DNA of 64,000 nt from Deltaproteobacteria bacterium (GTDB lineage: Bacteria > Desulfobacterota > Binatia > Binatales > Binataceae): assembly GCA_021794015.1 (NCBI GenBank), contig JAJYRQ010000005.1, positions 1-64,000 of the forward strand. Direction: 5' to 3'. Positions 1 to 64,000 of this stretch are shown one piece after another (position 1 is the stretch's first letter; each line of letters opens with the position of its first letter). The notes under the pieces are model-generated. The model was not told the DNA's origin, ran no database searches, and saw nothing but the letters and a program-made list of their open reading frames with translations. Position numbers and translations under genes: made by a program.

Positions 1-77
1 CTATGGGTGCGCAACCACGCCTCCAGTTGCTCGCGGTCTGCCGCCCTCACTTCCACTCCACCTGCTTTTACGCCCAT
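1..77 (-). CDS. IS630-like transposase, N-terminal fragment (runs off window)
   Basis: The minus-strand frame starts at ATG 77 and stays open to the window edge, giving about 25 residues beginning MGVKAGGVEVRAADREQLEA. That pattern, a short charged lead followed by a helix-turn-helix ending in WLR(T/S)xT, matches the start of IS630-family transposases as I know them. The catalytic DDE domain would lie outside the window. The next upstream ATG (98) opens a frame that stops at once. With so few residues the family call is tentative. Confidence 0.45.
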   Translation of the reverse strand, partial: MGVKAGGVEVRAADREQLEAWLRTH

Positions 78-122
78 GCTGCATAGACGAACAAACCCAT
101 ATTTAATTCAGAGACGGGACAC
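1..122 (-). mobile_element. Terminal part of an IS630-like insertion sequence, cut by the window edge
   Basis: Read on the minus strand, an AT-rich leader (GTGTCCCGTCTCTGAATTAA) begins directly after a TA dinucleotide at 123-124 and runs into the start of a transposase-like reading frame. Insertion at TA with a short terminal inverted repeat just ahead of the transposase is typical of IS630/Tc1-mariner elements. The other end lies outside the window, so the element type rests on this end only. Confidence 0.45.
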
Positions 123-585
123 TAGCGCTTCCCGCGCAGCATAGCGGCGCCGGTTACGCGCCATCCCCGACGCTGCCGCAATCCCCGTGCGCAGCGCGCG
201 TCCCTTGTCGGTTGCTGGCCGCCCCTTTTTGCCGCCCTCGCCCCGTTGGCCGAGAGAGTCCTGGGGCACCGCATATTATGGTGACAGTTTCAGCACTACC
301 GGGTTGCCCCGGCTTGCCATGCCCGTAGCTGGCCGCCGCGCCAGGCGCCCCAGGGGCTTGCGCTCGTCCCGGCATCGGAATCCGCGATTCCTCGCGCGCG
401 CCCGGCCATTGCATGGGGCGGCAGGGACGAACGTAGCTCATACCGTGGCGATGCGCTCCCGTTGGCCGGGTAAGCTGCCGCGCAGCGGACACCGCGCGCG
501 AGAATGACAAACACCCCCGCGCCTGGGCGGACCCTGTGTAACTATATTGTGCAGTGGTCAATAACGGGACGCGAATGAAACCCGT
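123..585. other. Gene-free stretch at the distal end of the polysaccharide locus
   Basis: No credible gene is seen here. The open frames are short, arginine- and alanine-rich and overlap on both strands. The stretch separates the IS end from the stop of the epimerase gene at 586. Its right part (445-553) is a dispersed repeat described separately. Confidence 0.5.
445..553. repeat. Dispersed intergenic repeat copy ending in an AT-rich 20-mer
   Basis: The block at 445-515, with core GATGCGCTCCCGTTGGCCGG, recurs in inverted orientation near 11930-11980 and, with an insertion, near 12080-12150. Its right end, CTGTGTAACTATATTGTGCA at 534-553, recurs inverted at 56271-56290 with one mismatch. About 25 bp of equal-length, weaker similarity precedes the 20-mer in both copies. 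Confidence 0.6.
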
Positions 586-1047
586 TCACCCATGGCGCAG
601 ATCCCACCGGTAGGGAACCCGATCGCTGGACGGATCGAGCCTGACGATCTCAGCCGGATCGTGAGGCAAGTCCGCGCAGTTGGCGACGATCGCGTATGGG
701 TTGGCCATCCCCTTGAACCCGTTCCATACGCCCGGCGGGATCACCACCAGGGAATAGTTGTCCGGGCCAAGAAACAACTCCATCAAGTGCCCCCGGGTCG
801 ACGAATCAGATCGATCGTCGAACAGGACCAGCTTGATCGTGCCGAAGATGCACGCGTAATTAAGGGTCATGGCGCGGTGGAGGTGCCAAGCCTTGATGAC
901 CCCGGCATAGACCGTTGAAAAGTAGATTTCTCCGAACCTTACAAATTCGGGGTCAGTCGCCTTGAGCATGTGATAGACCGTCCCGCGTTCATCCGGAATT
1001 CTGCGACGCGGGACCACCGAAACACCAGCTATTGCCTGGCTAGCCAT
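586..1047 (-). CDS. Short dTDP-4-dehydrorhamnose 3,5-epimerase-like (RmlC/FdtA-type cupin) protein
   Basis: This 153-residue protein has the single-domain cupin fold signature of the RmlC superfamily. It shows a WHLHR segment in the first half, an FGTIKLVLFDDR strand pair, the VIPPGVWNGFKG loop, and a C-terminal P-Y-x-W motif. It is shorter than classical RfbC (about 180 residues; a full-length copy is at 9952-10518). It resembles the 140-155 residue sugar 3,5-epimerase or 3,4-ketoisomerase relatives found at the ends of O-antigen loci. It is the last gene of the minus-strand polysaccharide cluster, 91 bp after the polymerase. Its likely role is modifying a nucleotide-activated 4-keto-6-deoxy sugar. 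Epimerase versus isomerase cannot be decided by eye. Confidence 0.75.
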   Translation of the reverse strand: MASQAIAGVSVVPRRRIPDERGTVYHMLKATDPEFVRFGEIYFSTVYAGVIKAWHLHRAMTLNYACIFGTIKLVLFDDRSDSSTRGHLMELFLGPDNYSLVVIPPGVWNGFKGMANPYAIVANCADLPHDPAEIVRLDPSSDRVPYRWDLRHG

Positions 1048-1138
1048 AAGTTGACAACCCGCCTCCGATCCCGACCGTTACAAGGCTGTCGCCCCGGCGG
1101 CAGCGAGCCTTCTCCGTTGCCCCGCCACCCTTTCTTCA

Positions 1139-2506
1139 TCAGCCTGCCGCGCCCACATGCCGCCTTTTGGGCGGCGGCGCCAAGGCCGGTCTGCCCTTCC
1201 CGGCCGCCGGTAGCCGCAAGCCGGCGGTCGCAAGCACGTAGCAGACAAGCAAGGCGAACGCCACCTGCAGCGTGGTGTCGCGCAAGGCAAATCCCGTTAA
1301 GGAGCCGAGACTGATTTGGTAGAAGAGAACAAGGGGCGGCAGCGCGAGCAGGCTACCGCGTCCCACCGCGATATAGGACCAGCCGCCCGCCAGGCCGATC
1401 AGAAAGGTCAGCACGCCCGCGCCCGGCAAGGTGAAGTCCTCGGCGAACTGCCGATAGATCGTGTAGACATTCGTCACCGGCGCGTCCGGGTCGGGCGATA
1501 TCTGTGCGTCGGGAAAACGCCGGTAGCGCGCGCCGAACCACTGCAGCGTGCTGGCGAAGGTGTAGCGTCCCCAGGCCGGCGCATCCGCCGTGTCCCAATT
1601 GCGCGCAAACCATCCGGAAAAAGCCGCCAAAGACCCCACGTAGGCGGCCTTCGCGTTCTCAAGGCCGTATTCCAGCGCTTCCTCGATGCTGGTGTCGAAT
1701 TTCAGCGCCGCGCCGGACCGAAGCGTCTGCAAACCCGCATACGCAGCAACGGCGAGGAGTGCGGCAATGGTAGCGCCAGCAATCACCTTCCTGCTAAGTC
1801 GAGAATAAGCTCTGGCACGCCCGAGCCAGACGATCGTCGCCAGATAGCCGGCGACCCAGTTGATGGCGCAATAAAGTATCGAGGCGCGCGTGGTCAGCGT
1901 GGCGGCAATCAGAAGGGCCGGCACAAAGATGGCCAGGGCACCGGCACGATGAAGTGGCCGACGGCTCACCGCGAAAAGCATGCCAGAGAAGTACGCGCCG
2001 GCGTAAACAAAGACGCTCAAGAAAACGAACGCGGTCGGTTCGCGAAACCCGGCTTGTTCATAACGCAGCCTTGAGAACCCGAGAGCCATTACTGTCAGCC
2101 GCTCGCGCGAGGCGAAGACCAGCACGCTCTGGCCCGCCGAGCGAAGCAGCACCTCGCCCGCGGCCAGCCCTAGGACAACACAACCTGCGATAGCGATCGA
2201 CATCACGCGGGCCGAAGGGACCCTGACGGCTGCCCCTCGAGGAGCCTTCCCCGCCGACATACCGAGCGAAGAGCCAAGCACGGCTCCGAGGTGGACGGTG
2301 CAGTTCATCGCGAAGAACCACAGCACCCCTGGCCAGATCCGGTATTCCGGGGCCACCACCAGGCAGGACGCTACGAAGATGACCCATAGGGAAGCGAAAA
2401 AAGCGGGCGGCGCAAGCCAACTCCCGAACTGAGTGCGGGCCAGACGGGCTTGAGCGACCATCGCCAGCCCTACCACCGCGACCCATGGCCATGAACCCGA
2501 GAGCAT
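1139..2506 (-). CDS. O-antigen / oligosaccharide repeat-unit polymerase (Wzy-like) membrane protein
   Basis: The 455-residue product is almost entirely hydrophobic with about ten to twelve predicted transmembrane stretches. It has a large hydrophilic loop near residues 250-350 that includes a YRQFAEDFTLPG segment, followed by hydrophobic helices. This pattern is typical of the oligosaccharide repeat-unit polymerase family, which joins undecaprenyl-linked repeat units in the periplasm. Sequence conservation in the family is very low, so the call rests on topology, this loop, and the neighbours: flippase, sulfotransferase and chain-length protein. The ATG at 2506 follows the sulfotransferase stop by 29 bp. 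Confidence 0.75.
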   Translation of the reverse strand: MLSGSWPWVAVVGLAMVAQARLARTQFGSWLAPPAFFASLWVIFVASCLVVAPEYRIWPGVLWFFAMNCTVHLGAVLGSSLGMSAGKAPRGAAVRVPSARVMSIAIAGCVVLGLAAGEVLLRSAGQSVLVFASRERLTVMALGFSRLRYEQAGFREPTAFVFLSVFVYAGAYFSGMLFAVSRRPLHRAGALAIFVPALLIAATLTTRASILYCAINWVAGYLATIVWLGRARAYSRLSRKVIAGATIAALLAVAAYAGLQTLRSGAALKFDTSIEEALEYGLENAKAAYVGSLAAFSGWFARNWDTADAPAWGRYTFASTLQWFGARYRRFPDAQISPDPDAPVTNVYTIYRQFAEDFTLPGAGVLTFLIGLAGGWSYIAVGRGSLLALPPLVLFYQISLGSLTGFALRDTTLQVAFALLVCYVLATAGLRLPAAGKGRPALAPPPKRRHVGAAG

Positions 2507-2535
2507 TGCGAGTCAGGGTGCGGCGCGCAAAGGCG

Positions 2536-3504
2536 TCACGCACGGTAGCCGTACCACCGCAAAAGCGGCCAAGTTAATAGTGTAGCTAGGCGGCGCTCTT
2601 TGCGGGAAAGCTTCTCGCGCCAGGCCTCATCAGCGCTGATCGGCACCCGGCCGACCGCAAAGCGTCCCGGGTTGCCGTCGATAGCATGGTTGACCTTCAG
2701 GTAGGCCGCGCCGTCTCGGATGAAGCCAAAGTCCCGCCGGACATCCAGTCCGAGCGCTCGCAACGCTGCGTCCAAAACCGCGCCAGGCTGCCTGGCGAGA
2801 TCTTCATAGCGAATGCGCGCGTAGCGCAGCCGGCGCCTTCCCAGCCAAGCAATGGCCGCGCATGAAGTATTATAAACGGACCATTCCAGCGCGCTTTGCA
2901 GCGGCCCCTGCGTTTTCATCAACTCTTCCACGCCGGGCTGCCGGTAGTTGGGTTTTTTTCGTCGATTAGAGAAAGCCACCGCGCGGCTGTCTCGGGTCAG
3001 GTGAAGGATCCGCAAGGCAACCCCCGGCACCCTCGATAAAACGAGCGCATAGGCAGGGTCCTTCGATGAATCCACGATTATCCTACTACCGCTGACGCGA
3101 GCGATCGCGGACATGAGCTCTCCGGTAAGCTGCCGATACTCTTTCAGAAGGTGCCCGGTTCGCCGTCTGAGCGCCGTCCCGTCGGCTACCGCCAACGCCG
3201 GCAAATAGCGCATCCGCTCAACCGTTCGCTGCAACTCAAGCACGCGCTCAAGCTCTGCCCCGTCGAACTTGGCAAGGCCTTCTCTCACCACCTCGCGCCA
3301 AAACGGGCAAAGCGAAAAGCGCTGCCTGCAGCCGCAGAGCTCGTCGCGCCTACAACCCTCCTCCCAAATGTACTTCAACTCGCCCACGAAAATTACGCCA
3401 GGCAGCTCGCCCAGCAACTGCCCGAGCAGGGTGCTGCCGCTCCGAATATAGCCGCCGATATGCAGCACTGAAAGTTGCTCGTTCACTGCGTCCGACCGGT
3501 GCAA
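2536..3504 (-). CDS. PAPS-dependent sulfotransferase family protein
   Basis: The 322-residue protein has the 5'-phosphosulfate-binding loop RSGSTL at residues 21-26, and the 3'-phosphate-binding region LHLTRDSRAVAFS near residues 168-179. These are the two hallmarks of the P-loop-like sulfotransferases that use PAPS. It probably sulfates a sugar of the surface polysaccharide made by this locus, because it sits between flippase and polymerase genes. The start is uncertain: TTG 3504 has AGGG eight bases upstream, whereas GTG 3486 would remove six residues and has no clear ribosome site. A cysteine-rich stretch near residues 51-66 is unusual and could bind metal or form disulfides. Confidence 0.85.
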   Translation of the reverse strand: MHRSDAVNEQLSVLHIGGYIRSGSTLLGQLLGELPGVIFVGELKYIWEEGCRRDELCGCRQRFSLCPFWREVVREGLAKFDGAELERVLELQRTVERMRYLPALAVADGTALRRRTGHLLKEYRQLTGELMSAIARVSGSRIIVDSSKDPAYALVLSRVPGVALRILHLTRDSRAVAFSNRRKKPNYRQPGVEELMKTQGPLQSALEWSVYNTSCAAIAWLGRRRLRYARIRYEDLARQPGAVLDAALRALGLDVRRDFGFIRDGAAYLKVNHAIDGNPGRFAVGRVPISADEAWREKLSRKERRLATLLTWPLLRWYGYRA

Positions 3505-3600
3505 AGCCTCATCCCTGTTTGCGAAAGTCCACTCATTGCTCCGCCTCCAATACCGCTCAACGAAGGGCGCGGCAGGCGTTGCGCAATACCTGATTGCTGC

Positions 3601-4938
3601 CTACTTCGCCCGTGCGCCGACGGTCTCGGGCGAGGTGAACACCCACGGCGGCTTAAGCTTGACCCCGGCCCGGCGTTCGGCGAGCAGGTAGAGCCATGCG
3701 TTCCACGCGCTGAGCGCCGCCGCGCTACTGGCGGCGGCGCCCAGCGCACCCCAAAGCGGCACCAGAATAAGGCAGCCGACGACGCTTACCAGCGCGGAGC
3801 AGCCGACGGCGATGAGGCTCGCATCCTGATTGCCCGAAATGATCATGAGGTAGCCGACCGGCCCTGTGCCGGCGTTAACGAGCTGCCCGGCAATCAATAC
3901 CAGCAGGGGCAATTCTCCTTGGGAAAACTGAGAACCAAACAGCCTCATGACCGGCGCCCGCAGTGAGGCGAGTATCAGTGCCAAGCCGCAAGACGGCCAG
4001 AAAGCCCAGCGCGTCATCGAGCCCACCAGCCGCTCCAGCCCGGCGCGATCCCGGCGAGCGAAGAGTTCCGACATCATGAGGGCCCCGCGTGCGTTGACCG
4101 CGTTCAGAATCAACGGCACCAAGGCCGCGGTGCTGGCGGCGGCGGCGTAAACGCCGACCTCTGCAGGTCCTCTGACTGCCCCTAGAATGAGCAGGTCGGC
4201 ACGGGCGAGCAGCACCGAACTCAGCGTCACGCCCAGAAGAGGCAGCGCCGCCCGCAGCCATTCATTGGTCCGAAGGCAGCGCTCGGCCGCGCCGCTCGAA
4301 GCCATCCGCTGGCAAGCCCGCCACTGCAACGCCACAATTACAGCCAAGGCCGCGGCGCGCGCAGCCATCGCGCTCTGGCCGGTGAGTCTGCGGAACCCAA
4401 GCAGCGCGACACCGAGCATCAGCGTGAGAAGCGGGTCCGCAAGAATCGGCATCGAGTAGAGCGCAACTCGATCGAGCGCCCTTAGAGTCTCAGACTCAAG
4501 CGCCGATAGCGCCAGCAACGGAGAGATCCAGATCCCGAGCATGAGAGTGCCCGATTCGAAGCGGCGAGGCGAAACCGCCTGCAGCACTATAACCGCGACC
4601 AAGCCAGCCACGCCGGCCGCCGCCAGCGTGAGCTGCCGGCTGCGTGTCATCATGCCACGCATAAGCGGCAACTGCCCGCGTTCCCGGTAGTCGGGAATAT
4701 ACCGGATCATGGCCGTCGGCAGCCCGAGCCCTGCCAGCGTTGAGAGCACCTGAGCCAAGGCAGAGGCGTAGGAATAATCCCCGTACCCGACCGGCCCGAT
4801 CCAGCGGGCGAAGAAGATTTGCAGGAGGTAACGGGTTGAATAGCCCCCGGCCTGGAGCGACATCACGGTAGCCGCGCCCCGAAGCAAGGGCCCGCGCGCT
4901 CCGCCGCTGACGCTTGCGGTACCTGCCTCGCCCAACAT
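3601..4938 (-). CDS. wzx: Polysaccharide flippase (Wzx/MOP superfamily)
   Basis: The protein has repeated hydrophobic helices spread over its whole length, around twelve to fourteen. An early GGYSTRYLLQIFFARWIGPV segment followed by YGDYSYA is the usual opening of Wzx/RfbX lipid-linked oligosaccharide flippases. It would move undecaprenyl-pyrophosphate-linked repeat units across the inner membrane for the Wzy-like polymerase encoded downstream. The reading frame extends to a TTG at 5001. I prefer ATG 4938 because the added residues are hydrophilic and precede the normal family start, but no strong ribosome site decides it. Confidence 0.85.
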   Translation of the reverse strand: MLGEAGTASVSGGARGPLLRGAATVMSLQAGGYSTRYLLQIFFARWIGPVGYGDYSYASALAQVLSTLAGLGLPTAMIRYIPDYRERGQLPLMRGMMTRSRQLTLAAAGVAGLVAVIVLQAVSPRRFESGTLMLGIWISPLLALSALESETLRALDRVALYSMPILADPLLTLMLGVALLGFRRLTGQSAMAARAAALAVIVALQWRACQRMASSGAAERCLRTNEWLRAALPLLGVTLSSVLLARADLLILGAVRGPAEVGVYAAAASTAALVPLILNAVNARGALMMSELFARRDRAGLERLVGSMTRWAFWPSCGLALILASLRAPVMRLFGSQFSQGELPLLVLIAGQLVNAGTGPVGYLMIISGNQDASLIAVGCSALVSVVGCLILVPLWGALGAAASSAAALSAWNAWLYLLAERRAGVKLKPPWVFTSPETVGARAK

Positions 4939-5049
4939 CTTCACGACGTGACCGACCAACTGGCCTGACGGCCGAGGACGCTCCCCGTTGCTAACCCACA
5001 ACTTGAGACGGCGGCCACCCTACCTCACCTGGCGCGCGGGCGGGGCATC

Positions 5050-5130
5050 TCAGTGGGAAAAACTCGTGACGGCGGCGATGACACACTCGGTCCACTCGGG
5101 CTTCATGTTGGAGTGAAGCGGAAGGGTCAC
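5050..5130 (-). pseudogene. Remnant of a DegT/DnrJ aminotransferase 3' end (duplicated fragment)
   Basis: On the minus strand this fragment encodes VTLPLHSNMKPEWTECVIAA and a few more residues ending in SFSH and a stop. It matches the last 26 residues of the intact aminotransferase at 5892-7016 with only four differences, and the nucleotide match is about as close over 80 bp. Upstream of it the similarity fades and no full aminotransferase frame exists. It is best explained as the leftover 3' end of a second or duplicated copy. The toxin/antitoxin pair at 5195-5730 sits between the fragment and the intact gene. Confidence 0.8.
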
Positions 5131-5194
5131 AGCACCTGGAATAGAGATGGCTAAAGAACTCGACACTAGTCGGCGCGGCGATGGCTATCACGCG

Positions 5195-5470
5195 CTAACG
5201 CCGCTCCCGCGTGTGCCAGAGCCGCAGCACGTAGAGCGTCGATTGCCGAATCTCGTAACGCATCTCATAGCGCCCCACCAGGATGCGACGCACCTCGCGC
5301 GGCTCGAACTCCTCAAGCTTCTCGCCGATGCGCGGATGCTCCAAAAGCCCTGTGGGCGCCGCAGCCAGAGACTGCGCGGCACGCACCGCGGCCTCGCTGT
5401 TGACCGAGGCCAGGAACTCGTAAAGCCTTACCAGATCGGACAGCGCCCTCGCTGCCCATTTCAACTCCAT
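5195..5470 (-). CDS. ParE/RelE-family toxin
   Basis: The 91-residue product has the ParE/RelE pattern: an N-terminal W-x-x-x-A-x-x-DLxxLYEFL helix, a central EHPRIGEKLEEF turn, and a C-terminal strand pair with VGRYEMRYEI and VLRLWHTRERR. The last motif is the usual basic end of plasmid-stabilisation toxins. The gene overlaps the upstream antitoxin-like gene by 10 bp, a normal arrangement for a co-transcribed toxin-antitoxin pair. ParE members target DNA gyrase and RelE members cut mRNA on the ribosome; which applies cannot be told from sequence alone. Confidence 0.85.
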   Translation of the reverse strand: MELKWAARALSDLVRLYEFLASVNSEAAVRAAQSLAAAPTGLLEHPRIGEKLEEFEPREVRRILVGRYEMRYEIRQSTLYVLRLWHTRERR

Positions 5471-5730
5471 CCGCGCGGCGCCGGCAGCGGCGTGTCCGTG
5501 CCTAGGCTGCCGGCCCAGGCCTGCACCGCCTGATGGCCAATGACACGCCCGGCATCGACATCGCCAAGCGCCTCCAGCGTAAGCCGCCTGCGCTCTTCCT
5601 CCTGGTCAATCCAGGCAGCTAAGGCTTGTTTGATGATCCAGCCGCGCGAGCGTTCCAGGCGAGCAGCGATCTGATCCACCTTCCTGGCAAGCGGCAATGG
5701 GACGTGCGCGGTGAGCACCTTGGTGTTCAT
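5461..5730 (-). CDS. Ribbon-helix-helix (CopG-like) antitoxin
   Basis: From ATG 5730 the protein is 89 residues. It starts with a strand (KVLTAHVPLPLA) and two helices containing LERSRGWIIKQALAAWI, the ribbon-helix-helix DNA-binding fold of CopG/ParD-type antitoxins. The C-terminal part would wrap the toxin. The frame can also start at ATG 5763, which adds eleven residues. I prefer 5730 because it gives the normal fold start and leaves the 15-bp palindrome at 5757-5771 as an upstream operator. The pair is likely autoregulated through that site. Confidence 0.8.
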   Translation of the reverse strand: MNTKVLTAHVPLPLARKVDQIAARLERSRGWIIKQALAAWIDQEEERRRLTLEALGDVDAGRVIGHQAVQAWAGSLGTDTPLPAPRGWS

Positions 5731-5756
5731 AGGCGGACGACCGGGCTCAACCTTCT

Positions 5757-5771
5757 TAATCATAATGATTA
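5757..5771. promoter_or_regulatory. Palindromic operator candidate of the toxin-antitoxin pair
   Basis: TAATCATAATGATTA is a perfect 7+1+7 inverted repeat in an AT-rich patch (about 5757-5785), unlike the GC-rich surroundings. It lies 27 bp upstream of the preferred antitoxin start, where ribbon-helix-helix antitoxins normally bind to repress their own operon. Confidence 0.6.
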
Positions 5772-5891
5772 GATTCGATTAAATCAACTCGCAGGCCCTG
5801 TTTGCCGGCGCTGCCGCCGTATCGGCGTCTTGCCTCTCGGGCCGAAAGCCTGTGCCCGGTTCCATAGGCCGGAATGCCCGTGCCGCCTCCG

Positions 5892-7016
5892 TCAGTGGAA
5901 GAAGCTGGTGACGGCCTCGATCACTCGCTCGGTCCAGTCGGGCTTCATGTTGGAGTGAAGCGGAAGCGTGACCACCTCGGAACAGACCCGCTCGGTCACC
6001 GACAAGTCGCCGCATCGGGCGTCCCGGTAAAAACTGTGCCGATGCACCGGGATGAAGTGAACTCCCGCGCCAACGCCGCGCTTCTTAAGATGCTCGATAA
6101 GCGCGTCGCGCCGCCCTCCCAACACCCGAAGCGAATAGATGAAGGACGAAACGTTGGAAAAGTCGGTTGCCGGAACAATCACGCCCTCAAGCCTGGAAAA
6201 GGCCGCGCTGTAGGCCCGGCATACCCGGCGCCGGCTCTCGATGAACTCATCCAGCCGCTTTAGCTGCGAAATCCCCACGCTCGCCATGATGTTGGTCAGA
6301 TGGTAGCGAAAACCCAGACAGACAACGTCGTAGTCCCAGGCCCGGCTGTTCGCATAGCGCAGCATCGTATCCTTGTCCACGCCCAAAAGCCGCAAATGGC
6401 GAAGCCGCTCAAGCTCCTTTTCGCTGCCGGTCACCACCGCTCCGCCGTCGATGCTGGTGATTATCTTGACCGGGTCGAAGCTGAAACAGGCGATATCACC
6501 GAAGCCGCCGATCGGCTTGTCGGCCACGGCTGTGCCAAAGGCGTGCGTGGCGTCCTCGATCACTCGCAGATTATGCCGCCTGGCCAGGCGGTAGACGCCC
6601 GCGTGATCGCACGGGATGCCGGCAAAATGAAGCGGCATTATCGCCCGCGTGCGCGGCGTGATAAGCGCTTGCGCTTTCTCGCAGTCGATCCCGAGATTGT
6701 CCTCCCGGATGTCGCACATCACGACCTCGGCGCCGGTAGCCCTTATCGCCTGGTGGTCGGCAACATAGTTGAACGAAGTGGCGATCACCTCGTCCCCGGG
6801 GCCGACGCCAGCCGCCAAAAGCGCAATATGCAGCGCCGCCGTGCCGGTGTTGGTCGCAACCACGTAGCGCCCGTTAAGCCCAAGGCGCTCGGCTATCCGC
6901 TCCTCGAACTCCCTGGTGAGCGCGCCCATACCAAGCCATCCGACCTCCAGCGCGTCGGTCAGATGCTTTAGCGTGTCGACGCCGATATGCGGTGCGAAGA
7001 CGGGGATTTCTTCCAT
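5892..7016 (-). CDS. DegT/DnrJ/EryC1/StrS-family PLP aminotransferase
   Basis: The 374-residue protein shows the full family pattern. ATNTGTAAL lies near residues 54-62 (phosphate binding), IEDATHAFG near 153-161, the Schiff-base lysine K184 in FSFDPVK, and the GGAV tail after it. Family members transfer an amino group to a 3- or 4-keto nucleotide sugar. Here it would make the amino sugar that the GNAT protein (9248-9955) could then acylate, although the two genes are separated by a repeat-rich insertion. ATG 7016 has an AGGG ribosome site that belongs to the repeat ending just upstream. A duplicated fragment of its 3' end lies at 5050-5130. Confidence 0.93.
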   Translation of the reverse strand: MEEIPVFAPHIGVDTLKHLTDALEVGWLGMGALTREFEERIAERLGLNGRYVVATNTGTAALHIALLAAGVGPGDEVIATSFNYVADHQAIRATGAEVVMCDIREDNLGIDCEKAQALITPRTRAIMPLHFAGIPCDHAGVYRLARRHNLRVIEDATHAFGTAVADKPIGGFGDIACFSFDPVKIITSIDGGAVVTGSEKELERLRHLRLLGVDKDTMLRYANSRAWDYDVVCLGFRYHLTNIMASVGISQLKRLDEFIESRRRVCRAYSAAFSRLEGVIVPATDFSNVSSFIYSLRVLGGRRDALIEHLKKRGVGAGVHFIPVHRHSFYRDARCGDLSVTERVCSEVVTLPLHSNMKPDWTERVIEAVTSFFH

Positions 7017-7032
7017 TCAGAGGTCCCTCACC

Positions 7033-7204
7033 CGGCCCTCCCCTTCGCAAAGCTCAGGGTCAGGCCGCCCTTTCCCGGCCTGCGCCGCAGCCGCCCGTAC
7101 CTTCTTGTTTCCCTCTCCCCTCGGGGGGAGAGGGCAGGGAGAGGGGGGCCATCGCCCGCGCCCGACGGTCCCCCCTCACCCGCGCCTGCGGCGCGCCCTC
7201 TCCC
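7033..7204. repeat. Long direct repeat, copy 1 (about 170 bp)
   Basis: This block matches 8021-8190 closely over its whole length in the same orientation. It includes a shared stretch with CCGTACCTTCTTGTTTCCCT and the palindrome CTCTCCCCTCGGGGGGAGAG. A DUF2283 gene and a PBECR-like gene lie between the copies. A further run of related palindromes (7205-7300) follows it, and 7301-7517 holds no recognisable gene. Confidence 0.85.
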
Positions 7205-7517
7205 CCGGCGGGGGAGAGGAATCAGAAAAAGGGGGTGCGCGCCCCACTCCCGCGGTGGGAGAGAGGAAGAGGAAAACAGGCCGCGCCGTCCCTCTCTGCT
7301 TCACCGCCGGACGGAATGCCGCCCCCTATCCCAAAGCCTGTGGAGCCTGCGAGCAACCCCTTGACTCCCGACACAGTCGCTCTCCCGCCGGGGAGAGGCA
7401 CACAGCAAGGCAGCGGCGGCGCAGGCAGGCGCGCCAGAGCGGTCCCGGGGGCACGCCGCCCTGGACTGCGCGCGCGAGGCCCGTATGTGAGAAAAACGGG
7501 AGAAGACCCACCAAGCG

Positions 7518-7724
7518 TTAAGAGCCAAGGGCTACTTCAATCGGGCGATCCTTGAGCGCGCTGACCTTGAGCACGGAAAAGCCGATGACATTACCGTCCG
7601 AGTCGACTTTCTCCATCACCTGGTCGCTCACGGTCTCGCGGAAGTAACCCTCCTTGCGCTCAAAAATGACCTCGAGGTAGTCACCCTCGGCGTCGTACCA
7701 CACCCTTACGTGTCTGCGCTCCAC
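7518..7724 (-). CDS. DUF2283 family small protein
   Basis: Starting at GTG 7724 the product is 68 residues. It contains the DUF2283 signature: an initial VWYDAEGDYLEVIF strand-turn-strand, then a D-G-N-V-I-GF turn and the closing VLKVSAL. These proteins are small, of unknown biochemical role, and often sit beside toxin-like or nuclease-like partners. Here the start overlaps the end of the PBECR-like gene by 19 bp, so the two are probably translated together. An upstream in-frame start would only add a disordered stretch that lies inside the neighbour. I infer an antitoxin or immunity-like role from position only. Confidence 0.8.
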   Translation of the reverse strand: MERRHVRVWYDAEGDYLEVIFERKEGYFRETVSDQVMEKVDSDGNVIGFSVLKVSALKDRPIEVALGS

Positions 7725-8020
7725 AGCAGAGTCCCCTTCTTGGGCTTGTCGGTCAAATAAGCCGTCAGCACGAATGCGTAGCCCGGCCGCACCTTGACCG
7801 CTACGCAAATAAGCTTATCGCCGACCCGGGTGCCGCGACAGAGGCGGTAGTAGAGGCGTACGGTATCGTCGCTCGCAGGCTGCACGATGCGCTGGGGCCG
7901 AGCCAGGGTTTCAGCGATTGAGTCCTCAAGGCCGGCCATTTCAGGATGTTCCAGAATGTGCGCAAGCCGCTCGTCAGTCAGGCGGACCGTCAGCCCCTCA
8001 TGGTCAACGAGCTGACGCAC
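7706..8020 (-). CDS. PBECR-like (barnase/EndoU/ColicinE5/RelE fold) putative nuclease
   Basis: This 104-residue protein has the pattern of the phage-barnase-EndoU-colicin-RelE-like proteins: LTDERLAHILEHPEM near the N-terminus, an IxETLxxPxxI helix, a VRLYYR strand, and a C-terminal TAYLTDKPKKGTLLW segment. Such proteins are predicted RNases and commonly neighbour DUF2283 genes. GTG 8020 is preceded by AGGGGAGGGCC, a very good ribosome site that is part of the direct repeat starting at 8021. A TTG at 8038 would start inside the repeat and is less likely. The pair would form a toxin/antitoxin-like module; activity is untested. Confidence 0.75.
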   Translation of the reverse strand: MRQLVDHEGLTVRLTDERLAHILEHPEMAGLEDSIAETLARPQRIVQPASDDTVRLYYRLCRGTRVGDKLICVAVKVRPGYAFVLTAYLTDKPKKGTLLWSADT

Positions 8021-8190
8021 CGGCCCTCCCCTTCGCAAACCTCAGGGTCAGGCCGCCCTTTCGCGGCACAGTCGGCGCCGCCCGTACCTTCTTGTTTCCC
8101 TCTCCCCTCGGGGGGAGAGGGCAGGGAGAGGGGGGCCATCGCCCGCGCCCGACGGTCCCCCCTCACCCGCGCCTTCGGCGCGACCTCTCC
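8021..8190. repeat. Long direct repeat, copy 2 (about 170 bp)
   Basis: This is the second copy of the block at 7033-7204, in the same orientation and 988 bp away. Its left end abuts the GTG start of the PBECR-like gene and supplies that gene's ribosome site on the minus strand. Confidence 0.85.
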
Positions 8191-8360
8191 CGACAGGCGA
8201 GGTAAGGGCCGGCCGCTTCACCAAAGGCGCGCGCCTCTACCCCTCTCCCAGCCGGGAGAGGGCGGCGCGAAGCGCAAACGCGCGTAGCGCCAGGTGAGGG
8301 ACCTTAGAGAAAAATGCCAATTCCTACCAGCACCCCATCGGAGTCTTTCAGAGCCTCAAC
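8178..8360. repeat. Long inverted repeat, left copy (about 185 bp)
   Basis: The reverse complement of this segment aligns with 15570-15752 with few gaps. It includes an identical run containing TTTTTCTCTAAGGTCCCTCA and matching CTCCCGGCTGGGAGAGGG palindromes. Identity is high in the central 50 bp and lower at the edges. The two copies face each other around the seven genes at 8486-15481. Confidence 0.85.
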
Positions 8361-8470
8361 GGACCCTCACCCGCGCCTGCGGCGCGTCCTCTCCCCACAG
8401 GGAGAGGCAAGGCCCGGCCGCTTCAGCAAAGGCGCGCGCCTCCGCCCCTCTCCCGACAGGGAGAGGTTAA
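8361..8470. repeat. CTCTCCC/GGGAGAG palindromic repeats
   Basis: Two hairpins, CTCTCCCCACAGGGAGAG and CTCTCCCGACAGGGAGAG, are separated by a GGCCCGGCCGCTTCA spacer. The same arrangement occurs at 8165-8262, so this unit is locally duplicated. No coding potential is seen. Confidence 0.75.
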
Positions 8471-8485
8471 GAAGCGGGCAAGCCG

Positions 8486-9220
8486 TCAGTCTTTGACGCA
8501 TCTAAGCCATCCGCCAGGCGCCGCCGTGAGAAGCATACGCGCCTCCAGCTCCGTATCGACGGCGAACCGGTCGGTCTCGGACAGAAACTGGCGCACCGCG
8601 GTCGCCGGATTGTTGCCCTTGTCCCACGGGCGGTCGGGAAAACTTCCCGCAGGAAGCTGCTCGATAACGGTGTCGAAGACAACCAGGTAGCTGTCGCGGG
8701 TCACCAGCGGCGCGTAAAGCCTAAGCTCGTTAAGCACATGGGCGTGCGTATGGTTGGAGTCCAGGATGACCATGACCGGGCTCTTGCCGGCGGCAAGCGC
8801 CCGCACCCGCTCGACCACTTGCGGGTCGGTCGACGAGCCTTCGATCGTCGTGATGCGCCGGCTAAGCGGATGGGCCGCAAGGGCCGCGGCGTTGTGCGGC
8901 CTTATCTCGATATCGATTCCGACCACGTTGCCGCGCCCGAGCAGCTCGAGCATCGAGGCCGACAGCACGAGCGAGCCGCCGTGGGCGATCCCGGTTTCGA
9001 TAATCAGCTCCGGCTTGACGCTTAGGACAAGCTCCTGGAGCATCACGATATCCTCCGGGAGCTGGATAATCGGCCGGCCGTACCAGGTGAAGTTGTAGCT
9101 GTAGCGGTACTTGACGGCCAGGGCCAGGAGCGCGCCTCGAAGCGCGGCAAGCTCCGGGTCGCGCTGCATCGCATAGGTCAGCGCGGGAGCGTTAGCCGGG
9201 TGCGCTGAAGACTTGCTCAT
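8486..9220 (-). CDS. Cephalosporin hydroxylase (CmcI)-family, methyltransferase-fold protein
   Basis: The 244-residue product has the CmcI/rhamnosyl O-methyltransferase family layout. It carries a YNFTWYGRPIIQ lead at residues 42-53, the SAM-binding loop IIETGIAHGGS near 73-83, an acidic GIDIE strand near 108, and the metal-binding-like ILDSNHTHAHV segment near 148-158. Despite the historical name hydroxylase, most surface-polysaccharide members are thought to be SAM-dependent O-methyltransferases acting on sugars. It is the last gene of the run that begins with rfbF. Its product could methylate the deoxy sugar made here. Confidence 0.85.
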   Translation of the reverse strand: MSKSSAHPANAPALTYAMQRDPELAALRGALLALAVKYRYSYNFTWYGRPIIQLPEDIVMLQELVLSVKPELIIETGIAHGGSLVLSASMLELLGRGNVVGIDIEIRPHNAAALAAHPLSRRITTIEGSSTDPQVVERVRALAAGKSPVMVILDSNHTHAHVLNELRLYAPLVTRDSYLVVFDTVIEQLPAGSFPDRPWDKGNNPATAVRQFLSETDRFAVDTELEARMLLTAAPGGWLRCVKD

Positions 9221-9247
9221 GGGAATTGGCGCGCCGCCTCTTTAGCT

Positions 9248-9955
9248 TTAGCCGCCCGCGCCGGCTTTGGCGCCTTGGCGGCCGCGGCCAAGCGCGGAAA
9301 GGGCCGTCCCGTCGAGCACCATCGTAAGCAGCCGGCGTTCGGTGTTGGGCGTTGTTCCCTCCGGGCAGGGCTCGTACCGGGTCTCGCCGGGCTCGACCTG
9401 GACGGCGATGAGAGGCTCGACGCGCACGGGCCGGAAGCCGACGCGCGCGTAGCTGGCGACGGCGCGCGCATTGTCGGCAAATACGCGCAGGAACAACTCC
9501 TCGACACCCAGCGCCTCGCAGGCCCATCGCGCCAAGGCGACGTGGCTGAAGTGCATCAGCCGGGACGAGCCGGTATCGACGCCGCGCAGCACGTTGTCCA
9601 CTTCGGCACTAGGGCCGTCGATGCGGCTTAGGCCGATGTGGCCAAGCGAATCGCCGCGCTCGTCGGTGATGAGAAAAAGAACACGGTCGGGAGCGTCAAG
9701 CACGGATTGCGCAAGCCAGCGCCGCGTGCGCCTGGCCGTCGGCGTAAAGACGCTAAGAAAGTTCTCCCGGTGGCGCAGGCGCCACTCGGTAAGCGCGCTT
9801 ACGAGGGCGGGGTCGTCCGCCGCGGCACGATCCACCGGACGCAACACGCTTACGAAGGCGCCGGCGTCGTCAAAGGCCCGGATCTCGCGGGGCGCCGAGC
9901 ACGGGAGCAGACCCTTGAACTCAGCCACGACGCGCGCCTGCGCCTCGGTGATCAT
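9248..9955 (-). CDS. GNAT-family N-acetyltransferase
   Basis: The 235-residue protein carries a GNAT domain in its second half. A strand LGHIGLSRI is followed by a long helix and the ELFLRVFADNARAVASYARVGF motif, the classic end of acetyl-CoA-binding GNAT enzymes. The N-terminal third resembles the extension seen in sugar N-acyltransferases. ATG 9955 overlaps the rfbC stop by four bases (ATGA), which implies coupled translation. By context it acylates an amino sugar of the polysaccharide, possibly the product of the DegT aminotransferase, but the substrate is inferred. Confidence 0.85.
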   Translation of the reverse strand: MITEAQARVVAEFKGLLPCSAPREIRAFDDAGAFVSVLRPVDRAAADDPALVSALTEWRLRHRENFLSVFTPTARRTRRWLAQSVLDAPDRVLFLITDERGDSLGHIGLSRIDGPSAEVDNVLRGVDTGSSRLMHFSHVALARWACEALGVEELFLRVFADNARAVASYARVGFRPVRVEPLIAVQVEPGETRYEPCPEGTTPNTERRLLTMVLDGTALSALGRGRQGAKAGAGG

Positions 9956-10518
9956 CGACCGTAAAGAGATGCCGTGTCGCCAGAGACTATTTCGCCGAGT
10001 AGCGCAAAGCCGCGGTCGCGCGGCGAGACCATCGCCGCGGGAAGCGGCCAGCGAATCGCGAAGGCCGGGTCGTCAAAGCGGACCCCGCGCGCCGACTCGG
10101 CGTGGTAGAACTCGAAAATCTCATAGAGAACCTTGCTGTCGTCGGCAAGCGTCTGAAGGCCGTGGGCGAAACCCTCGAGAATGTAGATGGCGCAGCGATT
10201 TTCCGCGCTGAGCTCGACCCCAAACCATCGGGCAAAGGTCGGCGAGCCACGGCGCAAATCGACAATCACGTCGTAGATCGCCCCGCGTGTGCATCGCACC
10301 AGCTTGCATTCCGCGTGTGGCGGCACTTGGTAGTGCATACCGCGCAAAGTGCCGCGTTTGCGATTGAACGAGATACTGCATTGCGCAAGGTTGGGATTGA
10401 GGCCATGCTCCTCAAACTCGCGGCGACAAAAGGTACGCGCAAAGAACCCCCGCTCATCCTCGATCGGCTCAAGCTCGATAACAAAGGCGCCCTTAAGCGG
10501 CGTTTCGACAAACTTCAC
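9952..10518 (-). CDS. rfbC: dTDP-4-dehydrorhamnose 3,5-epimerase family (RfbC)
   Basis: The 188-residue protein shows the standard RmlC features: PIEDERGFFARTF near the start, the QCSISFN strand, the LRGMHYQ catalytic histidine motif, the KLVRCTRGAIYDVIVDLR block, and the EGFAHGLQTL loop. The enzyme epimerises C3 and/or C5 of 4-keto-6-deoxy sugars. Here it sits with CDP-glucose enzymes and a C-3 methyltransferase, so its substrate is probably a CDP-4-keto-6-deoxyhexose rather than dTDP-rhamnose precursor. It starts at GTG 10518, 11 bp after the methyltransferase stop. Confidence 0.92.
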   Translation of the reverse strand: MKFVETPLKGAFVIELEPIEDERGFFARTFCRREFEEHGLNPNLAQCSISFNRKRGTLRGMHYQVPPHAECKLVRCTRGAIYDVIVDLRRGSPTFARWFGVELSAENRCAIYILEGFAHGLQTLADDSKVLYEIFEFYHAESARGVRFDDPAFAIRWPLPAAMVSPRDRGFALLGEIVSGDTASLYGR

Positions 10519-10529
10519 GCTTGCAGCCC

Positions 10530-11789
10530 TCAGCGCGTAAGCGCTGCGCGCCCCGGGCCGTCGCCGCCCACCAGCCGAGGCCCGGGAACCGGAATAATGA
10601 ACGTGCCGCCGCGCTCCAGGTACTCGCGCTGCTGCGCGATTATCTCCTCGGCCCAGTTCCAGGCCAGGATGAGCGCGTAGTCGGGACGCTTAGCAAGGAG
10701 CGCCGATGGCTCGCGGACGGGAATCCGCGAGCCGGGAAGCAGCGTCCCTTGCTTGTGCGGACTTCGGTCGACGGTAAATTCGATGAGCTCACGGCCGATG
10801 CCGCAGTAATTAAGCAGCGTGTTGCCCTTGGCCGGCGCGCCGTAGGCGGCGACCCGGGCGCCCTTGGCTTTGAGCGCGCGCAAAAGCGCAACCAGGTCGT
10901 CTCTCACCTTGCGCACGGCGCGCTCGAAAGCCGCGTAGCGCGCGGCTGCGGTAAAGCCGGCCTGCTCCTCGGCGGCAAGCGTCGCCGCAACCGACGGCTC
11001 GACGCGCCGCGCCCCCGGCATCCCCATGAAGACCCGAAGCGAGCCGCCGTGGACCGGCTGAGGAATCACGTCGAAGAGCTCCAGGCCGGCGCGTTCGGCC
11101 AGCCGCTTCACCGCCGCCAGGGAAAAGTAGAAGACATGTTCGTGGTAGATGGTGTCAAACTCGACCCGCTCGACCAGGTCCCGGATGTAGGGAAACTCGA
11201 AGACCGCAGCGCCCGAAGGCTTAAGGCACTGCTTTACGGCGCGAAGAAAGTCGTTTATCTCGGGCACGTGGCCAAGAACGTTGTTGCCAATCACAACGTC
11301 GGCTCTGCCGAAGCCATCCAGTATCTCTTCGACCACCTGCGCGCCGAAGAAGCGCTTGAGCGTCGGGATGCCTCGCCTTTCGGCCTCCTCGGCCACATTC
11401 TGCGCGGGCTCAACGCCGAGCACCGGCACCCCGCGCTCAACGAAATTCTTTAGCAGGTAGCCGTCGTTGCTGGCGATCTCGAGCACGCGGCTATGGGAGC
11501 CAAGTCCAAAGCGGGCGATAAGCGATTCGGCCAGCCACCGGGGATGCGCAACGAAGCTCTCCGAGTAAGAAGAAAAGTAGGCATACTCGGTGAACAGCCG
11601 CGCCGGCGCAAGCCGTCTCGTGAGTTGCACCAGATGGCATCCGGGGCAATAGGCCACGGCGAGCGCGAAGCGCTCCTCGACTTCGTCCACCTGCTCCGGG
11701 CGCAGATAGGAATTCGCCAGCGGCATCATGCCCAAATCGAGAAACGGCGCGGCAAGAGGCGCGCCGCAGCCAAGACACTCTGCGCTCAT
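10530..11789 (-). CDS. Sugar C-methyltransferase (TylCIII/NovU-type, three-domain)
   Basis: The protein of about 419 residues has the three-part layout of NDP-hexose C-methyltransferases. A zinc-binding N-terminus carries CxxC pairs (C5, C8, C48, C51). A Rossmann SAM-binding domain has VLEIASNDGYLL at residues 102-113. The C-terminal domain includes AAYGAPAKGNTLLNYC and the closing ILAWNWAEEII. These enzymes add a methyl branch at C-3 of a 4-keto sugar. With rfbF, rfbG and rfbC alongside, a CDP-linked 3-C-methyl-6-deoxyhexose (of the mycarose/virenose class) is the likely product. ATG 11789 is preferred over a TTG at 11807. Confidence 0.9.
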   Translation of the reverse strand: MSAECLGCGAPLAAPFLDLGMMPLANSYLRPEQVDEVEERFALAVAYCPGCHLVQLTRRLAPARLFTEYAYFSSYSESFVAHPRWLAESLIARFGLGSHSRVLEIASNDGYLLKNFVERGVPVLGVEPAQNVAEEAERRGIPTLKRFFGAQVVEEILDGFGRADVVIGNNVLGHVPEINDFLRAVKQCLKPSGAAVFEFPYIRDLVERVEFDTIYHEHVFYFSLAAVKRLAERAGLELFDVIPQPVHGGSLRVFMGMPGARRVEPSVAATLAAEEQAGFTAAARYAAFERAVRKVRDDLVALLRALKAKGARVAAYGAPAKGNTLLNYCGIGRELIEFTVDRSPHKQGTLLPGSRIPVREPSALLAKRPDYALILAWNWAEEIIAQQREYLERGGTFIIPVPGPRLVGGDGPGRAALTR

Positions 11790-11849
11790 CGCTTTGACCG
11801 CGGGCAAACCAAATCAGGAGTCACCGCCTTATTGAGGCTTGCACGTCGT

Positions 11850-12160
11850 CTTCGGCCGCGGCCGGCGTGCGAAGAAACGCGATCTTTCCCCTGGCCGGAG
11901 CAGCGCGGCTCCGGGACCCCTCGCGCGCGGTGCTCGGCGCACGGCAGCTTGCCCGACCAACGGGAGCGCAATGCCACGGCGAAGGCCGTCTCCATCCCCG
12001 CTGCCATGCAATGGCCACGCGCGGGGGTGACAAGCAGGAGCCGGACGCCCCACCTCTGTCATTCCCGCGCGCGGGGCTGACCGCACGGCAGCCAACCCGA
12101 CCTGCCTGGCGCAGCGGCGCAGGCAGGCCAACGGGAGCGCAATGCCAGGATGCCCGGTGC
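11850..12160. repeat. Dispersed repeats with CCAACGGGAGCGCAATGCCA core
   Basis: Two copies of a unit containing ACGGCAGC, then CCAACGGGAGCGCAATGCCA, lie at about 11940-11983 and 12088-12150. The second copy has an internal GCAGCGGCGCAGGCAGG insertion. A related inverted copy lies at 445-515. No coding potential is supported. Confidence 0.65.
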
Positions 12161-12440
12161 GCTTTTCCTGCCCCTCACCCGCGCCAGTGGGAGAGAGCCT
12201 GCCCTGAGCCTGTCGAAGGGGCAAGCGGCGTGGCGGTTGCGCCCTCTTGCGCAACCGCCGTGACGCGCGGGTGAGGGTGCAGGAGCCCCATCCGTCGCGC
12301 TCGCCGGCCCCTCTTTTTCTGTTCCTCTCCCCCGCCGGGGGAGAGGATCAAGGAGAGGGGGGAAACGCAGCGGGCGGTACGGTTGCCATGGCCATGCCGC
12401 CCGGCCCCCCCTCACCCTTCCCTCTCCCGGGGGGACAGGG
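12161..12440. repeat. Cluster of CTCTCCC/GGGAGAG palindromes overlapping the rfbG 3' end
   Basis: Hairpin units such as CTCTCCCCCGCCGGGGGAGAG and a CCCTCACCC/GGGTGAGGG pair occupy this stretch. The last palindrome (CCCTCACCCTTCCCTCTCCC at 12409-12428) provides the final codons and stop of rfbG. This is the same repeat class as at 7033-8470, 15598-15835 and 56340-56375. Confidence 0.7.
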
Positions 12441-13590
12441 AAAGAAAATGAGAGTCGGGAGACAGCCCGGCTGCCGCATCGGAGCGCGTCAGACGCTCGT
12501 AGCGGTCGATCTGGGCGTTGGTAAAGTCGAGCATGGCGGCGCCGCGGCCATCGAGCGCCCGCCGGTACCATTCGGCGGCAAGGCCGATCGCCTGGGCGAG
12601 GTCGAGGCGCGGGCGCCAGCCAAGCATCCGACGGGCGCGCGTCGCGTCAAGCTTGAGAATGGCTGTCTCGGGCGCGGCGTCGGATGCTTCGGCTGCGCTC
12701 AGGACCGGGCTTTGCGCAACCTCGACGGTGCCTCCGCCAAGCCCTTCGACGACCTTTTCGGCCAGGGCGCGCACGGTAACGGTTTGGTCGCTTGCAGGGC
12801 CGAAGTTCCATGCTTCGGCGAAGCGCTGACCGCCTTCGGCGAGGCGCTCGGCCAGCCGCAAGTAGCCGCTAAGCGGGTCGAGCACGTGCTGCCAGGGGCG
12901 AATCGCCTCGGGGTGGCGCAGGATGAGCGGCCGCCTGGCGATAACCGCCCTCACCGCGTCGGGCACCAGCCGATCCTCGCCCCAATCGCCGCCGCCGATC
13001 ACGTTGCCGGCTCTGACCGAGGCAACCCCGAGCGCGTCCACCCCGGGAAAAAACGACCGCCGATAGGCCTCAATGGCAAGCTCGGCGCATGCCTTACTGG
13101 CGCTGTAGGGGTCGCGCCCGCCCAGCCGGTCGTTCTCCCGGTAGCCCCACAGCCACTCCCGGTTGTCGTAGCACTTGTCGCTGGTGGCGATTACCACGGC
13201 TTTAACCGACGGGGTGCGGCGCACGGCCTCGAGCAGGTTGACCGTGCCCATCACGTTGGTGGCGAAGGTCTCGACCGGCTCGCGGTAGGAGCGGCGCACC
13301 AGCGACTGGGCGGCCATGTGGAAGACAACCGACGGCCGGGCGCTAGCAAGCGCCTGGCAAAGCCGATCGAGGTCGCGCACGTCGGCGATTAGGGACGCGA
13401 GCCGGCGCTCCAGGCCGCAAAGCGCATAGAAGGACGGCTCGCTGGGAGGCGGCAACGCGTAGCCGGTCACCGTGGCGTCCATCTTCAAGAGCCAGGCGCA
13501 AAGCCATCCGCCCTTGAACCCCGTATGCCCGGTGACGAAAACCCGGCGCTGATGCCAGAAACGCGGATCGGGGTTCTCTGCAGCGTCCAC
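12412..13590 (-). CDS. rfbG: CDP-glucose 4,6-dehydratase
   Basis: The extended short-chain dehydrogenase fold is clear: the NAD-binding GHTGFKG at residues 21-27, the catalytic YSASK (Y162, K166), and the ATSDKCYDN segment characteristic of CDP-glucose 4,6-dehydratases. The enzyme makes CDP-4-keto-6-deoxyglucose from the RfbF product. GTG 13590 sits four bases after the chain-length gene stop and gives the family's normal start (ENPDPRFWHQRRV). A longer frame to 13683 would overlap the neighbour. The last 20 or so residues, after the normal YERL end, are encoded by a palindromic repeat and are probably a passenger tail. Confidence 0.93.
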   Translation of the reverse strand: MDAAENPDPRFWHQRRVFVTGHTGFKGGWLCAWLLKMDATVTGYALPPPSEPSFYALCGLERRLASLIADVRDLDRLCQALASARPSVVFHMAAQSLVRRSYREPVETFATNVMGTVNLLEAVRRTPSVKAVVIATSDKCYDNREWLWGYRENDRLGGRDPYSASKACAELAIEAYRRSFFPGVDALGVASVRAGNVIGGGDWGEDRLVPDAVRAVIARRPLILRHPEAIRPWQHVLDPLSGYLRLAERLAEGGQRFAEAWNFGPASDQTVTVRALAEKVVEGLGGGTVEVAQSPVLSAAEASDAAPETAILKLDATRARRMLGWRPRLDLAQAIGLAAEWYRRALDGRGAAMLDFTNAQIDRYERLTRSDAAAGLSPDSHFLSLSPREREG

Positions 13591-13594
13591 AGCG

Positions 13595-14674
13595 TCAGCG
13601 CGCGGCGGCTGGGTGGTGCGGCTCCCCGGCCGGCTCTTCGGGGGCTTCCACATGGCCGGAAAAGCGACCGTCAGGCGCGGCACCGAGCCGGGCCGGCTCG
13701 CCAGGCGCTACGCGCGCCGGCGCGCCGAAGGCCAGAATGCCGAAAACCAGCAGGAACGAGGTGAGCATCCCAGCCAGCACCGCGTCGAAGAGCGGGCGCG
13801 GCTTGTAGGGACGGTCCGGTACCGTGGGCGGAGAAAGCACGGTAAAGGCGAAGTCCGCCTGCACCTCGGCCAGCTTCTCGCGCTGGATTTGGCGCGCGAT
13901 GAGCTCGTAAAGCTGGGCCTGCAAAACCACGTCGGCCGTCAGCGTGACCTGCTCGGTCAGCGAGCGCACGGCCTGTGCTGCGTCCTGGGCCTGCTGGCTG
14001 CGCAGTTTCTCGCGCAGGTCGCCCACGTAGTCGTCAAGGATGCGCTGGGCGGCCTGCCGGTCGGGGTCGAAGTAGTGAAGCGTCATGTTGCCGGTGAGGC
14101 GCGAAAACTCGCAGTCGAAACGGTCCTTCATGATCCGGAAGATATGCCAGCTCAGGTCGCGCGGCTGGCGCCCTTCCGGCAGCAGCCGGGACAGGAGTCC
14201 CCGCTTTTCCTGGGCCAGCAGATGCGCAGCGAGCTTGTGCTTTCCCACCACTGCGGTGGCAAAGGCGTAGCTCTTGAGAATGGGCATATATTCCTCGGCC
14301 GGATTGGCTGACGGGTTGATCAAAAGACCGCTGCTTGCGGCAAGGCCGCCGCCGATGCTGCCTAGAAGGCCGGCCAGCCGCGACTCGGTGCCGCTTGGCG
14401 CAACCGGGTGGATGATAGCGGTTGCCCGGTACCATTTCGTCATGAGAAAGCTGGCCACAACCCAGGTCGCGACCATCGAAGCCAGCGTCGCCAGCGCAAT
14501 CGTTCGCCACCATTCCTTGAGCTTAAGCGCGTAGTCGCGCAGGTCTACCTCGTCACGGTACGGCCCGTCGGCAAAGGCCGCAGGCGCGTAACCGGCCGGC
14601 GCTGCCTGGGAAGGTCGCGCAACCGGTCTTTCTATTTCGCCCTTCACTGCCGTTAGACGCTCCGGGGAAGTCAA
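13595..14674 (-). CDS. Chain-length determinant (Wzz/PCP family) protein
   Basis: The 359-residue protein has the two-membrane-helix Wzz layout: helix one near residues 58-78 after DYALKLKEWWRTI, a long periplasmic coiled region containing LTGNMTLHYFDPD and QAAQRILDDYV, and a second helix near 300-320 preceded by the proline-rich APPTVPDRPYKPRP-like segment typical of the family (here LSPPTVPDRPYKPRP). It controls polysaccharide chain length with the polymerase. It lies between rfbF and rfbG, six bases after rfbF. The TTG start at 14674 is uncertain. The 35-residue C-terminal tail is disordered and proline- and alanine-rich. Confidence 0.88.
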   Translation of the reverse strand: MTSPERLTAVKGEIERPVARPSQAAPAGYAPAAFADGPYRDEVDLRDYALKLKEWWRTIALATLASMVATWVVASFLMTKWYRATAIIHPVAPSGTESRLAGLLGSIGGGLAASSGLLINPSANPAEEYMPILKSYAFATAVVGKHKLAAHLLAQEKRGLLSRLLPEGRQPRDLSWHIFRIMKDRFDCEFSRLTGNMTLHYFDPDRQAAQRILDDYVGDLREKLRSQQAQDAAQAVRSLTEQVTLTADVVLQAQLYELIARQIQREKLAEVQADFAFTVLSPPTVPDRPYKPRPLFDAVLAGMLTSFLLVFGILAFGAPARVAPGEPARLGAAPDGRFSGHVEAPEEPAGEPHHPAAAR

Positions 14675-14680
14675 CCCTGC

Positions 14681-15481
14681 TCAGAGGCGACTTTGGTTGC
14701 GGCCACTGCGCTCCCATACCTTCCAGGGCGCCTTGCCCTCGCCCCAAAGCTGGTTTAGGAGTTGCGTCTCGCGGAAGGTGTCCATGCACTGCCAGAAACC
14801 GTCGTGGGTGTAGACGGCAAGCTGCTGCGCGCGGGCAAGCCCTTCGAGCAGATCGCTCTCCAGGCTGTCGCTGTCGCCCCGGATAAGGTCGAGTACTCCG
14901 GTTTCGAAGACGAAAAAACCGCCGTTTATCCAGGCCGACCCGACCTGCGGCTTTTCCTGGAAAACCTTGACCATGCCGTCCTCGATCGCAAGCTCCCCGT
15001 AGCGCGAGGAGGGACGCACCGCCGTCACCGTGGCAAGCTTGCCACGCCGGCGATGGAATTCGAGCAGGCGGCTGATGTCGATATCCGCAACGCCGTCACC
15101 GTAGGTGGCCATGAAAGTCTCGCCGCCAAGGTAACGGGCGACCCGCCTGATACGCCCGGCGGTGGCCGTCTTTTCCCCGGTCTCGGCCAGGGTGACGCGC
15201 CATCCCACCTCGTCGTGGCCGTCATGCACTTCGGTTTCACGAGAGCCGAGGGTTACGGTGAAGTCGCGGTTTCGAAGCTCGTAGTTGAGAAAGTAGTCTC
15301 GGATGACGTCTCCCTTGTAACCCAGGCAGATGACGTACTCCGAATGGCCGTAAAAGGCGTAGAGCTTCATGATGTGCCAAAGGATCGGCCGGCTGCCGAT
15401 TTCGACCATCGGCTTGGGGCGAAACTCGGTCTCCTCGCGAAGCCGTGTGCCGAGTCCGCCGGCAAGAATCACGACCTTCAC
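14681..15481 (-). CDS. rfbF: Glucose-1-phosphate cytidylyltransferase
   Basis: The 266-residue product begins with the nucleotidyltransferase signature LAGGLGTRLREET. It also has RPKPMVEIGSRPILWHIM, typical of RfbF, and the YGDGVAD motif, and it ends with the FWQCMDTFRE block that distinguishes RfbF from RfbA-type thymidylyltransferases. It makes CDP-glucose from CTP and glucose-1-phosphate and is the first gene of the CDP-sugar run (GTG 15481). The promoter must lie in the repeat-containing region upstream. Confidence 0.95.
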   Translation of the reverse strand: MKVVILAGGLGTRLREETEFRPKPMVEIGSRPILWHIMKLYAFYGHSEYVICLGYKGDVIRDYFLNYELRNRDFTVTLGSRETEVHDGHDEVGWRVTLAETGEKTATAGRIRRVARYLGGETFMATYGDGVADIDISRLLEFHRRRGKLATVTAVRPSSRYGELAIEDGMVKVFQEKPQVGSAWINGGFFVFETGVLDLIRGDSDSLESDLLEGLARAQQLAVYTHDGFWQCMDTFRETQLLNQLWGEGKAPWKVWERSGRNQSRL

Positions 15482-15569
15482 GTAAGCTCTCGGCAGCTAC
15501 TCGCCGGCCCAGCCCGTCCGCCGGCGCTGCCCGCGTCACAGGACTGCGCCAACACCGGAATGACGCTCA

Positions 15570-15835
15570 TGTGAGGCTCTAAAAGACTCTTGATGGCGTG
15601 CTGGAACGAATTGGTATTTTTCTCTAAGGTCCCTCACCTAGCGCTACCCGCGTTCACGCTTCGCGCGGCCCGCTCCCGGCTGGGAGAGGGCCACAGGCAC
15701 GCGCTTTTGCTGGAGCGACAGTCCTTACCTCGCCCCGTCGGGAGAGGTCCGTCGAGGCCGGCGCCCGCCTTTCCTCCTCCTCTCCCTATGGGAGAGGTCG
15801 CGCCGAAGGCGCGGGTGAGGGTCCGTGTAATACGC
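15570..15835. repeat. Long inverted repeat, right copy, plus adjoining palindrome unit
   Basis: 15570-15752 is the inverted partner of 8178-8360. It is followed by a further CTCTCCCTATGGGAGAG hairpin with the usual GCGCCGAAGGCGCGGGTGAGGG arm up to 15835. The remaining gene-free sequence (15482-15569 and 15836-16119) shows no recognised feature. Confidence 0.8.
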
Positions 15836-16119
15836 TGCGGTGGAAGCGGGCCGGTTCTAGGCAAGCGTCCGCCCACCCGGCGATTCGCGATGCTCCTTTA
15901 GGGGGCAATTCTCCCTTGCTTGGCGCCCCGCTAGGGCTTCGAACCGCCAGAACAGCTTGTGGGACATATGATCGTTAGCGTTGCCCCGCCTTGAAGTCAA
16001 GGGTCAGCCTTCCCGCGAACTGTCTCTTCGCTCAAGTTCCGCTCCGCAGTCGAGCGACACCGTCCACCGGGAGCATTGTGCCGCGTTACCGACCTCAGAC
16101 CAGGCAAGCCCGCGGCTTG

Positions 16120-17049
16120 TTAACCGGGGCGACCAACGCCATGCATCGCCATCAGGCGCGCGAGCCCTTCTTCCAAGGTAACCTCAGGCGTCCAGCCCAG
16201 CACGCTGCGGATCGAAGCGAGGTCTGCCTGCGTGTTCCGGGCGTCGCCCGGCCTGGGCGGCCGATGTACCACCGGGCCGCCGAACAGCTCGGCCAGGCGC
16301 TTGACGCTTACGCTGCTCCCCAAGCCTACATTGAAGGCTCGCCCGTCGCCCAGATGGCTCTCCATTGCGGCCAGGTTGGCGCGCACGACGTCGTCCACGT
16401 AAATAAAGTCCCTGGTCTGCTCGCCGTCGCCGTCGATGGTCAGCGGGCGGCCCTCGCGCCGCTGGCGCAGGAAGACCGCGATCACGCTTGCGTAAGCTCC
16501 CTCGGTGGGCATGCGCGGCCCGTAGACGTTGAAGTAGCGAAGCGTCAGCGTCCGCAAGCCGTAGAGCCGGCAAAACAGCCTCACGTAATGCTCGGCGGTA
16601 AGCTTCTGGACCGCGTAGGGGCTCAGCGGATTGGGCGCCATCTCTTCGCTAACCGGCAGCCGCTCCTGGTTGCCGTAAACCGCCGAGGAGCCGGAGAAGA
16701 TGAATTTTTTGATCCCCGCATCCCGCGCGGCGGTCAGCAGATTGAGCGTGCCAATGACATTGGTCAACTCAGTCTCAACCGGTTTTTCCACCGAGAGGAT
16801 CACCCTCGGAATAGCAGCCGCATGGAAGAGATAAGCGACGCCCCGCATCGCCGCTCTGACGGCGTCCAGGTCTCGGATGTCCGCTTCCACAAGCTCGGCC
16901 TCTGCCGGGCAGTGCTCACGTTTGCCGGTGATGAAGTTATCGAGAATTCTGACCGCAAGGCCGCGCTTAAGAAGCGCCGCCACGAGGGTCGAACCGATGA
17001 ATCCCGCTCCCCCTGCGACCAGAACAGTTTTGGACCGGTCCGTCGTCAT
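16120..17049 (-). CDS. NAD-dependent sugar epimerase/dehydratase (extended SDR)
   Basis: The 309-residue protein has the Rossmann motif GGAGFIGS at residues 13-20, the catalytic serine in FSGSSAVYG near 118-126, and YAVQK with Y145 and K149. It also has the RYFNVYGPR and DFIYVDDVV blocks of UDP-glucose/UDP-GlcNAc 4-epimerases and related enzymes. It may supply a nucleotide sugar to the adjacent hopanoid or capsule-type enzymes. ATG 17049 has AAAGGGG upstream. ATG 17070, which overlaps the hpnK stop, is the alternative start. Confidence 0.9.
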   Translation of the reverse strand: MTTDRSKTVLVAGGAGFIGSTLVAALLKRGLAVRILDNFITGKREHCPAEAELVEADIRDLDAVRAAMRGVAYLFHAAAIPRVILSVEKPVETELTNVIGTLNLLTAARDAGIKKFIFSGSSAVYGNQERLPVSEEMAPNPLSPYAVQKLTAEHYVRLFCRLYGLRTLTLRYFNVYGPRMPTEGAYASVIAVFLRQRREGRPLTIDGDGEQTRDFIYVDDVVRANLAAMESHLGDGRAFNVGLGSSVSVKRLAELFGGPVVHRPPRPGDARNTQADLASIRSVLGWTPEVTLEEGLARLMAMHGVGRPG

Positions 17050-17066
17050 CGCCCGCCCCTTTCGCG

Positions 17067-18122
17067 TCATGCCTCGGGATGAGAGCCGGCCTCGCTAGCG
17101 CCCGACACGCCCGCGGCGCGGGGATGCGCCGCCGAACGCTCGGCGGCGAGCGCCGCAAAGGTTGTCAACGTCACGCCGCGGCGGACCAGCGCCTCGCTGA
17201 ACGCCGGGCTGGTCAGAATCTTAAGCTCGCTTAGCCGCTTTGGGTCGGGCGGCGCCGCGCCCGCCGGGCCTGCCGGATGGAAGTAGAACTCCGTGACCGC
17301 GCCGGCCGGCAGCCGGGCAATCACACCGCTGACGTAGCGTTCGCTTAACCGGCCGCTTTGATGAAACCCAAACAGCCAGTCGGCGCCGAAAAGCCCGCGC
17401 TCGGCCATTAGCCGGCGCGCCCTGCGGGTCAGCCAGCGGAAGAAGACGCCCTCGACCAGCTTGAGCGCCATCCGGTCGCGCGCCAGCGCCAGCGTCGTCA
17501 GCGTTGATTCGCGTAGCAGCCGGATACAGGGCACGCCGTACTCGGCGGCGAGATCGATTAGGACATCAGCCACCACCGGGAAAAGATGGATATTGTGATG
17601 GCCGTCGAGATGACTTAGGCGGCCGAGCATTTGCAGGCCCCGCTCGAGCTGCGCGCGGCATTCGTCGCCAAGCGCGCCACGCACGCGCCGGTCGAGCAGG
17701 TAGCGCAAGCCTGCGCTGACTTCATGGCGGGGAAATCGCCCGGCGCCGTCAACCATCCCGTTGAGCCGCGCGGGCGGCAGCAGGCTTCGCCCATTGCAAA
17801 GGACGACATGCAGGCCCACGTCGAGGGAAGGCAAAGCCTTTGCCGCAGCGGCGGCCTCGGCTGCCGCCGGCGCCGTCACCATGAGGCCGGCGCTGGTGAG
17901 GACGCCGCGCCGATGGGCTTCGATGATTCCCGCGTTGACCTGCGCCGAGGCTCCAAAATCGTCGCCGCTTACGATAAGGCCGGTTCGGCCTGTACCTTCC
18001 CTTCGACCGAGTTCAGGGCGGGCCTTCGACCCGCGGCGCGGCCCGTTGTTCTTGCCCGCGACTTCCGGCGCAACTGGCACTCCCACCTCACGCCGTCCTT
18101 CACTGCCATGTAAAGCTGTCAT
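17067..18122 (-). CDS. hpnK: Hopanoid-associated deacetylase HpnK (YdjC/ChbG family)
   Basis: The core shows the YdjC-type carbohydrate deacetylase pattern: LIVSGDDFGASAQVNAGI (metal-binding DD near the N-terminus), a GLHVVLCNG motif, LSHLDGHHNIHLFP with the metal-binding histidines, and TEFYFHPAG. In hopanoid producers HpnK removes the acetyl group from N-acetylglucosaminyl-bacteriohopanetetrol made by HpnI. The presence of hpnI in the same operon supports that role. From ATG 18122 there is an extra, mostly charged N-terminal stretch of about 48 residues, so a later start is possible. Confidence 0.88.
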   Translation of the reverse strand: MTALHGSEGRREVGVPVAPEVAGKNNGPRRGSKARPELGRREGTGRTGLIVSGDDFGASAQVNAGIIEAHRRGVLTSAGLMVTAPAAAEAAAAAKALPSLDVGLHVVLCNGRSLLPPARLNGMVDGAGRFPRHEVSAGLRYLLDRRVRGALGDECRAQLERGLQMLGRLSHLDGHHNIHLFPVVADVLIDLAAEYGVPCIRLLRESTLTTLALARDRMALKLVEGVFFRWLTRRARRLMAERGLFGADWLFGFHQSGRLSERYVSGVIARLPAGAVTEFYFHPAGPAGAAPPDPKRLSELKILTSPAFSEALVRRGVTLTTFAALAAERSAAHPRAAGVSGASEAGSHPEA

Positions 18123-19893
18123 AGACCGGCCTGAACGACCCGGTCAGCAGGACCAGCGTCCTTAACGAGGTCGTTCCCGGCGCATAGTTGAGGTTCTTCG
18201 CGTACTCGAAGGCCACCCGGGCGCGCCAGGTCGTAAGCGTGCCGTCTAGGCTCGGCATCGCCTGCGCCAGCCGCCAGAAGTCGAGGGCCACGCCTCCGCT
18301 GTACTCGTGCGCGAGGCCGGCAGGGTAGAACTCGAGCGGGTAGAAGTTGCGCACGCTGTAGCCGGGCGCCTGCTCGGTATAGAAGAAATCCACGTCGGCC
18401 TTGTAGCGCATCCCGAACCATCGCCCCAGTTGCAGGTCTATTCCCGATGCGTTTGGCCCCAGCGGGTATCCCATGAACATGCTGTCGTAGACAAGCGCCA
18501 TGCCGGGGCCCTCGAAAAAGGCTTCGTAGGCCGGCTCCGTTATGGCGTACTCGACGCGCAGATCGGTCAGCCCGTCCTCGGTCAGCCGCGGGATGTACAG
18601 CCCGCCCTGGTAGGAAACCCGGGCAAAGGGCAAAAAGCCAAGCAGCTTGTCTTCGGCCAGCGTCGATTGGTAGAGCTCGGCGTTGCGCAGCCACGGAAGG
18701 TAAAACTTGACGAATAAACCGGCGCGCGCATGGCTGTTCGCTCCGGCCACGTGAATTCCGGGCGGACCCAAGGTACGCGCCAGGAAGCCGAGCGTGCTGT
18801 AGTTGTTGTTGAAGGTCCCGCCAAAGTCCACCTGGTGAAAAAAGCCGAACTCGGCCACCGGCAGCGGCTTGAAGCTTATCACCTCGCCGTCGACCCAGGC
18901 CTGCGAGATGTAAGGCGCGGGCAGCGCGTTTAGCCGGCCGAAAAAAAGCTGGTAGCGGAGCGGCCCCAGGTAGCGAAAAATCCACGGCGCCAGGGTCGGA
19001 TGGATTTTCTGCAGCCGAATCCCGGTTATCGGCGGCGTGTTGTCGCTAAGCGCCAAAGGACCGAACTCGCCCACCCCCCACCAGCCCTCTTCCTGGCCGA
19101 AGGAGAGCGCCGTGTTGCCCATGTCGAGCACCACCTCGCCGTCGAGCAAGTTGAAGCGGTCCTGCCCCGGCAGTGCGCGGTTAAAAGGCCCGGCCGCGGC
19201 GCCCTCGGCGTAGCCGGTCAGAAAGCCGCCCACACCCGCCCATCCCGACAGCCGAACGATCTCGTTGCCGCCTGCGCCGGTCGGCAGGCCGTCGTTGTTG
19301 GGCAAAAGGGGCGTTCCCTCGAGCACCTGGTAGGGCTTTGCGCCACCGGCCTGCTGGGACGGCGTGAGCGCAAACGGCTCCCAGTAGCGGCGCCGACCGG
19401 TTGAGTAAAGCGGCTCGACCTCGGCCCGCTCCAGCGGATGGATCATCGTCGGCTGATTGTCTTCGGCGTTGTGCTCCAGCCAGCCGATCTCCTCCTTGAG
19501 CTGGGCGCGTAGCGCGGCGATGAGCTTTTTGGCCAGCGGGTCGTCGCGGTGAGAGTCATGCAGGTTGTTCTCGGCCTCGATCGTGAGGCGCGCCGCCTCG
19601 ACGCGCGCAATCGGTCTGATTTCGTCCATGTAGGTGTCGAGGTAGCCAAGTCCGTTGAGTTCTCCCAGCTCCGCATAGATGGAACTATCCAGCGGGATGA
19701 AGACCGCGTAGGTGGATGCGCAAGCGTCGGTCGCGTTGCCAGCCAGCCAGGCGGGCGCGACGACGCCGATTGCCGCCAGCAGCAGCAGAATCGGGCCTGC
19801 CGTAGGCGGCAGCCATCGGCGCCACCGCCCGGCAATGCGCCTTGTCCGGCCTGCGCGGAGTCGTGGGCGCGCACCTCTTGTCGCAGGATTCAT
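18100..19893 (-). CDS. Capsule-assembly Wzi-like outer-membrane beta-barrel protein
   Basis: The 597-residue product has a basic N-terminus and a hydrophobic signal segment near residues 32-50. A helical periplasmic-like stretch (IDYLDTY-type, IEAENNLHD) follows, then a long aromatic, alternating beta-barrel region containing GQEEGWWG, QLFFGRLN, HAGLFVKFYLPW-like strands, and a C-terminal barrel strand ending in SFTWQ. This is the pattern of Wzi/OprB-like capsule assembly proteins, outer-membrane lectins that anchor surface polysaccharide. It sits between hpnI and hpnK and overlaps the hpnK start by 23 bp. Its link to hopanoid genes is unexpected; it may connect polysaccharide and envelope lipid functions. 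Confidence 0.78.
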   Translation of the reverse strand: MNPATRGARPRLRAGRTRRIAGRWRRWLPPTAGPILLLLAAIGVVAPAWLAGNATDACASTYAVFIPLDSSIYAELGELNGLGYLDTYMDEIRPIARVEAARLTIEAENNLHDSHRDDPLAKKLIAALRAQLKEEIGWLEHNAEDNQPTMIHPLERAEVEPLYSTGRRRYWEPFALTPSQQAGGAKPYQVLEGTPLLPNNDGLPTGAGGNEIVRLSGWAGVGGFLTGYAEGAAAGPFNRALPGQDRFNLLDGEVVLDMGNTALSFGQEEGWWGVGEFGPLALSDNTPPITGIRLQKIHPTLAPWIFRYLGPLRYQLFFGRLNALPAPYISQAWVDGEVISFKPLPVAEFGFFHQVDFGGTFNNNYSTLGFLARTLGPPGIHVAGANSHARAGLFVKFYLPWLRNAELYQSTLAEDKLLGFLPFARVSYQGGLYIPRLTEDGLTDLRVEYAITEPAYEAFFEGPGMALVYDSMFMGYPLGPNASGIDLQLGRWFGMRYKADVDFFYTEQAPGYSVRNFYPLEFYPAGLAHEYSGGVALDFWRLAQAMPSLDGTLTTWRARVAFEYAKNLNYAPGTTSLRTLVLLTGSFRPVYDSFTWQ

Positions 19894-19929
19894 CGGCAGA
19901 CCGCTGGTTGGAAGCGCATCTCCCGCCGC

Positions 19930-21309
19930 CTACGAGTCGACCGTCACCGGCGCACCGTCGGAACGCGTTGGTCCGCCGGCTGGCCCGACCGCGAGGGCGT
20001 ATTTTCCGCCGCCGAGCAGCATAAGCCGCCGGCCGCGCCACTCCACCGTATTGCCCGTCAGGCCAACCGCCCATACCGCCGCCATAATCAGGTCTTTGAT
20101 TGGCACCAGCCAGAGGTCCTTGAGCAGCCCCGTCGGCAAGCGCAGCGCGATTCGCAGGGTAAAAGCCGCCATCGCCATGCGCAATCCGACCGCCGCGGCA
20201 AAAAGCCAGCACGCCTCAGCGCTCAAGCGCGACAGCGCCAGCAGAACCAGCGCCCAGAACGGACCGTTGACCAGAATCCGCCCCAGGCTTATCGGACGTA
20301 TCCGCCGGTCAACCCGCGCCCCGCGCACCTGCTGCGCCCAAAAGTCGGCAAAGCTCTCCTGTTCGGTAAGCGTCGTCACCGCCGCGCTGGAAAGCCTGAT
20401 TTCGTAGCCGGCCCGCGCCGCCCGGCGCGCCAGCAGGATGTCATCGCCGTAGGAATCCTTGACCGCGGCCAAGCCGCCGGCCGCCTCAAGCGCCTCGCGC
20501 TTTGCCGCGATGGTCGAGGCATAAGCGTGGCGCATCGGCTCGATGTAATACGAAAGCATCGCCATCGGCGCAAAATCGGTGTTAACAAAGAGCGCCTCCA
20601 GGCGCGCCGCAAGTCGGTCGGAAAATGGCAGCCCCCGGTAAAGACAGGTAACCATGCCCACGGATGGGTCAGCGGCAAGCTCGGCGACGATCCGGCGCAA
20701 GTAGTCGCGCTCGACCATGACGTCGGCATCGCTCATCACCAGGATGGGAGCGCCGCCGGCTGAAGCCGCCAGCCGCATCAGCTTGCCGACCTTGCGATTG
20801 GTCGCCGGCTCCTCGCCGACCACCACCTCGATCGGCACGGTAGCGGAGCGCCGATGCAGCTCCTCGACAATCCGCCGCGCCGGGTCGTCCTTATCGGTGA
20901 GTCCGAGCACCAGGCGGCGGCGGCCGTAATCGATATCGAGAAAGCTTGAGACCGCGGCGAGCTGCCCCGGGCTGAAGCCGTGCAACGGCTTGAGCAACGC
21001 AACCTCGAGCTCTTCCGCAGCCGGTGGTCGGCGCCGGGCGCGGCGGGCAAAGCCGGCTCCCGCCAGGCACTGAAGCAGATAGAGCATCGCCGACGCCAGG
21101 ATTGCGCACAGCGCCAGGCCGCGCAGAACCGACAAAAGCCGAAAGCCGGCCAGATGCAAGAAATTGCCGACCGGCGCCAGCCCGGCCATCACGCTTCCCA
21201 ACTCAACAAGCCGGCCGGCGCCTGCCAAGCCGATCTTCCCGGCCAGCGCCGTCCAGTCGCCCGGCATGCTCCATTGCGCGCCGGCAATTTGCGGCAGCAG
21301 ATGCTCCAT
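19930..21309 (-). CDS. hpnI: Hopanoid glycosyltransferase HpnI (GT21-like, ceramide glucosyltransferase family)
   Basis: The 459-residue protein has N-terminal membrane helices, then a family 2/21 glycosyltransferase domain. ALLKPLHGF marks its start, the first acidic pair is in LTDKDDP, the DxD-like motif is in MSDADVMVERD, and the catalytic region includes DSYGDDILL and QQVRGARV. Several C-terminal helices follow. HpnI adds N-acetylglucosamine to bacteriohopanetetrol, and HpnK then deacetylates it. ATG 21309 is preceded by GGGGGAG at a good distance, which supports this start. The HpnJ radical-SAM enzyme that would complete cyclitol-ether synthesis is not in the window. Confidence 0.9.
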   Translation of the reverse strand: MEHLLPQIAGAQWSMPGDWTALAGKIGLAGAGRLVELGSVMAGLAPVGNFLHLAGFRLLSVLRGLALCAILASAMLYLLQCLAGAGFARRARRRPPAAEELEVALLKPLHGFSPGQLAAVSSFLDIDYGRRRLVLGLTDKDDPARRIVEELHRRSATVPIEVVVGEEPATNRKVGKLMRLAASAGGAPILVMSDADVMVERDYLRRIVAELAADPSVGMVTCLYRGLPFSDRLAARLEALFVNTDFAPMAMLSYYIEPMRHAYASTIAAKREALEAAGGLAAVKDSYGDDILLARRAARAGYEIRLSSAAVTTLTEQESFADFWAQQVRGARVDRRIRPISLGRILVNGPFWALVLLALSRLSAEACWLFAAAVGLRMAMAAFTLRIALRLPTGLLKDLWLVPIKDLIMAAVWAVGLTGNTVEWRGRRLMLLGGGKYALAVGPAGGPTRSDGAPVTVDS

Positions 21310-21423
21310 GTGCGCTCCCCCAAGTCACCCGAGGCGAAGGACGAAACCGATTCCACACAACGCCCCGCCAGCGCTCGCCGGCCACGGCCCAAACATCCTG
21401 CGCTCAAAACGCCGGCCCTGCCA

Positions 21424-21452
21424 ATAGCTTATAGCCTGGCGGGGAAAGTCAA
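21424..21452 (-). promoter_or_regulatory. Possible sigma-70-like promoter of the hpnI operon
   Basis: On the minus strand TTGACT (21447-21452) is followed after 17 bp by AGCTAT (21424-21429), with TATAAG overlapping it. This is the most AT-rich patch of the 346-bp gap between the cupin gene stop and hpnI. Nothing else was recognised in 21310-21655. The -10 match is only fair. Confidence 0.35.
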
Positions 21453-21655
21453 TCCCGAGCTTGCCTGCGCCCGGCCGGTTGCGGGCGAGACCTCGTTTTC
21501 AAGCCCGCCAAGCGCTGCGCCGGCCGCCCTCGGCATTAGGGGCCAAGTCCGACCCTTCCGGCAGGAAGGCCCGCCTCGCGGATTGAAGGCTTTCGCCAAC
21601 CCGGCCGGTACGCCGGCAGGCCAAGGCCGACCGCAACCGCCTAACCGCACCGCTC

Positions 21656-22129
21656 TTAGGTGCGCTGGTCTCGCGTTGGCGGCCAGACCTTGCGCACTGA
21701 GGGGCGAATCTTCAGCTCGACCAGAATATTGTCGGCGCTGTCCTTGGGCGGAATCGCGCGATGGGCGATACCGCGCGGGATGAGCAGCATATCGCCCGCC
21801 CTGATTTCCACCGTGCCGAGTTCGGTCTCCCAGATCATGCCGCCGCGATGGCAGAAGATCAGTTCGTCGCAGTCGACGTTGCGATGCCAGAAGGTCATCT
21901 CCTCGCGGCTGCGCTTGGAGACGTCCACTCCGACACCTTCGGCCTCGAAGACCCTAAGCGGCGTACCCGCCGGCAGGTCCTGGTTGGTCGGTCGGACCGC
22001 CGGGTCGGTAACGCTAAGCTTATCGAGGGCGACCTGGTTCCCTTCGGCACCACCCACCTCGGTCGGCTTGACGGGACGCTTGAGCACCAGCGAACGGCCT
22101 TCCCAGGTGATCTTTTCGATGTACTCCAC
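21656..22129 (-). CDS. Cupin-domain protein, homogentisate-dioxygenase-like fold
   Basis: The 157-residue protein has a cupin core containing FWHRNVDCDELIFCHRG, then ETELGTVEIRAGDMLLIPRGIAHR. These are the two conserved cupin motifs with histidine and glutamate ligands for a metal (residues about 83-95 and 110-128), closest in style to the C-terminal half of homogentisate 1,2-dioxygenase and related cupins. GTG 22129 has a GGAGAC ribosome site. It ends 43 bp downstream of the amidohydrolase in the same direction, so the two form a likely operon. Whether it is an oxygenase, isomerase or binding protein is unknown. Confidence 0.78.
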   Translation of the reverse strand: MEYIEKITWEGRSLVLKRPVKPTEVGGAEGNQVALDKLSVTDPAVRPTNQDLPAGTPLRVFEAEGVGVDVSKRSREEMTFWHRNVDCDELIFCHRGGMIWETELGTVEIRAGDMLLIPRGIAHRAIPPKDSADNILVELKIRPSVRKVWPPTRDQRT

Positions 22130-22172
22130 GCTTGTCTCCGTTATGCTTGGTTCCTTCGCCGCGCGCTGCCCT

Positions 22173-23564
22173 TCATTCGACCGGCCAGCGCGGTCTGATT
22201 TTGTCGGCCAGGCCGGTCTTGGCGAGGATCACGGATGACCGCCGGCGCGCCGCCTCGATTACCTCGGCCTCATCGAAGGTCAGCACCCGCCCGCCTTCGA
22301 CCAGGACGCGGCCGTCGACTATCACCGTATCGACGCTCTTGCCGGTTGCGCTGTAAACGAGATTGGCGACCGGGTTGTAGAGCGGCTGCCATTCGGCGCG
22401 CCGAGTATCAAACAGCACCAGGTCGGCACGCTTGCCCACCTCGAGGGAACCGATCCGGTCCTCCTGCAGCGCGCAGCGGGCGCCGTTTACGGTGGCCATC
22501 TCGATAACGCGTTCGGGCGGGGCGACCCGGGCATTCTCGCGCACTTCCTTGTAGGCGCATGCGAAGAGAAACATCTCCTGCGGCAAATCGACGATTCCCG
22601 ACGAGGCGTGGTCCGATCCGATGCCGACCGCGACCCCCTCTTCAAGCAGCTCGGGCAGACGGCCATGGACGATATTGCCGTAGGCGTTGTGCAGGCTGGA
22701 GCTCGGCGCGGCGACCACCTTCACGTCGCGCTCGCGCACAAGCTCAAGCTCCCGGGTGCTCGCCCAGCCGGCATGAACCAGCAGCATGGCAGGACCGAGC
22801 ACGCCCAGCCGCTCAAGCCGTTCGATCTCGGTAACGCCGTGCTGGGCCTGGGACGACTCCATCGTCGAGCGCGCGAAACAGGCATGAGTCTGAAGGCCGA
22901 CGCCGTGACGGCCTGCCAGCTCGCTAAGCTTGGTTACCAGCCGGTCGCTGGCGTTGTTAAGCCCGCGAAACTGGAACCAGGCGCGCACCCGGCCGTCGTA
23001 GGCACGGTCGAGCCGACTAACCGTCTCTTCGGCCCGCAAGAGCGCCTGCTCGGTGGTCTCGATGAACGCCGCCGGCAGCGCGCCCATCGCCGATTTCGTA
23101 ACGTCGAAGGTTGAGCGCGCCACCACGCAGCGCATCCCGGCCTCCCCGGCGGCGCGCGCCGTCAGATGCGGCTGGTAATTGCCGGCATCGATAAAGGTCG
23201 TAACCCCGCATTTGAGCAGCTCAAGCAGGCAGAGCCGGATGCTGACCCAGGCGTCCTCCTCGTCCAACGCGCCTTCGTAAGGATACATCCGCTCGAAAAG
23301 GAAGGCGCGGCTGTCGACCTCGTCGGCAAGCCCCCGGCTCATCTGGAATGTCGTGTGGATATGGCTGTCGATAAGGCCCGGCGTAACCACCTTGCCGCGC
23401 GCCGAGATGACCCGCGCGGCGCCGCCGCGCGCCCGCAGATCGGCGGTCTTGCCGAGCGCGGCGATACGGCCGGCCTCGACGTCGATTGCGCCGTCGCTGA
23501 GGATTCGCCGCCGCTTATCCAGCGTTAAGAGCCAGTCGGCCTCTTCGATCCGCAACTCGATCAT
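22173..23564 (-). CDS. Amidohydrolase (TrzA/AtzA/SsnA-type cytosine-deaminase-like family)
   Basis: The protein is about 463 residues from ATG 23564 and carries the full set of metal and catalytic motifs of subtype III amidohydrolases: TPGLIDSHIHT (H-x-H), LQTHACF, LLVHAGW, and GIGSDHAS with the catalytic aspartate. It also has the usual N- and C-terminal beta-sandwich pieces (ending GSLEVGKRADLVLFD). Relatives deaminate or dechlorinate triazines, guanine, S-adenosylhomocysteine or similar heterocycles. The open frame extends to 23768, but those residues are arginine-rich and non-homologous. The gene is divergent from the molybdopterin enzyme and may be co-regulated with it. Confidence 0.9.
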   Translation of the reverse strand: MIELRIEEADWLLTLDKRRRILSDGAIDVEAGRIAALGKTADLRARGGAARVISARGKVVTPGLIDSHIHTTFQMSRGLADEVDSRAFLFERMYPYEGALDEEDAWVSIRLCLLELLKCGVTTFIDAGNYQPHLTARAAGEAGMRCVVARSTFDVTKSAMGALPAAFIETTEQALLRAEETVSRLDRAYDGRVRAWFQFRGLNNASDRLVTKLSELAGRHGVGLQTHACFARSTMESSQAQHGVTEIERLERLGVLGPAMLLVHAGWASTRELELVRERDVKVVAAPSSSLHNAYGNIVHGRLPELLEEGVAVGIGSDHASSGIVDLPQEMFLFACAYKEVRENARVAPPERVIEMATVNGARCALQEDRIGSLEVGKRADLVLFDTRRAEWQPLYNPVANLVYSATGKSVDTVIVDGRVLVEGGRVLTFDEAEVIEAARRRSSVILAKTGLADKIRPRWPVE

Positions 23565-23859
23565 TATCCCGATATCCGCGATGACGCCCGCCGCCCGCGC
23601 AGCGCCGACCGCCGGGCAGTCGCCGGCCCGCGCCAGGCGCCCGGCACTCGCCAGCCGAGGCTTTGCGCGGCTCGGCCTATCCGTAACCGGCCTCTCAGCC
23701 GTCGCAACTTCAGTTTGCTGTATAGCCCCGGCTCTTAGGCTTGGCAAGGCGGCGCCGCGCGCCAACACCTCGACTCATCCCTGGTGGATTCACCTGAACG
23801 TGGCCGACACCTTCGCCTGGAGCGGCGGCTTCCCTTGCCGCGAAGTGCCCCCAGGGAGC

Positions 23860-23889
23860 TTGACAGGTAGGAAGATTTGTATCCATAAT
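23860..23889 (+). promoter_or_regulatory. Sigma-70 promoter of the molybdopterin-MHS-gntR operon
   Basis: TTGACA (23860-23865) and CATAAT (23884-23889) are 18 bp apart. This is one of the best promoter matches in the window and lies in an otherwise GC-rich, gene-free gap (23565-24012). It sits about 125 bp upstream of the molybdopterin oxidoreductase ATG. An operator-like inverted repeat overlaps the -10 element. Confidence 0.7.
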
Positions 23890-23908
23890 GGACCCGAGTT
23901 GGATACAA
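23877..23908. promoter_or_regulatory. GntR (FCD)-type operator candidate
   Basis: TTGTATCCA (23877-23885) and TGGATACAA (23900-23908) are perfect 9-bp inverted arms with a 14-bp spacer. A smaller palindrome TCCATAATGGA (23882-23892) lies inside. Half-sites with TTGTAT/ATACAA are typical of FCD-type GntR repressors, and such a regulator is the last gene of the downstream operon. The site overlaps the -10 hexamer, which is consistent with repression. Confidence 0.65.
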
Positions 23909-24012
23909 GACACTCGGACCCTCTTGGAAAGCCGCTGCTGCGACCGGCAACCACAGTGCCTCGGGCCGGGGAGGCTCGCGCCGGTCGGAGGCGAGCAACG
24001 GAGGCAGAAACA

Positions 24013-26007
24013 ATGCCAAGGCGAATATATACCTCGTGCACGCTCGACTGCCCCGACGGCTGCGGAATTGTCGCCACGGTGAAAGACGGGCGCGTCGTGA
24101 AGCTCGAAGGTCATCGCGACCATGAGTTCACCCGGGGCTCTCTCTGCGCAAAGACATATAGGTTTCCCGAGCGCGTTTACAGCCCGGAGCGGCAGCTTTA
24201 CCCCTTGCGCCGAAGAAACGGCCGGCTGAACGATGCCTGGGAACGCACGACCTGGGACGAGGCGCTGGACCTGATCGCGCAAAGGATCCGGCGCTACGCC
24301 AGCGAAAGCGGGCCGCTGTCGATCCTCCATTATCAACGGACCGGCTCGTGGGGAGCCACCAAGCTGCTTAGCCGGCGGTTCTGGAATCTGCTCGGCGGCG
24401 TGACGACGACCGTTGGCTCGCTGTGCAGCGGAGCGGCGCGGGCGGGACAGGCGCTCGATTTCGGCGTTCGCAACGGTCATGACCCCCTGGATATTCTCAA
24501 CAGCCGACTCGTCCTGCTTTGGGGCCGCAATCCGATGGCGACCAACCTGCATATCGTGCCCTTGCTAAGGCAGGTTCGCAGCCGCGGGGCCCAGGTGATT
24601 TTAATTGACCCGATCCGTAGCGAGTCTGCCAGCCTTTGCGACCGCCACCTCCAGCTCCGGGTTGCGAGCGACGCCGAGCTGGCCATGGCGATGGCCAAAA
24701 TCATTCTCGAAGAAGGGCTCCAGGACAAATCGTTCATCGTACGCTCTACTCACGGCTTTGCGCAGTATCGCGCGCTTCTCGAATCACGGTCGCTTGCGGA
24801 ACTCTGCGCAGCCTGCGAGTTGCCCGAGGCTGAGGTGCGAAGCTTGGCGCGGCTCTACGCCACCGTCAAGCCTGCGGCGATTTTGCTCGGCTGGGGCCTG
24901 AACAAGTACCAGCATAGTGCCGAAATGTTCCGTTGCGTCGATGCGCTGGGAGCGCTTTGCGGCAATGTTGGCGTCGCCGGGGGCGGGGTAACGCACGGGT
25001 TCAATACGCAACGCCACTTCGACAAAACAGTCGAGGCCCTCGATCGGGCGGAGCAACATCGGACAATTCCGGAGCCTCTGCTCGGCCGCAGTCTGCTCGG
25101 AGCAACCGATCCGCCGGTTCGCATGATGTTTGTCAACGCCGGGAACCCGGTCAACCAGTCGCCCAACTCTAATGTTGTGGCCAGAGCGTTGAGAACGCTC
25201 GAGTTTGTGGTGGTTGTGGATCAGGTTTTGACCGACACCAGCGACTACGCGCATCTCTTCTTGCCGACGACAACGTTTCTCGAGGAAGAGGACATTCTGG
25301 TTTCGTGGGGCCACAACATAATTGGCGGGGTAAATCAGGTTATCGAGCCGGTTGGCGAGGCTCGATCGGACTTGTGGGTCTTTCAGCGTCTGGCGGAACG
25401 GCTCGGGTTTGGACCGGAAATGGCAGGAACGCCGCGCCAGTGGCTCAAGCGCATCTTCGCGCCGCTCGAGCGAAGCGGCGTCACGGTGGAACAGGTAATG
25501 GAAAAACCGGTGCGCTGCCCGGTGGCGCCCGTTGTGCCCTTCGCGGACGGCGTCTTTCCGACGAAGTCCGGAAGGTTCGAGTTCATCACGAAACTCGAAC
25601 ACCAGCGGCGGATCGTCCCCGGCTTTCCGTTGACCCTGGTGACCAACTACAGCAAGAAGTGGCTGCTTTCGCAGATACTGGAGAAGGACCATCCCAAGCC
25701 GTTTATCCGTATCGGACCTGCCACCGCTGACGAGTACGGCATCGAAAACGGCGACGACGTCATCATCCGTTCGCCGGTCGGTCACCTGAGGGTCGAAGCG
25801 CAGGTCGACGACCGCGTGGGGCGTGGCGTGGCGGTGATGCCGGTCGGAACCTGGATCAAGCGCGGCGGCGGCGCCAACGTGCTGACCGAAGATATCATGT
25901 CCAATTTCGGGCAAATGGCGGCCTTTGGCGAGACGCGCGTCCGGCTGGAACGCCTGCCCAGGCCGGCAACCGGCCGGGAGCCGGCGGCCGTCTCACAAGC
26001 ACAGTGA
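24013..26007 (+). CDS. Molybdopterin-dependent oxidoreductase (DMSO reductase superfamily), substrate unknown
   Basis: From ATG 24013 (GGAGG eight bases upstream) the product is 664 residues; the long in-frame extension to 23353 is not coding. The N-terminus has a [4Fe-4S] motif with C9, C13, C17 and C45 (TSCTLDCPDGCG and GSLCAK). The bis-MGD catalytic domains follow, with TVGSLCSGAARAG near 134-146, where C138 is a possible Mo ligand, and WGRNPMATN and NAGNPVNQSPN. A C-terminal aspartate-decarboxylase-like barrel ends the protein. No Tat signal is seen, so it should be cytoplasmic. It is the first gene of an operon with an MHS transporter and a GntR regulator, suggesting hydroxylation or reduction of an imported organic acid. 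Confidence 0.9.
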   Translation: MPRRIYTSCTLDCPDGCGIVATVKDGRVVKLEGHRDHEFTRGSLCAKTYRFPERVYSPERQLYPLRRRNGRLNDAWERTTWDEALDLIAQRIRRYASESGPLSILHYQRTGSWGATKLLSRRFWNLLGGVTTTVGSLCSGAARAGQALDFGVRNGHDPLDILNSRLVLLWGRNPMATNLHIVPLLRQVRSRGAQVILIDPIRSESASLCDRHLQLRVASDAELAMAMAKIILEEGLQDKSFIVRSTHGFAQYRALLESRSLAELCAACELPEAEVRSLARLYATVKPAAILLGWGLNKYQHSAEMFRCVDALGALCGNVGVAGGGVTHGFNTQRHFDKTVEALDRAEQHRTIPEPLLGRSLLGATDPPVRMMFVNAGNPVNQSPNSNVVARALRTLEFVVVVDQVLTDTSDYAHLFLPTTTFLEEEDILVSWGHNIIGGVNQVIEPVGEARSDLWVFQRLAERLGFGPEMAGTPRQWLKRIFAPLERSGVTVEQVMEKPVRCPVAPVVPFADGVFPTKSGRFEFITKLEHQRRIVPGFPLTLVTNYSKKWLLSQILEKDHPKPFIRIGPATADEYGIENGDDVIIRSPVGHLRVEAQVDDRVGRGVAVMPVGTWIKRGGGANVLTEDIMSNFGQMAAFGETRVRLERLPRPATGREPAAVSQAQ

Positions 26008-26443
26008 CGCGCCCGCTCGAAAAAGCGCAGCGGGTCGAGAAACGGCAGGGCGGCCAGAGTCGCCGTGGAGGTCGAGAGTTTGGCCCCAGGAACCGGGCAA
26101 CCGCAATTTCACCTGGGGAAGGCCGCGGGCTTTGGTCGAGCAGCACCGTAATCAGTGGCGCGCAAGCATCGCTGCCAATTCAGCGGTTTGCCAGCCCCGC
26201 CAAAACAACAGGGGAGTTCTCGTTTTGACCAAGGCGGGCCGGAGCTGACGGCCGAGCCGGGCTTGCTGGCGCCGCGATACCGGTGGCCCTGCCCTCCCGC
26301 AGCCGGGTGAAGGTGCCAGGCTCCTCAGCTCAGGCGATGCTCGGGCAACACCGCTTCCGGCGTGCCAGCAGAGCGCGGTTTCAAGTCCCAGGGGGCTTTC
26401 TGTTCCATCAATTCACCGATCGTACGGGGTAAGACCGATTAAC
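26008..26443. other. Gene-free gap inside the molybdopterin-MHS operon
   Basis: No frame here is convincing; the plus-strand frames lack a ribosome site and any recognised motif. The gap is long for an operon, so a second promoter for the transporter may exist, but I could not identify one. Confidence 0.4.
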
Positions 26444-27766
26444 GTGGAACCGTCTAGACCGATACAGCATCCCCGGCGAGCGGCAGCCGCGGCGCTGGTC
26501 GGAACAACAATCGAATGGTACGATTTCTTTGTTTACGGCACCGCCGCCGTGCTGGTCTTCGGCCAGCTTTTCTTCCCCAGCGCCGATCCCGTCGCGAGCC
26601 TGCTGGCCGCCTTGGCGACCTTCGCCGTCGGCTTTCTTGCGCGTCCTCTGGGCGGCTTCATATTCGGCCACCTGGGCGATCGTATCGGCCGCAAGCGGAC
26701 ACTTATTGCCACACTGGTGCTGATGGGTTGCGCCACCACCGGCGTGGGCCTGCTGCCGACCTACGCGACCGCCGGCGTCTGGGCGCCAATTCTTCTGGTC
26801 GCTTTGCGGCTGCTCCAGGGCGTCTCGGTTGGCGGCGAATGGGGTGGCGCCGTGCTAATCGCCAGCGAGCATGCGCCGATCGAGCGCCGGACCTGGTTTG
26901 CATCATTTGCCCAGCTCGGCAGCCCGCTCGCTGTGCTGCTTTCGATGGGCGCCTTTCGTGTCGCGACGGCGCTCAGCCGTTCACAGTTCGAAGCCTGGGG
27001 CTGGCGTCTGCCTTTTTTAGCCAGCGTCATCCTGCTGCTGGTCGGCTTTCTGATTCGCCTCTCTGTAAGTGAGTCGCCCGAATTCGCGCGCGCCGAGACA
27101 GAAAAGGCAGTGGTCAGGTTTCCATTGGAGCTGGCGCTGCGAACGGCGCCCGGGCCAATACTAATGACGCTGTGCAGCTTCACGATCGGGACGGCGGGGT
27201 TTTATTTCACAAACACCTTCCTGATCGCCTACGCGACACAGAGCCTGTCAATAAGTCGCTCCCTCGTTCTCTCCTGTCTGGTCGTTGTGTCAGTGGTTCA
27301 ATTGTTTGGCCAGCTTGGGGCGGCGTTGATTGCCGAACGGATCGGCGATGGTCGATTTCTTAAATGGAGTGCCAGCCTTGCCATCGTCGCGCCGTATCCG
27401 ATGTTTCTCTTGGTAGAAACGCGGGCCCCGCTTGCGATAATCGTCGGGGTTTCCCTGGCCACGCTCTGCGCATCGGGCTTCTATGCGGTTATTGCCGGGT
27501 TTGTGAGTAAAATCTTTCCGACCAATATTCGCTATACGGCGATTTCGGTTGCGTACCAAGTCGGCGGTGCCATCTTCGGCGGATTAACACCCATAATTGG
27601 AGTCCTTCTGTCGAGCCGCTTCGTAGGCCACTGGTGGCCGTTGGCCGTGTTTTACAGCCTGTTGGCCGCTTTGTCTCTCGGCGGCGTAGCTTTCCTGTGC
27701 CGAGCTGGGTATGACAAGGTTGAACAAGCCGGCGTGGAAAAGCCGGGGGCGACACTCCAAGGATGA
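26444..27766 (+). CDS. MFS transporter, metabolite:H+ symporter (MHS) family
   Basis: The 440-residue protein has twelve predicted membrane helices. It carries the MHS signatures: VGTTIEWYDFFVYGTAAVL at the start, GFLARPLGGFIFGHLGDRIGRK at the loop 2-3 position, and RLLQGVSVGGEWGGAVL in helix four. Known members import shikimate, 2-oxoglutarate, citrate, proline or aromatic acids with protons. By context it imports the substrate of the neighbouring oxidoreductase. The start is GTG 26444 with GGGGTAAG upstream. Confidence 0.93.
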   Translation: MEPSRPIQHPRRAAAAALVGTTIEWYDFFVYGTAAVLVFGQLFFPSADPVASLLAALATFAVGFLARPLGGFIFGHLGDRIGRKRTLIATLVLMGCATTGVGLLPTYATAGVWAPILLVALRLLQGVSVGGEWGGAVLIASEHAPIERRTWFASFAQLGSPLAVLLSMGAFRVATALSRSQFEAWGWRLPFLASVILLLVGFLIRLSVSESPEFARAETEKAVVRFPLELALRTAPGPILMTLCSFTIGTAGFYFTNTFLIAYATQSLSISRSLVLSCLVVVSVVQLFGQLGAALIAERIGDGRFLKWSASLAIVAPYPMFLLVETRAPLAIIVGVSLATLCASGFYAVIAGFVSKIFPTNIRYTAISVAYQVGGAIFGGLTPIIGVLLSSRFVGHWWPLAVFYSLLAALSLGGVAFLCRAGYDKVEQAGVEKPGATLQG

Positions 27767-27873
27767 GCAGCGTCCAGGCTGGCGCGAGATCCAGGGCGAA
27801 GGCGCGGACTGCTTTGAAAGAAGGCCGGCTGTTAGGTTAAGCGTTAGCTCTACGGCAGGCGGCATTATGCGCG

Positions 27874-28617
27874 ATGGATCGGTCAGGCACCAAGTTAGTG
27901 GCGGAACTCGCTGAACGAATTCAGGAAAAGATTGCTCGCGGCGATCTTCAGCTAGGCGCCCGGCTGCGCCAGGAAGCTTTGGCCAACGAATTTGGGGTCA
28001 GCAGAACTCCGATTCGGGAGGCGCTCCGTCAACTTGAGGCGAAGGGCGTCGTCTCGCATTCGCACCGGCGCAGTGCGGTCGTCAGGGCTCCATCGCTGCG
28101 GGAAATTCGCGAGATCTACCAGATCCGGGCCGAGCTCGAAGGCCTCGGAGCTCAACTCGCCGCGCAGTGGATCAGCGACGAACAACTCAGCCGCCTGGAG
28201 GCAGTCCACCGGGAATTCGTTCGCGCCGTTGAGCTGCTCGAAAAGTACAGGACGCCGCGGCGACCGCGCCGGCCGCGAGAGAAGGGCGATGGTCGGACGG
28301 CAGCGCTTTCAAGAGCCTGGATCGAAACCAACGCCCGGTTTCACAGCCTCATTCATGAAGCAAGCAACAATCTGAGCTTGGGAAAACTGATCGGCGATTT
28401 AATCCTCGGCTACACGCGGTGGGTGATGCGCTCATCCGTGATTGGCATGGACCTCCACAGAATGAAGAAGAACATAACGGACCACGAAAAGATCCTGTAC
28501 GCCCTGCGCTCCCGCGCGCCGCAGGAGGCTCGACAGGCAATGGTCTCGCACATCCGTGAAGCGGGTGAGTTCCTGGTCACCTGGTTTGAAAACCAGGACC
28601 AGACGCCGCAGCTCTGA
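27874..28617 (+). CDS. GntR-family transcriptional regulator, FCD subfamily
   Basis: The 247-residue protein has the GntR winged helix: LRQEALANEFGVSRTPIREA near residues 32-51, followed by LRQLEAKGVVSHSHRRSAVV. Its helical ligand-binding domain of the FCD type includes IYQIRAELEGLGAQLAA and the metal-site-like NARFHSLIHEASNN. An arginine-rich insert (near residues 126-145) lies between two helices and is unusual. It probably responds to the substrate or product of the operon and binds the inverted repeat at 23877-23908. It begins 107 bp after the transporter. Confidence 0.9.
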   Translation: MDRSGTKLVAELAERIQEKIARGDLQLGARLRQEALANEFGVSRTPIREALRQLEAKGVVSHSHRRSAVVRAPSLREIREIYQIRAELEGLGAQLAAQWISDEQLSRLEAVHREFVRAVELLEKYRTPRRPRRPREKGDGRTAALSRAWIETNARFHSLIHEASNNLSLGKLIGDLILGYTRWVMRSSVIGMDLHRMKKNITDHEKILYALRSRAPQEARQAMVSHIREAGEFLVTWFENQDQTPQL

Positions 28618-28858
28618 ACCGGCCGGTAAGCGGTCCACCGGCGCACCGTGAGCGTACTCGCATTCTTGCTACTGGCCTGCGCCCAATGACACTGTCTTAT
28701 CGGTAGAGCGGCGTTCGGCTCGACCGGCGCCGCGAAACACGCACACCAAAAAGCGGAGGATTTGGCCGGGTTGACCCGCCCGGGCGGCGATACCGGGGGC
28801 GGCCCTGGCCCGAGGCCGGCGCTGGGCCCGGCTTCCTGCAGCACACCGCCCCCAAGTC

Positions 28859-28864
28859 GTATAA
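28859..28864 (+). promoter_or_regulatory. Possible -10 element upstream of lhr
   Basis: A perfect TATAAT lies 57 bp upstream of the preferred lhr TTG start in a very GC-rich, gene-free stretch (28618-28920). No convincing -35 hexamer is found at the normal distance, so this is weak evidence. Confidence 0.3.
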
Positions 28865-28920
28865 TGCGGGGAGCCTGCGATCTCGATCCCGATCCGGGCA
28901 GGCTTTCGGAGACCCGGTCC

Positions 28921-31900
28921 TTGGGCGCAAAGACGGTCAATTCGGTGCTCCAGCGGTTCCATCCGGCGGTCGCCGGATGGTTTGCGGGCCGCTTCGAGCG
29001 GCCCTCGGCAATCCAGCGCGCCGGCTGGAAGGCGATCGCGGCCAGCCACGGCCGCAAGGACGTCCTGCTCTGCGCGCCGACCGGAAGCGGCAAGACGCTG
29101 GCCGCCTTTTTGTGGGCGCTCAACAATCTGGTCGAAGACCGGCTTGCGGGCCGGCTCGGCGAGCAGGTGTCGGTGGTCTACGTTTCGCCGCTCAAGGCGC
29201 TGGCCAACGATATCCGGGTCAATCTTGCCGAGCCGCTCGAAGGGATCGCAGCCGCCGGCGCGGCAGGCGGTCTCGAACTTTGCCCGATCCGGGCGGGCCT
29301 GCGCACCGGAGACACGCCGGCGTCCGAACGCGAGGCGATGGCGCGCCGGCCGCCTCATATCCTGGTGACCACGCCCGAGTCGCTCTTCCTGCTGCTCTTG
29401 TCCGAGCGCTTTCGCGGGTATCTGCAGGCGGTGCGCTGGGTTATCGTGGACGAGCTGCACGCGGTGGCGGCAAACAAACGCGGCGCCCATCTCGCAGTCA
29501 CCCTGGAGCGGCTGGAGCGGCTTGTGCGGCAGGCGGGAGAGCCTCGCCCGGCGCGCATCGGTCTTTCCGCCACCCTGCGCCCGGTAGCGACGCTGGCCCG
29601 TTTTCTTTCCGGCGCCGAGGTGGACAGCGCCGGCCGCCGCCGCTTTCGGCCGGTTGACTTCGTGCGTGTCGATAGCGGGCGGCGCCGGCTCGACCTGAAG
29701 GTCATTGCGCCCGGCCCGCCGCTCGGCCCGCTTGCCACGCATGCACATTGGGAAGCCCTCTACGATGCACTGGCCGCGCTCGTGCGGGGCCATCGCACCA
29801 CGCTCATCTTCACGCTAAGCCGCCGGCAGGCGGAACGGGTCGCGCTCAATTTGCAAAGGCGGCTCGGCGACGCAGCCGTCGTGGCCCATCACGGCAGCCT
29901 CGCCCGCGCGGCGCGCATCGAGGCCGAGCAACGCCTTAAACGAGGCGAACTTAAAGCTATCGTGGCCACCGCCTCGCTGGAGCTGGGGATCGATATCGGC
30001 GCGGTCGACCTGGTATGTCAGATCGACTCGGCCCGGTCGCTCACCGCCGCCTTGCAGCGGCTCGGGCGCTCCAGCCACTGGCTTGGCGGAGTGCCCAAGG
30101 GGCGGTTCTTCGCGCTTAGCCTGGACGAGCTTGCGGCGTTGGCCGCCACGGTACGGGCGCTTGGCGCCGGCCTTATCGACGAGGTCGAGATGCCGCGCGG
30201 ATGCCGGGACGTGGCTGCCCAGCAGATTATCGCCGTTGCGGCCCAGCAGGAAGAGATCGGCGTTGCCGAGCTTTCGCGGCTTTTGCGCGGGGCCTGGCAC
30301 TTCGCCGACCTGACGGCGCCAAGCCTGGAGCGGCTCTTGTCCGAAATGGCGGCCGAGCCCCCCTGCCATGCTCCCGGCGGCCAGGCCAAGATAATCTACG
30401 ACCGGCAATCGGGCCGCGTGCGCGCCCGCCGCGCGGCCCGCATCGCCGCGCTCGAAGGCGCCGGCACCATCCCGGAAAACGGCAACTGCGACGTGGTGGT
30501 CGCCTCCGATGGGCGCAAGATCGGCGACGTCGAGGAAGACTTCGCCCAGGAAGTCTCGCGGGGCGACGTCTTCGCCCTGGGTTCGGCGCCGTGGCGCGCC
30601 CTCGGCCTAAGCCGCGGCCGGCTGCTGGTCGAGCCCGCCCCCGCCAGCACGCCGACCGCGCCTTTCTGGGAGGCCGAGGCGCCGGGCCGCTCGCCGGCAC
30701 TTTCGCAGGCGCTGAGCGAGTTGCGCATTCGGCTGGAACATCTGGCCAGGCAGGGAAAACGCGCCGCGGCACTTAAGTGGCTCGAGCGCGAATGCGCGCT
30801 CGAGCCTGCCGCCGCAGCCCAGCTCTTCGATTACGTCGCGCGCGGCCTGGCCGCCCTGGGCGCCGTGCCGAGCAGGCGGACGGTCGTGGTCGAGCGGTTT
30901 TTCGACGGCCTGGGCGGCACGCAGGTGGTGATCCACGCGCCCTTTGGGATGCGGCTCAACCGGGCGCTGGGGCTTGCGCTTCGCAAGCGCCTTTGCCAGA
31001 ACTTCGACTTCGAAATCCAGGCTTCGGCAACCGACGACGCCGTCTTGCTGGCGCTCACCGGGCGCCACAGCTTTGCGCTGGAGACGCTGCTTGGCCTGCT
31101 CGCCCCTGGTGCGGCGCGTCCGGTGCTCGAGCAGGCGGTGTTGGGCGCTCCGATGTTCGAGCTGCGTTTTCGCCACGTGGCGACCCGCGCGCTGACGGTT
31201 GCGCGCGCGATGCGCGGCAACAAGGTGCCTCCCTACCTGCAGCGGCTGCGCGCCCAGGACCTGCTTGCCGGCCTCTTTCCCGGCCAGCAAGCCTGCTTCG
31301 AGAACCGCCCGCCGGTCATTCCCATCCCGGAGTATCACCTGGTCGCCGAGGCGATGCGGGAATGCCTAGAGGAGGCAACCGACCTGCCCGGCCTGATCGC
31401 CCTGCTCGGCGCCTGCCGACGGGGCACGGTCAAGGTCGCGGCGGTCGAGTCGGTAGCGCCGTCGGTCTTCGCCCACCAGATTCTGCTCGCCTGGGACTAC
31501 TCCTTTATCGACGGCGGCGAGCGCGCCAATCGCAGGAGCCGAACGGTGCGCACGGGAAGCGCTCGCGGCGCAGAGCCGGCAGCGCTTGAGCGGCTCGCTC
31601 TGGCGCCGCCGCCGGTCGAGGCCGTGCGCCAGGCGCAGGCGGAGGCGAGTTTCACCGCGCCTGCGCGCCGCGCGCAAAACCGCGACGAACTCTGCGAGAT
31701 CGTCCGCGCCTACGGCCTGTTCCCTTGGGAAAAGATCGCCGACTGTACGAGCGGCGACGGCGCCGCCATGGTTGCCGAGCTTGCCGCCGAGGGCAGAATC
31801 GCCTGTGTGCAGCTCGACGAAGGCGGCCCGCGCCGGCTGGTCTCTGCCGAGGACCTTGCGGGCGTCCAAGCCGTCTACTCGGCCTGTCGCCTGCTGGCGC

Positions 31901-33621
31901 CGCCTCTGGCGGCCGGGGGCGACACGCACGCTGCCTCCCGCCCGCCCGCATCTTACGCGCCTGGCGCGCGACATGCCGGCCGCAGCTCGACGCCGGACCC
32001 GGCGGCCGGCGCGCTGCCGGTCGAGCCCGCAGCCGCGCGCCAGGAGCTGGTGCTGCGCGCGCTTCGCACCGGTGCCGCGGCAAGCGCCGCCGCGCTGGCC
32101 TCGACGCTTGCGTTGCCTGCCGCCCAGGTCGAAGGGGCGCTTGCGGCGCTCGAAGCGGGCGGCGCGATCTTTCGCGCCGCCCGCGCGCCCGCCCAGGCCA
32201 ACGGCGGCAACGACGCCGAACAATGGTGGGAACGCTACCATCTCGAGCGCGTTCGCAGGCTCACGCTAAAACAGCTCCGCCCCCAGTTCGAGCCCTGCGA
32301 CAATGCCGCCTTTGCCGCCTTGCGCCTGGAGTGGCTCGGCGTTGCGCCCCGGCCGGGCGCCGTTTGGCTGGCCGGCGTGCTCGACCGGATGACCGGCCTG
32401 CGGTTCGGCCCCAAGACCTGGGAGTCGGCTATCCTGCCGGCGCGCCTGCCCGGCTTCAGGCCAAAGGAGCTGGACGAATTGTGCCTGCGGGGCGAGTTCC
32501 AATGGATCGCGGCCGATACGTCGCAGGGCGCGCTCTTGCCGGCGCGGATTACCTTCGTACGACGCGGCTCGCCGCTTCTGGGTCTGTTAGCCGACGACGT
32601 ACCTAACGAGCACGCGCTGGCGCAGGAGCAAGAGCTCTTGCTCGAGGCGCTAAAGCGGGGCGGCGCGCAGTACCTTGACGAATTATGCCGGGCAACCGGA
32701 CTTGGCGAGGACGCCGCACTCGGCGCGCTCTGGACGCTTGCGGCCAAGGGGCTTGCCAGCAACGACGGCTACGCGCCGCTAAGCCTGCTATGCGGCCTGG
32801 CCGCGGCGCGGCGCGCCTTGTTTCGGCCCGCCGAGCAGTCGCCCTGCGAGCACCGGGCCTCCCGCAATCGCATCGGGTTGCGCCCGCGCGCGCTTTCTCG
32901 GCTGCGCGCGCGCCTTAAGGCAAGCGGGCTTGGCCGATGGTCGCGCCTGGCGCGCGACCACGATGCGCACCCCGGCGGCCCAAGCTTCGAGGAACTCAGG
33001 CAGGCGGCGCAAATTCTACTCGACCGCAACGGCGTGCTGTCGCGCGAGGTGCTGGCGTGGGAGGGATGGCCCGCGGCCGCCTGGAGCAGGCTTGCGCCCG
33101 TGCTGCGGCGCATGGAGTATGCGGGGCTTTGGCGGCGCGGCCTTTTCGTAAGCGGCCTATCGCCCGAGCAATACGCAACGGGGCAAGCGCTGGAAGCGCT
33201 CAAAGACCCGGCTCGCCGCCGCCCGCCGGCGCGCCAATATGTCGCGCTGTGCGCGGCAGACCCGGCCAATCCGTTCGGCACGCTGCTCCCCGGATGCGGG
33301 ATCGCCCGCAGCGAAGCCGCCGTAGTAGTGCTAAGCGGCGGCGCTGAATTTATCCTCGGCATCGAGCACGGCAATCTTCTCCTGGGCGATACGGCCGACC
33401 GGGAAACCGTCGAGCAAGGTCTGCAGGCTCTTATCGGCTTTGCCGGCAAGCTTAGCCTCGAAACGATCGACGGCGTGCCGGCCTTGCAGGCGCGGCAAGT
33501 GCCGCTGCTTGCGAAAATCGGCTTCCACAGCAACGGTCGGGCGCTGGTCTGGGACGGGCTTTCCGGCCCCGTCCCGGCCGCCGCCCTTGTTCCCACACGC
33601 GGCTTCGAGGCGGCGCGCTGA
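28921..33621 (+). CDS. lhr: Lhr-family large superfamily 2 helicase
   Basis: From TTG 28921 (GGAGA eight bases upstream) the protein is 1566 residues, close to full-length bacterial Lhr (about 1500). The start FHPAVAGWF is normal for the family. Visible motifs are APTGSGKT (Walker A, about residues 52-59), VDELHAVA (motif II, D177), GLSATLRP (motif III), and the domain-two ELGIDIGAVDLV and LQRLGRSSH blocks (motifs V and VI). The long C-terminal part matches the Lhr-specific winged-helix and beta-barrel region, with alanine-rich linkers. Lhr is an ATP-driven 3'-5' translocase linked to DNA repair. Upstream ATGs (28762, 28864) are open but precede the family start. Confidence 0.93.
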   Translation: MGAKTVNSVLQRFHPAVAGWFAGRFERPSAIQRAGWKAIAASHGRKDVLLCAPTGSGKTLAAFLWALNNLVEDRLAGRLGEQVSVVYVSPLKALANDIRVNLAEPLEGIAAAGAAGGLELCPIRAGLRTGDTPASEREAMARRPPHILVTTPESLFLLLLSERFRGYLQAVRWVIVDELHAVAANKRGAHLAVTLERLERLVRQAGEPRPARIGLSATLRPVATLARFLSGAEVDSAGRRRFRPVDFVRVDSGRRRLDLKVIAPGPPLGPLATHAHWEALYDALAALVRGHRTTLIFTLSRRQAERVALNLQRRLGDAAVVAHHGSLARAARIEAEQRLKRGELKAIVATASLELGIDIGAVDLVCQIDSARSLTAALQRLGRSSHWLGGVPKGRFFALSLDELAALAATVRALGAGLIDEVEMPRGCRDVAAQQIIAVAAQQEEIGVAELSRLLRGAWHFADLTAPSLERLLSEMAAEPPCHAPGGQAKIIYDRQSGRVRARRAARIAALEGAGTIPENGNCDVVVASDGRKIGDVEEDFAQEVSRGDVFALGSAPWRALGLSRGRLLVEPAPASTPTAPFWEAEAPGRSPALSQALSELRIRLEHLARQGKRAAALKWLERECALEPAAAAQLFDYVARGLAALGAVPSRRTVVVERFFDGLGGTQVVIHAPFGMRLNRALGLALRKRLCQNFDFEIQASATDDAVLLALTGRHSFALETLLGLLAPGAARPVLEQAVLGAPMFELRFRHVATRALTVARAMRGNKVPPYLQRLRAQDLLAGLFPGQQACFENRPPVIPIPEYHLVAEAMRECLEEATDLPGLIALLGACRRGTVKVAAVESVAPSVFAHQILLAWDYSFIDGGERANRRSRTVRTGSARGAEPAALERLALAPPPVEAVRQAQAEASFTAPARRAQNRDELCEIVRAYGLFPWEKIADCTSGDGAAMVAELAAEGRIACVQLDEGGPRRLVSAEDLAGVQAVYSACRLLAPPLAAGGDTHAASRPPASYAPGARHAGRSSTPDPAAGALPVEPAAARQELVLRALRTGAAASAAALASTLALPAAQVEGALAALEAGGAIFRAARAPAQANGGNDAEQWWERYHLERVRRLTLKQLRPQFEPCDNAAFAALRLEWLGVAPRPGAVWLAGVLDRMTGLRFGPKTWESAILPARLPGFRPKELDELCLRGEFQWIAADTSQGALLPARITFVRRGSPLLGLLADDVPNEHALAQEQELLLEALKRGGAQYLDELCRATGLGEDAALGALWTLAAKGLASNDGYAPLSLLCGLAAARRALFRPAEQSPCEHRASRNRIGLRPRALSRLRARLKASGLGRWSRLARDHDAHPGGPSFEELRQAAQILLDRNGVLSREVLAWEGWPAAAWSRLAPVLRRMEYAGLWRRGLFVSGLSPEQYATGQALEALKDPARRRPPARQYVALCAADPANPFGTLLPGCGIARSEAAVVVLSGGAEFILGIEHGNLLLGDTADRETVEQGLQALIGFAGKLSLETIDGVPALQARQVPLLAKIGFHSNGRALVWDGLSGPVPAAALVPTRGFEAAR

Positions 33622-33714
33622 GCCGGCGCGGCGTGCCGCGTTTGCGGCGCGCTCCGGCGTTGCGCCTTTGCGCGCGCGCCAGCGCCGAGAACGGCAATTT
33701 GCTAAAATGACAGC

Positions 33715-36423
33715 ATGAGCAAAAACAGTTTCGGAGCGCTTTCCGAGTTCCGGGTCGAAGACCGCAGCTACCGATTCTTTCGCCTCGGCGCGCTTGCGCG
33801 GGCGGGAGTGTCGCTTGAGCGGCTGCCCTTCTCGGTGAAGGTGATGCTGGAGAATCTTTTGCGGCGCGAGGACGGCCAGCTCGTCAGCCCCGAACAGGTG
33901 GAAGCCCTGGCGCGCTGGGACGGAACCGCCCATCGGGAAATCTCCTTCCTGCCGGCGCGCGTACTGCTCCAGGACTTCACCGGCGTGCCGGTGGTGGCCG
34001 ACCTTGCCGCGGTGCGCGAAGCGATCGCCCGGCTGGGCGGAAAACCGGCACAGATAAACCCGACGCTGCCGACCGACCTGGTGATCGATCACTCGGTACA
34101 GGTCGACGTTTTCGGCAGCGCCGAGGCCTTTGCCCGCAACGCGGAGCTGGAATTTGTCCGCAACCGCGAACGCTACCTGTTTTTGCGCTGGGGCCAGGCG
34201 ACGTTCGCCAACTTCCGGGTCGTGCCGCCCGACACCGGCATCGTGCACCAGGTCAATCTCGAATACCTGGCCCGGGTCGTATGGGCCGACCAAAACGGCC
34301 TTACCTACCCCGACACGGTGCTGGGAACCGACTCGCACACCACGATGGTCAACGGCTTGGGCGTGGTCGGCTGGGGCGTGGGCGGAATCGAGGCCGAGGT
34401 GGCGATGCTCGGCCGGTCGGTTCCGATGCTGATGCCGGCGGTGGTGGGCGTCAAGCTGACCGGGGCGCCGGCGCCGGGCACCACCGCGACCGACCTGGTG
34501 CTGACGATAACCGAGCGACTTCGCAAGCATGGCGTGGTGGGCAAGTTTGTCGAGTTTTTCGGCGACGGGCTCTCCTCGCTAAGCGTTGCCGACCGCGCAA
34601 CCTTGGGCAACATGGCGCCGGAGTACGGCGCGACAATCGGCTTTTTCCCGGTCGACGACAAGACGCTTGATTACTTGCGGCTAACCGGCCGTCCCGAGCA
34701 TCAGGTGCGCCTGGTCGAGGCCTACTGCAAGGAGCAAGGGCTTTTTCGGCGCGAGGGACAGGCCGAGCCGCTCTTTTCCGAGCGGCTCGAACTGGACCTT
34801 GGCTCGCTCAAGCCGAGTCTGGCCGGACCGCGAAGGCCGCAGGACCGGGTTCCGCTGGCAGAAGTCTCGGCCGCGTTTGCCCGCGAGCTGGCGCGCGACC
34901 TCGCCGAGCGCGGAGCCGGCGGCGCCGGGTCTTCCAACGCTTCGGCTTTGCCGGCGGCGCTTGCCCGCAAAGAGACGGCGCAGCTCGGCTCGGGGCGCTA
35001 TGAGATCGGCCACGGCGTGGTCGCAATCGCCGCGATAACGAGCTGCACGAATACTTCCAACCCTTCGGTGATGGTCGGCGCCGGGTTGCTGGCCAAGAAG
35101 GCGGTCGCGCGCGGCCTGCGCTCCCGTCCCTGGGTCAAGACCAGCCTGGCGCCGGGCTCGAAGGCCGTCACCTCGTACCTGCGAAAGGCGGGGCTGCTGG
35201 AGGCACTGGAAACGCTCGGGTTCAACCTGGTCGGCTACGGATGCACCACCTGTATCGGCAACAGCGGCCCGCTGCCCGAGCCGGTGGCCGAAGCAATCAG
35301 GCGGGGCAACCTGGTCGCCTGTGCGGTGCTGAGCGGCAACCGCAACTTCGAGGGACGCATCCATCCGCTGACCCGCTTCAACTACCTGGCCTCGCCGCCG
35401 CTGGTGGTAGCCTACGCGCTGGCCGGGAGGATCGATATCGACCTCGAGCGCGAGCCGCTTGGAACCGACCGGCAGGGCAAACCAGTCTACCTGCGTGAGC
35501 TATGGCCGGCGGCCGAGGAAATCCAGGCCGCGGTTGCGGCTTCGGTGAACGCGGCGATTTTCGCAAAGGAGTACCAGGGCGTCTTCGAGGGCGACTCGCG
35601 CTGGCGCTCGCTGGCCGTGCCTGAGGGCGAGTTGTTCGCCTGGGAGGCGCAGTCAACCTACGTCAAGGCGCCGCCGTTTGTCGAAGAGGTCAGCGCCCCG
35701 GTGCCGCCGCTTGGCGAAATCGCCGGCGCGCGGGTGCTGGCGATGCTGGGCGACAGCGTGACCACCGATCACATCTCGCCTGCCGGCTCGATCGCGGCCG
35801 AGAGTCCGGCCGGCCGCTACCTCGTCGCGCGCGGCGTCAAGCCGGCGGATTTCAACTCCTACGGCGCCCGGCGCGGCAATCACGAGGTGATGGTGCGCGG
35901 CACGTACGCCAATATCCGGCTGAAGAACCTGCTGGTGGCCGGGACCGAGGGCGGACTTACCGTTCATCTTCCCGACGGCGAGCGGATGACCATCTTTGAA
36001 GCATCCGAGCGCTACCGCGCCGAAGGGGTGCCGCTTCTGGTGATTGCCGGCAAGGAGTACGGTTCCGGTTCCTCACGCGACTGGGCGGCCAAGGGGCCGC
36101 GCCTGCTCGGGGTGCGCGCCGTGATTGCCGAAAGCTTCGAGCGTATCCATCGCAGCAACCTGGTCGGGATGGGCATCCTGCCGCTTGAGTTTATCGAGGG
36201 CACGAGCGCGCGAAGCCTGGGCCTGACCGGCAAAGAGCTCTATTCGATCGTTGGGCTGGCGGCGGGGCTTTCTCCCGGCGCCCGGCTCAAGGTGCGCGCC
36301 GAGGAGAACCTCCGCGTCGTTGAGTTCGAGGCGCGCGCCCGGGTCGACACGGCCGAGGAAGTGGAATATATGCGCCACGGCGGTATTTTGCCCTACGTTG
36401 TGCGGACCGCGCTGGCGCGCTAA
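33715..36423 (+). CDS. acnA: Aconitate hydratase (AcnA)
   Basis: The 902-residue enzyme is the right length for AcnA (E. coli 891). The [4Fe-4S] ligands are present as C444 (ITSCTNTSNPS), C510 and C513 (GYGCTTCIGNSGPL). The swivel domain with GDSVTTDHISPAGSI and GSGSSRDWAAKGP is complete. It interconverts citrate and isocitrate in the TCA and glyoxylate cycles. The ATG at 33715 starts the standard SFGALSEFRVEDRSYRFF N-terminus. It stands alone downstream of lhr with a 93-bp gap. Confidence 0.97.
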   Translation: MSKNSFGALSEFRVEDRSYRFFRLGALARAGVSLERLPFSVKVMLENLLRREDGQLVSPEQVEALARWDGTAHREISFLPARVLLQDFTGVPVVADLAAVREAIARLGGKPAQINPTLPTDLVIDHSVQVDVFGSAEAFARNAELEFVRNRERYLFLRWGQATFANFRVVPPDTGIVHQVNLEYLARVVWADQNGLTYPDTVLGTDSHTTMVNGLGVVGWGVGGIEAEVAMLGRSVPMLMPAVVGVKLTGAPAPGTTATDLVLTITERLRKHGVVGKFVEFFGDGLSSLSVADRATLGNMAPEYGATIGFFPVDDKTLDYLRLTGRPEHQVRLVEAYCKEQGLFRREGQAEPLFSERLELDLGSLKPSLAGPRRPQDRVPLAEVSAAFARELARDLAERGAGGAGSSNASALPAALARKETAQLGSGRYEIGHGVVAIAAITSCTNTSNPSVMVGAGLLAKKAVARGLRSRPWVKTSLAPGSKAVTSYLRKAGLLEALETLGFNLVGYGCTTCIGNSGPLPEPVAEAIRRGNLVACAVLSGNRNFEGRIHPLTRFNYLASPPLVVAYALAGRIDIDLEREPLGTDRQGKPVYLRELWPAAEEIQAAVAASVNAAIFAKEYQGVFEGDSRWRSLAVPEGELFAWEAQSTYVKAPPFVEEVSAPVPPLGEIAGARVLAMLGDSVTTDHISPAGSIAAESPAGRYLVARGVKPADFNSYGARRGNHEVMVRGTYANIRLKNLLVAGTEGGLTVHLPDGERMTIFEASERYRAEGVPLLVIAGKEYGSGSSRDWAAKGPRLLGVRAVIAESFERIHRSNLVGMGILPLEFIEGTSARSLGLTGKELYSIVGLAAGLSPGARLKVRAEENLRVVEFEARARVDTAEEVEYMRHGGILPYVVRTALAR

Positions 36424-36475
36424 GCGGCCGGCCTCCTATGCGCCACACAGCTTTTCGGGTGGGATAGGCGGCAAG

Positions 36476-36831
36476 ATGCCGGCGCGGGGATTCTACGACA
36501 CCGTTAAGCAGGCGATCCAGCACGAACTCGGCCCCCGCGGTAAGGAATCTCAGGAAGAAATCACCGGGCTTCGCGGCGAGATGCGCCAGCTCGAAAAGCG
36601 CCTGGAAGAGGGGCTCTCCTCTCCGCGCAATGAGCTTCACCCCGAGATTCAGCCTTCCGCAGCGGGCTCGACACTAAGATCGACTCTCTACGCGCCGAAC
36701 TGAAGGCTAAAATCCAGGGCCTGCGCACGGAGCTGTCCTACACCAACAAGCGGATCGACGACGCGCTCAATATCCGCGAGCGGCTTATCGCCCTGGAAGC
36801 CGGAGTCGGCATCCCGCCTCTCGGCAACTGA
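36476..36831 (+). pseudogene. Coiled-coil protein gene with one apparent frameshift
   Basis: ATG 36476 opens a frame with a short basic start and a charged coiled coil (EITGLRGEMRQLEKRLEEGL). From about 36650 the heptad pattern continues in the next frame (KIDSLRAELKAKIQGLRTEL, then TNKRIDDALNIRERLIALEA) to a TGA at 36829. Restoring one base near 36645-36660 gives a single protein of about 118 residues. The function is unknown. It could be a real loss-of-function indel or an assembly error; the continuous coiled coil across the break argues that the intact gene existed recently. Confidence 0.6.
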
Positions 36832-36847
36832 GCGCTTGCCCGCGCAG

Positions 36848-37924
36848 CTAGTCGGCGGGCATCGCGGGCAGCGTCAGCGGCGCGCCGGTCTTCTTGCGCG
36901 CGTAGCGCGCCAGCACGCGCAGCAGCGAAGGACTGACCTCGTCAACCGCCTGGGCGCGAAAGCCCAGGCTCTCGCTGCCCCCAAGGCGCATCGTGGCCAG
37001 CATCGAAAGCCTCAGCATCGCGGCCAGACCCTGGTAAAACCGCAGCCGCTCCAGCTCCAGCCCGGCCAGGGCGTGGTAAAGCGGCAGATACAGCGCGGTG
37101 AACAGCCGGCGTAGTGAGTTGCCCGCCGCGTTGTCCCGCATCCAGCGCGGGCTCTCGAACACCGAGGTCGCCAGGATGACCGAACTCATCGCCGCGTCAA
37201 AGTGCCGGTCGCCCAGGTCGGCGTTGCACCAGTCGATAACGCCGGTCACGCTGAGCCCGCGCACGATAACGTTGCGCGGATGGTAGTCGAGGTGAACCGG
37301 CACGGCCGCTGCAGCGCGGAACTTCGGCGCCCGCTCGGAGAGCGCGGCCAGCGCCTCGCGCATTCCGGAAAGCGCCCCGCTCTCGATCCGCTCGGCCAGC
37401 GTTGCGAGCGCCCGCTCGATGAGCGGCATGCTGGCCGGCAGCCTGGGACTGACCACGAAGCCGCATCCGGGACCTTGCGCGATCGCCTCGGGAGCGAGCC
37501 GATGCAGCCGCGCCTGAGCGCGAACGAAGGCCAAAAAGGCCAGGCTGAAGGTCTTGAAGGCCAGCGGAAAATTGTCGGTCCTGAAAAGCGGACCGCCCTG
37601 AAGCCGCTCCATCACCATGAACGGCGCGCCCAGAGGCGCCGGATCGGTCTCGACCAGGTAGGGCGCGGGCACGGCAAAGCGCGCGCTCTTAAGCCGTTCG
37701 ATCACGCTAAACTCGCGCGCCGCCTTCAGCACCGCCCCGCCGCCCCGGTAAAAACGCAAAATCAGCGGACGGCACGCCGCGCTGGAAGGAAGCCGCACCG
37801 ACGCCGAACGGGTCGCAAACTCGAAAATGATCGTCTCCCAGCCCTCGGCCAAAAGCCTTAGCCGCTCCAGCGCCGAGCCCAGGTACGGCGCCAGAAGCTG
37901 GGCAATCCTTTCAGTTTCCCCCAT
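36848..37924 (-). CDS. Aminoglycoside phosphotransferase (APH)-family kinase
   Basis: The protein of about 358 residues has the APH/choline-kinase fold. ILRFYRGGG, with the following lysine, may serve nucleotide binding. VHLDYHPRNVIV is the Brenner motif with catalytic aspartate and asparagine, and VIDWCNADLGD is the DFG-equivalent metal-binding aspartate. Family members phosphorylate antibiotics, choline, homoserine, fructosamine or unknown small molecules; the substrate here cannot be assigned. ATG 37924 is chosen over a TTG three codons upstream. An inverted-repeat operator lies 70-95 bp upstream. Confidence 0.85.
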   Translation of the reverse strand: MGETERIAQLLAPYLGSALERLRLLAEGWETIIFEFATRSASVRLPSSAACRPLILRFYRGGGAVLKAAREFSVIERLKSARFAVPAPYLVETDPAPLGAPFMVMERLQGGPLFRTDNFPLAFKTFSLAFLAFVRAQARLHRLAPEAIAQGPGCGFVVSPRLPASMPLIERALATLAERIESGALSGMREALAALSERAPKFRAAAAVPVHLDYHPRNVIVRGLSVTGVIDWCNADLGDRHFDAAMSSVILATSVFESPRWMRDNAAGNSLRRLFTALYLPLYHALAGLELERLRFYQGLAAMLRLSMLATMRLGGSESLGFRAQAVDEVSPSLLRVLARYARKKTGAPLTLPAMPAD

Positions 37925-37993
37925 GGCACTCAAACCCGGCCCGGGCTTGGCCCGGACAGGCCAAGCCCGTTAGCCAACCGCGGCTGACATGGA

Positions 37994-38019
37994 TGTCACT
38001 GACAGCGGTGTCAGCGACA
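37994..38019. promoter_or_regulatory. Double TGTCA inverted repeat upstream of the APH-like gene
   Basis: TGTCACTGACA (37994-38004) is itself a 5+1+5 palindrome. It is followed after GCGG by TGTCAGCGACA, which pairs with it in 10 of 11 positions. The site lies in the 186-bp gap upstream of the kinase gene and resembles TetR- or LacI-type operators. No matching regulator is next to it. Confidence 0.5.
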
Positions 38020-38110
38020 ACTCCTCACTGATAGGGCCGGAACCGGCGGCGAGTCAAGGGTTTGCCGGGAGGCCGGACCGACGGCGCGCCGGGCGCGACT
38101 TACGCTGCGG

Positions 38111-38851
38111 TCAACAAAGGCCCGGACCGGAGCATACTGCGATTGACGGTGCTCCGGTCTTTTCCTGGTAAAGCGTACCGTCGGCGTAGGCGTCGACCTG
38201 AAGCGGGCCGAATAAAAGGACGTAAATGCCGACGTTTTGTTCGTCTACCGTGGCGGCCACTGTCTTCGTGCCTGGTTTGGAATAAAGCAGCAGCGCCGGC
38301 ACCCGCGCTTCCACCACGTAACCGCCAGCGGTGGGGTTGGCAGTCTCCAACAGGGCGTCGAAGATCTGGAGCGAAGGCGCGTTCACGTAAAAGCGAACGT
38401 CCGGGCTTGCCGGCGGCGAAAGTTCGCTAATCACGCCCGAGGCGGCGCCGACCGTGCCGTAGGGCTGGCTGGTCGAGGAGACCTGGGAGATGACCAAGGC
38501 CGGCGCGACCTGGACGCTGAGCGTCGCGTTGTCGTTGCTAAGCTTGGTTGCCACGATCTGGCCCGGGTTGCTGCTGTTGGCAATCGCGACCTCAAGCGGG
38601 ACTGTGCCGCGGACGTCCCACGAGCCCCAGGCGTCGCTGAGCGTGGCGCGAAACGGCGTGCCCGGCGTGCCGGTTACCCAGAACTCAAGCTGCGGCTGGG
38701 TAAACTTGGCGTTGCCCGGCATCTGTGGGTCGAACTCGCCAAAGGCGCTGCCGCACGCGCCAAACGCGAGCGCCGCGGCAACGGAGAGCAGCCAAACCCC
38801 CGCGATCGCTGTGTGCCCGGCAAGCTTGCCGTACCCTTGCCGCCGCCTCAT
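38111..38851 (-). CDS. Secreted or lipoprotein-like protein of unknown function
   Basis: ATG 38851 has a strong AGGAGA ribosome site eight bases upstream. The 246-residue product has a basic start, a hydrophobic segment (IAGVWLLSVAAALAFGAC) and a cysteine in a loose lipobox context, then a beta-rich domain (FRATLSDAWGSWDVRGTVPL). Export to the periplasm or outer membrane is likely. The C-terminus has two further cysteines. I recognise no family. Confidence 0.7.
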   Translation of the reverse strand: MRRRQGYGKLAGHTAIAGVWLLSVAAALAFGACGSAFGEFDPQMPGNAKFTQPQLEFWVTGTPGTPFRATLSDAWGSWDVRGTVPLEVAIANSSNPGQIVATKLSNDNATLSVQVAPALVISQVSSTSQPYGTVGAASGVISELSPPASPDVRFYVNAPSLQIFDALLETANPTAGGYVVEARVPALLLYSKPGTKTVAATVDEQNVGIYVLLFGPLQVDAYADGTLYQEKTGAPSIAVCSGPGLC

Positions 38852-38987
38852 GGGAACTTCTCCTGACAGCATCCTTCCAAGGCGCGGCCTCAAAGCGCCG
38901 CCCGCGCCGCTTAAGTCTCGCAGAACTCCCGCAAACGGCGCAAGCCTCGGCTCGGCCGACGGCGCGCCGGCCAAGCCGAACGGGTGG

Positions 38988-39353
38988 TCATGAGCCGGCC
39001 GGCTTTGCCGCAGCGAGCAGCTCTCCCAGGCGGGCGCTGAACTCGCTGCGGGATAGAGTCTGCTCGAAGCCCGCCTCGCGCGCCTGGCGCAGGGCCTTCA
39101 AGTCGACGTGCGAGGCAAAACCGCAAAGCCGCGCCGGCGAAAAGGCCGTCCTGAGCGCCTGCACCGTCTCGGCGGCGGGAAAGGCCGAGTCGGAAAGATC
39201 GGCTACCACCAGCGTGGGTCGAAGCTTGGCGCACTGCCGGGCGGCCGCCTCCACGGTCGAAGCGTAAGCGACCGCAACACCCAGCTTTTCGGCCGCAGCG
39301 TCGATCTTCGCCCGGAACAGCAAATCGCGCACCAAGGCAACGACCTGGATCAT
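38988..39353 (-). CDS. Stand-alone receiver-like (CheY-fold) protein
   Basis: The 121-residue protein alternates strands and helices like a response-regulator receiver: an opening VVALVRDLLF, a central TLVVADLSD strand with the likely phospho-acceptor-position aspartate, and a C-terminal lysine-poor half ending LGELLAAAKPAGS. The usual acidic pair at the N-terminus is not clear, so it may not be phosphorylated. No kinase or output domain is attached. It lies between the lipoprotein and thiO genes, 61 bp downstream of thiO, in the same direction. Confidence 0.7.
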   Translation of the reverse strand: MIQVVALVRDLLFRAKIDAAAEKLGVAVAYASTVEAAARQCAKLRPTLVVADLSDSAFPAAETVQALRTAFSPARLCGFASHVDLKALRQAREAGFEQTLSRSEFSARLGELLAAAKPAGS

Positions 39354-39414
39354 CGCTCACCCTCGCCAGCCTTGCCCGCCTCCACGGCCGACCGCACCAT
39401 TGCGCTGCACCCCC

Positions 39415-40545
39415 CTACGGCTTCGGGCGCGAATTCCCGGCCAAGCGCCCAGGCGCAAACGGCGTCAAATCGACCGCCGGCTTGCGCCCTAGCACCAAGT
39501 CGGCAACCAGCTCGCCGGTAAGCGCCGAGAGCAATATGCCGCTGCGAAAATGACCCGCGGCATAGAAAAGACCCGGCAGCTTGGGCGAGGGACCGATAAC
39601 CGGCAGCAGGTCGGGCGGAGCCGGCCGCAGGCCGGCCCAGATTTCCGCCACGGACAGACCGCTCATGCCGGGAAACAGCATATCCATCCCGGTTGCAATC
39701 CGCTTTAGCCCGGCCAGCGTAACGCTTTTGTCGAAACCGGCGCGCTCCATCGTCGAGCCGGCCAGGATTCGCCCGTCGCGGCGCGGGACGGCGTAGCCGT
39801 GCTCCGAGAAAACGGCCATCGGCAGCGTTCCCGGCTGCGCGCCGAAGCATACGATCTGACCCCGCACCGGTTCGGTTCTCACGCCGTCGGCCTCGATACC
39901 GCCCAGGCCTCCGGCCCAGGCGCCGGCGGCGTTGACCACGACGTCGCAGGGATACGACGAGCCGTCGACGAGCTCGAGCGCCGAGACCGCGGCCGCGCCG
40001 GTAATCACGCGGGCAACGCGCGCGCCTTCATGCAGCAGCACGCCGGCCTTGGCGGCGGCGCCGGCGTATGCCTGCACGAGCTTTCGGTTTTCCAGCCGAT
40101 GGTTGGTCGGCAGATAAAGGGCATACAGCACCTGCTCGGAAAGTTGCGGCACCAGGCCAAGCGCCTGGCGCGTGGTCAACTCCTCGACCGCGGCACCGGC
40201 CTGGCTCTGCCAGCGGGCCCGAGCCTCAAGCTTGACGCGCTCCTCTTCGCTTAAGGCGACGTAGATGATTCCCTCGCGGTCGTACTCCGGGTCAACGCCG
40301 CTCTCGGCGATCAGCCGCTCGACAAGCCCGTCAAAGCACTGCTTGGCTTGCAGGCACAATTCGAACATCGGACCCGGTTCATGGGCTTCGGCCTGGGGCG
40401 CCAGCATCCCGGCGGCCGCCCACGAGGCTTCGCGGCCGATTCGTCCCTGCTCGAACAACTCGACGCGAACGCTTGAGCTGCGAGCGGCCAGCCGCCAGGC
40501 AACCGCCGCGCCAATCACGCCGCCTCCAATGATCGCAACTTTCAC
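39415..40545 (-). CDS. thiO: Glycine oxidase ThiO
   Basis: GTG 40545 with GGGAG upstream gives a 376-residue FAD enzyme starting VKVAIIGGGVIGAAVAW, the DAO-family dinucleotide motif. It also shows GREASWAAAGMLAPQAEA, characteristic of ThiO, and the C-terminal AEIWAGLRPAPPDLLPVIG and AAGHFRSGILL blocks. It oxidises glycine to the imine needed for the thiazole ring of thiamine. Other thi genes are not seen in the window. Confidence 0.92.
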   Translation of the reverse strand: MKVAIIGGGVIGAAVAWRLAARSSSVRVELFEQGRIGREASWAAAGMLAPQAEAHEPGPMFELCLQAKQCFDGLVERLIAESGVDPEYDREGIIYVALSEEERVKLEARARWQSQAGAAVEELTTRQALGLVPQLSEQVLYALYLPTNHRLENRKLVQAYAGAAAKAGVLLHEGARVARVITGAAAVSALELVDGSSYPCDVVVNAAGAWAGGLGGIEADGVRTEPVRGQIVCFGAQPGTLPMAVFSEHGYAVPRRDGRILAGSTMERAGFDKSVTLAGLKRIATGMDMLFPGMSGLSVAEIWAGLRPAPPDLLPVIGPSPKLPGLFYAAGHFRSGILLSALTGELVADLVLGRKPAVDLTPFAPGRLAGNSRPKP

Positions 40546-40678
40546 GGTACGACTCCCGGGCCGGAAATCCGATGCGCCGCGCCCGCGGATGGGGGCGGGC
40601 ATCTGTCTCAAGCTTAGCGCCGGCGCGCCGGTTGCGAAACGACGCTGCCAAGCGATCGCGTTGAGGCAGATCGGCGCG

Positions 40679-42199
40679 CTAACGGCGGCCGCGCTGCTCG
40701 GCAACGAGCAGGCGCCCCCAGCGAGCAACGATGCGCGGGTAGCGCGCGCGCAGCGCGGCGTACTCCTTGTCCGTGAGACCCCGCGCGGTAACGACCAGCA
40801 CGGGCCGGCCCTCAACGCTCTCGCCCGCCGTTACGCCCCTCACCTTGGCGCGGTTGCCGGCGTAGTAGCACACCACGTCTTCGGCAAAGGCCGGCGCCAC
40901 GGCAATCGTCTCTCCCGGCCCAACCGCGCGCGCGGCGGTCAGCGCTGCCGCCTGCCAGGCAAGACCGTGACGCTTGGCATAGTAGCCCCAGTCATGTCCC
41001 AGCGCCAGCAAAACGCTGACGCAAAGCGCAAGCCACGCATCCCGCCGCCGCGGCATCGCGCACACCCCAATCCCCGCCAGCACGTAAAACGGCACCAAGG
41101 ATGACACCGCGTAGCGCTCAACGAACATCGGACTTAGAAGGTACGACCCCGCCAGCAGAGCAAGCGGCGGAAACCACATCCAGAGGAGCAGCAACGCAAT
41201 GCCAGCGTTCGAGCGCCGCCACCAGGCAACAGCACCCCACAGCGCCAGCAGCGCCAGCACCGGAAAGGCGAAGCTACCCGCAGCCTTGCTGAAAAACGAA
41301 ACCGGCGCCCACAGCGCAGGCGGCTTGATCCACTGAAAGGCGCCGGATTGGAACCCAGCCAAAGTCAAACCAAAGAGCCAGCCAAGCGCCGGCAGACCCA
41401 GTACAAGGCCCAAGGCCAGGACCAGCATTGCCCGCAGCGACCGAGCTCGGGCCGCGCTGTTCACCGGCGCCGCCACCAAGAGCAGCGAGGCCCAGAAAAG
41501 CTCGGCCGCCACCGCCAGCAGCGACATCAGGTGGACCGCAGGCGCCAACACCGTAAAAACCACGACGGCAAGACCAGCCCCAAAACCGCCCCTGCGGTAG
41601 AGCCGAAGCAGCGCCCAGACCTGCAGCGTCAGGAGCAAAAGCGCAAGCGTGTACGTCCGGAGTTCGCGCGCATACTTGACCGGCGCCAGATTGACGGCGA
41701 AAAGAAGCGCCGAGACCGACGCCGCGTAATCGAGCGACAAGCCTGCTGGCATGCCGGGACCGGCGCACACCGACTCGTCGGGCGCGCGGCTAGCCGCGCC
41801 GACGGCAGCAAGGGCCGTTAGTTCGCGCACCAAGAGCCAGAGCAACGCGATGCAAAGCGTGCCGAGCAGCGCCGCCAGCGCGCGCATCCGGGCCAGCCCC
41901 TGGCCGAAAAGCGCGATCCAGCCGTGCAGCAGAAGATCGTTCGCCGCCAGGGTCCCCGGATCGCGCAGCGCCTGGCGGACAATCACCTCATGCCAGCTCG
42001 GCGCCGCCGCAGCGGCCCATGTGGCGCCCTCGTCCGCCGACATCCCGCGCGAGTTAAGCGCGGCAAGCCTGAGCGCTGCCCCCAGCATCAGGGCCAGACC
42101 AAGCAGCGCCAGCGCGTATCCTTTGCCCGACTGCGGGGTCGGCGCTCTCCCGGCCGGCGCCTGCGCCCGTTGGCTGGAGCGGAGACCTGCGGGAGCCAT
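40679..42199 (-). CDS. Glycosyltransferase family 39 (PMT_2-type) membrane protein
   Basis: The 506-residue protein has about ten to eleven hydrophobic helices. The acidic first loop, LNSRGMSADEGATW, occupies the position of the catalytic aspartate of ArnT/PMT-type glycosyltransferases. A second loop with HLMSLLAVAAELFW follows. Such enzymes move sugar from a polyprenyl-phosphate donor to lipids or proteins on the periplasmic side. It starts at ATG 42199, 73 bp from the DUF3501 stop, and may belong to the same transcript. The acceptor is unknown. Confidence 0.85.
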   Translation of the reverse strand: MAPAGLRSSQRAQAPAGRAPTPQSGKGYALALLGLALMLGAALRLAALNSRGMSADEGATWAAAAAPSWHEVIVRQALRDPGTLAANDLLLHGWIALFGQGLARMRALAALLGTLCIALLWLLVRELTALAAVGAASRAPDESVCAGPGMPAGLSLDYAASVSALLFAVNLAPVKYARELRTYTLALLLLTLQVWALLRLYRRGGFGAGLAVVVFTVLAPAVHLMSLLAVAAELFWASLLLVAAPVNSAARARSLRAMLVLALGLVLGLPALGWLFGLTLAGFQSGAFQWIKPPALWAPVSFFSKAAGSFAFPVLALLALWGAVAWWRRSNAGIALLLLWMWFPPLALLAGSYLLSPMFVERYAVSSLVPFYVLAGIGVCAMPRRRDAWLALCVSVLLALGHDWGYYAKRHGLAWQAAALTAARAVGPGETIAVAPAFAEDVVCYYAGNRAKVRGVTAGESVEGRPVLVVTARGLTDKEYAALRARYPRIVARWGRLLVAEQRGRR

Positions 42200-42272
42200 C
42201 GGCGGCCGTGGTTAAGGCTCGAGGCGTTTTCTTTGGCCGGGGCGCCCGGCCGCAAACGCTCGGTAGGCCTTG

Positions 42273-42860
42273 TTATTCTTCAGCCAGGTCATCGGCGAGC
42301 GCCCGGGCCATCTCCACGGGCAGCAGCGCTTGGGCCTGCAGCCTTGGATGGTTGATCTCGAAGCACAGCGCGCCCGTCCGGGCGAGTTCGAGCAGTTGCT
42401 GCGGGCTGATGCCGGCAAGCTCGAAGCGGACAAACTGGACCGAACTGACCCGCTCGGGAGACATCTGGCGCTCATCGAAGCGCGCCGGGAGCCGGCGCTG
42501 GCCGGCAACCAGCCAAAGGCTCTGCTCGATACCGATGAGCGAGCGCAAGGCGTGGTCGCGCTCGGCAGCGTCTTCGTACTCAATCAGCATGGTGGCCGAG
42601 AGCTCGCCCAGGCGGGGGACGAGTTCGTTGTAGGTATCGATTTCTTGCTGAACGGCGGCCGGGTCGTCGATCTTCTCGGCGCGCAGCATTTCGTGGACCT
42701 GGTACCAGACGGTGCGAGCGTTTTCAAACAGCAGGGTTACGTGGTCGCCGATCGGGAGCCGGCGCCGGTCTTTTTCGACCATGAAGAGCGGGCGCAGGCG
42801 CGCGCGCACGCGCTGGTAATCCGAGAGAGCGAGAATTTCGCCGCGGCTGATTGGCTTCAC
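42273..42860 (-). CDS. DUF3501 family protein
   Basis: From GTG 42860 (AAGGAG ten bases upstream) the 195-residue protein begins with KPISRGEILALSDYQRVR. It contains the FMVEKDRRRLPIGDHVTLLF segment and the helical NARTVWYQVHEMLRAEKI, characteristic of DUF3501. Its biochemical role is unknown, but it is repeatedly found beside rubrerythrin and CCG-type Fe-S proteins, as here. The longer overlapping frame to 43565 is a shadow of the upstream gene. Confidence 0.85.
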   Translation of the reverse strand: MKPISRGEILALSDYQRVRARLRPLFMVEKDRRRLPIGDHVTLLFENARTVWYQVHEMLRAEKIDDPAAVQQEIDTYNELVPRLGELSATMLIEYEDAAERDHALRSLIGIEQSLWLVAGQRRLPARFDERQMSPERVSSVQFVRFELAGISPQQLLELARTGALCFEINHPRLQAQALLPVEMARALADDLAEE

Positions 42861-42934
42861 CGCCGTGTAACTCCTTAATCCTGTCGGCGCGCGGCCCGGG
42901 AGTACGCCAGGGCTTGCGCGCCGGCTTATGAAGC

Positions 42935-44269
42935 TTAGCCTCCCGGCTGCTCGCCAACCGGGTCGGCAAAGCCATCGCTTTCGTAAGCGCGGGCGAGCAC
43001 TTCGAGCGGATGAAGCGGGCGCACACCGGTTGCCTGCTCGATCTGGAGCGCGGCCAGGGGGCAGTCGCTCACCATCACGCGGGCTTGTGCCTGGGTCATC
43101 GCCGCGAAGGCCTTTTCGCCCCATTTCATGGAGAGCGCGAAGAACTCCTTCTTCATCGCCCAGGTGCCGTCGTGGCAGGTGCAGGCTTCCGCGCTGACGA
43201 TTTGAACGCCCGGGATAAGGCGCATCAGGTCGCGCGCGCGAAAGCCGATTGCCTGCGCCTTCAGATGGCACGGCACGTGGTAGGCGATGGAGACCGGCGT
43301 GGAGCGAAAGCCGCGCTCGAAGCTTCCGGCGCGGCGAAGTTCGTAGAGTACCTCGTGGGTATCGGCGACCGCGCCGGCAAGCTGGCGCGCCGGTTCGCTG
43401 CCGAGCAGAAGCGGATACTCCCGGCGCATCATCAGCGCGCAGGTCGGATTGAGCGCGGCCACGCGAAAGCCCTGACGCACCAGGGGCAAGAGCGTGGCGA
43501 GATTGGCTTGGGCAAGCTTGCGCGCCAGCTCGACATTGCCGCCGTCCAGGGCCGGCATCCCGCAACAGTTCTGCTCCGGGCAGGCCACCGCGCAGCGATT
43601 TCTTTCCAGCACCGCCAGCGCCGCGCGCCCGACTTCGGGCCGGTAGTAATTGACAAAGCAGGTGTGGAAGAGCGCCACCCTGGCGGCGGGCTTTTCCGGC
43701 GCGCTCGGCGGCCCGACCCGCTTTAAGTAGCCGACAAAGCTCTCGCGGGCAAACTCAGGCAGCTTTTTCCGGCGATCGATCCCGACCAGCCGCTCCAGCG
43801 CCAGACGCGCCGGGGCGAAATTGCCCGCCCAGTTGGCCAGCGCCGCGCTGCGAGCACCCATTCGCCCCAGCCGGTCGGGATCGCCAAGCATCCGCTCGCG
43901 CAGCGCCAAGCCCTTTGCCCGCGCCTCGACCGCGCGCGCCCGCAGCATCAGGCGCGGAAAATCAAGCTGGAACTCGTGGCCTTCCTTGGGCGAGTAAGGA
44001 CATTTCACCTCGCACAGCTTGCAGCCGTAGCAAAGCTCGACCACCCGGCGCTTGAGCCCTGCAGCAAGGCCTCTTACCTCGCCGCCCTGGACGTCGATAC
44101 CCTCGAACAGCTCGGCAAACGAGGGGCAAAGGTTAAAGCAGAGCCGGCAGCCGTGGCAGATGTCGAAGACGCGGTTGAGCTCTTTTTCGAGTCCCGGGCG
44201 TTCCCAGTAGCGCGGCTCGGCCGGGCTGTAGGAAAGCCCGTCGGTCGGGCGCGCCTCTATCCGCTCCAT
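42935..44269 (-). CDS. CCG-domain Fe-S oxidoreductase (GlpC/HdrB-like)
   Basis: The protein of about 444 residues has two [4Fe-4S] ferredoxin motifs near the N-terminus (CHGCRLCFNLCP and CYGCKLCEVKCP). Two cysteine-rich domains follow. The first has the canonical CPEQNCCGM motif; the second has CTCHDGTW in place of CCG. Such proteins pass electrons between flavoenzymes and quinones or peroxidase partners. With rubrerythrin and DUF3501 beside it, it likely supplies electrons for peroxide reduction. ATG 44269 is preferred to GTG 44275. Confidence 0.9.
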   Translation of the reverse strand: MERIEARPTDGLSYSPAEPRYWERPGLEKELNRVFDICHGCRLCFNLCPSFAELFEGIDVQGGEVRGLAAGLKRRVVELCYGCKLCEVKCPYSPKEGHEFQLDFPRLMLRARAVEARAKGLALRERMLGDPDRLGRMGARSAALANWAGNFAPARLALERLVGIDRRKKLPEFARESFVGYLKRVGPPSAPEKPAARVALFHTCFVNYYRPEVGRAALAVLERNRCAVACPEQNCCGMPALDGGNVELARKLAQANLATLLPLVRQGFRVAALNPTCALMMRREYPLLLGSEPARQLAGAVADTHEVLYELRRAGSFERGFRSTPVSIAYHVPCHLKAQAIGFRARDLMRLIPGVQIVSAEACTCHDGTWAMKKEFFALSMKWGEKAFAAMTQAQARVMVSDCPLAALQIEQATGVRPLHPLEVLARAYESDGFADPVGEQPGG

Positions 44270-44445
44270 CGTCACGTCATCTCAGGCGCTGTTACGCAAG
44301 GTCTCAGCCATGGCGCAGCCCCAGCGCGGGCGGTCGGGGACAGCTTCGGTTCGTGCAAGGCGCGGGAGCCGGGCGGCGCATCCGCGCCGCCCGCAAAGCC
44401 GACTCACGTCTCATCGGCCGCGAAAGAGCGCCCCAGGGCGACGTC

Positions 44446-44865
44446 TTAGGCCAGCGACTCGGCCGCCTTGGCGAAGCGGCCGGCGTGGGATTTTTCCGCT
44501 TTGGCCAGGGTCTCGAACCAGTCGGCGATCTCCGAGAATCCCTCCTGGCGCGCCGTCTTGGCCATGCCGGGATACATATCGGTGTACTCGTAGGTCTCGC
44601 CATGAACGGCGGACTTGAGGTTGAGCAGCGTCTCCCCGATCGGCATGTCGGTCACCGGGTCGCCGACGCTCCTTAGGTAGTCGAGATGGCCGTGGGCGTG
44701 GCCGGTTTCGCCCTCGGCGGTGTCGCGGAAAAGCCCGGCGATCTCGGGCTGGCCTTCGATGTCGGCCTGTTTGGCAAAGTAGAGGTAGCGGCGGTTGGCC
44801 TGGCTTTCGCCGGCGAAGGCTTCCTTAAGATTCTGATGCGTTTTGGTCCCGTTTAATTGCTTCAT
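44446..44865 (-). CDS. Rubrerythrin family protein without rubredoxin domain
   Basis: The 139-residue product is a complete ferritin-like four-helix domain with the di-iron ligand segments [36 protein letters not shown] and AEKSHAGRF. It stops where normal rubrerythrin continues into a C-terminal rubredoxin with two CxxC pairs, so this is the short type (sulerythrin-like). It would reduce hydrogen peroxide using electrons from a separate protein. The PerR-like regulator is just upstream (59 bp). Confidence 0.93.
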
Positions 44866-44923
44866 GGCATCCCTCTCAACTCGGGCGAATTCGGCGCGTA
44901 AGCTGCGCCGGTTAAAAGCCCCA

Positions 44924-45427
44924 TCAAACCGCGGCGGCCTGCCCGTCGCGCGCGGCGGCTTTAAGCTTCTGGCAGCGCGCGCACAGCGCCCTGATTTCCA
45001 GGTTCAAGCCCAGCACCTTGAAGTCGCCCAACGACCCCTGCTCGATAAGCGCGCTGCTGAGCGCGGGAATTTCCACGTCGCGCACCTTGCGGCAGCGCAC
45101 GCATACCACGTGATGGTGCGGCTTAAGGTTGGCGTCGTAGCGGGCGCTGTCATAAAGCGGCGTGACCTTGCGCGCCTCTCCGCTCTCGCAAAGCGTCTCC
45201 AGCGTGCGATGGACCGTGGCCAGCGAGACGTAGGGATGGCGCTTGCGCACCATGGCGCAAATCTGGTCGGCGCGCGGATGGTCCTCGCGCGAGATGAGCG
45301 CCTCGACGATGGCCAGGCGCTGGGGGGTAAGCGCCAGGCCGCGCTGGCGGGCGCGCCGGACAAACTCGCCCAGCCTTGCGCGCAGCGGGCGCGGCTGGCC
45401 AGTATCGATTCTCATCCTGATTTCCAT
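44924..45427 (-). CDS. Fur-family regulator, PerR-like
   Basis: The 167-residue protein has the Fur winged helix ([14 protein letters not shown] and [15 protein letters not shown]), the HHHVVCVRC hinge with histidine ligands, and a second CARC pair forming the structural zinc site. Its position as first gene of a rubrerythrin operon points to PerR, the peroxide sensor. The basic N-terminal extension is normal. ATG 45427 and ATG 45415 are both possible starts. It likely represses itself through the box at 45435-45451. Confidence 0.9.
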
Positions 45428-45434
45428 CCCGTGT

Positions 45435-45451
45435 GGTTATAATTACTAACC
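45435..45451 (-). promoter_or_regulatory. PerR/Fur-like box and promoter region of the rubrerythrin operon
   Basis: GGTTATAATTACTAACC has inverted arms GGTTA/TAACC around an AT core and resembles a PerR or Fur box (TTAnTAATTATAA on the minus strand). It lies 8 bp upstream of the regulator's ATG, in the only AT-rich patch of the gap between this operon and the glucoamylase gene. Confidence 0.55.
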
Positions 45452-45527
45452 GCTCGGCCCGCTCCTGTCAAGCGCCCGGCCGGCTGTCCGATCCCTACCG
45501 GCGGCGGCGCGGCGCGCCGGCCGCCGG

Positions 45528-47927
45528 CTACGCCGCCAGCTCGATCGCGTAGTCCTGCCCCTCCCAGCGCTCCTCGTCGGTCCACAGGAAGGTGAAACGC
45601 AGCGGCGCGCGGCCGTCCGGCTCGGTGGCAAGGTCCACGTAGTCGATGCCGAGCGGGGTGTGGGTCGAGCGACTGTCCTTAGCGGTGCGCCACTGGTCGG
45701 CGCTAGAGTGGAGCAAAAACGGCGCGTCGGCGACGATCCGCACGCAGCTTCCGGCCTTCACGCTGCGCAGCCGGCAGTTATGCTTCCAGACCTGCGGCGG
45801 GGGCGGCGGCCGCCTTGCCCCGCGGTAGCGCTCGGCCACTTCATCAATGAGGTCGAAAACCCGGCCGTCGCTGGCCGAGCGCAACAGCTTGACGTACTCG
45901 GCATGCGCCCACATGAGCGGCATCGCGGCGCCGGTCGGCCCGCCGTGGCGCAACAGGCGCTCGGGCAGGTCGGGCCCGTCCCAGAGTTGCTCGGCCAGCA
46001 GCCTGGTGGGCGTGGCGAAATTTTCCATCGCGCGCAGGCAGGGCGTCGGATCGCGTCCGGCGGCCACTTCGTAGTGGCCGCGCTCGCCGCTCAGAAGCGG
46101 CCACGGCCGCCCGCGACCCCATCCCTGGTAGGGGGCGCCGTCGTCGCGCTGTCCGTAGCCGTCATGGTTGTAGCGCCGCCAGCAGGGGCCGCCCGGCAGC
46201 TCCACCTTGAGCACAGCGTCTACCACGGCCAGGGAGTCGACGACCAGCGGGTCGTCGGCGCGGCGGATGCCGTAGCGCACCAGCTCCAGAAAGCCGGTAT
46301 CGACGACCTCGCGGGCGGGGAATTCGGCCGGCGCTCCGGGACCGCGGTTGTGAATGAAGAGCAGGCCCGAGTCCGGGTCTTCGTCGGGATAAGGGTCGTC
46401 GGCCGAAGCCGGGTTGATCCGGACGTAGTGGCGTCGGATGCCGGGAACCAGCGTGCCTTGGCTGGTGACGGTCCAGCGCTCAAGATGGTTTTCGAGGAAA
46501 TCGGCGTACTCCTCGAGGAAGGCGGCCGTGAGCGGGTCGCCGCGCTTGCGCGCCAGCCCGGCAACACAGATAAGCCCGGCAATCACCGCGGCCAGTGTGG
46601 CAGGCGAAAAGCCGCTGTTCTCCTCCCAACGATCCTGGGGCGTTACCGGGCCGTTAAGGATCATGTAGCGCGCGCCCAGCAGCGCCGTCGGGTAGGGATC
46701 GAAGGCGCCCAGCGCACGGGCCCGCTCCAGGCGCCAGGCAAGAATCAACGGAAAGGCCACCTCGTCAAGCTGGACGCCGTGCCAGTAGGGCGTGCCGTCG
46801 AGCCAGAAGTTCTGGGCAAAGCCGCCGTCGGACTGCTGCGTGCTGGCCAGGTAAATCAGGCCGGCAACCGCAGTGGCCAGGTCGCCGCCCGCGATAAGGC
46901 CGGTGGCGCTTTGCACCAGGTCGCGGGTCCATACCAGGTGGTAGCCGCCCAGGTCCTCGTCGCCCTTGACTTCGCCCCAGGGAATGCTCATCGAGGCGAT
47001 CAGCGCGCCGGAAAAGCCCTTGTCCTCGTGGGCTAACAGCAATTCGCAACTGCGGCGGTAGAGCCGGCCGCCGTCGCCGCTTTGCCGCTCCAGCGGCAGA
47101 AAATGGCGACGGGCGCGTTCCCACTGCGCCGCAAAACGGCCGCGATGCTCGGCAACGGCAGTATTCAGCGAGTGCAGGACCACGCCGATTGCGCGATGCA
47201 GGCTGTGACCGAAGCCGAGTCCCAGCGTGAAGCGCCGCTCCCGCCCAAGGCCGAGCTCGGCGGTAAGCGCGATGTTGCCGTTTTCGGCCGCGGCGAATTC
47301 GTAATCCATCCGGAAATTGTCGCTCAGGTCCAGCCAACCGTCGTTGCGTCCCACAAAGCCGCACGAGCAGCGCAACAGCGGCACGCTGGCGCCCAGGGCG
47401 AGCCAGATGCCGTTTTTGTGGGCGGTGAGGAAGCGCCGCCCGGCGGCCTGCGCAAGGTTGCCCGTATTGCCCCAGCCGCCGACGTCAAGATGGGGCGCCA
47501 GCAGCACGTAGACCTTGAGCCGCTCGACAAGCTCGGCGTCTCCTTCCACCGCGCCGTCGAGCAGCAGGCAGGCCTGGTGAGCGTCGGCCAGGATCTCCAT
47601 TACCACCCGGTAGCGCCCTTGGCGATCGGCGTTGACCATCCTGATGCCGAGGCCGCCCGCCTCGAAGTACTCGACCCGGCATTCCAGATGACGATGAGCG
47701 TCGTGAAAAAACGTCTCGCCATCGGTAATCAGCAACTGCAAATCGCGAACCTGCGGCCGGTCGATGCTGGGATAGTAAACCTCGCTCACCACGCCATTGG
47801 AGACGGTGAACCAGACCCGGCTGGAAGTCGAATAGGCCGTTCCGACAGCGTCCTTGGCGCTATGGGTCCAGCGCGGCTCGATGCCGGGTCCGCCCCAGGC
47901 TTTGGGTTGTTCCTCTAACTTCGCCAT
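45528..47927 (-). CDS. GH15 glucoamylase / glucodextranase-type glucan hydrolase
   Basis: The 799-residue protein has an N-terminal beta-sandwich beginning at GTAYSTSSRVWFTVSNGVVSE, then an (alpha/alpha)6 barrel. GGYHLVWTRDLVQSATGL is the conserved GH15 substrate-binding stretch, RWEENSGFSPATLA holds the general acid, and WPLLSGERGHYEVA holds the general base. An additional C-terminal domain of about 130 residues follows. No signal peptide is seen, so it probably acts on cytoplasmic glucan or trehalose-like substrates. ATG 47927 is preferred to an upstream start at 47990. It is divergent from the Cys/Met enzyme. Confidence 0.93.
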   Translation of the reverse strand: MAKLEEQPKAWGGPGIEPRWTHSAKDAVGTAYSTSSRVWFTVSNGVVSEVYYPSIDRPQVRDLQLLITDGETFFHDAHRHLECRVEYFEAGGLGIRMVNADRQGRYRVVMEILADAHQACLLLDGAVEGDAELVERLKVYVLLAPHLDVGGWGNTGNLAQAAGRRFLTAHKNGIWLALGASVPLLRCSCGFVGRNDGWLDLSDNFRMDYEFAAAENGNIALTAELGLGRERRFTLGLGFGHSLHRAIGVVLHSLNTAVAEHRGRFAAQWERARRHFLPLERQSGDGGRLYRRSCELLLAHEDKGFSGALIASMSIPWGEVKGDEDLGGYHLVWTRDLVQSATGLIAGGDLATAVAGLIYLASTQQSDGGFAQNFWLDGTPYWHGVQLDEVAFPLILAWRLERARALGAFDPYPTALLGARYMILNGPVTPQDRWEENSGFSPATLAAVIAGLICVAGLARKRGDPLTAAFLEEYADFLENHLERWTVTSQGTLVPGIRRHYVRINPASADDPYPDEDPDSGLLFIHNRGPGAPAEFPAREVVDTGFLELVRYGIRRADDPLVVDSLAVVDAVLKVELPGGPCWRRYNHDGYGQRDDGAPYQGWGRGRPWPLLSGERGHYEVAAGRDPTPCLRAMENFATPTRLLAEQLWDGPDLPERLLRHGGPTGAAMPLMWAHAEYVKLLRSASDGRVFDLIDEVAERYRGARRPPPPPQVWKHNCRLRSVKAGSCVRIVADAPFLLHSSADQWRTAKDSRSTHTPLGIDYVDLATEPDGRAPLRFTFLWTDEERWEGQDYAIELAA

Positions 47928-48113
47928 ATAACGCCGGACTCCTCCCCGAGGATCGTTGTAAAGAACCGCCGGGCGCCCAAAACCACGCACTCGGCCGGGC
48001 GTGCCGCAACGCGCGCTAGGGCCGCAAGCCGCGCGGCGATAGCGCGCTGCGCGCGGCCGGGCGCGCCCGGCACCCGGTGGAAATCAGCACCTCTTTAAGC
48101 CTACGCTGGAGCC

Positions 48114-49274
48114 ATGGCCAAGCCTATTCGCGCGCTGGACACCAAGCTGATTCACGTCGGCGAGCCCGAGCCGCCCATCGGCGGGGCCGTCAGCATGCCG
48201 ATCTTCCAGTCGGCGACCTTCGAAACGCGCCGCCAGACCGGCTACCACGACCAGCGCTACGCACGGTTAAGCAACACGCCGAACCACGAGGCGCTGCACG
48301 CCAAGCTGTCAGCAGTCGAAAACGCCGAAGCCGCGCTGGTTACCGGCAGCGGGATGGCCGCCATTTCGGCCGCGCTGTTTTCGCTGCTCGGCGCGGGCGA
48401 TCACATGCTTGCGCAAAATTGCCTTTACGGCGGCACGCACGGGCTTTTGACGGCCGAGCTTGCGCGGCTTGGGGTGGCGGTCGATTTCGTTGACGGCAAC
48501 CAACCGGCGAGTTGGGAACCGCTTGTTCGCCCCACGACCCGCCTCTTTTACGTGGAGACGATGACCAATCCGCTGCTCGAGGTGGGCGACCTCGAGGCGG
48601 TGACGCGTTTTTGCCGGGAGCACGGCCTGGCCTCCGTGGTGGACAACACGCTGGCCAGCCCGGTCAACTTTCGCCCCGTCGAGTTGGGCTTCGACCTTTC
48701 ACTGCATAGCGGCACGAAATACCTAAACGGCCACTCGGACATCGTGGCCGGCGCGATTATCGGGCGCGCGGCGTTGGTGGCGCGGGCCAACCGCACACTC
48801 AACCATCTGGGCGGCGCGCTCGACCCGCATGCCTGCTTTCTGCTTCATCGCGGAATGAAGACGCTCGGCCTGCGCGTGCGCCAGCACAACCAGAACGCGC
48901 TCGAGGTAGCCCGCTTCCTGGAAGCCTCGCCCAAGGTGGCGCGCGTCAACTACGCGGGCCTGCCGAGCCATCGGCAGCACGAGCGGGCCAGGCGCCTGTT
49001 CGAGGGCTTCGGCGGTCTCTTAAGCTTCGAGCTTAAGGGCGGCCCGGCCGCCGCCACGCGCCTGATCGAAGCGGTGAGTCTGCCCTACGTGGCACCGAGC
49101 CTGGGCGGTGTGGAGAGCCTTATCACGCGGCCGGCGGCGACCTCGCACGCCGGCATACCGGCCGATGAGCGCCGGCGCATGGGCATTTCCGACGGTCTCA
49201 TCCGGCTTTCGGTGGGACTCGAGGCGGCCGAGGATCTGATCGAGGACCTGTCCCGCGCGCTTGAGACCTGTTGA
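48114..49274 (+). CDS. Cys/Met-metabolism PLP-dependent enzyme (cystathionine gamma-synthase/lyase family)
   Basis: The 386-residue protein has the full family signature: LVTGSGMAAISAALFSLL, FYVETMTNPLLEV, SVVDNTLASPVNFRP, the Schiff-base lysine in SLHSGTKYLNGHSDIVAG, and a C-terminal GGVESLITRPAATSHAGI. It could be a cystathionine gamma-synthase, beta- or gamma-lyase, or methionine gamma-lyase; residues separating these are not decisive by eye. It lies alone on the plus strand opposite the glucoamylase. Confidence 0.93.
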   Translation: MAKPIRALDTKLIHVGEPEPPIGGAVSMPIFQSATFETRRQTGYHDQRYARLSNTPNHEALHAKLSAVENAEAALVTGSGMAAISAALFSLLGAGDHMLAQNCLYGGTHGLLTAELARLGVAVDFVDGNQPASWEPLVRPTTRLFYVETMTNPLLEVGDLEAVTRFCREHGLASVVDNTLASPVNFRPVELGFDLSLHSGTKYLNGHSDIVAGAIIGRAALVARANRTLNHLGGALDPHACFLLHRGMKTLGLRVRQHNQNALEVARFLEASPKVARVNYAGLPSHRQHERARRLFEGFGGLLSFELKGGPAAATRLIEAVSLPYVAPSLGGVESLITRPAATSHAGIPADERRRMGISDGLIRLSVGLEAAEDLIEDLSRALETC

Positions 49275-49619
49275 ACCCAAGCGCCGGCCGTCCGCGGCCT
49301 CTAACCGGGGCGGCTTGCCGCCCGGACGCGGCAACCCGCGCTGCGCTTTTTCGGCCTGCCGGCATCGCAAACCGCGGCCGGCTGAGCGACCCGGAGCGCG
49401 ACGCCCCGTTTGCTTGCGACCGCCATTTGTCGCCACCTGCGCTCCATGAGATCGCGCCTCGCCCAGACCCACCCATGCGGGCGACAGTGTCGCGTCTCGG
49501 CGCGCCGCCGCCGCAGTCCGCTTTCCGCTCTCGCCCCCTTGCCGTTCTCCCCGCCGTCCACTGGGAAGGCTGCACCTCGCTTACCCCGCGCCTAACCTTG
49601 GACTTCCACTACCAGATCC
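49275..49619. other. Gene-free convergent gap
   Basis: This lies between two genes that end towards each other. Open frames on both strands are arginine/proline-rich shadows with no motif or ribosome site. No clear terminator hairpin with a T-run is visible. Confidence 0.4.
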
Positions 49620-50177
49620 TCACTGGCGTCTCGCTAAGCCCAATCCCTCCAGCAGCCCCACGGCCTTATCCACGTCCTGTTCCGACAGTTCCCAACCCAG
49701 CGCCCGCGCCTGCTCTTTAATCTGGGGCACAGTTACCGCGCCGCCCTGTTTACGCACGATGAAGAACGCTTTCGCCGCCACAGACAGCTCCCGGTAGTCG
49801 GGATCGCCGCACTTCTTGATATTCTCCACCGTGGTTCGCACGTTATCCAGTTTCTCTCCCCCGCGCCTCTGAAGCTCTTCCACAACCTTCTCTCCGTCCG
49901 AGGTGAGCTCGTAATCATAACGCCTCATTTCACCAAAGAATTCATTTTGCACGACGCCGAACCCGAGCCTCTTTTCCTCGATAAAGCCCAGGCTCTTCAA
50001 CTCGCCCACAGCCTGCTCGATCGCGGGAGAAAACGGCCCGTAATAGTGCGCCTTGAATCCCAATCCGAGGCTTGCCAGTACGTCGGCGAAGTAGCAGACC
50101 TTCTGAAGCATAGTTTTCCCACGGATTTTGCCTCCGTAAGCGTCCAGTACCACCAAAACCACGTGTCTAGGCTTCAT
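49620..50177 (-). CDS. YwgA-like small protein partnered with HD phosphohydrolase
   Basis: The 185-residue protein begins with a short helix-turn region, then GKTMLQKVCYFADVL, HYYGPFSPAIEQAVGELKS, LGFIEE and YDYELTSDGEKVVEEL. This order matches the B. subtilis YwgA family and is reminiscent of Panacea/SocA-type antitoxin domains, which share the LQK-YF and YGP-hS patterns. A helical C-terminal domain of about 70 residues follows. ATG 50177 has an excellent GAGGAGGG ribosome site that lies inside the end of the HD gene; the two overlap by 11 bp, so translation is coupled. The function is unknown; antitoxin or regulatory subunit is my inference. Confidence 0.8.
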   Translation of the reverse strand: MKPRHVVLVVLDAYGGKIRGKTMLQKVCYFADVLASLGLGFKAHYYGPFSPAIEQAVGELKSLGFIEEKRLGFGVVQNEFFGEMRRYDYELTSDGEKVVEELQRRGGEKLDNVRTTVENIKKCGDPDYRELSVAAKAFFIVRKQGGAVTVPQIKEQARALGWELSEQDVDKAVGLLEGLGLARRQ

Positions 50178-51639
50178 CTTTACCCTCCTCTAAGACCTCG
50201 CCGCCAATCCGCTCCAGCGCCTGACGAATCTTGCTTTGATACTCCCTCTGCCGCTCTGCCTTGTCGCGGGCGCCCGGGTACGTTACTGGGGCGTACACCT
50301 CGATGATCGTCTCCTTTGACGCCTCGTCGATCGACCTGAAAAGCTGTGACCCCTCCTCGAACTTCCTCCTCCGGCCCTCGGTAACGACAAGAATAGATGA
50401 CTCGGAGTTCCGCGACTGCTCGCGAACGGAGTCGAACACAAATATCCGCACCATTACGAGATTCGGGTCCACCGAAAGGAGCTCGCCGACCTTACGCTCA
50501 AGCGCGAGCATTTGCCCTCTGGTCAGCGACGCCAGCCTGTTGCGGACCAGAGGATCCGCGAACTCGGCGACTCTGACTTTAGCGACCCTCTTGTGCAGCC
50601 TCCTGCCGGCAAGCTGAGAGAACAGTCGCTTTGCGTAGCCCTCGGGCGTCCGCTCAGATAGGACCTCGTTAATCAGCCTGTCATCCGTCCAAGACTTGTA
50701 GGCTTCAAGAAACTCTGGGCTCCCGTCCCACGTGAATGCGCGCTTCAGCCAGTCGATGCGATCTTGCTCTATGCCCAGCCGTATGGCGCGATCTATCATC
50801 AGGTCGGTGATGGACCTGATCTTATGGCGATAAACCTGAGCCGTCATATAATACTTGGCAAGAACGAACTGCTCCAGTGCGTTAATACCATCTTCCTTGA
50901 TGGCCAAATAGCGATCAGATTCGTCAGAGAAGGTGCAGAGGGTGCCAATTAGGCGGTCAAGGTCGTAGAGTCCGTACCTGACACCGCAAAAATAGCTGTC
51001 TCTAAGCAGATAATCCTGCTTATCCGCATCCAAGGGACCGGATACGATACCTTCCACGAGCGAATCGCCATGTTCGCCACCCAGGATTGCGGTGATCTTC
51101 TCTCGATCATAGTCGCTGAGCGGTCTCGCCAGGTCCTTGTCGGTCAGTATGATCTGCTTCGTCAGTGCTTCATGAATCTGCTTGCTTGGCTCAGCCGGCC
51201 GTACCGATGCGAAGGTCTCCAAGATCGGCTCCGAGACGTGCGAGAAGGGTCCATGGCCGACGTCGTGAAGCAGAGCGGCGAGCCGGACCAGCCTTTTTTC
51301 TTCGTCCTCGAGGCCGACCGCGTCTGCGATCCTGCCGGCCACGTACATGGCCCCAATGGAGTGCTCGAAGCGCGTGTGAAGGGCGCCCGGATAGACCAGG
51401 CTCGCCAGGGCAAGCTGGCGAATTCGTCGCAGCCGTTGAAAGACGGGCGAATCGATCAACTGCTGCTCGACGTCGCTGCGTGCGATAAACCCGTGGACCG
51501 GGTCCCTTAGCTCGCGTCTCACAACCGTCCCAGCAAGTTGCGCGCCTTCGATAGAGCGCAATTGTTTGAGTTCTCTTAGCGGGTATACGTGATTTCGAGC
51601 CGAGGCGAAGAACGGCGAAACCCGCATCTCGCTGCCCAT
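50167..51639 (-). CDS. HD-domain dNTP triphosphohydrolase-like protein (SAMHD1/YwfO-type)
   Basis: The 490-residue protein has RRELRDPVHGFI at residues 41-52, then the HD set: EHSIGAMYVAG (H93), ALLHDVGHGPFSH (H125, D126), and LDADKQDYLLRD (D206). The pattern and length match the SAMHD1-like group, including the Enterococcus EF1143 and B. subtilis YwfO enzymes, which hydrolyse dNTPs. The C-terminal 150 residues are helical and charged, a probable regulatory region. A YwgA-like gene is coupled downstream. Possible roles are dNTP control or phage defence by nucleotide depletion; neither is shown here. The start (ATG 51639 or 51627) lacks a strong ribosome site. Confidence 0.88.
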   Translation of the reverse strand: MGSEMRVSPFFASARNHVYPLRELKQLRSIEGAQLAGTVVRRELRDPVHGFIARSDVEQQLIDSPVFQRLRRIRQLALASLVYPGALHTRFEHSIGAMYVAGRIADAVGLEDEEKRLVRLAALLHDVGHGPFSHVSEPILETFASVRPAEPSKQIHEALTKQIILTDKDLARPLSDYDREKITAILGGEHGDSLVEGIVSGPLDADKQDYLLRDSYFCGVRYGLYDLDRLIGTLCTFSDESDRYLAIKEDGINALEQFVLAKYYMTAQVYRHKIRSITDLMIDRAIRLGIEQDRIDWLKRAFTWDGSPEFLEAYKSWTDDRLINEVLSERTPEGYAKRLFSQLAGRRLHKRVAKVRVAEFADPLVRNRLASLTRGQMLALERKVGELLSVDPNLVMVRIFVFDSVREQSRNSESSILVVTEGRRRKFEEGSQLFRSIDEASKETIIEVYAPVTYPGARDKAERQREYQSKIRQALERIGGEVLEEGKDEA

Positions 51640-52190
51640 AAAATCCGCACGGCGTTAGGACCCCAGCAAGGCCCCGCAGCCGGCCGCGGGAAGTGGCGGT
51701 TCCATGGTCTGTCGACGACGGACCTGAACGGAACGGAGGAGACATCCACGCGTCTAGGCGTCTACGCCTGCCTGCGCAAGCAGGCGCTGGTGGAACAAGT
51801 CCACCAAGCCGGGCTGATGACGCCAGGCGAGATTCTCGATTCCTGGCCTGGGCGGCCGGCGCGCCCAGAGGGTGAGCACGCCGCGGTGTGCTGCCGTTAT
51901 CGCTGGCGATACACCGCCTGCGAGCTGGCTTGCTGCCTGCAGCGGTAGCAGCCACACCGACCGGCAGCGGTTCGCAGGCACGACTCAGAGGAGCCATTCC
52001 GGCTTTCCTTATGGCCTCTCAGCCTTGGCTTCTCGCATAGGTCAAACGCCTTGCCTTTGCAAGAATCGGCTGCGGGTTTGTCCACGGCGCTGCGCCGGTG
52101 CGGAATCGGCTGAGGCCCCATTGGCTTGTCCTACTCGCTCTGGGCGGTGAGCGGCCGCCCACCAGAGCGCCGGAAGAACTCCCCGGGGGC
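51640..52190. other. Gene-free divergent gap upstream of the HD gene
   Basis: No recognised gene lies here. Frames on both strands are short and rich in arginine and cysteine. The stretch is divergent between the HD operon (left) and the metal gene (right), so it should contain the HD operon promoter, which I could not pinpoint. It may hold remnants of a decayed gene, but no family match is evident. Confidence 0.4.
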
Positions 52191-52222
52191 TTGACCTTAA
52201 ACCCGAGTTTAACCTGTAGGGT
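52191..52222 (+). promoter_or_regulatory. MerR-type metal-responsive promoter 1
   Basis: TTGACC (52191-52196) and TAGGGT (52217-52222) are separated by 20 bp, longer than the normal 17. The spacer contains the perfect dyad TTAAAC-CCGA-GTTTAA (52197-52212). An over-long spacer with a central dyad is the hallmark of promoters twisted open by MerR-family activators. It stands 53 bp upstream of the HMA-membrane fusion gene. Confidence 0.75.
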
Positions 52223-52274
52223 GGTTCTCGGAAGGTACCAGCACGCCCCCGTGGCAGGAGTTGGAGAAGTTCAA

Positions 52275-52985
52275 ATGGACCGGCGGCAAACGCGGAATAT
52301 TACGCTGACGGTGGAAGGAATGCATTGCGAAGGCTGCGCGGAGAAGCTTACAGCGCGCTTACGAAAACTGGCGGGAGTAGCCGAGGCGACGGTCTCTTTT
52401 GCCGAGCGCCGGGCGCGGATCGCCTACGATCCGGGGGCGGCCGACCAGGCGCGCATCACTGCCGAGATCGAGAAATCCGGCTTCTCCGCGGCGGAAGAGA
52501 AAGCCGATCCGAGCCAGCAAGGCAACGGCTCCGGACAGGCACTCGCGGCGGCGCGCAGCGCCGTTTCCCAGCGCGGCTTAAGTTCGACGCTTCTGTCCGT
52601 CCCGGCGGTCCTTGCCTCGCTCATCCCGAGCGCGACCTGCCCCTTGTGCCTGGCCGGCTATACGGCGCTTCTGGCGACGCTTGGGCTGGGCTTCCTGACC
52701 TCGCCCGCGTACTTGATGGCGCTCACTGCGGCGCTGCTCGCAATCGCCTTAGCGGCGCTGGGGTTCGAGGCCGTACGGCGGGGCAATTGGGGTCCGTTCA
52801 TGCTGTGTCTTTGCGGCTCTGTCGTGGTCGTGGTCGGGAAATTTCTTTTTGCGTCCGAAGCCGCGACCTACGCCGGCGTGACGTTTTTGTTGGCGGCTTC
52901 GCTCTGGAATCTTGCGCCGCGCCTGCTCGGCCTGCGCAGCGCCGGCGCAAAGCCGGCGGTCGGAGGTGCCGGAGATTGCGGCTGA
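52275..52985 (+). CDS. HMA-domain / MerC-like membrane fusion protein
   Basis: ATG 52275 has GGAGAAG five bases upstream. The 236-residue protein starts with a heavy-metal-associated domain (VEGMHCEGC, C18 and C21). An alanine-rich linker leads to a membrane domain of four helices with CPLC (C122, C125) at the first helix and a CLC (C178, C180) in the third. The membrane part is in the style of MerC/MerT mercury uptake proteins, with the HMA part taking the role of MerP. The protein would pass a soft metal ion across the inner membrane. No merA or merR lies alongside, so mercury is not certain. Confidence 0.8.
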   Translation: MDRRQTRNITLTVEGMHCEGCAEKLTARLRKLAGVAEATVSFAERRARIAYDPGAADQARITAEIEKSGFSAAEEKADPSQQGNGSGQALAAARSAVSQRGLSSTLLSVPAVLASLIPSATCPLCLAGYTALLATLGLGFLTSPAYLMALTAALLAIALAALGFEAVRRGNWGPFMLCLCGSVVVVVGKFLFASEAATYAGVTFLLAASLWNLAPRLLGLRSAGAKPAVGGAGDCG

Positions 52986-53337
52986 TGGGCGCCCGCCGGT
53001 GCTGCGTCCGTGGCAGCGTTCAACCGAGGACGCCCCGCCGTGGCAAAGCCTGCGTCGGGTGCGCGCTCAAGTTGAAAGTTCGCCTGCAATGGACAATCGA
53101 CAGCGGTACGGGCCTGCGCAAGGCTCTTCTGGAACTCGCGCGCAGCCTGCCCGGGCCGCGGGCGACCTGTCTGCGTGTAACGTACAGGCAGGCGCGGCAA
53201 GTCTCGCAGCTTGACGCTGCTACGCTGCGCAGGCCGCTGGGAAGCGCCGACAGTCGCCGGCACCTTCAAGGTCGAGCCTCGAGGGAGGACCGCCGTAGCA
53301 GACCCGGCGCCGGCAAAACCACGAGGCCGCGTTCCCC
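52986..53337. other. Gap without a recognised gene downstream of the HMA-membrane fusion gene
   Basis: Frames on both strands run through this stretch, but none has a ribosome site, motif or plausible composition. No MerR-type regulator could be read in any frame. Confidence 0.4.
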
Positions 53338-53373
53338 ATGGTAGCCGGAACACTACAACGCCGGGTCTCGAGC

Positions 53374-53812
53374 ATGATGCGTATGTTGCTGGGCCTTGCC
53401 TTGGGCACAATCTTGCTCCCCGGGCCGAGTACCTCTGAAGCGCAGGTGTCAGCCGATCGTCCGCTCACCCTTCGCGAGGCGCTGACCGAGGCGATCAAGA
53501 ACAGTCCCCGGCTTGCGGCGGCCAGGCAAGGAGTAACGACCGAAGAATTCGAGATTGCGGCGGCGAAAGCCGAGCGTTGGCCGCGCCTCGACGCCGGCGC
53601 CTTTTATCGCGGAGCGACGATTCCCTCCGAGACCGGCTTGCTGCTTCCCCTCACCCCATTGTCCGATGTTTCTGCCAGCCAGCCCTTCAGCGTTCAACAA
53701 CTCACCTTCGGTCAGTTTATGACCCCTCCGATCTATAAGGGAGGCAGAATCAGGGCCGCCACGCATCTCGCCCGAGCGAGGCATAAACTGGCCCGGATCA
53801 CAGCTCTTGCAG
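53374..53812 (+). pseudogene. Truncated TolC-family outer-membrane efflux protein (N-terminal fragment)
   Basis: From ATG 53374 the frame encodes a signal peptide (MLLGLALGTILLPG) and the TolC opening PLTLREALTEAIKNSPRLAA, followed by RWPRLDAGAFYRG and a further 60 residues to ARARHKLARITAL. After about 53812 the frame runs into the antisense of the Kelch gene and loses all TolC character. About two-thirds of the normal 420 or so residues are missing. It was probably the outer-membrane part of a metal efflux system in this region, cut by rearrangement at the Kelch junction. Confidence 0.8.
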
Positions 53813-55161
53813 CTATTGGAAGGCGTCCGCGGGCAGCAGTTCAATCGCCATCTCGGGCGTCTTGGGAGGGCGAGCGAACTTGTTGGTCGCGGGATCGTAG
53901 AGTTCTGCCGATGCCAGGACGCCAGGGTAGCCCACGCCGCCGGCGAGCAGAATCATTCCCGCAGAGCGTCCCGAAGCGATCGCCGTCGCGGTATGCTCAC
54001 TGCGGGCTACCCGCATCGTCGGGCCCACGGCAAACGTGTTGGTCAGGGGGTCGTATAAGTCCGTCGAAGCAAGATGTTGGCCGTTAGTGTCCAGGCCTCC
54101 CGCAATCAGAATCTTTTCCGCATTGGGGCCTGCTGTGATTACCGTCGTGGTGTGTCCCTCGCGGGCCACGTTCATGGCTGGACCCGGCGTAAACCGATTG
54201 GTGGACGGATCGTAGAGCTCCGTCGAAAACACCGGCTTGCCGCCTTCGTCGAATCCGCCGGCAATTAGAATCTTTCCCGCATTGGGCCCGGAGACAATCA
54301 CCGTCGCGGTAGCAGAGTAGCGGGCGACGCTCATCGACGGGCCGGAGACAAACGTGTTGGAGGCCGGATCGTAGAGTTCCGTTGATGCAAGAGTGCCGCT
54401 GTAGAACTTGTCGCTGGCGAAGCTGGAGCCGTTGCCCCCGGCGAGCAGGACCTTGCCGGCATTCGGTCCGGATACGATCACCGTTGCGGTATGGAGGGTG
54501 CGGGGATCGCGCATGGATGGACCGGGCGAAAGTGTGTTGGATGCGGGATCGTACAGTTCTGTAGAATTCACCTCTTCTGTAACGCCGTACCCGCCGGCAA
54601 GCAGAATTTTCCCCAGGTTAGCCCCCGGCGAGCCAATCGCCGTCGCCGTGTGGTCGATCCCGACGGTCTTCATCTTCGGACCGTCCATGAATCTGCTGGG
54701 GAGAGGGTCGTAGATCTCCGTTGAGGCAAGGAAATCGTTGCTGCCGCGCCCGCCCGCGATGAGGATTTGCCCAGCACTCGCGCCCGCGGCAATCATTGTT
54801 GCGCTGTGCTCCTCACGGCCGGCGTGCATGCTTGGACCGGAGGCAAAGCTGTTGGTTAGAGGATCGTAGAGCTCGGTAGAGGCCAGGATTCGGTTCAATT
54901 TCCTTCGAACCGAGATCGACAACACGGCCGCTGCCGCCCACGATCAGGATTCTCCCCGCATTCGGCCCCGTCTTCAGCAGCGTCGCAGTTGGCCCGGCGC
55001 GCGCAACTCTCATAAGCGGCATCTGCAGAGCGGTTCCCTTGGCCGCCGTCACATTCAAAGCGCCTCGGGTGCTGCTGGCGCCGCGGACCCTGGGCGCGGA
55101 CCGTTCCCTTGGCGCACGCTACGCCGAGCAACGTCATTAATGCGACCGTCGCGCGGGGCAC
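53813..55161 (-). pseudogene. Kelch-repeat (beta-propeller) secreted protein gene with two frameshifts
   Basis: The main frame (53813-54925) holds at least six copies of a repeat with LASTELYDPxTNxF and HTATxIxSGPNAGKILxAGG, the pattern of bacterial Kelch/galactose-oxidase-like propellers. The start of the gene lies in other frames: a signal-like ATVALMTLLGVAC segment from GTG 55161, then after a shift near 55090 ALNVTAAKGTALQMPLMRVA and GRILIVGG, then a second shift near 54900 into the main frame. Two breaks mean no single product is made as written. It may be a recent pseudogene or reflect sequencing error. Confidence 0.75.
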
Positions 55162-55180
55162 CCGCCGCAGTTGGCGCGCG

Positions 55181-55944
55181 TTACCGGTCGAACTGCACAT
55201 GAAAGTGTCGCTCTCCACCGGCTTCATCCTCAATCAAGTGGCTGCCAACGGAACCCAAAACCTCCTGGACCACCTGCTCAAAGGCGCGCCTGTCTTCGGG
55301 CGTTCTAACATCAAAAGCGTAGCCCGTCAGGTGCCTCGAGACGTACTCCCGTTTGTTCACCTGGCCGCGAATGACAGCCGCCATCGCGTCGATCTCGCCC
55401 GTTCCCCGGTTCTCGCCTTGCGGGCGTTGTCGAAGGCGTCCCAGATATCGTCGACCAGTTGCCGGCGTTTGTACAGCCCGAGCCGGGCTGATTTCCCGCG
55501 CGTCGCCTTTTCGCGCATCAGGCGGGCTTGTTCATCGGCTGGCCGCAAGCCGCTGGTGATCACCAACTCTCTACCGGTCAGGATATAGTAGCCGTATGCG
55601 ATCCTGCTCAAAACCGTGATAATGGAGCCAGTGAGCACCACTTGGCCGTTCTTAGGCGTGAAGTATTTGCGATCTGGCCGGTCGAATGACAGGACGAAAA
55701 CGTCGTCGGCGCGAAGATGCGTTCTCTGGCGGTATTTCTCGGTTGCCGCATCGGTCGCTGCGTCGTAGACGCCCTTAATCGAGGCGACGCGACACCCTTT
55801 GGACCTAAGGAATCGCTGCCATTCCTCGACCTCTCTTCCGCGCATCGGCGGCTGCGTTGGCTTCATGGGTGTGAGTTTCATGCTGGGTGATGTCTCCTTG
55901 GAACCGACGAAACGAGGCGGTCGGCATGTCCGGTTCAGCAGCAT
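55181..55944 (-). pseudogene. M15-type peptidase with peptidoglycan-binding domain, frameshifted
   Basis: The first frame (from 55944) encodes a peptidoglycan-binding-like domain (EVEEWQRFLRSKGCRVASIK, GVYDAATDAATEKYRQRT) and then ELVITSGLRPADEQA, the start of a D,D-carboxypeptidase M15/VanY-like domain. Near 55410 the frame breaks. The catalytic end continues in another frame as SRHLTGYAFDVRT and GERHFHVQFDR, with the zinc-binding H-x6-D and HxH pattern, stopping at 55181. One inserted or deleted base in a GGGGAACGGGCGAG run would repair it. Confidence 0.75.
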
Positions 55945-56411
55945 GACACATTGCCTAAGATTCGCGTCCGCGTACGGGTGAAGTTTTCATCTCCAAAGAA
56001 ACAGCGAATTCGAAGGCCTGGGTGATCGCCGCAAAGCCCGGCACCGGGCGCGGTCCGCGCTTGCGCCCGTGCACCACCGGCGCTTCAAGTTGGCTCGGGC
56101 GCCTGAGCGCCGGATTCTCGTCGGCAACGATCCGGACCTACCGGCGCAGGGCCTGCGCCGCCGTCAGGCGGCGGATGGAGCAATAGCGCCAGGCGCTTTG
56201 CACCGGGCAGCCTCACTCCCGCGCGGTCGGGCAGAGCCATCCACTGAGCGAAGCCGTGATTATCGAATATTGCACAATATAGTTAGACAGCTTCTGCTCG
56301 GCCGCGGGTCGTTGCGTCATTGCCACGCGCGGTGCGTCTTTTTCTTTCCCTTTCCCCTCGGGGGGATAGGGAGGCGCCGGCCGGCCCTGCTTGGAACGGA
56401 GGGCGGGGTGC
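55945..56411. other. Gap with dispersed repeats before the P-type ATPase
   Basis: No gene is seen. The 20-mer TGCACAATATAGTTAGACAG (56271-56290) is the inverted partner of 534-553, and the adjoining 56291-56345 also aligns with 480-533. A CCCCTCGGGGGGATAGGGAG palindrome of the CTCTCCC class follows near 56352-56372. Confidence 0.6.
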
Positions 56412-56443
56412 TTGACCTTCAACTCCAGTTGAAGGTGTAGGTT
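56412..56443 (+). promoter_or_regulatory. MerR-type metal-responsive promoter 2
   Basis: TTGACC (56412-56417) and TAGGTT (56438-56443) are 20 bp apart. The spacer carries the perfect dyad ACCTTCAACT-CC-AGTTGAAGGT (56415-56436). Layout and spacing equal those of the promoter at 52191-52222, so both may answer to the same MerR-family activator. It lies 40 bp upstream of the P-type ATPase ATG. Confidence 0.85.
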
Positions 56444-56483
56444 CCTGCCAGAGCAATCGAATCGGCGAACCGGAGGTGTCACT

Positions 56484-58916
56484 ATGAATATTGCAGCGAG
56501 CGCGCAATCTGCCCCACCTTTGTGGAGCGACGAGCCGTCCAGGGTGCCCAACCACCGGCGCATCCGCGCCCGTATCGGAGGGCTGCACTGTTCGCTCTGC
56601 ACCGGCACGATCGAAAAGGCGCTGGGCAGGCGGCCCGGCGTCGCCAAGGTCGCGGTCAGCTTGACTCATGAGCAGGCGCTGATCGAGTACGACCCGCGCC
56701 TGGCAGGGGCCGAAGATCTGCTACAAACCCTAAAGGAGATCGGCTACACCATCTCCGATCCGCGCAAGCTGCGCCCCTTCGATGAGGAGGAGCGCGCGCT
56801 GGTGCGCGAGCGCGGGCGTTTCCTGGTTGCGCTGGCGATGAGCGTGGCCGCCATGGGGTTGGCGGGATACCCGCCGAGCAGCCCGTGGTTTGCGCTCTGT
56901 GTTTTTTCGATTGCGAGCATGGTGGCGTTCTCCTTCCTGGTCCTTAGCAGCTACGGCTTGCTCTGGGCGCTTGTCGGCTCGGCGCTTGGCGCCGTCTTCA
57001 GCGCCGGCCTTTACGGCCTTCAGTTGGAGGGCTACTTTGGCGCCGCCACGCCCTGGCTTGCAGGGGCGCTCGCGCTTGCGCTCATCTTCGGGGTGGCTCT
57101 GCACGTGCTCCGGATGGCGGCAAGGGCGCTTCAGCGCGGCATCCTGAATCAGCACGTGCTGGTTGAATTCGGGGCATTCGCGGGGCTGGCCGGCGGTGCG
57201 ATCGGGCTCGCTTTACAGCCTCCCGGCTATCCCACCGTGGCCTTCTTTTCCGTTGCGGTGATGGTGCTTGCCTACCATATCTTTTCCGAGTGGCTGTCGC
57301 TTATCGTGAAGACCCGCAGCTCGCAGGCGGTCAAGAAGCTTCTCGACCTCGAGCCCGACGTTGCCTGCGTCCTGAAGGACGGGAAAGAGACAACGATTGC
57401 GCTTGAAGACGTGCGCGTCGGCGACCTCGTGCGCATTCGCCCCGGCGAGCGGGTCGCGGTGGACGGGCAAGTCGAATCGGGGCAGTCCGAGCTGGACGAA
57501 TCGCTGGTCACGGGCGAGCCGCTGCCGGTCGCCAAGCATGCGGGCGACCCAACGCTAAGCGGCTCGCTTAACGGTCACGGCGCGCTGCTGGTGCGCGTCA
57601 CGGCGGTGGGTGAAGAGAGTTTCTTGCGGCAGGTGATTCGCAGCGTGGAAGACGCCCGCGCCCTGAAACCGGGCCTGTTGCATCTTGTGGACCGGGTGCT
57701 GCGCGTGTACACGCCGGTGGTGCTGCTGACGGCCGCCGGCGCGACCTTGTTCTGGCTGCTCCTTCCCCTGCTCGGCGCACACGCTGCCGACTTGCAGCGG
57801 GCGATGTTTGCCGGCCTGAGCGTGCTGGTGATGGGCTACCCCTGCGCGGTGGGCATCTCGGCGCCGCTGTCGATCGTCCGGGGAGGCGGCGAAGCGGCCG
57901 CGCGCGGCGTTTTGATGCGCACCGGGGAGGCCTTCCAGGCGCTGCGCCACGTTCAGCACGTGGTCTTCGATAAGACTGGCACGCTTACCGAGGGACGGCC
58001 CGGCCTGCGCCGAATCGTCCCCGCGGCCGGCAGCGAAGAGGAGCTGCTCGCGCTGGCCGCCTCGGTCGAGGCAGGCTCCGAGCATCCCCTTGCGCGCGCG
58101 GTCGCGGCCGAGGCGCTTAAGCGCGGTATTGCGCTGTCCGAGGTTCGCGAGTTCGAGGCGGTCGCGGGCCAGGGCGTCACGGCGCGCCTGGGTGAGGCCA
58201 AGCTGCTGGTCGGCAGCCCGGCCTTTCTGGCAAGCCAAGGGCTCCGGCCGGCCGCCCAGGAGCGGCGGGTGGACGAACTCGAAGCGCAAGGGCTAACGGT
58301 CGTCGGCGTTGCACGCAACGCCGAGCTGGTCGGCTGGCTTGCGCTCGGCGACGCCCTTCGAAGCGACGCGGCGCAGACGGTGCGCCGGCTGCACGAGCTC
58401 GGGATGCGCACCAGCCTGGTCACCGGCGACAGCGAAGCGGCAGCGCGCTACTTCGCCCGCGCCGTCGAGATCGAAGAGGTCCACGCCCGCGTCCTACCGG
58501 CCGAAAAGGCCTCCCTGATACGGCAACTCCAGAGCCAAGCCCGCGTCGCCATGGTCGGCGACGGCATCAACGACGCGCCGGCGCTGATGCAGGCGGATGT
58601 CGGCATCGCCTTCGGCACCGGGGCGGACATCGCCATCGAGTCCGCCGATGTGGTCATTCTCAACCGGCGGCTGTCTGCCGTGCTTGACGCCTACGCGATC
58701 AGCCGTTACAGCTACCGCAAGATGAAGCAAAACGTAATCCTGGCGTTCCTGTTCAACGGGGTGGGGATTCCGGCCTCCGCCACGGGCTTGGTCTATCCCA
58801 TCTGGGGCATGGTCGCGATGGCGGCCAGCGTGACCGCGCTTTTCATCAACTCGCTGTGGGGCCGCGGCGGTTATTTCTTCGATGCCGTCAAGGGAGTCGG
58901 GCATCCGCCCGTTTGA
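56484..58916 (+). CDS. Heavy-metal P1B-type ATPase with YPC membrane motif
   Basis: The 810-residue protein starts at ATG 56484 with a GGAGGTG ribosome site. It has an N-terminal HMA domain (GLHCSLC, C36 and C39), then membrane helices, the actuator motif LVTGEP near 341-346, the phosphorylation site DKTGT (D496), the SEHPL motif near 565 and GDGINDAP. The metal-binding membrane motif is YPC (residues 452-454) instead of the usual CPC, SPC or TPC. It pumps a metal ion out of the cytosol; the MerR-type promoter upstream indicates induction by a soft metal. The altered motif makes the metal uncertain. Confidence 0.93.
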   Translation: MNIAASAQSAPPLWSDEPSRVPNHRRIRARIGGLHCSLCTGTIEKALGRRPGVAKVAVSLTHEQALIEYDPRLAGAEDLLQTLKEIGYTISDPRKLRPFDEEERALVRERGRFLVALAMSVAAMGLAGYPPSSPWFALCVFSIASMVAFSFLVLSSYGLLWALVGSALGAVFSAGLYGLQLEGYFGAATPWLAGALALALIFGVALHVLRMAARALQRGILNQHVLVEFGAFAGLAGGAIGLALQPPGYPTVAFFSVAVMVLAYHIFSEWLSLIVKTRSSQAVKKLLDLEPDVACVLKDGKETTIALEDVRVGDLVRIRPGERVAVDGQVESGQSELDESLVTGEPLPVAKHAGDPTLSGSLNGHGALLVRVTAVGEESFLRQVIRSVEDARALKPGLLHLVDRVLRVYTPVVLLTAAGATLFWLLLPLLGAHAADLQRAMFAGLSVLVMGYPCAVGISAPLSIVRGGGEAAARGVLMRTGEAFQALRHVQHVVFDKTGTLTEGRPGLRRIVPAAGSEEELLALAASVEAGSEHPLARAVAAEALKRGIALSEVREFEAVAGQGVTARLGEAKLLVGSPAFLASQGLRPAAQERRVDELEAQGLTVVGVARNAELVGWLALGDALRSDAAQTVRRLHELGMRTSLVTGDSEAAARYFARAVEIEEVHARVLPAEKASLIRQLQSQARVAMVGDGINDAPALMQADVGIAFGTGADIAIESADVVILNRRLSAVLDAYAISRYSYRKMKQNVILAFLFNGVGIPASATGLVYPIWGMVAMAASVTALFINSLWGRGGYFFDAVKGVGHPPV

Positions 58917-58941
58917 GCCGCCGGGCTGAGGCTTGCTGGTG

Positions 58942-58958
58942 ATACTACCCGGGAGTAT
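58942..58958. promoter_or_regulatory. Inverted repeat upstream of the outer-membrane protein gene
   Basis: ATACTACCCGGGAGTAT has 5-bp perfect arms and a CCCGGG centre. It lies 11 bp upstream of ATG 58970 and 25 bp after the ATPase stop. G/C tracts flanked by TA are reminiscent of CsoR/RcnR metal-sensor sites, but it could also act as an mRNA hairpin at the ribosome site. Confidence 0.45.
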
Positions 58959-58969
58959 TATGCGAGGGC

Positions 58970-59953
58970 ATGAACCGGCCTGGATCGTGCAGCGCGAGCG
59001 CCCGCCCGGGCCGGCGCTTGCGGGTGGCGTTGGCCCTGTTCGTGTGGGCCGCGATGCTTGCGGGGCCGGCACGCAAAGCCTGGGCGCCTCCGATAACGTT
59101 CGTTACCGCGTTGCCCGTGGCCCAGGATCAGGCCGTGGTGAGGTTCTACGCCGATCCGGCTCACGCAAGCGGCGAGCAGGGTCCCCTGGATCGTGAGTTC
59201 TGGAACCTCGCTTTTCCCCCGCTGGTAGCCTGGGGACCGACGTCGCGGTTGGCCTTTTTTGCGAGCGCGATGCCGCTCGACGACAGACTGACCCAGAACG
59301 TCGCCGGCGGTCGGGCGACCCGCAGCGCCGGGGGGTTCGGCGACACGCTGCTCTTTGCCCGTTACACGCTCTACTCGTTCGACGACCTGGGAGAAGCCTT
59401 CGTGTTGGATGCCTTTGCAGGAGTCAGCCTGCCGAGCGGGTGGTACAACAAGTCGGACGCTTACGGGCGTCTACCGCCTGAAATGCAGCCCGGGTCTGGG
59501 TCGGTCGATCCTTACTGGGGCGCGACCGCGATGTGGAAAACCCAACAGGTCGAGTTCGACTGGGACGCAAGCTACCAGTACAATGCGCCCGCTTCGGCGG
59601 GCTACCGGCTCGGCGGCCAGGCGCGCACGGATGTGGCAGCGTACTACCGGGTCGTTCCCTGGACGCTGCCGGACCTTGGGTTTAACAACCAGTTGTGGGC
59701 AGGTGTGGAGAGTAACGTTTACTGGGACTCGCGCGAGAAAATAGGCGGCGCGATCAACCGTAACACCGGCGGAGCCTGGTGGTACGTGGATCCCGCCTTC
59801 TACTACGGGACGCCATTTTGGACGACCGGCGCCGCGCTGCAGCTTCCGGTCATCCAAAACCCGCGCGGGCATGGACAGCTCAAAATGGACTGGCGCGTTT
59901 ATGTCTACTGGGACTATATCGTCGTAATGCCGGCGATGCCGAGATTCTGGTGA
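58970..59953 (+). CDS. Outer-membrane beta-barrel protein (transporter/phenol-MetA-like)
   Basis: The 327-residue product has a basic start, a hydrophobic signal (VALALFVWAAMLAGPARKAWA) and then a chain rich in alternating aromatic residues: GDTLLFARYTLY, FAGVSLPSGWYN, VEFDWDASYQYN and a C-terminal MDWRVYVYWDY strand ending in W. This matches the outer-membrane proteins annotated as transporters, or phenol-degradation MetA-like proteins, often found with metal efflux genes. It is probably co-transcribed with the ATPase upstream and the HMA-like gene downstream. Confidence 0.75.
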   Translation: MNRPGSCSASARPGRRLRVALALFVWAAMLAGPARKAWAPPITFVTALPVAQDQAVVRFYADPAHASGEQGPLDREFWNLAFPPLVAWGPTSRLAFFASAMPLDDRLTQNVAGGRATRSAGGFGDTLLFARYTLYSFDDLGEAFVLDAFAGVSLPSGWYNKSDAYGRLPPEMQPGSGSVDPYWGATAMWKTQQVEFDWDASYQYNAPASAGYRLGGQARTDVAAYYRVVPWTLPDLGFNNQLWAGVESNVYWDSREKIGGAINRNTGGAWWYVDPAFYYGTPFWTTGAALQLPVIQNPRGHGQLKMDWRVYVYWDYIVVMPAMPRFW

Positions 59954-60014
59954 CGTGGCCGGTGTGGGCGTGCGGGAAGAGGCGCAAGCTAACGCCGTGA
60001 AGAGGCGACGCCGA

Positions 60015-60584
60015 ATGATGAGGCGGGGCGCCGCTTTCCTGGTCCTGGCATGCCTGGCGCTGGTTTGGTTGTCTGCGGGCTCGGGCTCTGTCTTCGCGGC
60101 GGAAGGGCGGCCCGACGGTGTTGCAGCCGCGGCTGAGCATCATGGGTCCGCCGCCGGCGGGGCGGACCAGGCGCAAATCATCCGGGCGGCCTTCGTGGTC
60201 AAAGGGCTGGTAGCTCCGCGCGCGGTTGGTAATGTTTTCACCCGGCTCTTGAAGACCCCCGGCGTGAGGGCGATTCGATGCGACCTGGGCCTAAACCGCA
60301 TTATCGTTGACTTCCGGCCCGGCGTGAGCGTTTCGCGCGAACAGGTGCGGCGCATCGTCAACAGTTCCGGATGGGCGCCGGGGACAGTCAGAATCCAACA
60401 ACTCCCGCTCCACAAGGCCAACGACCAAGGGCCGCAGTGGATCGTCGTGCCGGAATTCACCGGGAGCAGCCTCATCCGGTGGCTTAAGCTCAGCTTTACT
60501 CCATGGGCGCACTTCTGGGAGTGGAAGCCCGCGCCAGCCGATGATCCCGAGGACCTCGGCGTCGGCCAGCGCGCCCCGCAGTGA
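60015..60584 (+). CDS. Secreted HMA-like fold protein lacking the CxxC metal site
   Basis: From ATG 60015 the 189-residue protein has a signal peptide (GAAFLVLACLALVWLSAGSG). It then has a domain with the length and strand order of an HMA domain: AAFVVKGLVAPRAVGNVFTR, LLKTPGVRAIRCDLGLNRII, VDFRPGVSVSREQVRRIVNS. The position of the usual MxCxxC loop is LVAPRA, without cysteines. The gene follows the outer-membrane protein by 61 bp. It may bind metal in another way or act as a partner of the efflux proteins; this is inference. Confidence 0.65.
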   Translation: MMRRGAAFLVLACLALVWLSAGSGSVFAAEGRPDGVAAAAEHHGSAAGGADQAQIIRAAFVVKGLVAPRAVGNVFTRLLKTPGVRAIRCDLGLNRIIVDFRPGVSVSREQVRRIVNSSGWAPGTVRIQQLPLHKANDQGPQWIVVPEFTGSSLIRWLKLSFTPWAHFWEWKPAPADDPEDLGVGQRAPQ

Positions 60585-60645
60585 AGCGGGCGCTGTATGC
60601 GGAGCGCGGTTCGTGGTAGATAAGGTCGAGGGTGCAGGCCGGGCC

Positions 60646-61185
60646 ATGGACAACAATTCGACCTTCGACGCGCTTACCGGTAAGGACAACTATTTCGAGG
60701 ACTTCGAGGTTGGGGCCGTCTACGAGCACGCGCGCGGCAAGACCGTCGGCGAAATCGACAACGTGCTCATCACCAACCTGGTGCTGAACACCGCCCAGGT
60801 CCACTTCAACGAAGACCTGGCCGGCCGCCTGGCCCAAAAACAGCGCGTAACCTTCGGCGGCGTGACCGCCTCGCTGGTGATCGGCCTGGCCACCCAGGAC
60901 ACCGGCGAGAACGCCTTGGCGGAGCTCGGCCTCGACAAAGTGAGGTTCAAGGCGCCGGTGTTTCACGGCGACACGCTCTATGCCTTGACCGAGGTGCTCG
61001 CCGGTGAAGCCTTTGACCCGGCCAAGGCCGGCCGTCCCGACCTTGCGCAACTCGATCCGAGCCAGGTCGGCGTGCTCCGGTTCAGGCATCAGGGAGTCAA
61101 CCAAAGAGGCGAGGTCGTCTTCGAAGCCGAACGCACGGTGCTGCTCAAGCGCCGCTCTTTCAAGTTGGCGCGCGCGGCTCGATAA
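60646..61185 (+). CDS. MaoC-like hot-dog dehydratase/hydratase
   Basis: The 179-residue product from ATG 60646 has the MaoC/hot-dog layout. YFEDFEVGAVYEHARGKTV leads in, DNVLITNLVLNTAQVHFNED holds the hydratase-2-like residues, and VRFKAPVFHGDTLYALTEV forms the second strand set. Relatives hydrate enoyl-CoA or mesaconyl-CoA esters. It lies 52 bp upstream of a DUF169 gene on the same strand. The substrate is unknown. Confidence 0.88.
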   Translation: MDNNSTFDALTGKDNYFEDFEVGAVYEHARGKTVGEIDNVLITNLVLNTAQVHFNEDLAGRLAQKQRVTFGGVTASLVIGLATQDTGENALAELGLDKVRFKAPVFHGDTLYALTEVLAGEAFDPAKAGRPDLAQLDPSQVGVLRFRHQGVNQRGEVVFEAERTVLLKRRSFKLARAAR

Positions 61186-61237
61186 AGCGGCGCCGGCGCC
61201 ATCGCCGGGCCTATCACCAACGCGCAGAGGAGATGCC

Positions 61238-62044
61238 ATGGACGCAGGGCTTGCCGAGAAGCTTAAGAGATTCGACGAGGCGATCGCTCAGTACGTACGC
61301 CCCGACACGTTTGCACTGGCGATCCGGATGCTCAAGCCGGGAGAGAGCCTGCCGGAGGGAATCCGGGTGCCGAGCCAGAGCCTCAAGGAGCAGTGGATCG
61401 TCTGTCAGTCGATCGGCGTGGCCCGCCGCTACGGATGGGCCGTTGCCGTGGGCCGGGAGGACGTTATCTGCCCGCTGGCGGCGATCGCCTTTGGCTTGCG
61501 CCGGCCTAACGAGGCTTACCGCAAGGGTTACGCCTCGGCCGGGATGTACTGCGAAGACGAGGAAAGCGCAAGCCGGCTCGAGGCCAGCACCTGGAAATTC
61601 GAGCCGGGAACCTACGATTACGTCTGCGTGGCCCCGATTGCGCGCGCACGCTTCGAACCCCACGTCGTGGCGGTCTACGCCAACAGCGCCCAGGTCCTGC
61701 GGCTGGTCCACGCCTCGCTCTACAAGCGCGGCGGCCGAGTGGTGAGCACCGTCGGAGGCCGTCTCGACTGCGCCGAAATCGTCATCCAGACGATGACCAC
61801 CAAGGAGCCCAAGGTGATCCTGCCCTGCACGGGCGACCGGGTCTTCGGGATGACCCAGGACACGGAGATGGTGTTTGCCTGTCCGTGGGCGATGGCCGAG
61901 GAAATCGTCCACGGACTGGAAGGCACCCACGCCGGAGGCGTCCGCTATCCGATAACCGTTGCTATGCGGGGCACGATGACGATGCCCAAGCCGTACCAGG
62001 AGCTGTTGGCGATGCTGCGCCGGGAGGATCAGGGCGAGGCTTGA
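61238..62044 (+). CDS. DUF169 family protein
   Basis: ATG 61238 follows a strong AGAGGAG site. The 268-residue product contains blocks of the DUF169 type: ALAIRMLKPGESLPEG, VCQSIGVARRYGWAVAVGRE, DVICPLAAIAFGL, and a C-terminal MTTKEPKVILPCTGDRVFGM. Family members are soluble, sometimes near acyl-CoA or methanogenic genes, with no settled function. Several cysteines (in VCQ, ICPLA, DCAE and PCTG contexts) are spread along the chain and could bind a metal or cofactor. The stop overlaps the otsB start. Confidence 0.85.
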   Translation: MDAGLAEKLKRFDEAIAQYVRPDTFALAIRMLKPGESLPEGIRVPSQSLKEQWIVCQSIGVARRYGWAVAVGREDVICPLAAIAFGLRRPNEAYRKGYASAGMYCEDEESASRLEASTWKFEPGTYDYVCVAPIARARFEPHVVAVYANSAQVLRLVHASLYKRGGRVVSTVGGRLDCAEIVIQTMTTKEPKVILPCTGDRVFGMTQDTEMVFACPWAMAEEIVHGLEGTHAGGVRYPITVAMRGTMTMPKPYQELLAMLRREDQGEA

Positions 62045-62940
62045 CGAGACCTCCCAGGCTGTCCGCAGGGCTGCTTGGGCAGGCGGCGGGCCGGGGCCGG
62101 CTGCTGCTCTGTCTCGACTTTGACGGCACGCTTTCCCCGATCGTTGAGACCCCGCACGAGGCCCGGCCGCTGCCGGGTGTGCGCGCGGTGCTGCGTTCGC
62201 TTTCGGCCAAGGCGCCGCGGGTTAGCGTGGCGGTGGTAAGCGGGCGCAGTGTGGCGCAGTTGCGGCGGCTGCTCGGGCCGGCCGCCGGGCTCTACCTGGT
62301 CGGCACGCACGGAGTTGAGTTGGTTGGGCCGCGGGGTGGGCGGCGGCGGCTGGCAGACGTTGGCGCGGCGCGCCCCGAGCTTGCCCGGCTGCGGGCCTGG
62401 CTTCGTTCCAACGTGCCGCCGAGGGCCGGCTTTTTGGTCGAGGACAAAGGCTGGTCGATTGCCTTGCACTACCGCAAGGCTGACCCTCAGGCAGCCGCAG
62501 CTCTGTGCCGAAGCTTTAAACGGTTCGTGGCACGGGAAACGCCCGCCCTGCGCCTAAGCGCGGGCAAGATGGTGGTTGAGGCGGTCGCGCGCGCGGCCAA
62601 CAAAGGCGCCGCGTTGCGGGCGCTACGCCGGCTGGTCGGAGCCGACGCAACCGCGGTTTACTTCGGCGACGATATGACCGACGAAGACGCCTTTGGTGCG
62701 GTGGGGCCGCGCGGGATTTCGGTCCTGGTTGGAGAGCGCGCGCCGACGCGCGCCCGCTTTCGCGTGGACGGACCCGGGGCGGTCCTCCAGCTTCTCAAAA
62801 AACTCAACGCATCGCTTGGCCGCCCCGCAAGTCGCTCCCGGGGACGCAACGTCCGTGCGCGCGCCAAGCAGGCAGTTCAGGCTGCGGCAGCAGTTTGCGG
62901 CTGCGGCGGGCGCGCAAAGACCTCGGACCGCGCAGGTTGA
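62041..62940 (+). CDS. otsB: Trehalose-6-phosphate phosphatase
   Basis: The 299-residue HAD phosphatase shows CLDFDGTLSPIV (D26, D28), the VVSGRS motif two, the GTHGVEL trehalose-phosphatase loop, and GDDMTDEDAF with the metal-binding aspartates. It removes phosphate from trehalose-6-phosphate. TTG 62041 overlaps the DUF169 stop (TTGA), so translation is coupled. No trehalose-phosphate synthase (otsA) gene is in the window. The C-terminal 50 residues are basic and unrelated to the fold. Confidence 0.9.
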   Translation: MTRPPRLSAGLLGQAAGRGRLLLCLDFDGTLSPIVETPHEARPLPGVRAVLRSLSAKAPRVSVAVVSGRSVAQLRRLLGPAAGLYLVGTHGVELVGPRGGRRRLADVGAARPELARLRAWLRSNVPPRAGFLVEDKGWSIALHYRKADPQAAAALCRSFKRFVARETPALRLSAGKMVVEAVARAANKGAALRALRRLVGADATAVYFGDDMTDEDAFGAVGPRGISVLVGERAPTRARFRVDGPGAVLQLLKKLNASLGRPASRSRGRNVRARAKQAVQAAAAVCGCGGRAKTSDRAG

Positions 62941-62971
62941 CACGCCCAATGGCCGCGGTCAGACTTAGGCT

Positions 62972-63187
62972 GTGGCAAGGATAACCGTAGAGGACTGCCT
63001 TAAGGCGATCGACAACCGGTTCCTGCTGGTTTCGGTGGCGGCGCGCAGGGCTAAAATGTTGCTCAAAGGAGCGCCGCCCCTGGTCGAGTCGGACAACAAG
63101 GAACTCATTACTGCCTTGCGGGAGGTTGCTGCCGGCAAGGTTGGCGCCGGTAAGACCCGGCGCGAACAGCCGCCGGCGCGCTCTTAA
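62972..63187 (+). CDS. rpoZ: RNA polymerase omega subunit
   Basis: The 71-residue protein begins [20 protein letters not shown] and continues with [20 protein letters not shown] and [17 protein letters not shown]. This is the standard RpoZ pattern with the conserved VAxRAKxLxxGA and NKExVxALxE elements. It starts at GTG 62972. Omega assists assembly of the beta-prime subunit and, in many bacteria, ppGpp binding. It lies 121 bp upstream of the sigma-factor gene. Confidence 0.95.
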
Positions 63188-63196
63188 CGCATCGTA

Positions 63197-63218
63197 AAGC
63201 CCGTCGTTCGCCGGGCTT
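63197..63218 (+). terminator. Hairpin downstream of rpoZ, terminator-like
   Basis: AAGCCCG (63197-63203) pairs with CGGGCTT (63212-63218) over an 8-base loop. No T-run follows, so it is only a weak intrinsic terminator candidate or an mRNA stability element between rpoZ and the sigma gene. Confidence 0.45.
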
Positions 63219-63308
63219 GGTCGAGCCCCTGGTGCGCCGCAACCGGCGCAGGGAATTACGCCCGGAGCCGGGCTCGTTCCAGGCCAGGATAACCCCGTTG
63301 CCGCACCC

Positions 63309-64000
63309 GTGAAAACCAGCAAGACAGTTGCGCGCCGCCGTAAGCCCTCTTCCGGGCAAGCCGGCAAAGAGCGAACGCGCCGCGCCAGCCTGGCGCGGGC
63401 CGTCGCGCCGGAGATCGTCGAGACGGCCGACCCGATCGCGCCGGTGCCGGCGGGCGCCGACGACAACGACGTCGCCCTCGTGCGGGCTGAGGGTGCGGCG
63501 CCTTTCGAGGCGGACGAAACCGCCACTGAGGCTTTCCCCGGGCCTGCTGAGGCAGCCGATGCTTTGCCAGCCGGGCATGGCACCGAGCTGGTCGCTTTTG
63601 ACCCGCTTACTCGTTATCTCGCCGAGATTCGGCGCCTCCCTGTCCTAAGCCGGTCTGAAGAGCTGGAGGTCGCCAAGCGCTACTACCGCGATCGCGACCC
63701 GCGCGACGCCTTCAAGCTGGTGACGGCCAACCTGCGGTTGGTGGTCAAGATAGCCAACGAGTTTTCCCGCACCTGGACCAACCTGCTCGACCTCATCCAG
63801 GAGGGAAACGTGGGCTTGATGGAGGCGCTGCGCAACTTTGACCCTTACCGGGGGATTCGCTTTCCTTCCTACGCGGTTTGGTGGATCAGGGCTTACATCT
63901 ATCGCTACCTGATCAACAACTGGCGGCTGGTGAAGGTCGGCACCACGCAGGCGCAGCGCAAGCTCTTCTTCAACCTGCGCAAGGAGAGCGAAAGGCTCGA
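63309..64000 (+). CDS. RpoH-type (sigma-32 group) sigma factor with long N-terminal extension, partial
   Basis: From GTG 63309 the open frame runs off the window (about 230 codons). The first 99 residues are low-complexity, basic then acidic. From residue 100 the sigma regions 1.2 and 2 are clear: [58 protein letters not shown] and [20 protein letters not shown], then [20 protein letters not shown]. That last stretch is the mark of the heat-shock sigma-32 group. The extension is not found in typical RpoH and recalls delta-proteobacterial sigma factors. Confidence 0.93.

Follow-up and report, generated by a model that had tools for sequence, protein, structure and literature searches.

In animals, enzymes of the SAMHD1 type stop viruses, and in bacteria dNTPases stop phages, but the way in which bacteria restrain such enzymes is known in few cases. 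In the Clover system (CloA-CloB), an HD-type dGTPase that is toxic alone is restrained by the product of the neighbouring gene, CloB, which is a nucleotidyltransferase and the source of the inhibitor p3diT (PMC12265719). The two-gene locus analysed here lies on the minus strand of the window (the whole stretch of 64,000 nucleotides under study), where an HD phosphohydrolase gene is followed by the gene of a small partner protein, and by analogy with Clover it may join an effector to a restraint imposed by its neighbour. The restraint here would be a protein clamp that acts by binding; unlike CloB, the partner has the fold of a DarG domain, and it has no nucleotidyltransferase match in Pfam or Foldseek searches.

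In DarTG modules the toxin gene darT precedes the antitoxin gene darG, the same order of functions that we would assign to the HD gene and its partner. The partner shares its fold and the motif LQK-YF ... YGPYS with the C-terminal domain of DarG (PDB 7yk3). However, the partner (185 aa) has no macrodomain by Pfam, and DarT is absent from the pair, its place beside the partner being taken by an HD phosphohydrolase. The DarG C-terminal domain holds DarT inactive by mimicking single-stranded DNA, according to Deep et al. (2023) as cited in PMC12170906.

The HD protein resembles EF1143 and human SAMHD1 (PDB 3irh, 4lrl, 2o6i) in its HD and HD_assoc_2 domains, its complete catalytic set and its whole-protein fold, but it is only about 25% identical to them, and a conserved small partner follows its gene. 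The YwfO-YwgA pair of Bacillus, seen here in Priestia megaterium (L104), comprises the same two families in the same order 23 nt apart, whereas its sequences are distant, its HD protein belongs to a different clade and its neighbourhood is metabolic. We found no paper on the function of YwgA in the literature searched. Panacea/SocA antitoxins (PF13274, PMC8832971) share remote profile similarity and the LQK and GP motifs with the partner, which is nevertheless missed by the Pfam model and carries GPYS instead of the Panacea GPV.

That defences can sit within other immune operons is already known (preprint of Payne et al. 2024, as cited in PMC12137116), and small HD-partner cassettes inside restriction and similar operons resemble that arrangement as cited. 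Our pair has no model in PADLOC-DB, where we recovered only weak matches (dGTPase, 1e-10; DarG, 3e-7; PDC-M19A, 0.002). With no such model, and no Pfam family for the partner, we regard the pair as undescribed, although the Payne et al. preprint may include it.

The coupled genes and their products

The sequence-only reading described two translation-coupled ORFs, and the minus-strand ORFs, their overlap and the GAGGAGGG in the HD 3' end are all found as described (Table 1). The HD gene ends in GAG GAG GGT AAA GAT GAA GCC TAG. It is the partner start at the ATG within AAAGATGAAGCC that yields the 11-nt overlap and places GAGGAGGG 5 nt before the ATG. Both genes diverge from their counterparts in L003 with a third-position bias, which together with their linkage across phyla argues that the pair is not a chance arrangement. 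The extent assigned to the HD ORF stands as an ORF but probably not as a protein. Close homologues begin near residue 40, a stop codon lies just upstream of the equivalent start in L003, and residues 1-38 have pLDDT below 50 in the AlphaFold2 model, so the first 38 residues are probably untranslated and the internal GTG is the likelier start.

Table 1. Positions of the two genes and of the elements at their starts and junction within the window.
Feature	Position	Strand	Remarks
HD-domain phosphohydrolase, SAMHD1/EF1143 type	50167..51639	-	PF01966 HD + PF19276 HD_assoc_2; 490 aa as longest ORF, ~452 aa from likely GTG start at 51525
Likely true HD start codon, GTG (V39)	51523..51525	-	start site of close homologues; residues 1-38 unconserved, low-confidence
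Shine-Dalgarno-like GAGGAGGG inside HD 3' end	50183..50190	-	5 nt before partner ATG
Overlap of HD stop with partner ATG (ATGAAGCCTAG)	50167..50177	-	11 nt
YwgA-like / DarG-C-terminal-domain-like partner	49620..50177	-	185 aa; no Pfam family

Profile searches, proposed as a check in the sequence-only reading, assign the HD protein to PF01966 (E 1.7e-12) and PF19276 (E 5.8e-20). At the sequence level it also matches the Aquifex protein 2hek, EF1143 and SAMHD1, and by fold it is closest to the dGTP-bound structure of EF1143 (Foldseek, 3irh, E 1.1e-21). The catalytic set first read from the sequence (H93, H125-D126, D206) is invariant across 25 relatives, as are R90, H129, H134, K207, Y210 and D214, the counterparts of SAMHD1 R164, H210, H215, K312, Y315 and D319; the equivalents of the SAMHD1 metal ligands H167, H206, D207 and D311 are invariant in 25/25. 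At the guanine-nucleotide allosteric site of SAMHD1 (D137, Q142, R145) the Q and R equivalents are invariant, and the D equivalent is present in the window copy and in 14/25 relatives, a variation that we count against reading the pair as an effector and its inhibitor. Sequence and fold suggest an enzyme of the SAMHD1/EF1143 type, presumably with dNTPase activity.

Even with the E cutoff raised to 1, the Pfam search assigns the partner to no family. Its predicted structure (pLDDT 92.5, pTM 0.88) has only two significant matches in the PDB, chains B and D of 7yk3, the complex of DarG with DarT from Mycobacterium tuberculosis (7yk3_B, E 3.5e-6, TM 0.69), and a profile search retrieves the same DarG chain (E 0.0026). 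On the predicted model, then, the known fold closest to the partner is that of the C-terminal domain through which the antitoxin DarG binds DarT. The LQK-Y and H-YGP-S motifs are near-invariant in an alignment of 29 homologues, in which G-T--QK--Y, H-YGP-S and Y-----AAK form the invariant or nearly invariant elements. The initial impression that the partner recalls Panacea/SocA was right about kinship to antitoxins but not about the closest relative. Membership of that family is ruled out by the lack of a PF13274 match, and the profiles retain it as remote kin (hhalign probability 86% with the near set of partners and 96% with the distant set). Elsewhere in the same genome, 11 kb outside the window, a SocA/Panacea-domain protein is encoded (G000, contig C3:75439-75711). 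Two proteins of archaeal viruses, A8TKI0 of SSV4 and A0A2H4RBN9 of Sulfolobus ellipsoid virus 1, show weak fold similarity to the partner in BFVD (E 5e-4 and 8e-4); it is possible that they are viral mimics.

Linkage of the two genes across genomes

Our genome scan with the HD protein as query recovered 44 relatives. Among the closest 30, 28 carry the partner directly 3', one is cut by a contig end and one is a broken fragment; the 14 more distant relatives are without it. The 28 are distributed over about ten phyla, always in the order HD then partner and mostly with overlaps of 1, 4, 8, 11 or 14 nt. In the tree, the partner-bearing HD clade that contains the window copy has support of 100/99 and, with Desulfofundulus (L026) included, covers about ten phyla, while other partner-bearing HD genes fall elsewhere. 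The pair is mostly present in a single copy per genome. Adjacent double pairs were seen at L007:2003-5062, where the second HD gene is truncated, and at L026:6026-13247, where two divergent HD-partner types are about 5 kb apart.

Linkage was also tested independently of the HD gene by searching whole genomes with the partner profiles A1 and A3 (99.7% by hhalign). Profile A3 consists mostly of partner matches found regardless of HD, although 2 of its 12 rows (L026, L104) came via HD. Distant partner matches likewise have an HD gene upstream. The partner-only search returned 73 loci from 645 genomes in three phyla; six had turned up before, five of these as HD pairs. An HD gene lies upstream at 42 of the 73, and another 23 belong to macro-domain DarG proteins, of which they form the C-terminal domain. 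Six more are next to other genes, and two were classed as contig edges. Free-standing partner copies therefore follow an HD gene in 42/48 cases. Conversely, among PF19276 loci in the window's phylum with room for a partner, only 6/20 have one. The partner thus depends on HD and not the reverse, and the co-occurrence anticipated by the sequence-only reading holds in one direction. HD genes without a partner (14/20, and Listeria, which keeps HD without YwgA) indicate that HD alone is not generally lethal; we count them against an effector-inhibitor function. The suggestion that Bacillus ywfO and ywgA represent the same two families is borne out, the Priestia YwgA matching profile A1 at E 9e-13 in its place 23 nt after HD, and on these sequence matches we consider YwfO-YwgA to be the same pairing. 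The expectation of a widespread yet undescribed association also holds.

A candidate Rosetta-stone fusion of HD and partner (L216, one of the two contig-edge loci) turned out to join HsdS, not HD, to the partner domain. Such single ORFs, with a DarG-C-terminal-like/YwgA-like domain and a type I HsdS, occur at L216 (G914, 100-2106) and L217 (G092, 3466-5271), in the latter adjoined by a GmrSD-like gene. An intact solo partner gene directly follows uvrA at L119 (G066, 3257-3832), with no HD gene nearby.

Genomic settings and origin of the window copy

Defence genes surround or directly adjoin the cassette at 8 of about 54 pair loci inspected, in keeping with the anti-phage link that had been suggested, but the window copy has none within about 10 kb by ORF inspection, and at most pairs no defence gene was detected within about 5 kb. 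The pair lies inside type I restriction operons in the orders HsdS, HD, partner, HsdR (L011) and HsdS, HD, partner, HsdM (L023), and follows type III Mod and Res in L024. It is framed by HmaA upstream and HmaB and HmaC downstream in L224, all on one strand with short gaps. A PLD-SNF2 helicase precedes it and DarG follows it in L013; an AAA helicase with an MTES_1575 nuclease precedes it in L232. In L114 and L116 it adjoins a DrmMI/type IIG-like (DISARM-like) methylase and an HKD-SNF2 helicase, with AbiEii also in L114. Outside these eight, L235 has a type III restriction gene at a distance of about 3.5 kb. The DarG-like macro protein that comes straight after the pair in L013 occupies 5332-6393, and we noticed no DarT downstream of it.

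The 74 proteins that surround 16 of the pairs gave matches to 41 PADLOC models. In a rough, small control around metC, with phyla unmatched to those of the pair loci, only 4 models were matched at 1e-20 in 72 proteins from ten relatives in the window's family, with 3 matching proteins each; all four models probably stem from a single helicase gene, present at three syntenic loci.

The window pair is flanked by a metC-like gene and metal-transport genes. Its GC content is 57%, whereas the window has 65.7%, and its GC3 is 0.70, whereas most neighbours have about 0.82. A full-length near partner occurs in only 2/41 genomes of the window's order. The same genome holds a second, decayed N-terminal partner fragment, very like that of the window and with no HD gene (L051, contig C33 at about 77.6 kb). 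The metC gene is kept in 33/39 relatives but its neighbours are not, which leaves no syntenic frame in which to recognise an empty site. It is likely that the pair was acquired horizontally.

Proposed function and its alternatives

The sequences, the folds, the conserved linkage and order, and the location of part of the family within defence operons are observed here, and from them we infer a possible two-gene cassette, in which a dNTP-depleting anti-phage effector would be restrained by a DarG-type inhibitor. We give this proposal an even chance. The HD protein would be a dNTP triphosphohydrolase of the SAMHD1/EF1143 type, presumably tetrameric and activated by nucleotides, able to drain cellular dNTPs. 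The partner, made by translational coupling, would be a free-standing relative of the DarT-inhibiting domain of DarG, and its likeliest action would be to hold the HD enzyme inactive by direct binding. Once a phage infects, this restraint might be released or outweighed, such that dNTP levels would drop and the phage could no longer make DNA. Because the pair has been kept together in about ten phyla and is frequently set in anti-phage operons, it is probably an undescribed, leashed virus-defence module. It is tempting to speculate further, with somewhat less than even confidence, that the module is a widespread anti-phage system whose inhibitor domain is a leash of general use, standing by itself where it restrains SAMHD1-like dNTPases, joined to a macrodomain where its target is DarT, and joined to HsdS in certain type I restriction systems; the cassette would move into restriction, Hma and DISARM-like operons and, embedded there, provide a back-up defence. 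If so, bacteria would have a second way to leash a dNTPase, by a protein clamp as opposed to the nucleotide signal of Clover; a family outside Pfam, including the YwgA of Bacillus YwfO-YwgA, would gain a function; and the DarG inhibitor domain would be a reusable antitoxin part.

The main rival is housekeeping control of dNTP pools, in which the HD enzyme would trim dNTPs or dispose of damaged nucleotides, and the partner would regulate it as a subunit (an inhibitor, activator or localiser) with no role against phage. YwfO has been proposed to be a housekeeping pyrophosphohydrolase acting on modified nucleotides (PMC4993169), the Priestia/Bacillus pair sits amid metabolic and cell-envelope genes, genomes mostly have one copy, and the window pair has no defence neighbours; the Bacillus setting and the window setting both also count against an effector-inhibitor function. 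Yet a housekeeping pair would not be expected to show this sporadic distribution and deviant GC, the recurrence inside restriction, Hma and DISARM-like loci, or the antitoxin-domain fold of the partner, and we consider it unlikely, if a serious contender.

More doubtful is the possibility that the partner binds nucleic acid and, as a sensor or adaptor, turns on or guides the HD enzyme on meeting phage DNA. Foldseek returned weak matches of the partner to PadR-type winged-helix regulators (E about 0.01), and the DarG domain acts by single-stranded DNA mimicry in the work of Deep et al. (2023) as cited in PMC12170906. However, the PadR matches reach a TM of only about 0.35, the sole significant fold match is an inhibitor domain, and the partner pI spans 5-9.9 across homologues with no conserved basic character, leaving this reading improbable. 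A separate candidate role for the partner, that of an acidic DNA mimic, is unsupported because of the same pI range.

A toxin-antitoxin addiction module that chiefly maintains itself or a mobile element would account for a small, coupled and sporadically spread cassette with an antitoxin-like fold and for the decayed second partner copy, but is very unlikely, as tblastn with the window protein found no partner homologue among 72,556 plasmids and 50,697 phage records, and a conserved place within defence operons fits a defence role better. With no partner matches to that query there, we also set aside the idea that the pair is plasmid- or phage-borne. HD homologues do occur on plasmids and prophages, and among seven such records examined the partner is present only in the one from Priestia. 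Two of the plasmids, Sinorhizobium meliloti pSymA (L106, 2638-6425) and Labrenzia pBCL1 (L105, 2803-6422), share a conserved operon of radical SAM, 3'-5' exonuclease, AAA ATPase and SAMHD1-like HD genes, which in S. meliloti lies beside CBASS genes (DncV-like, ThiF).
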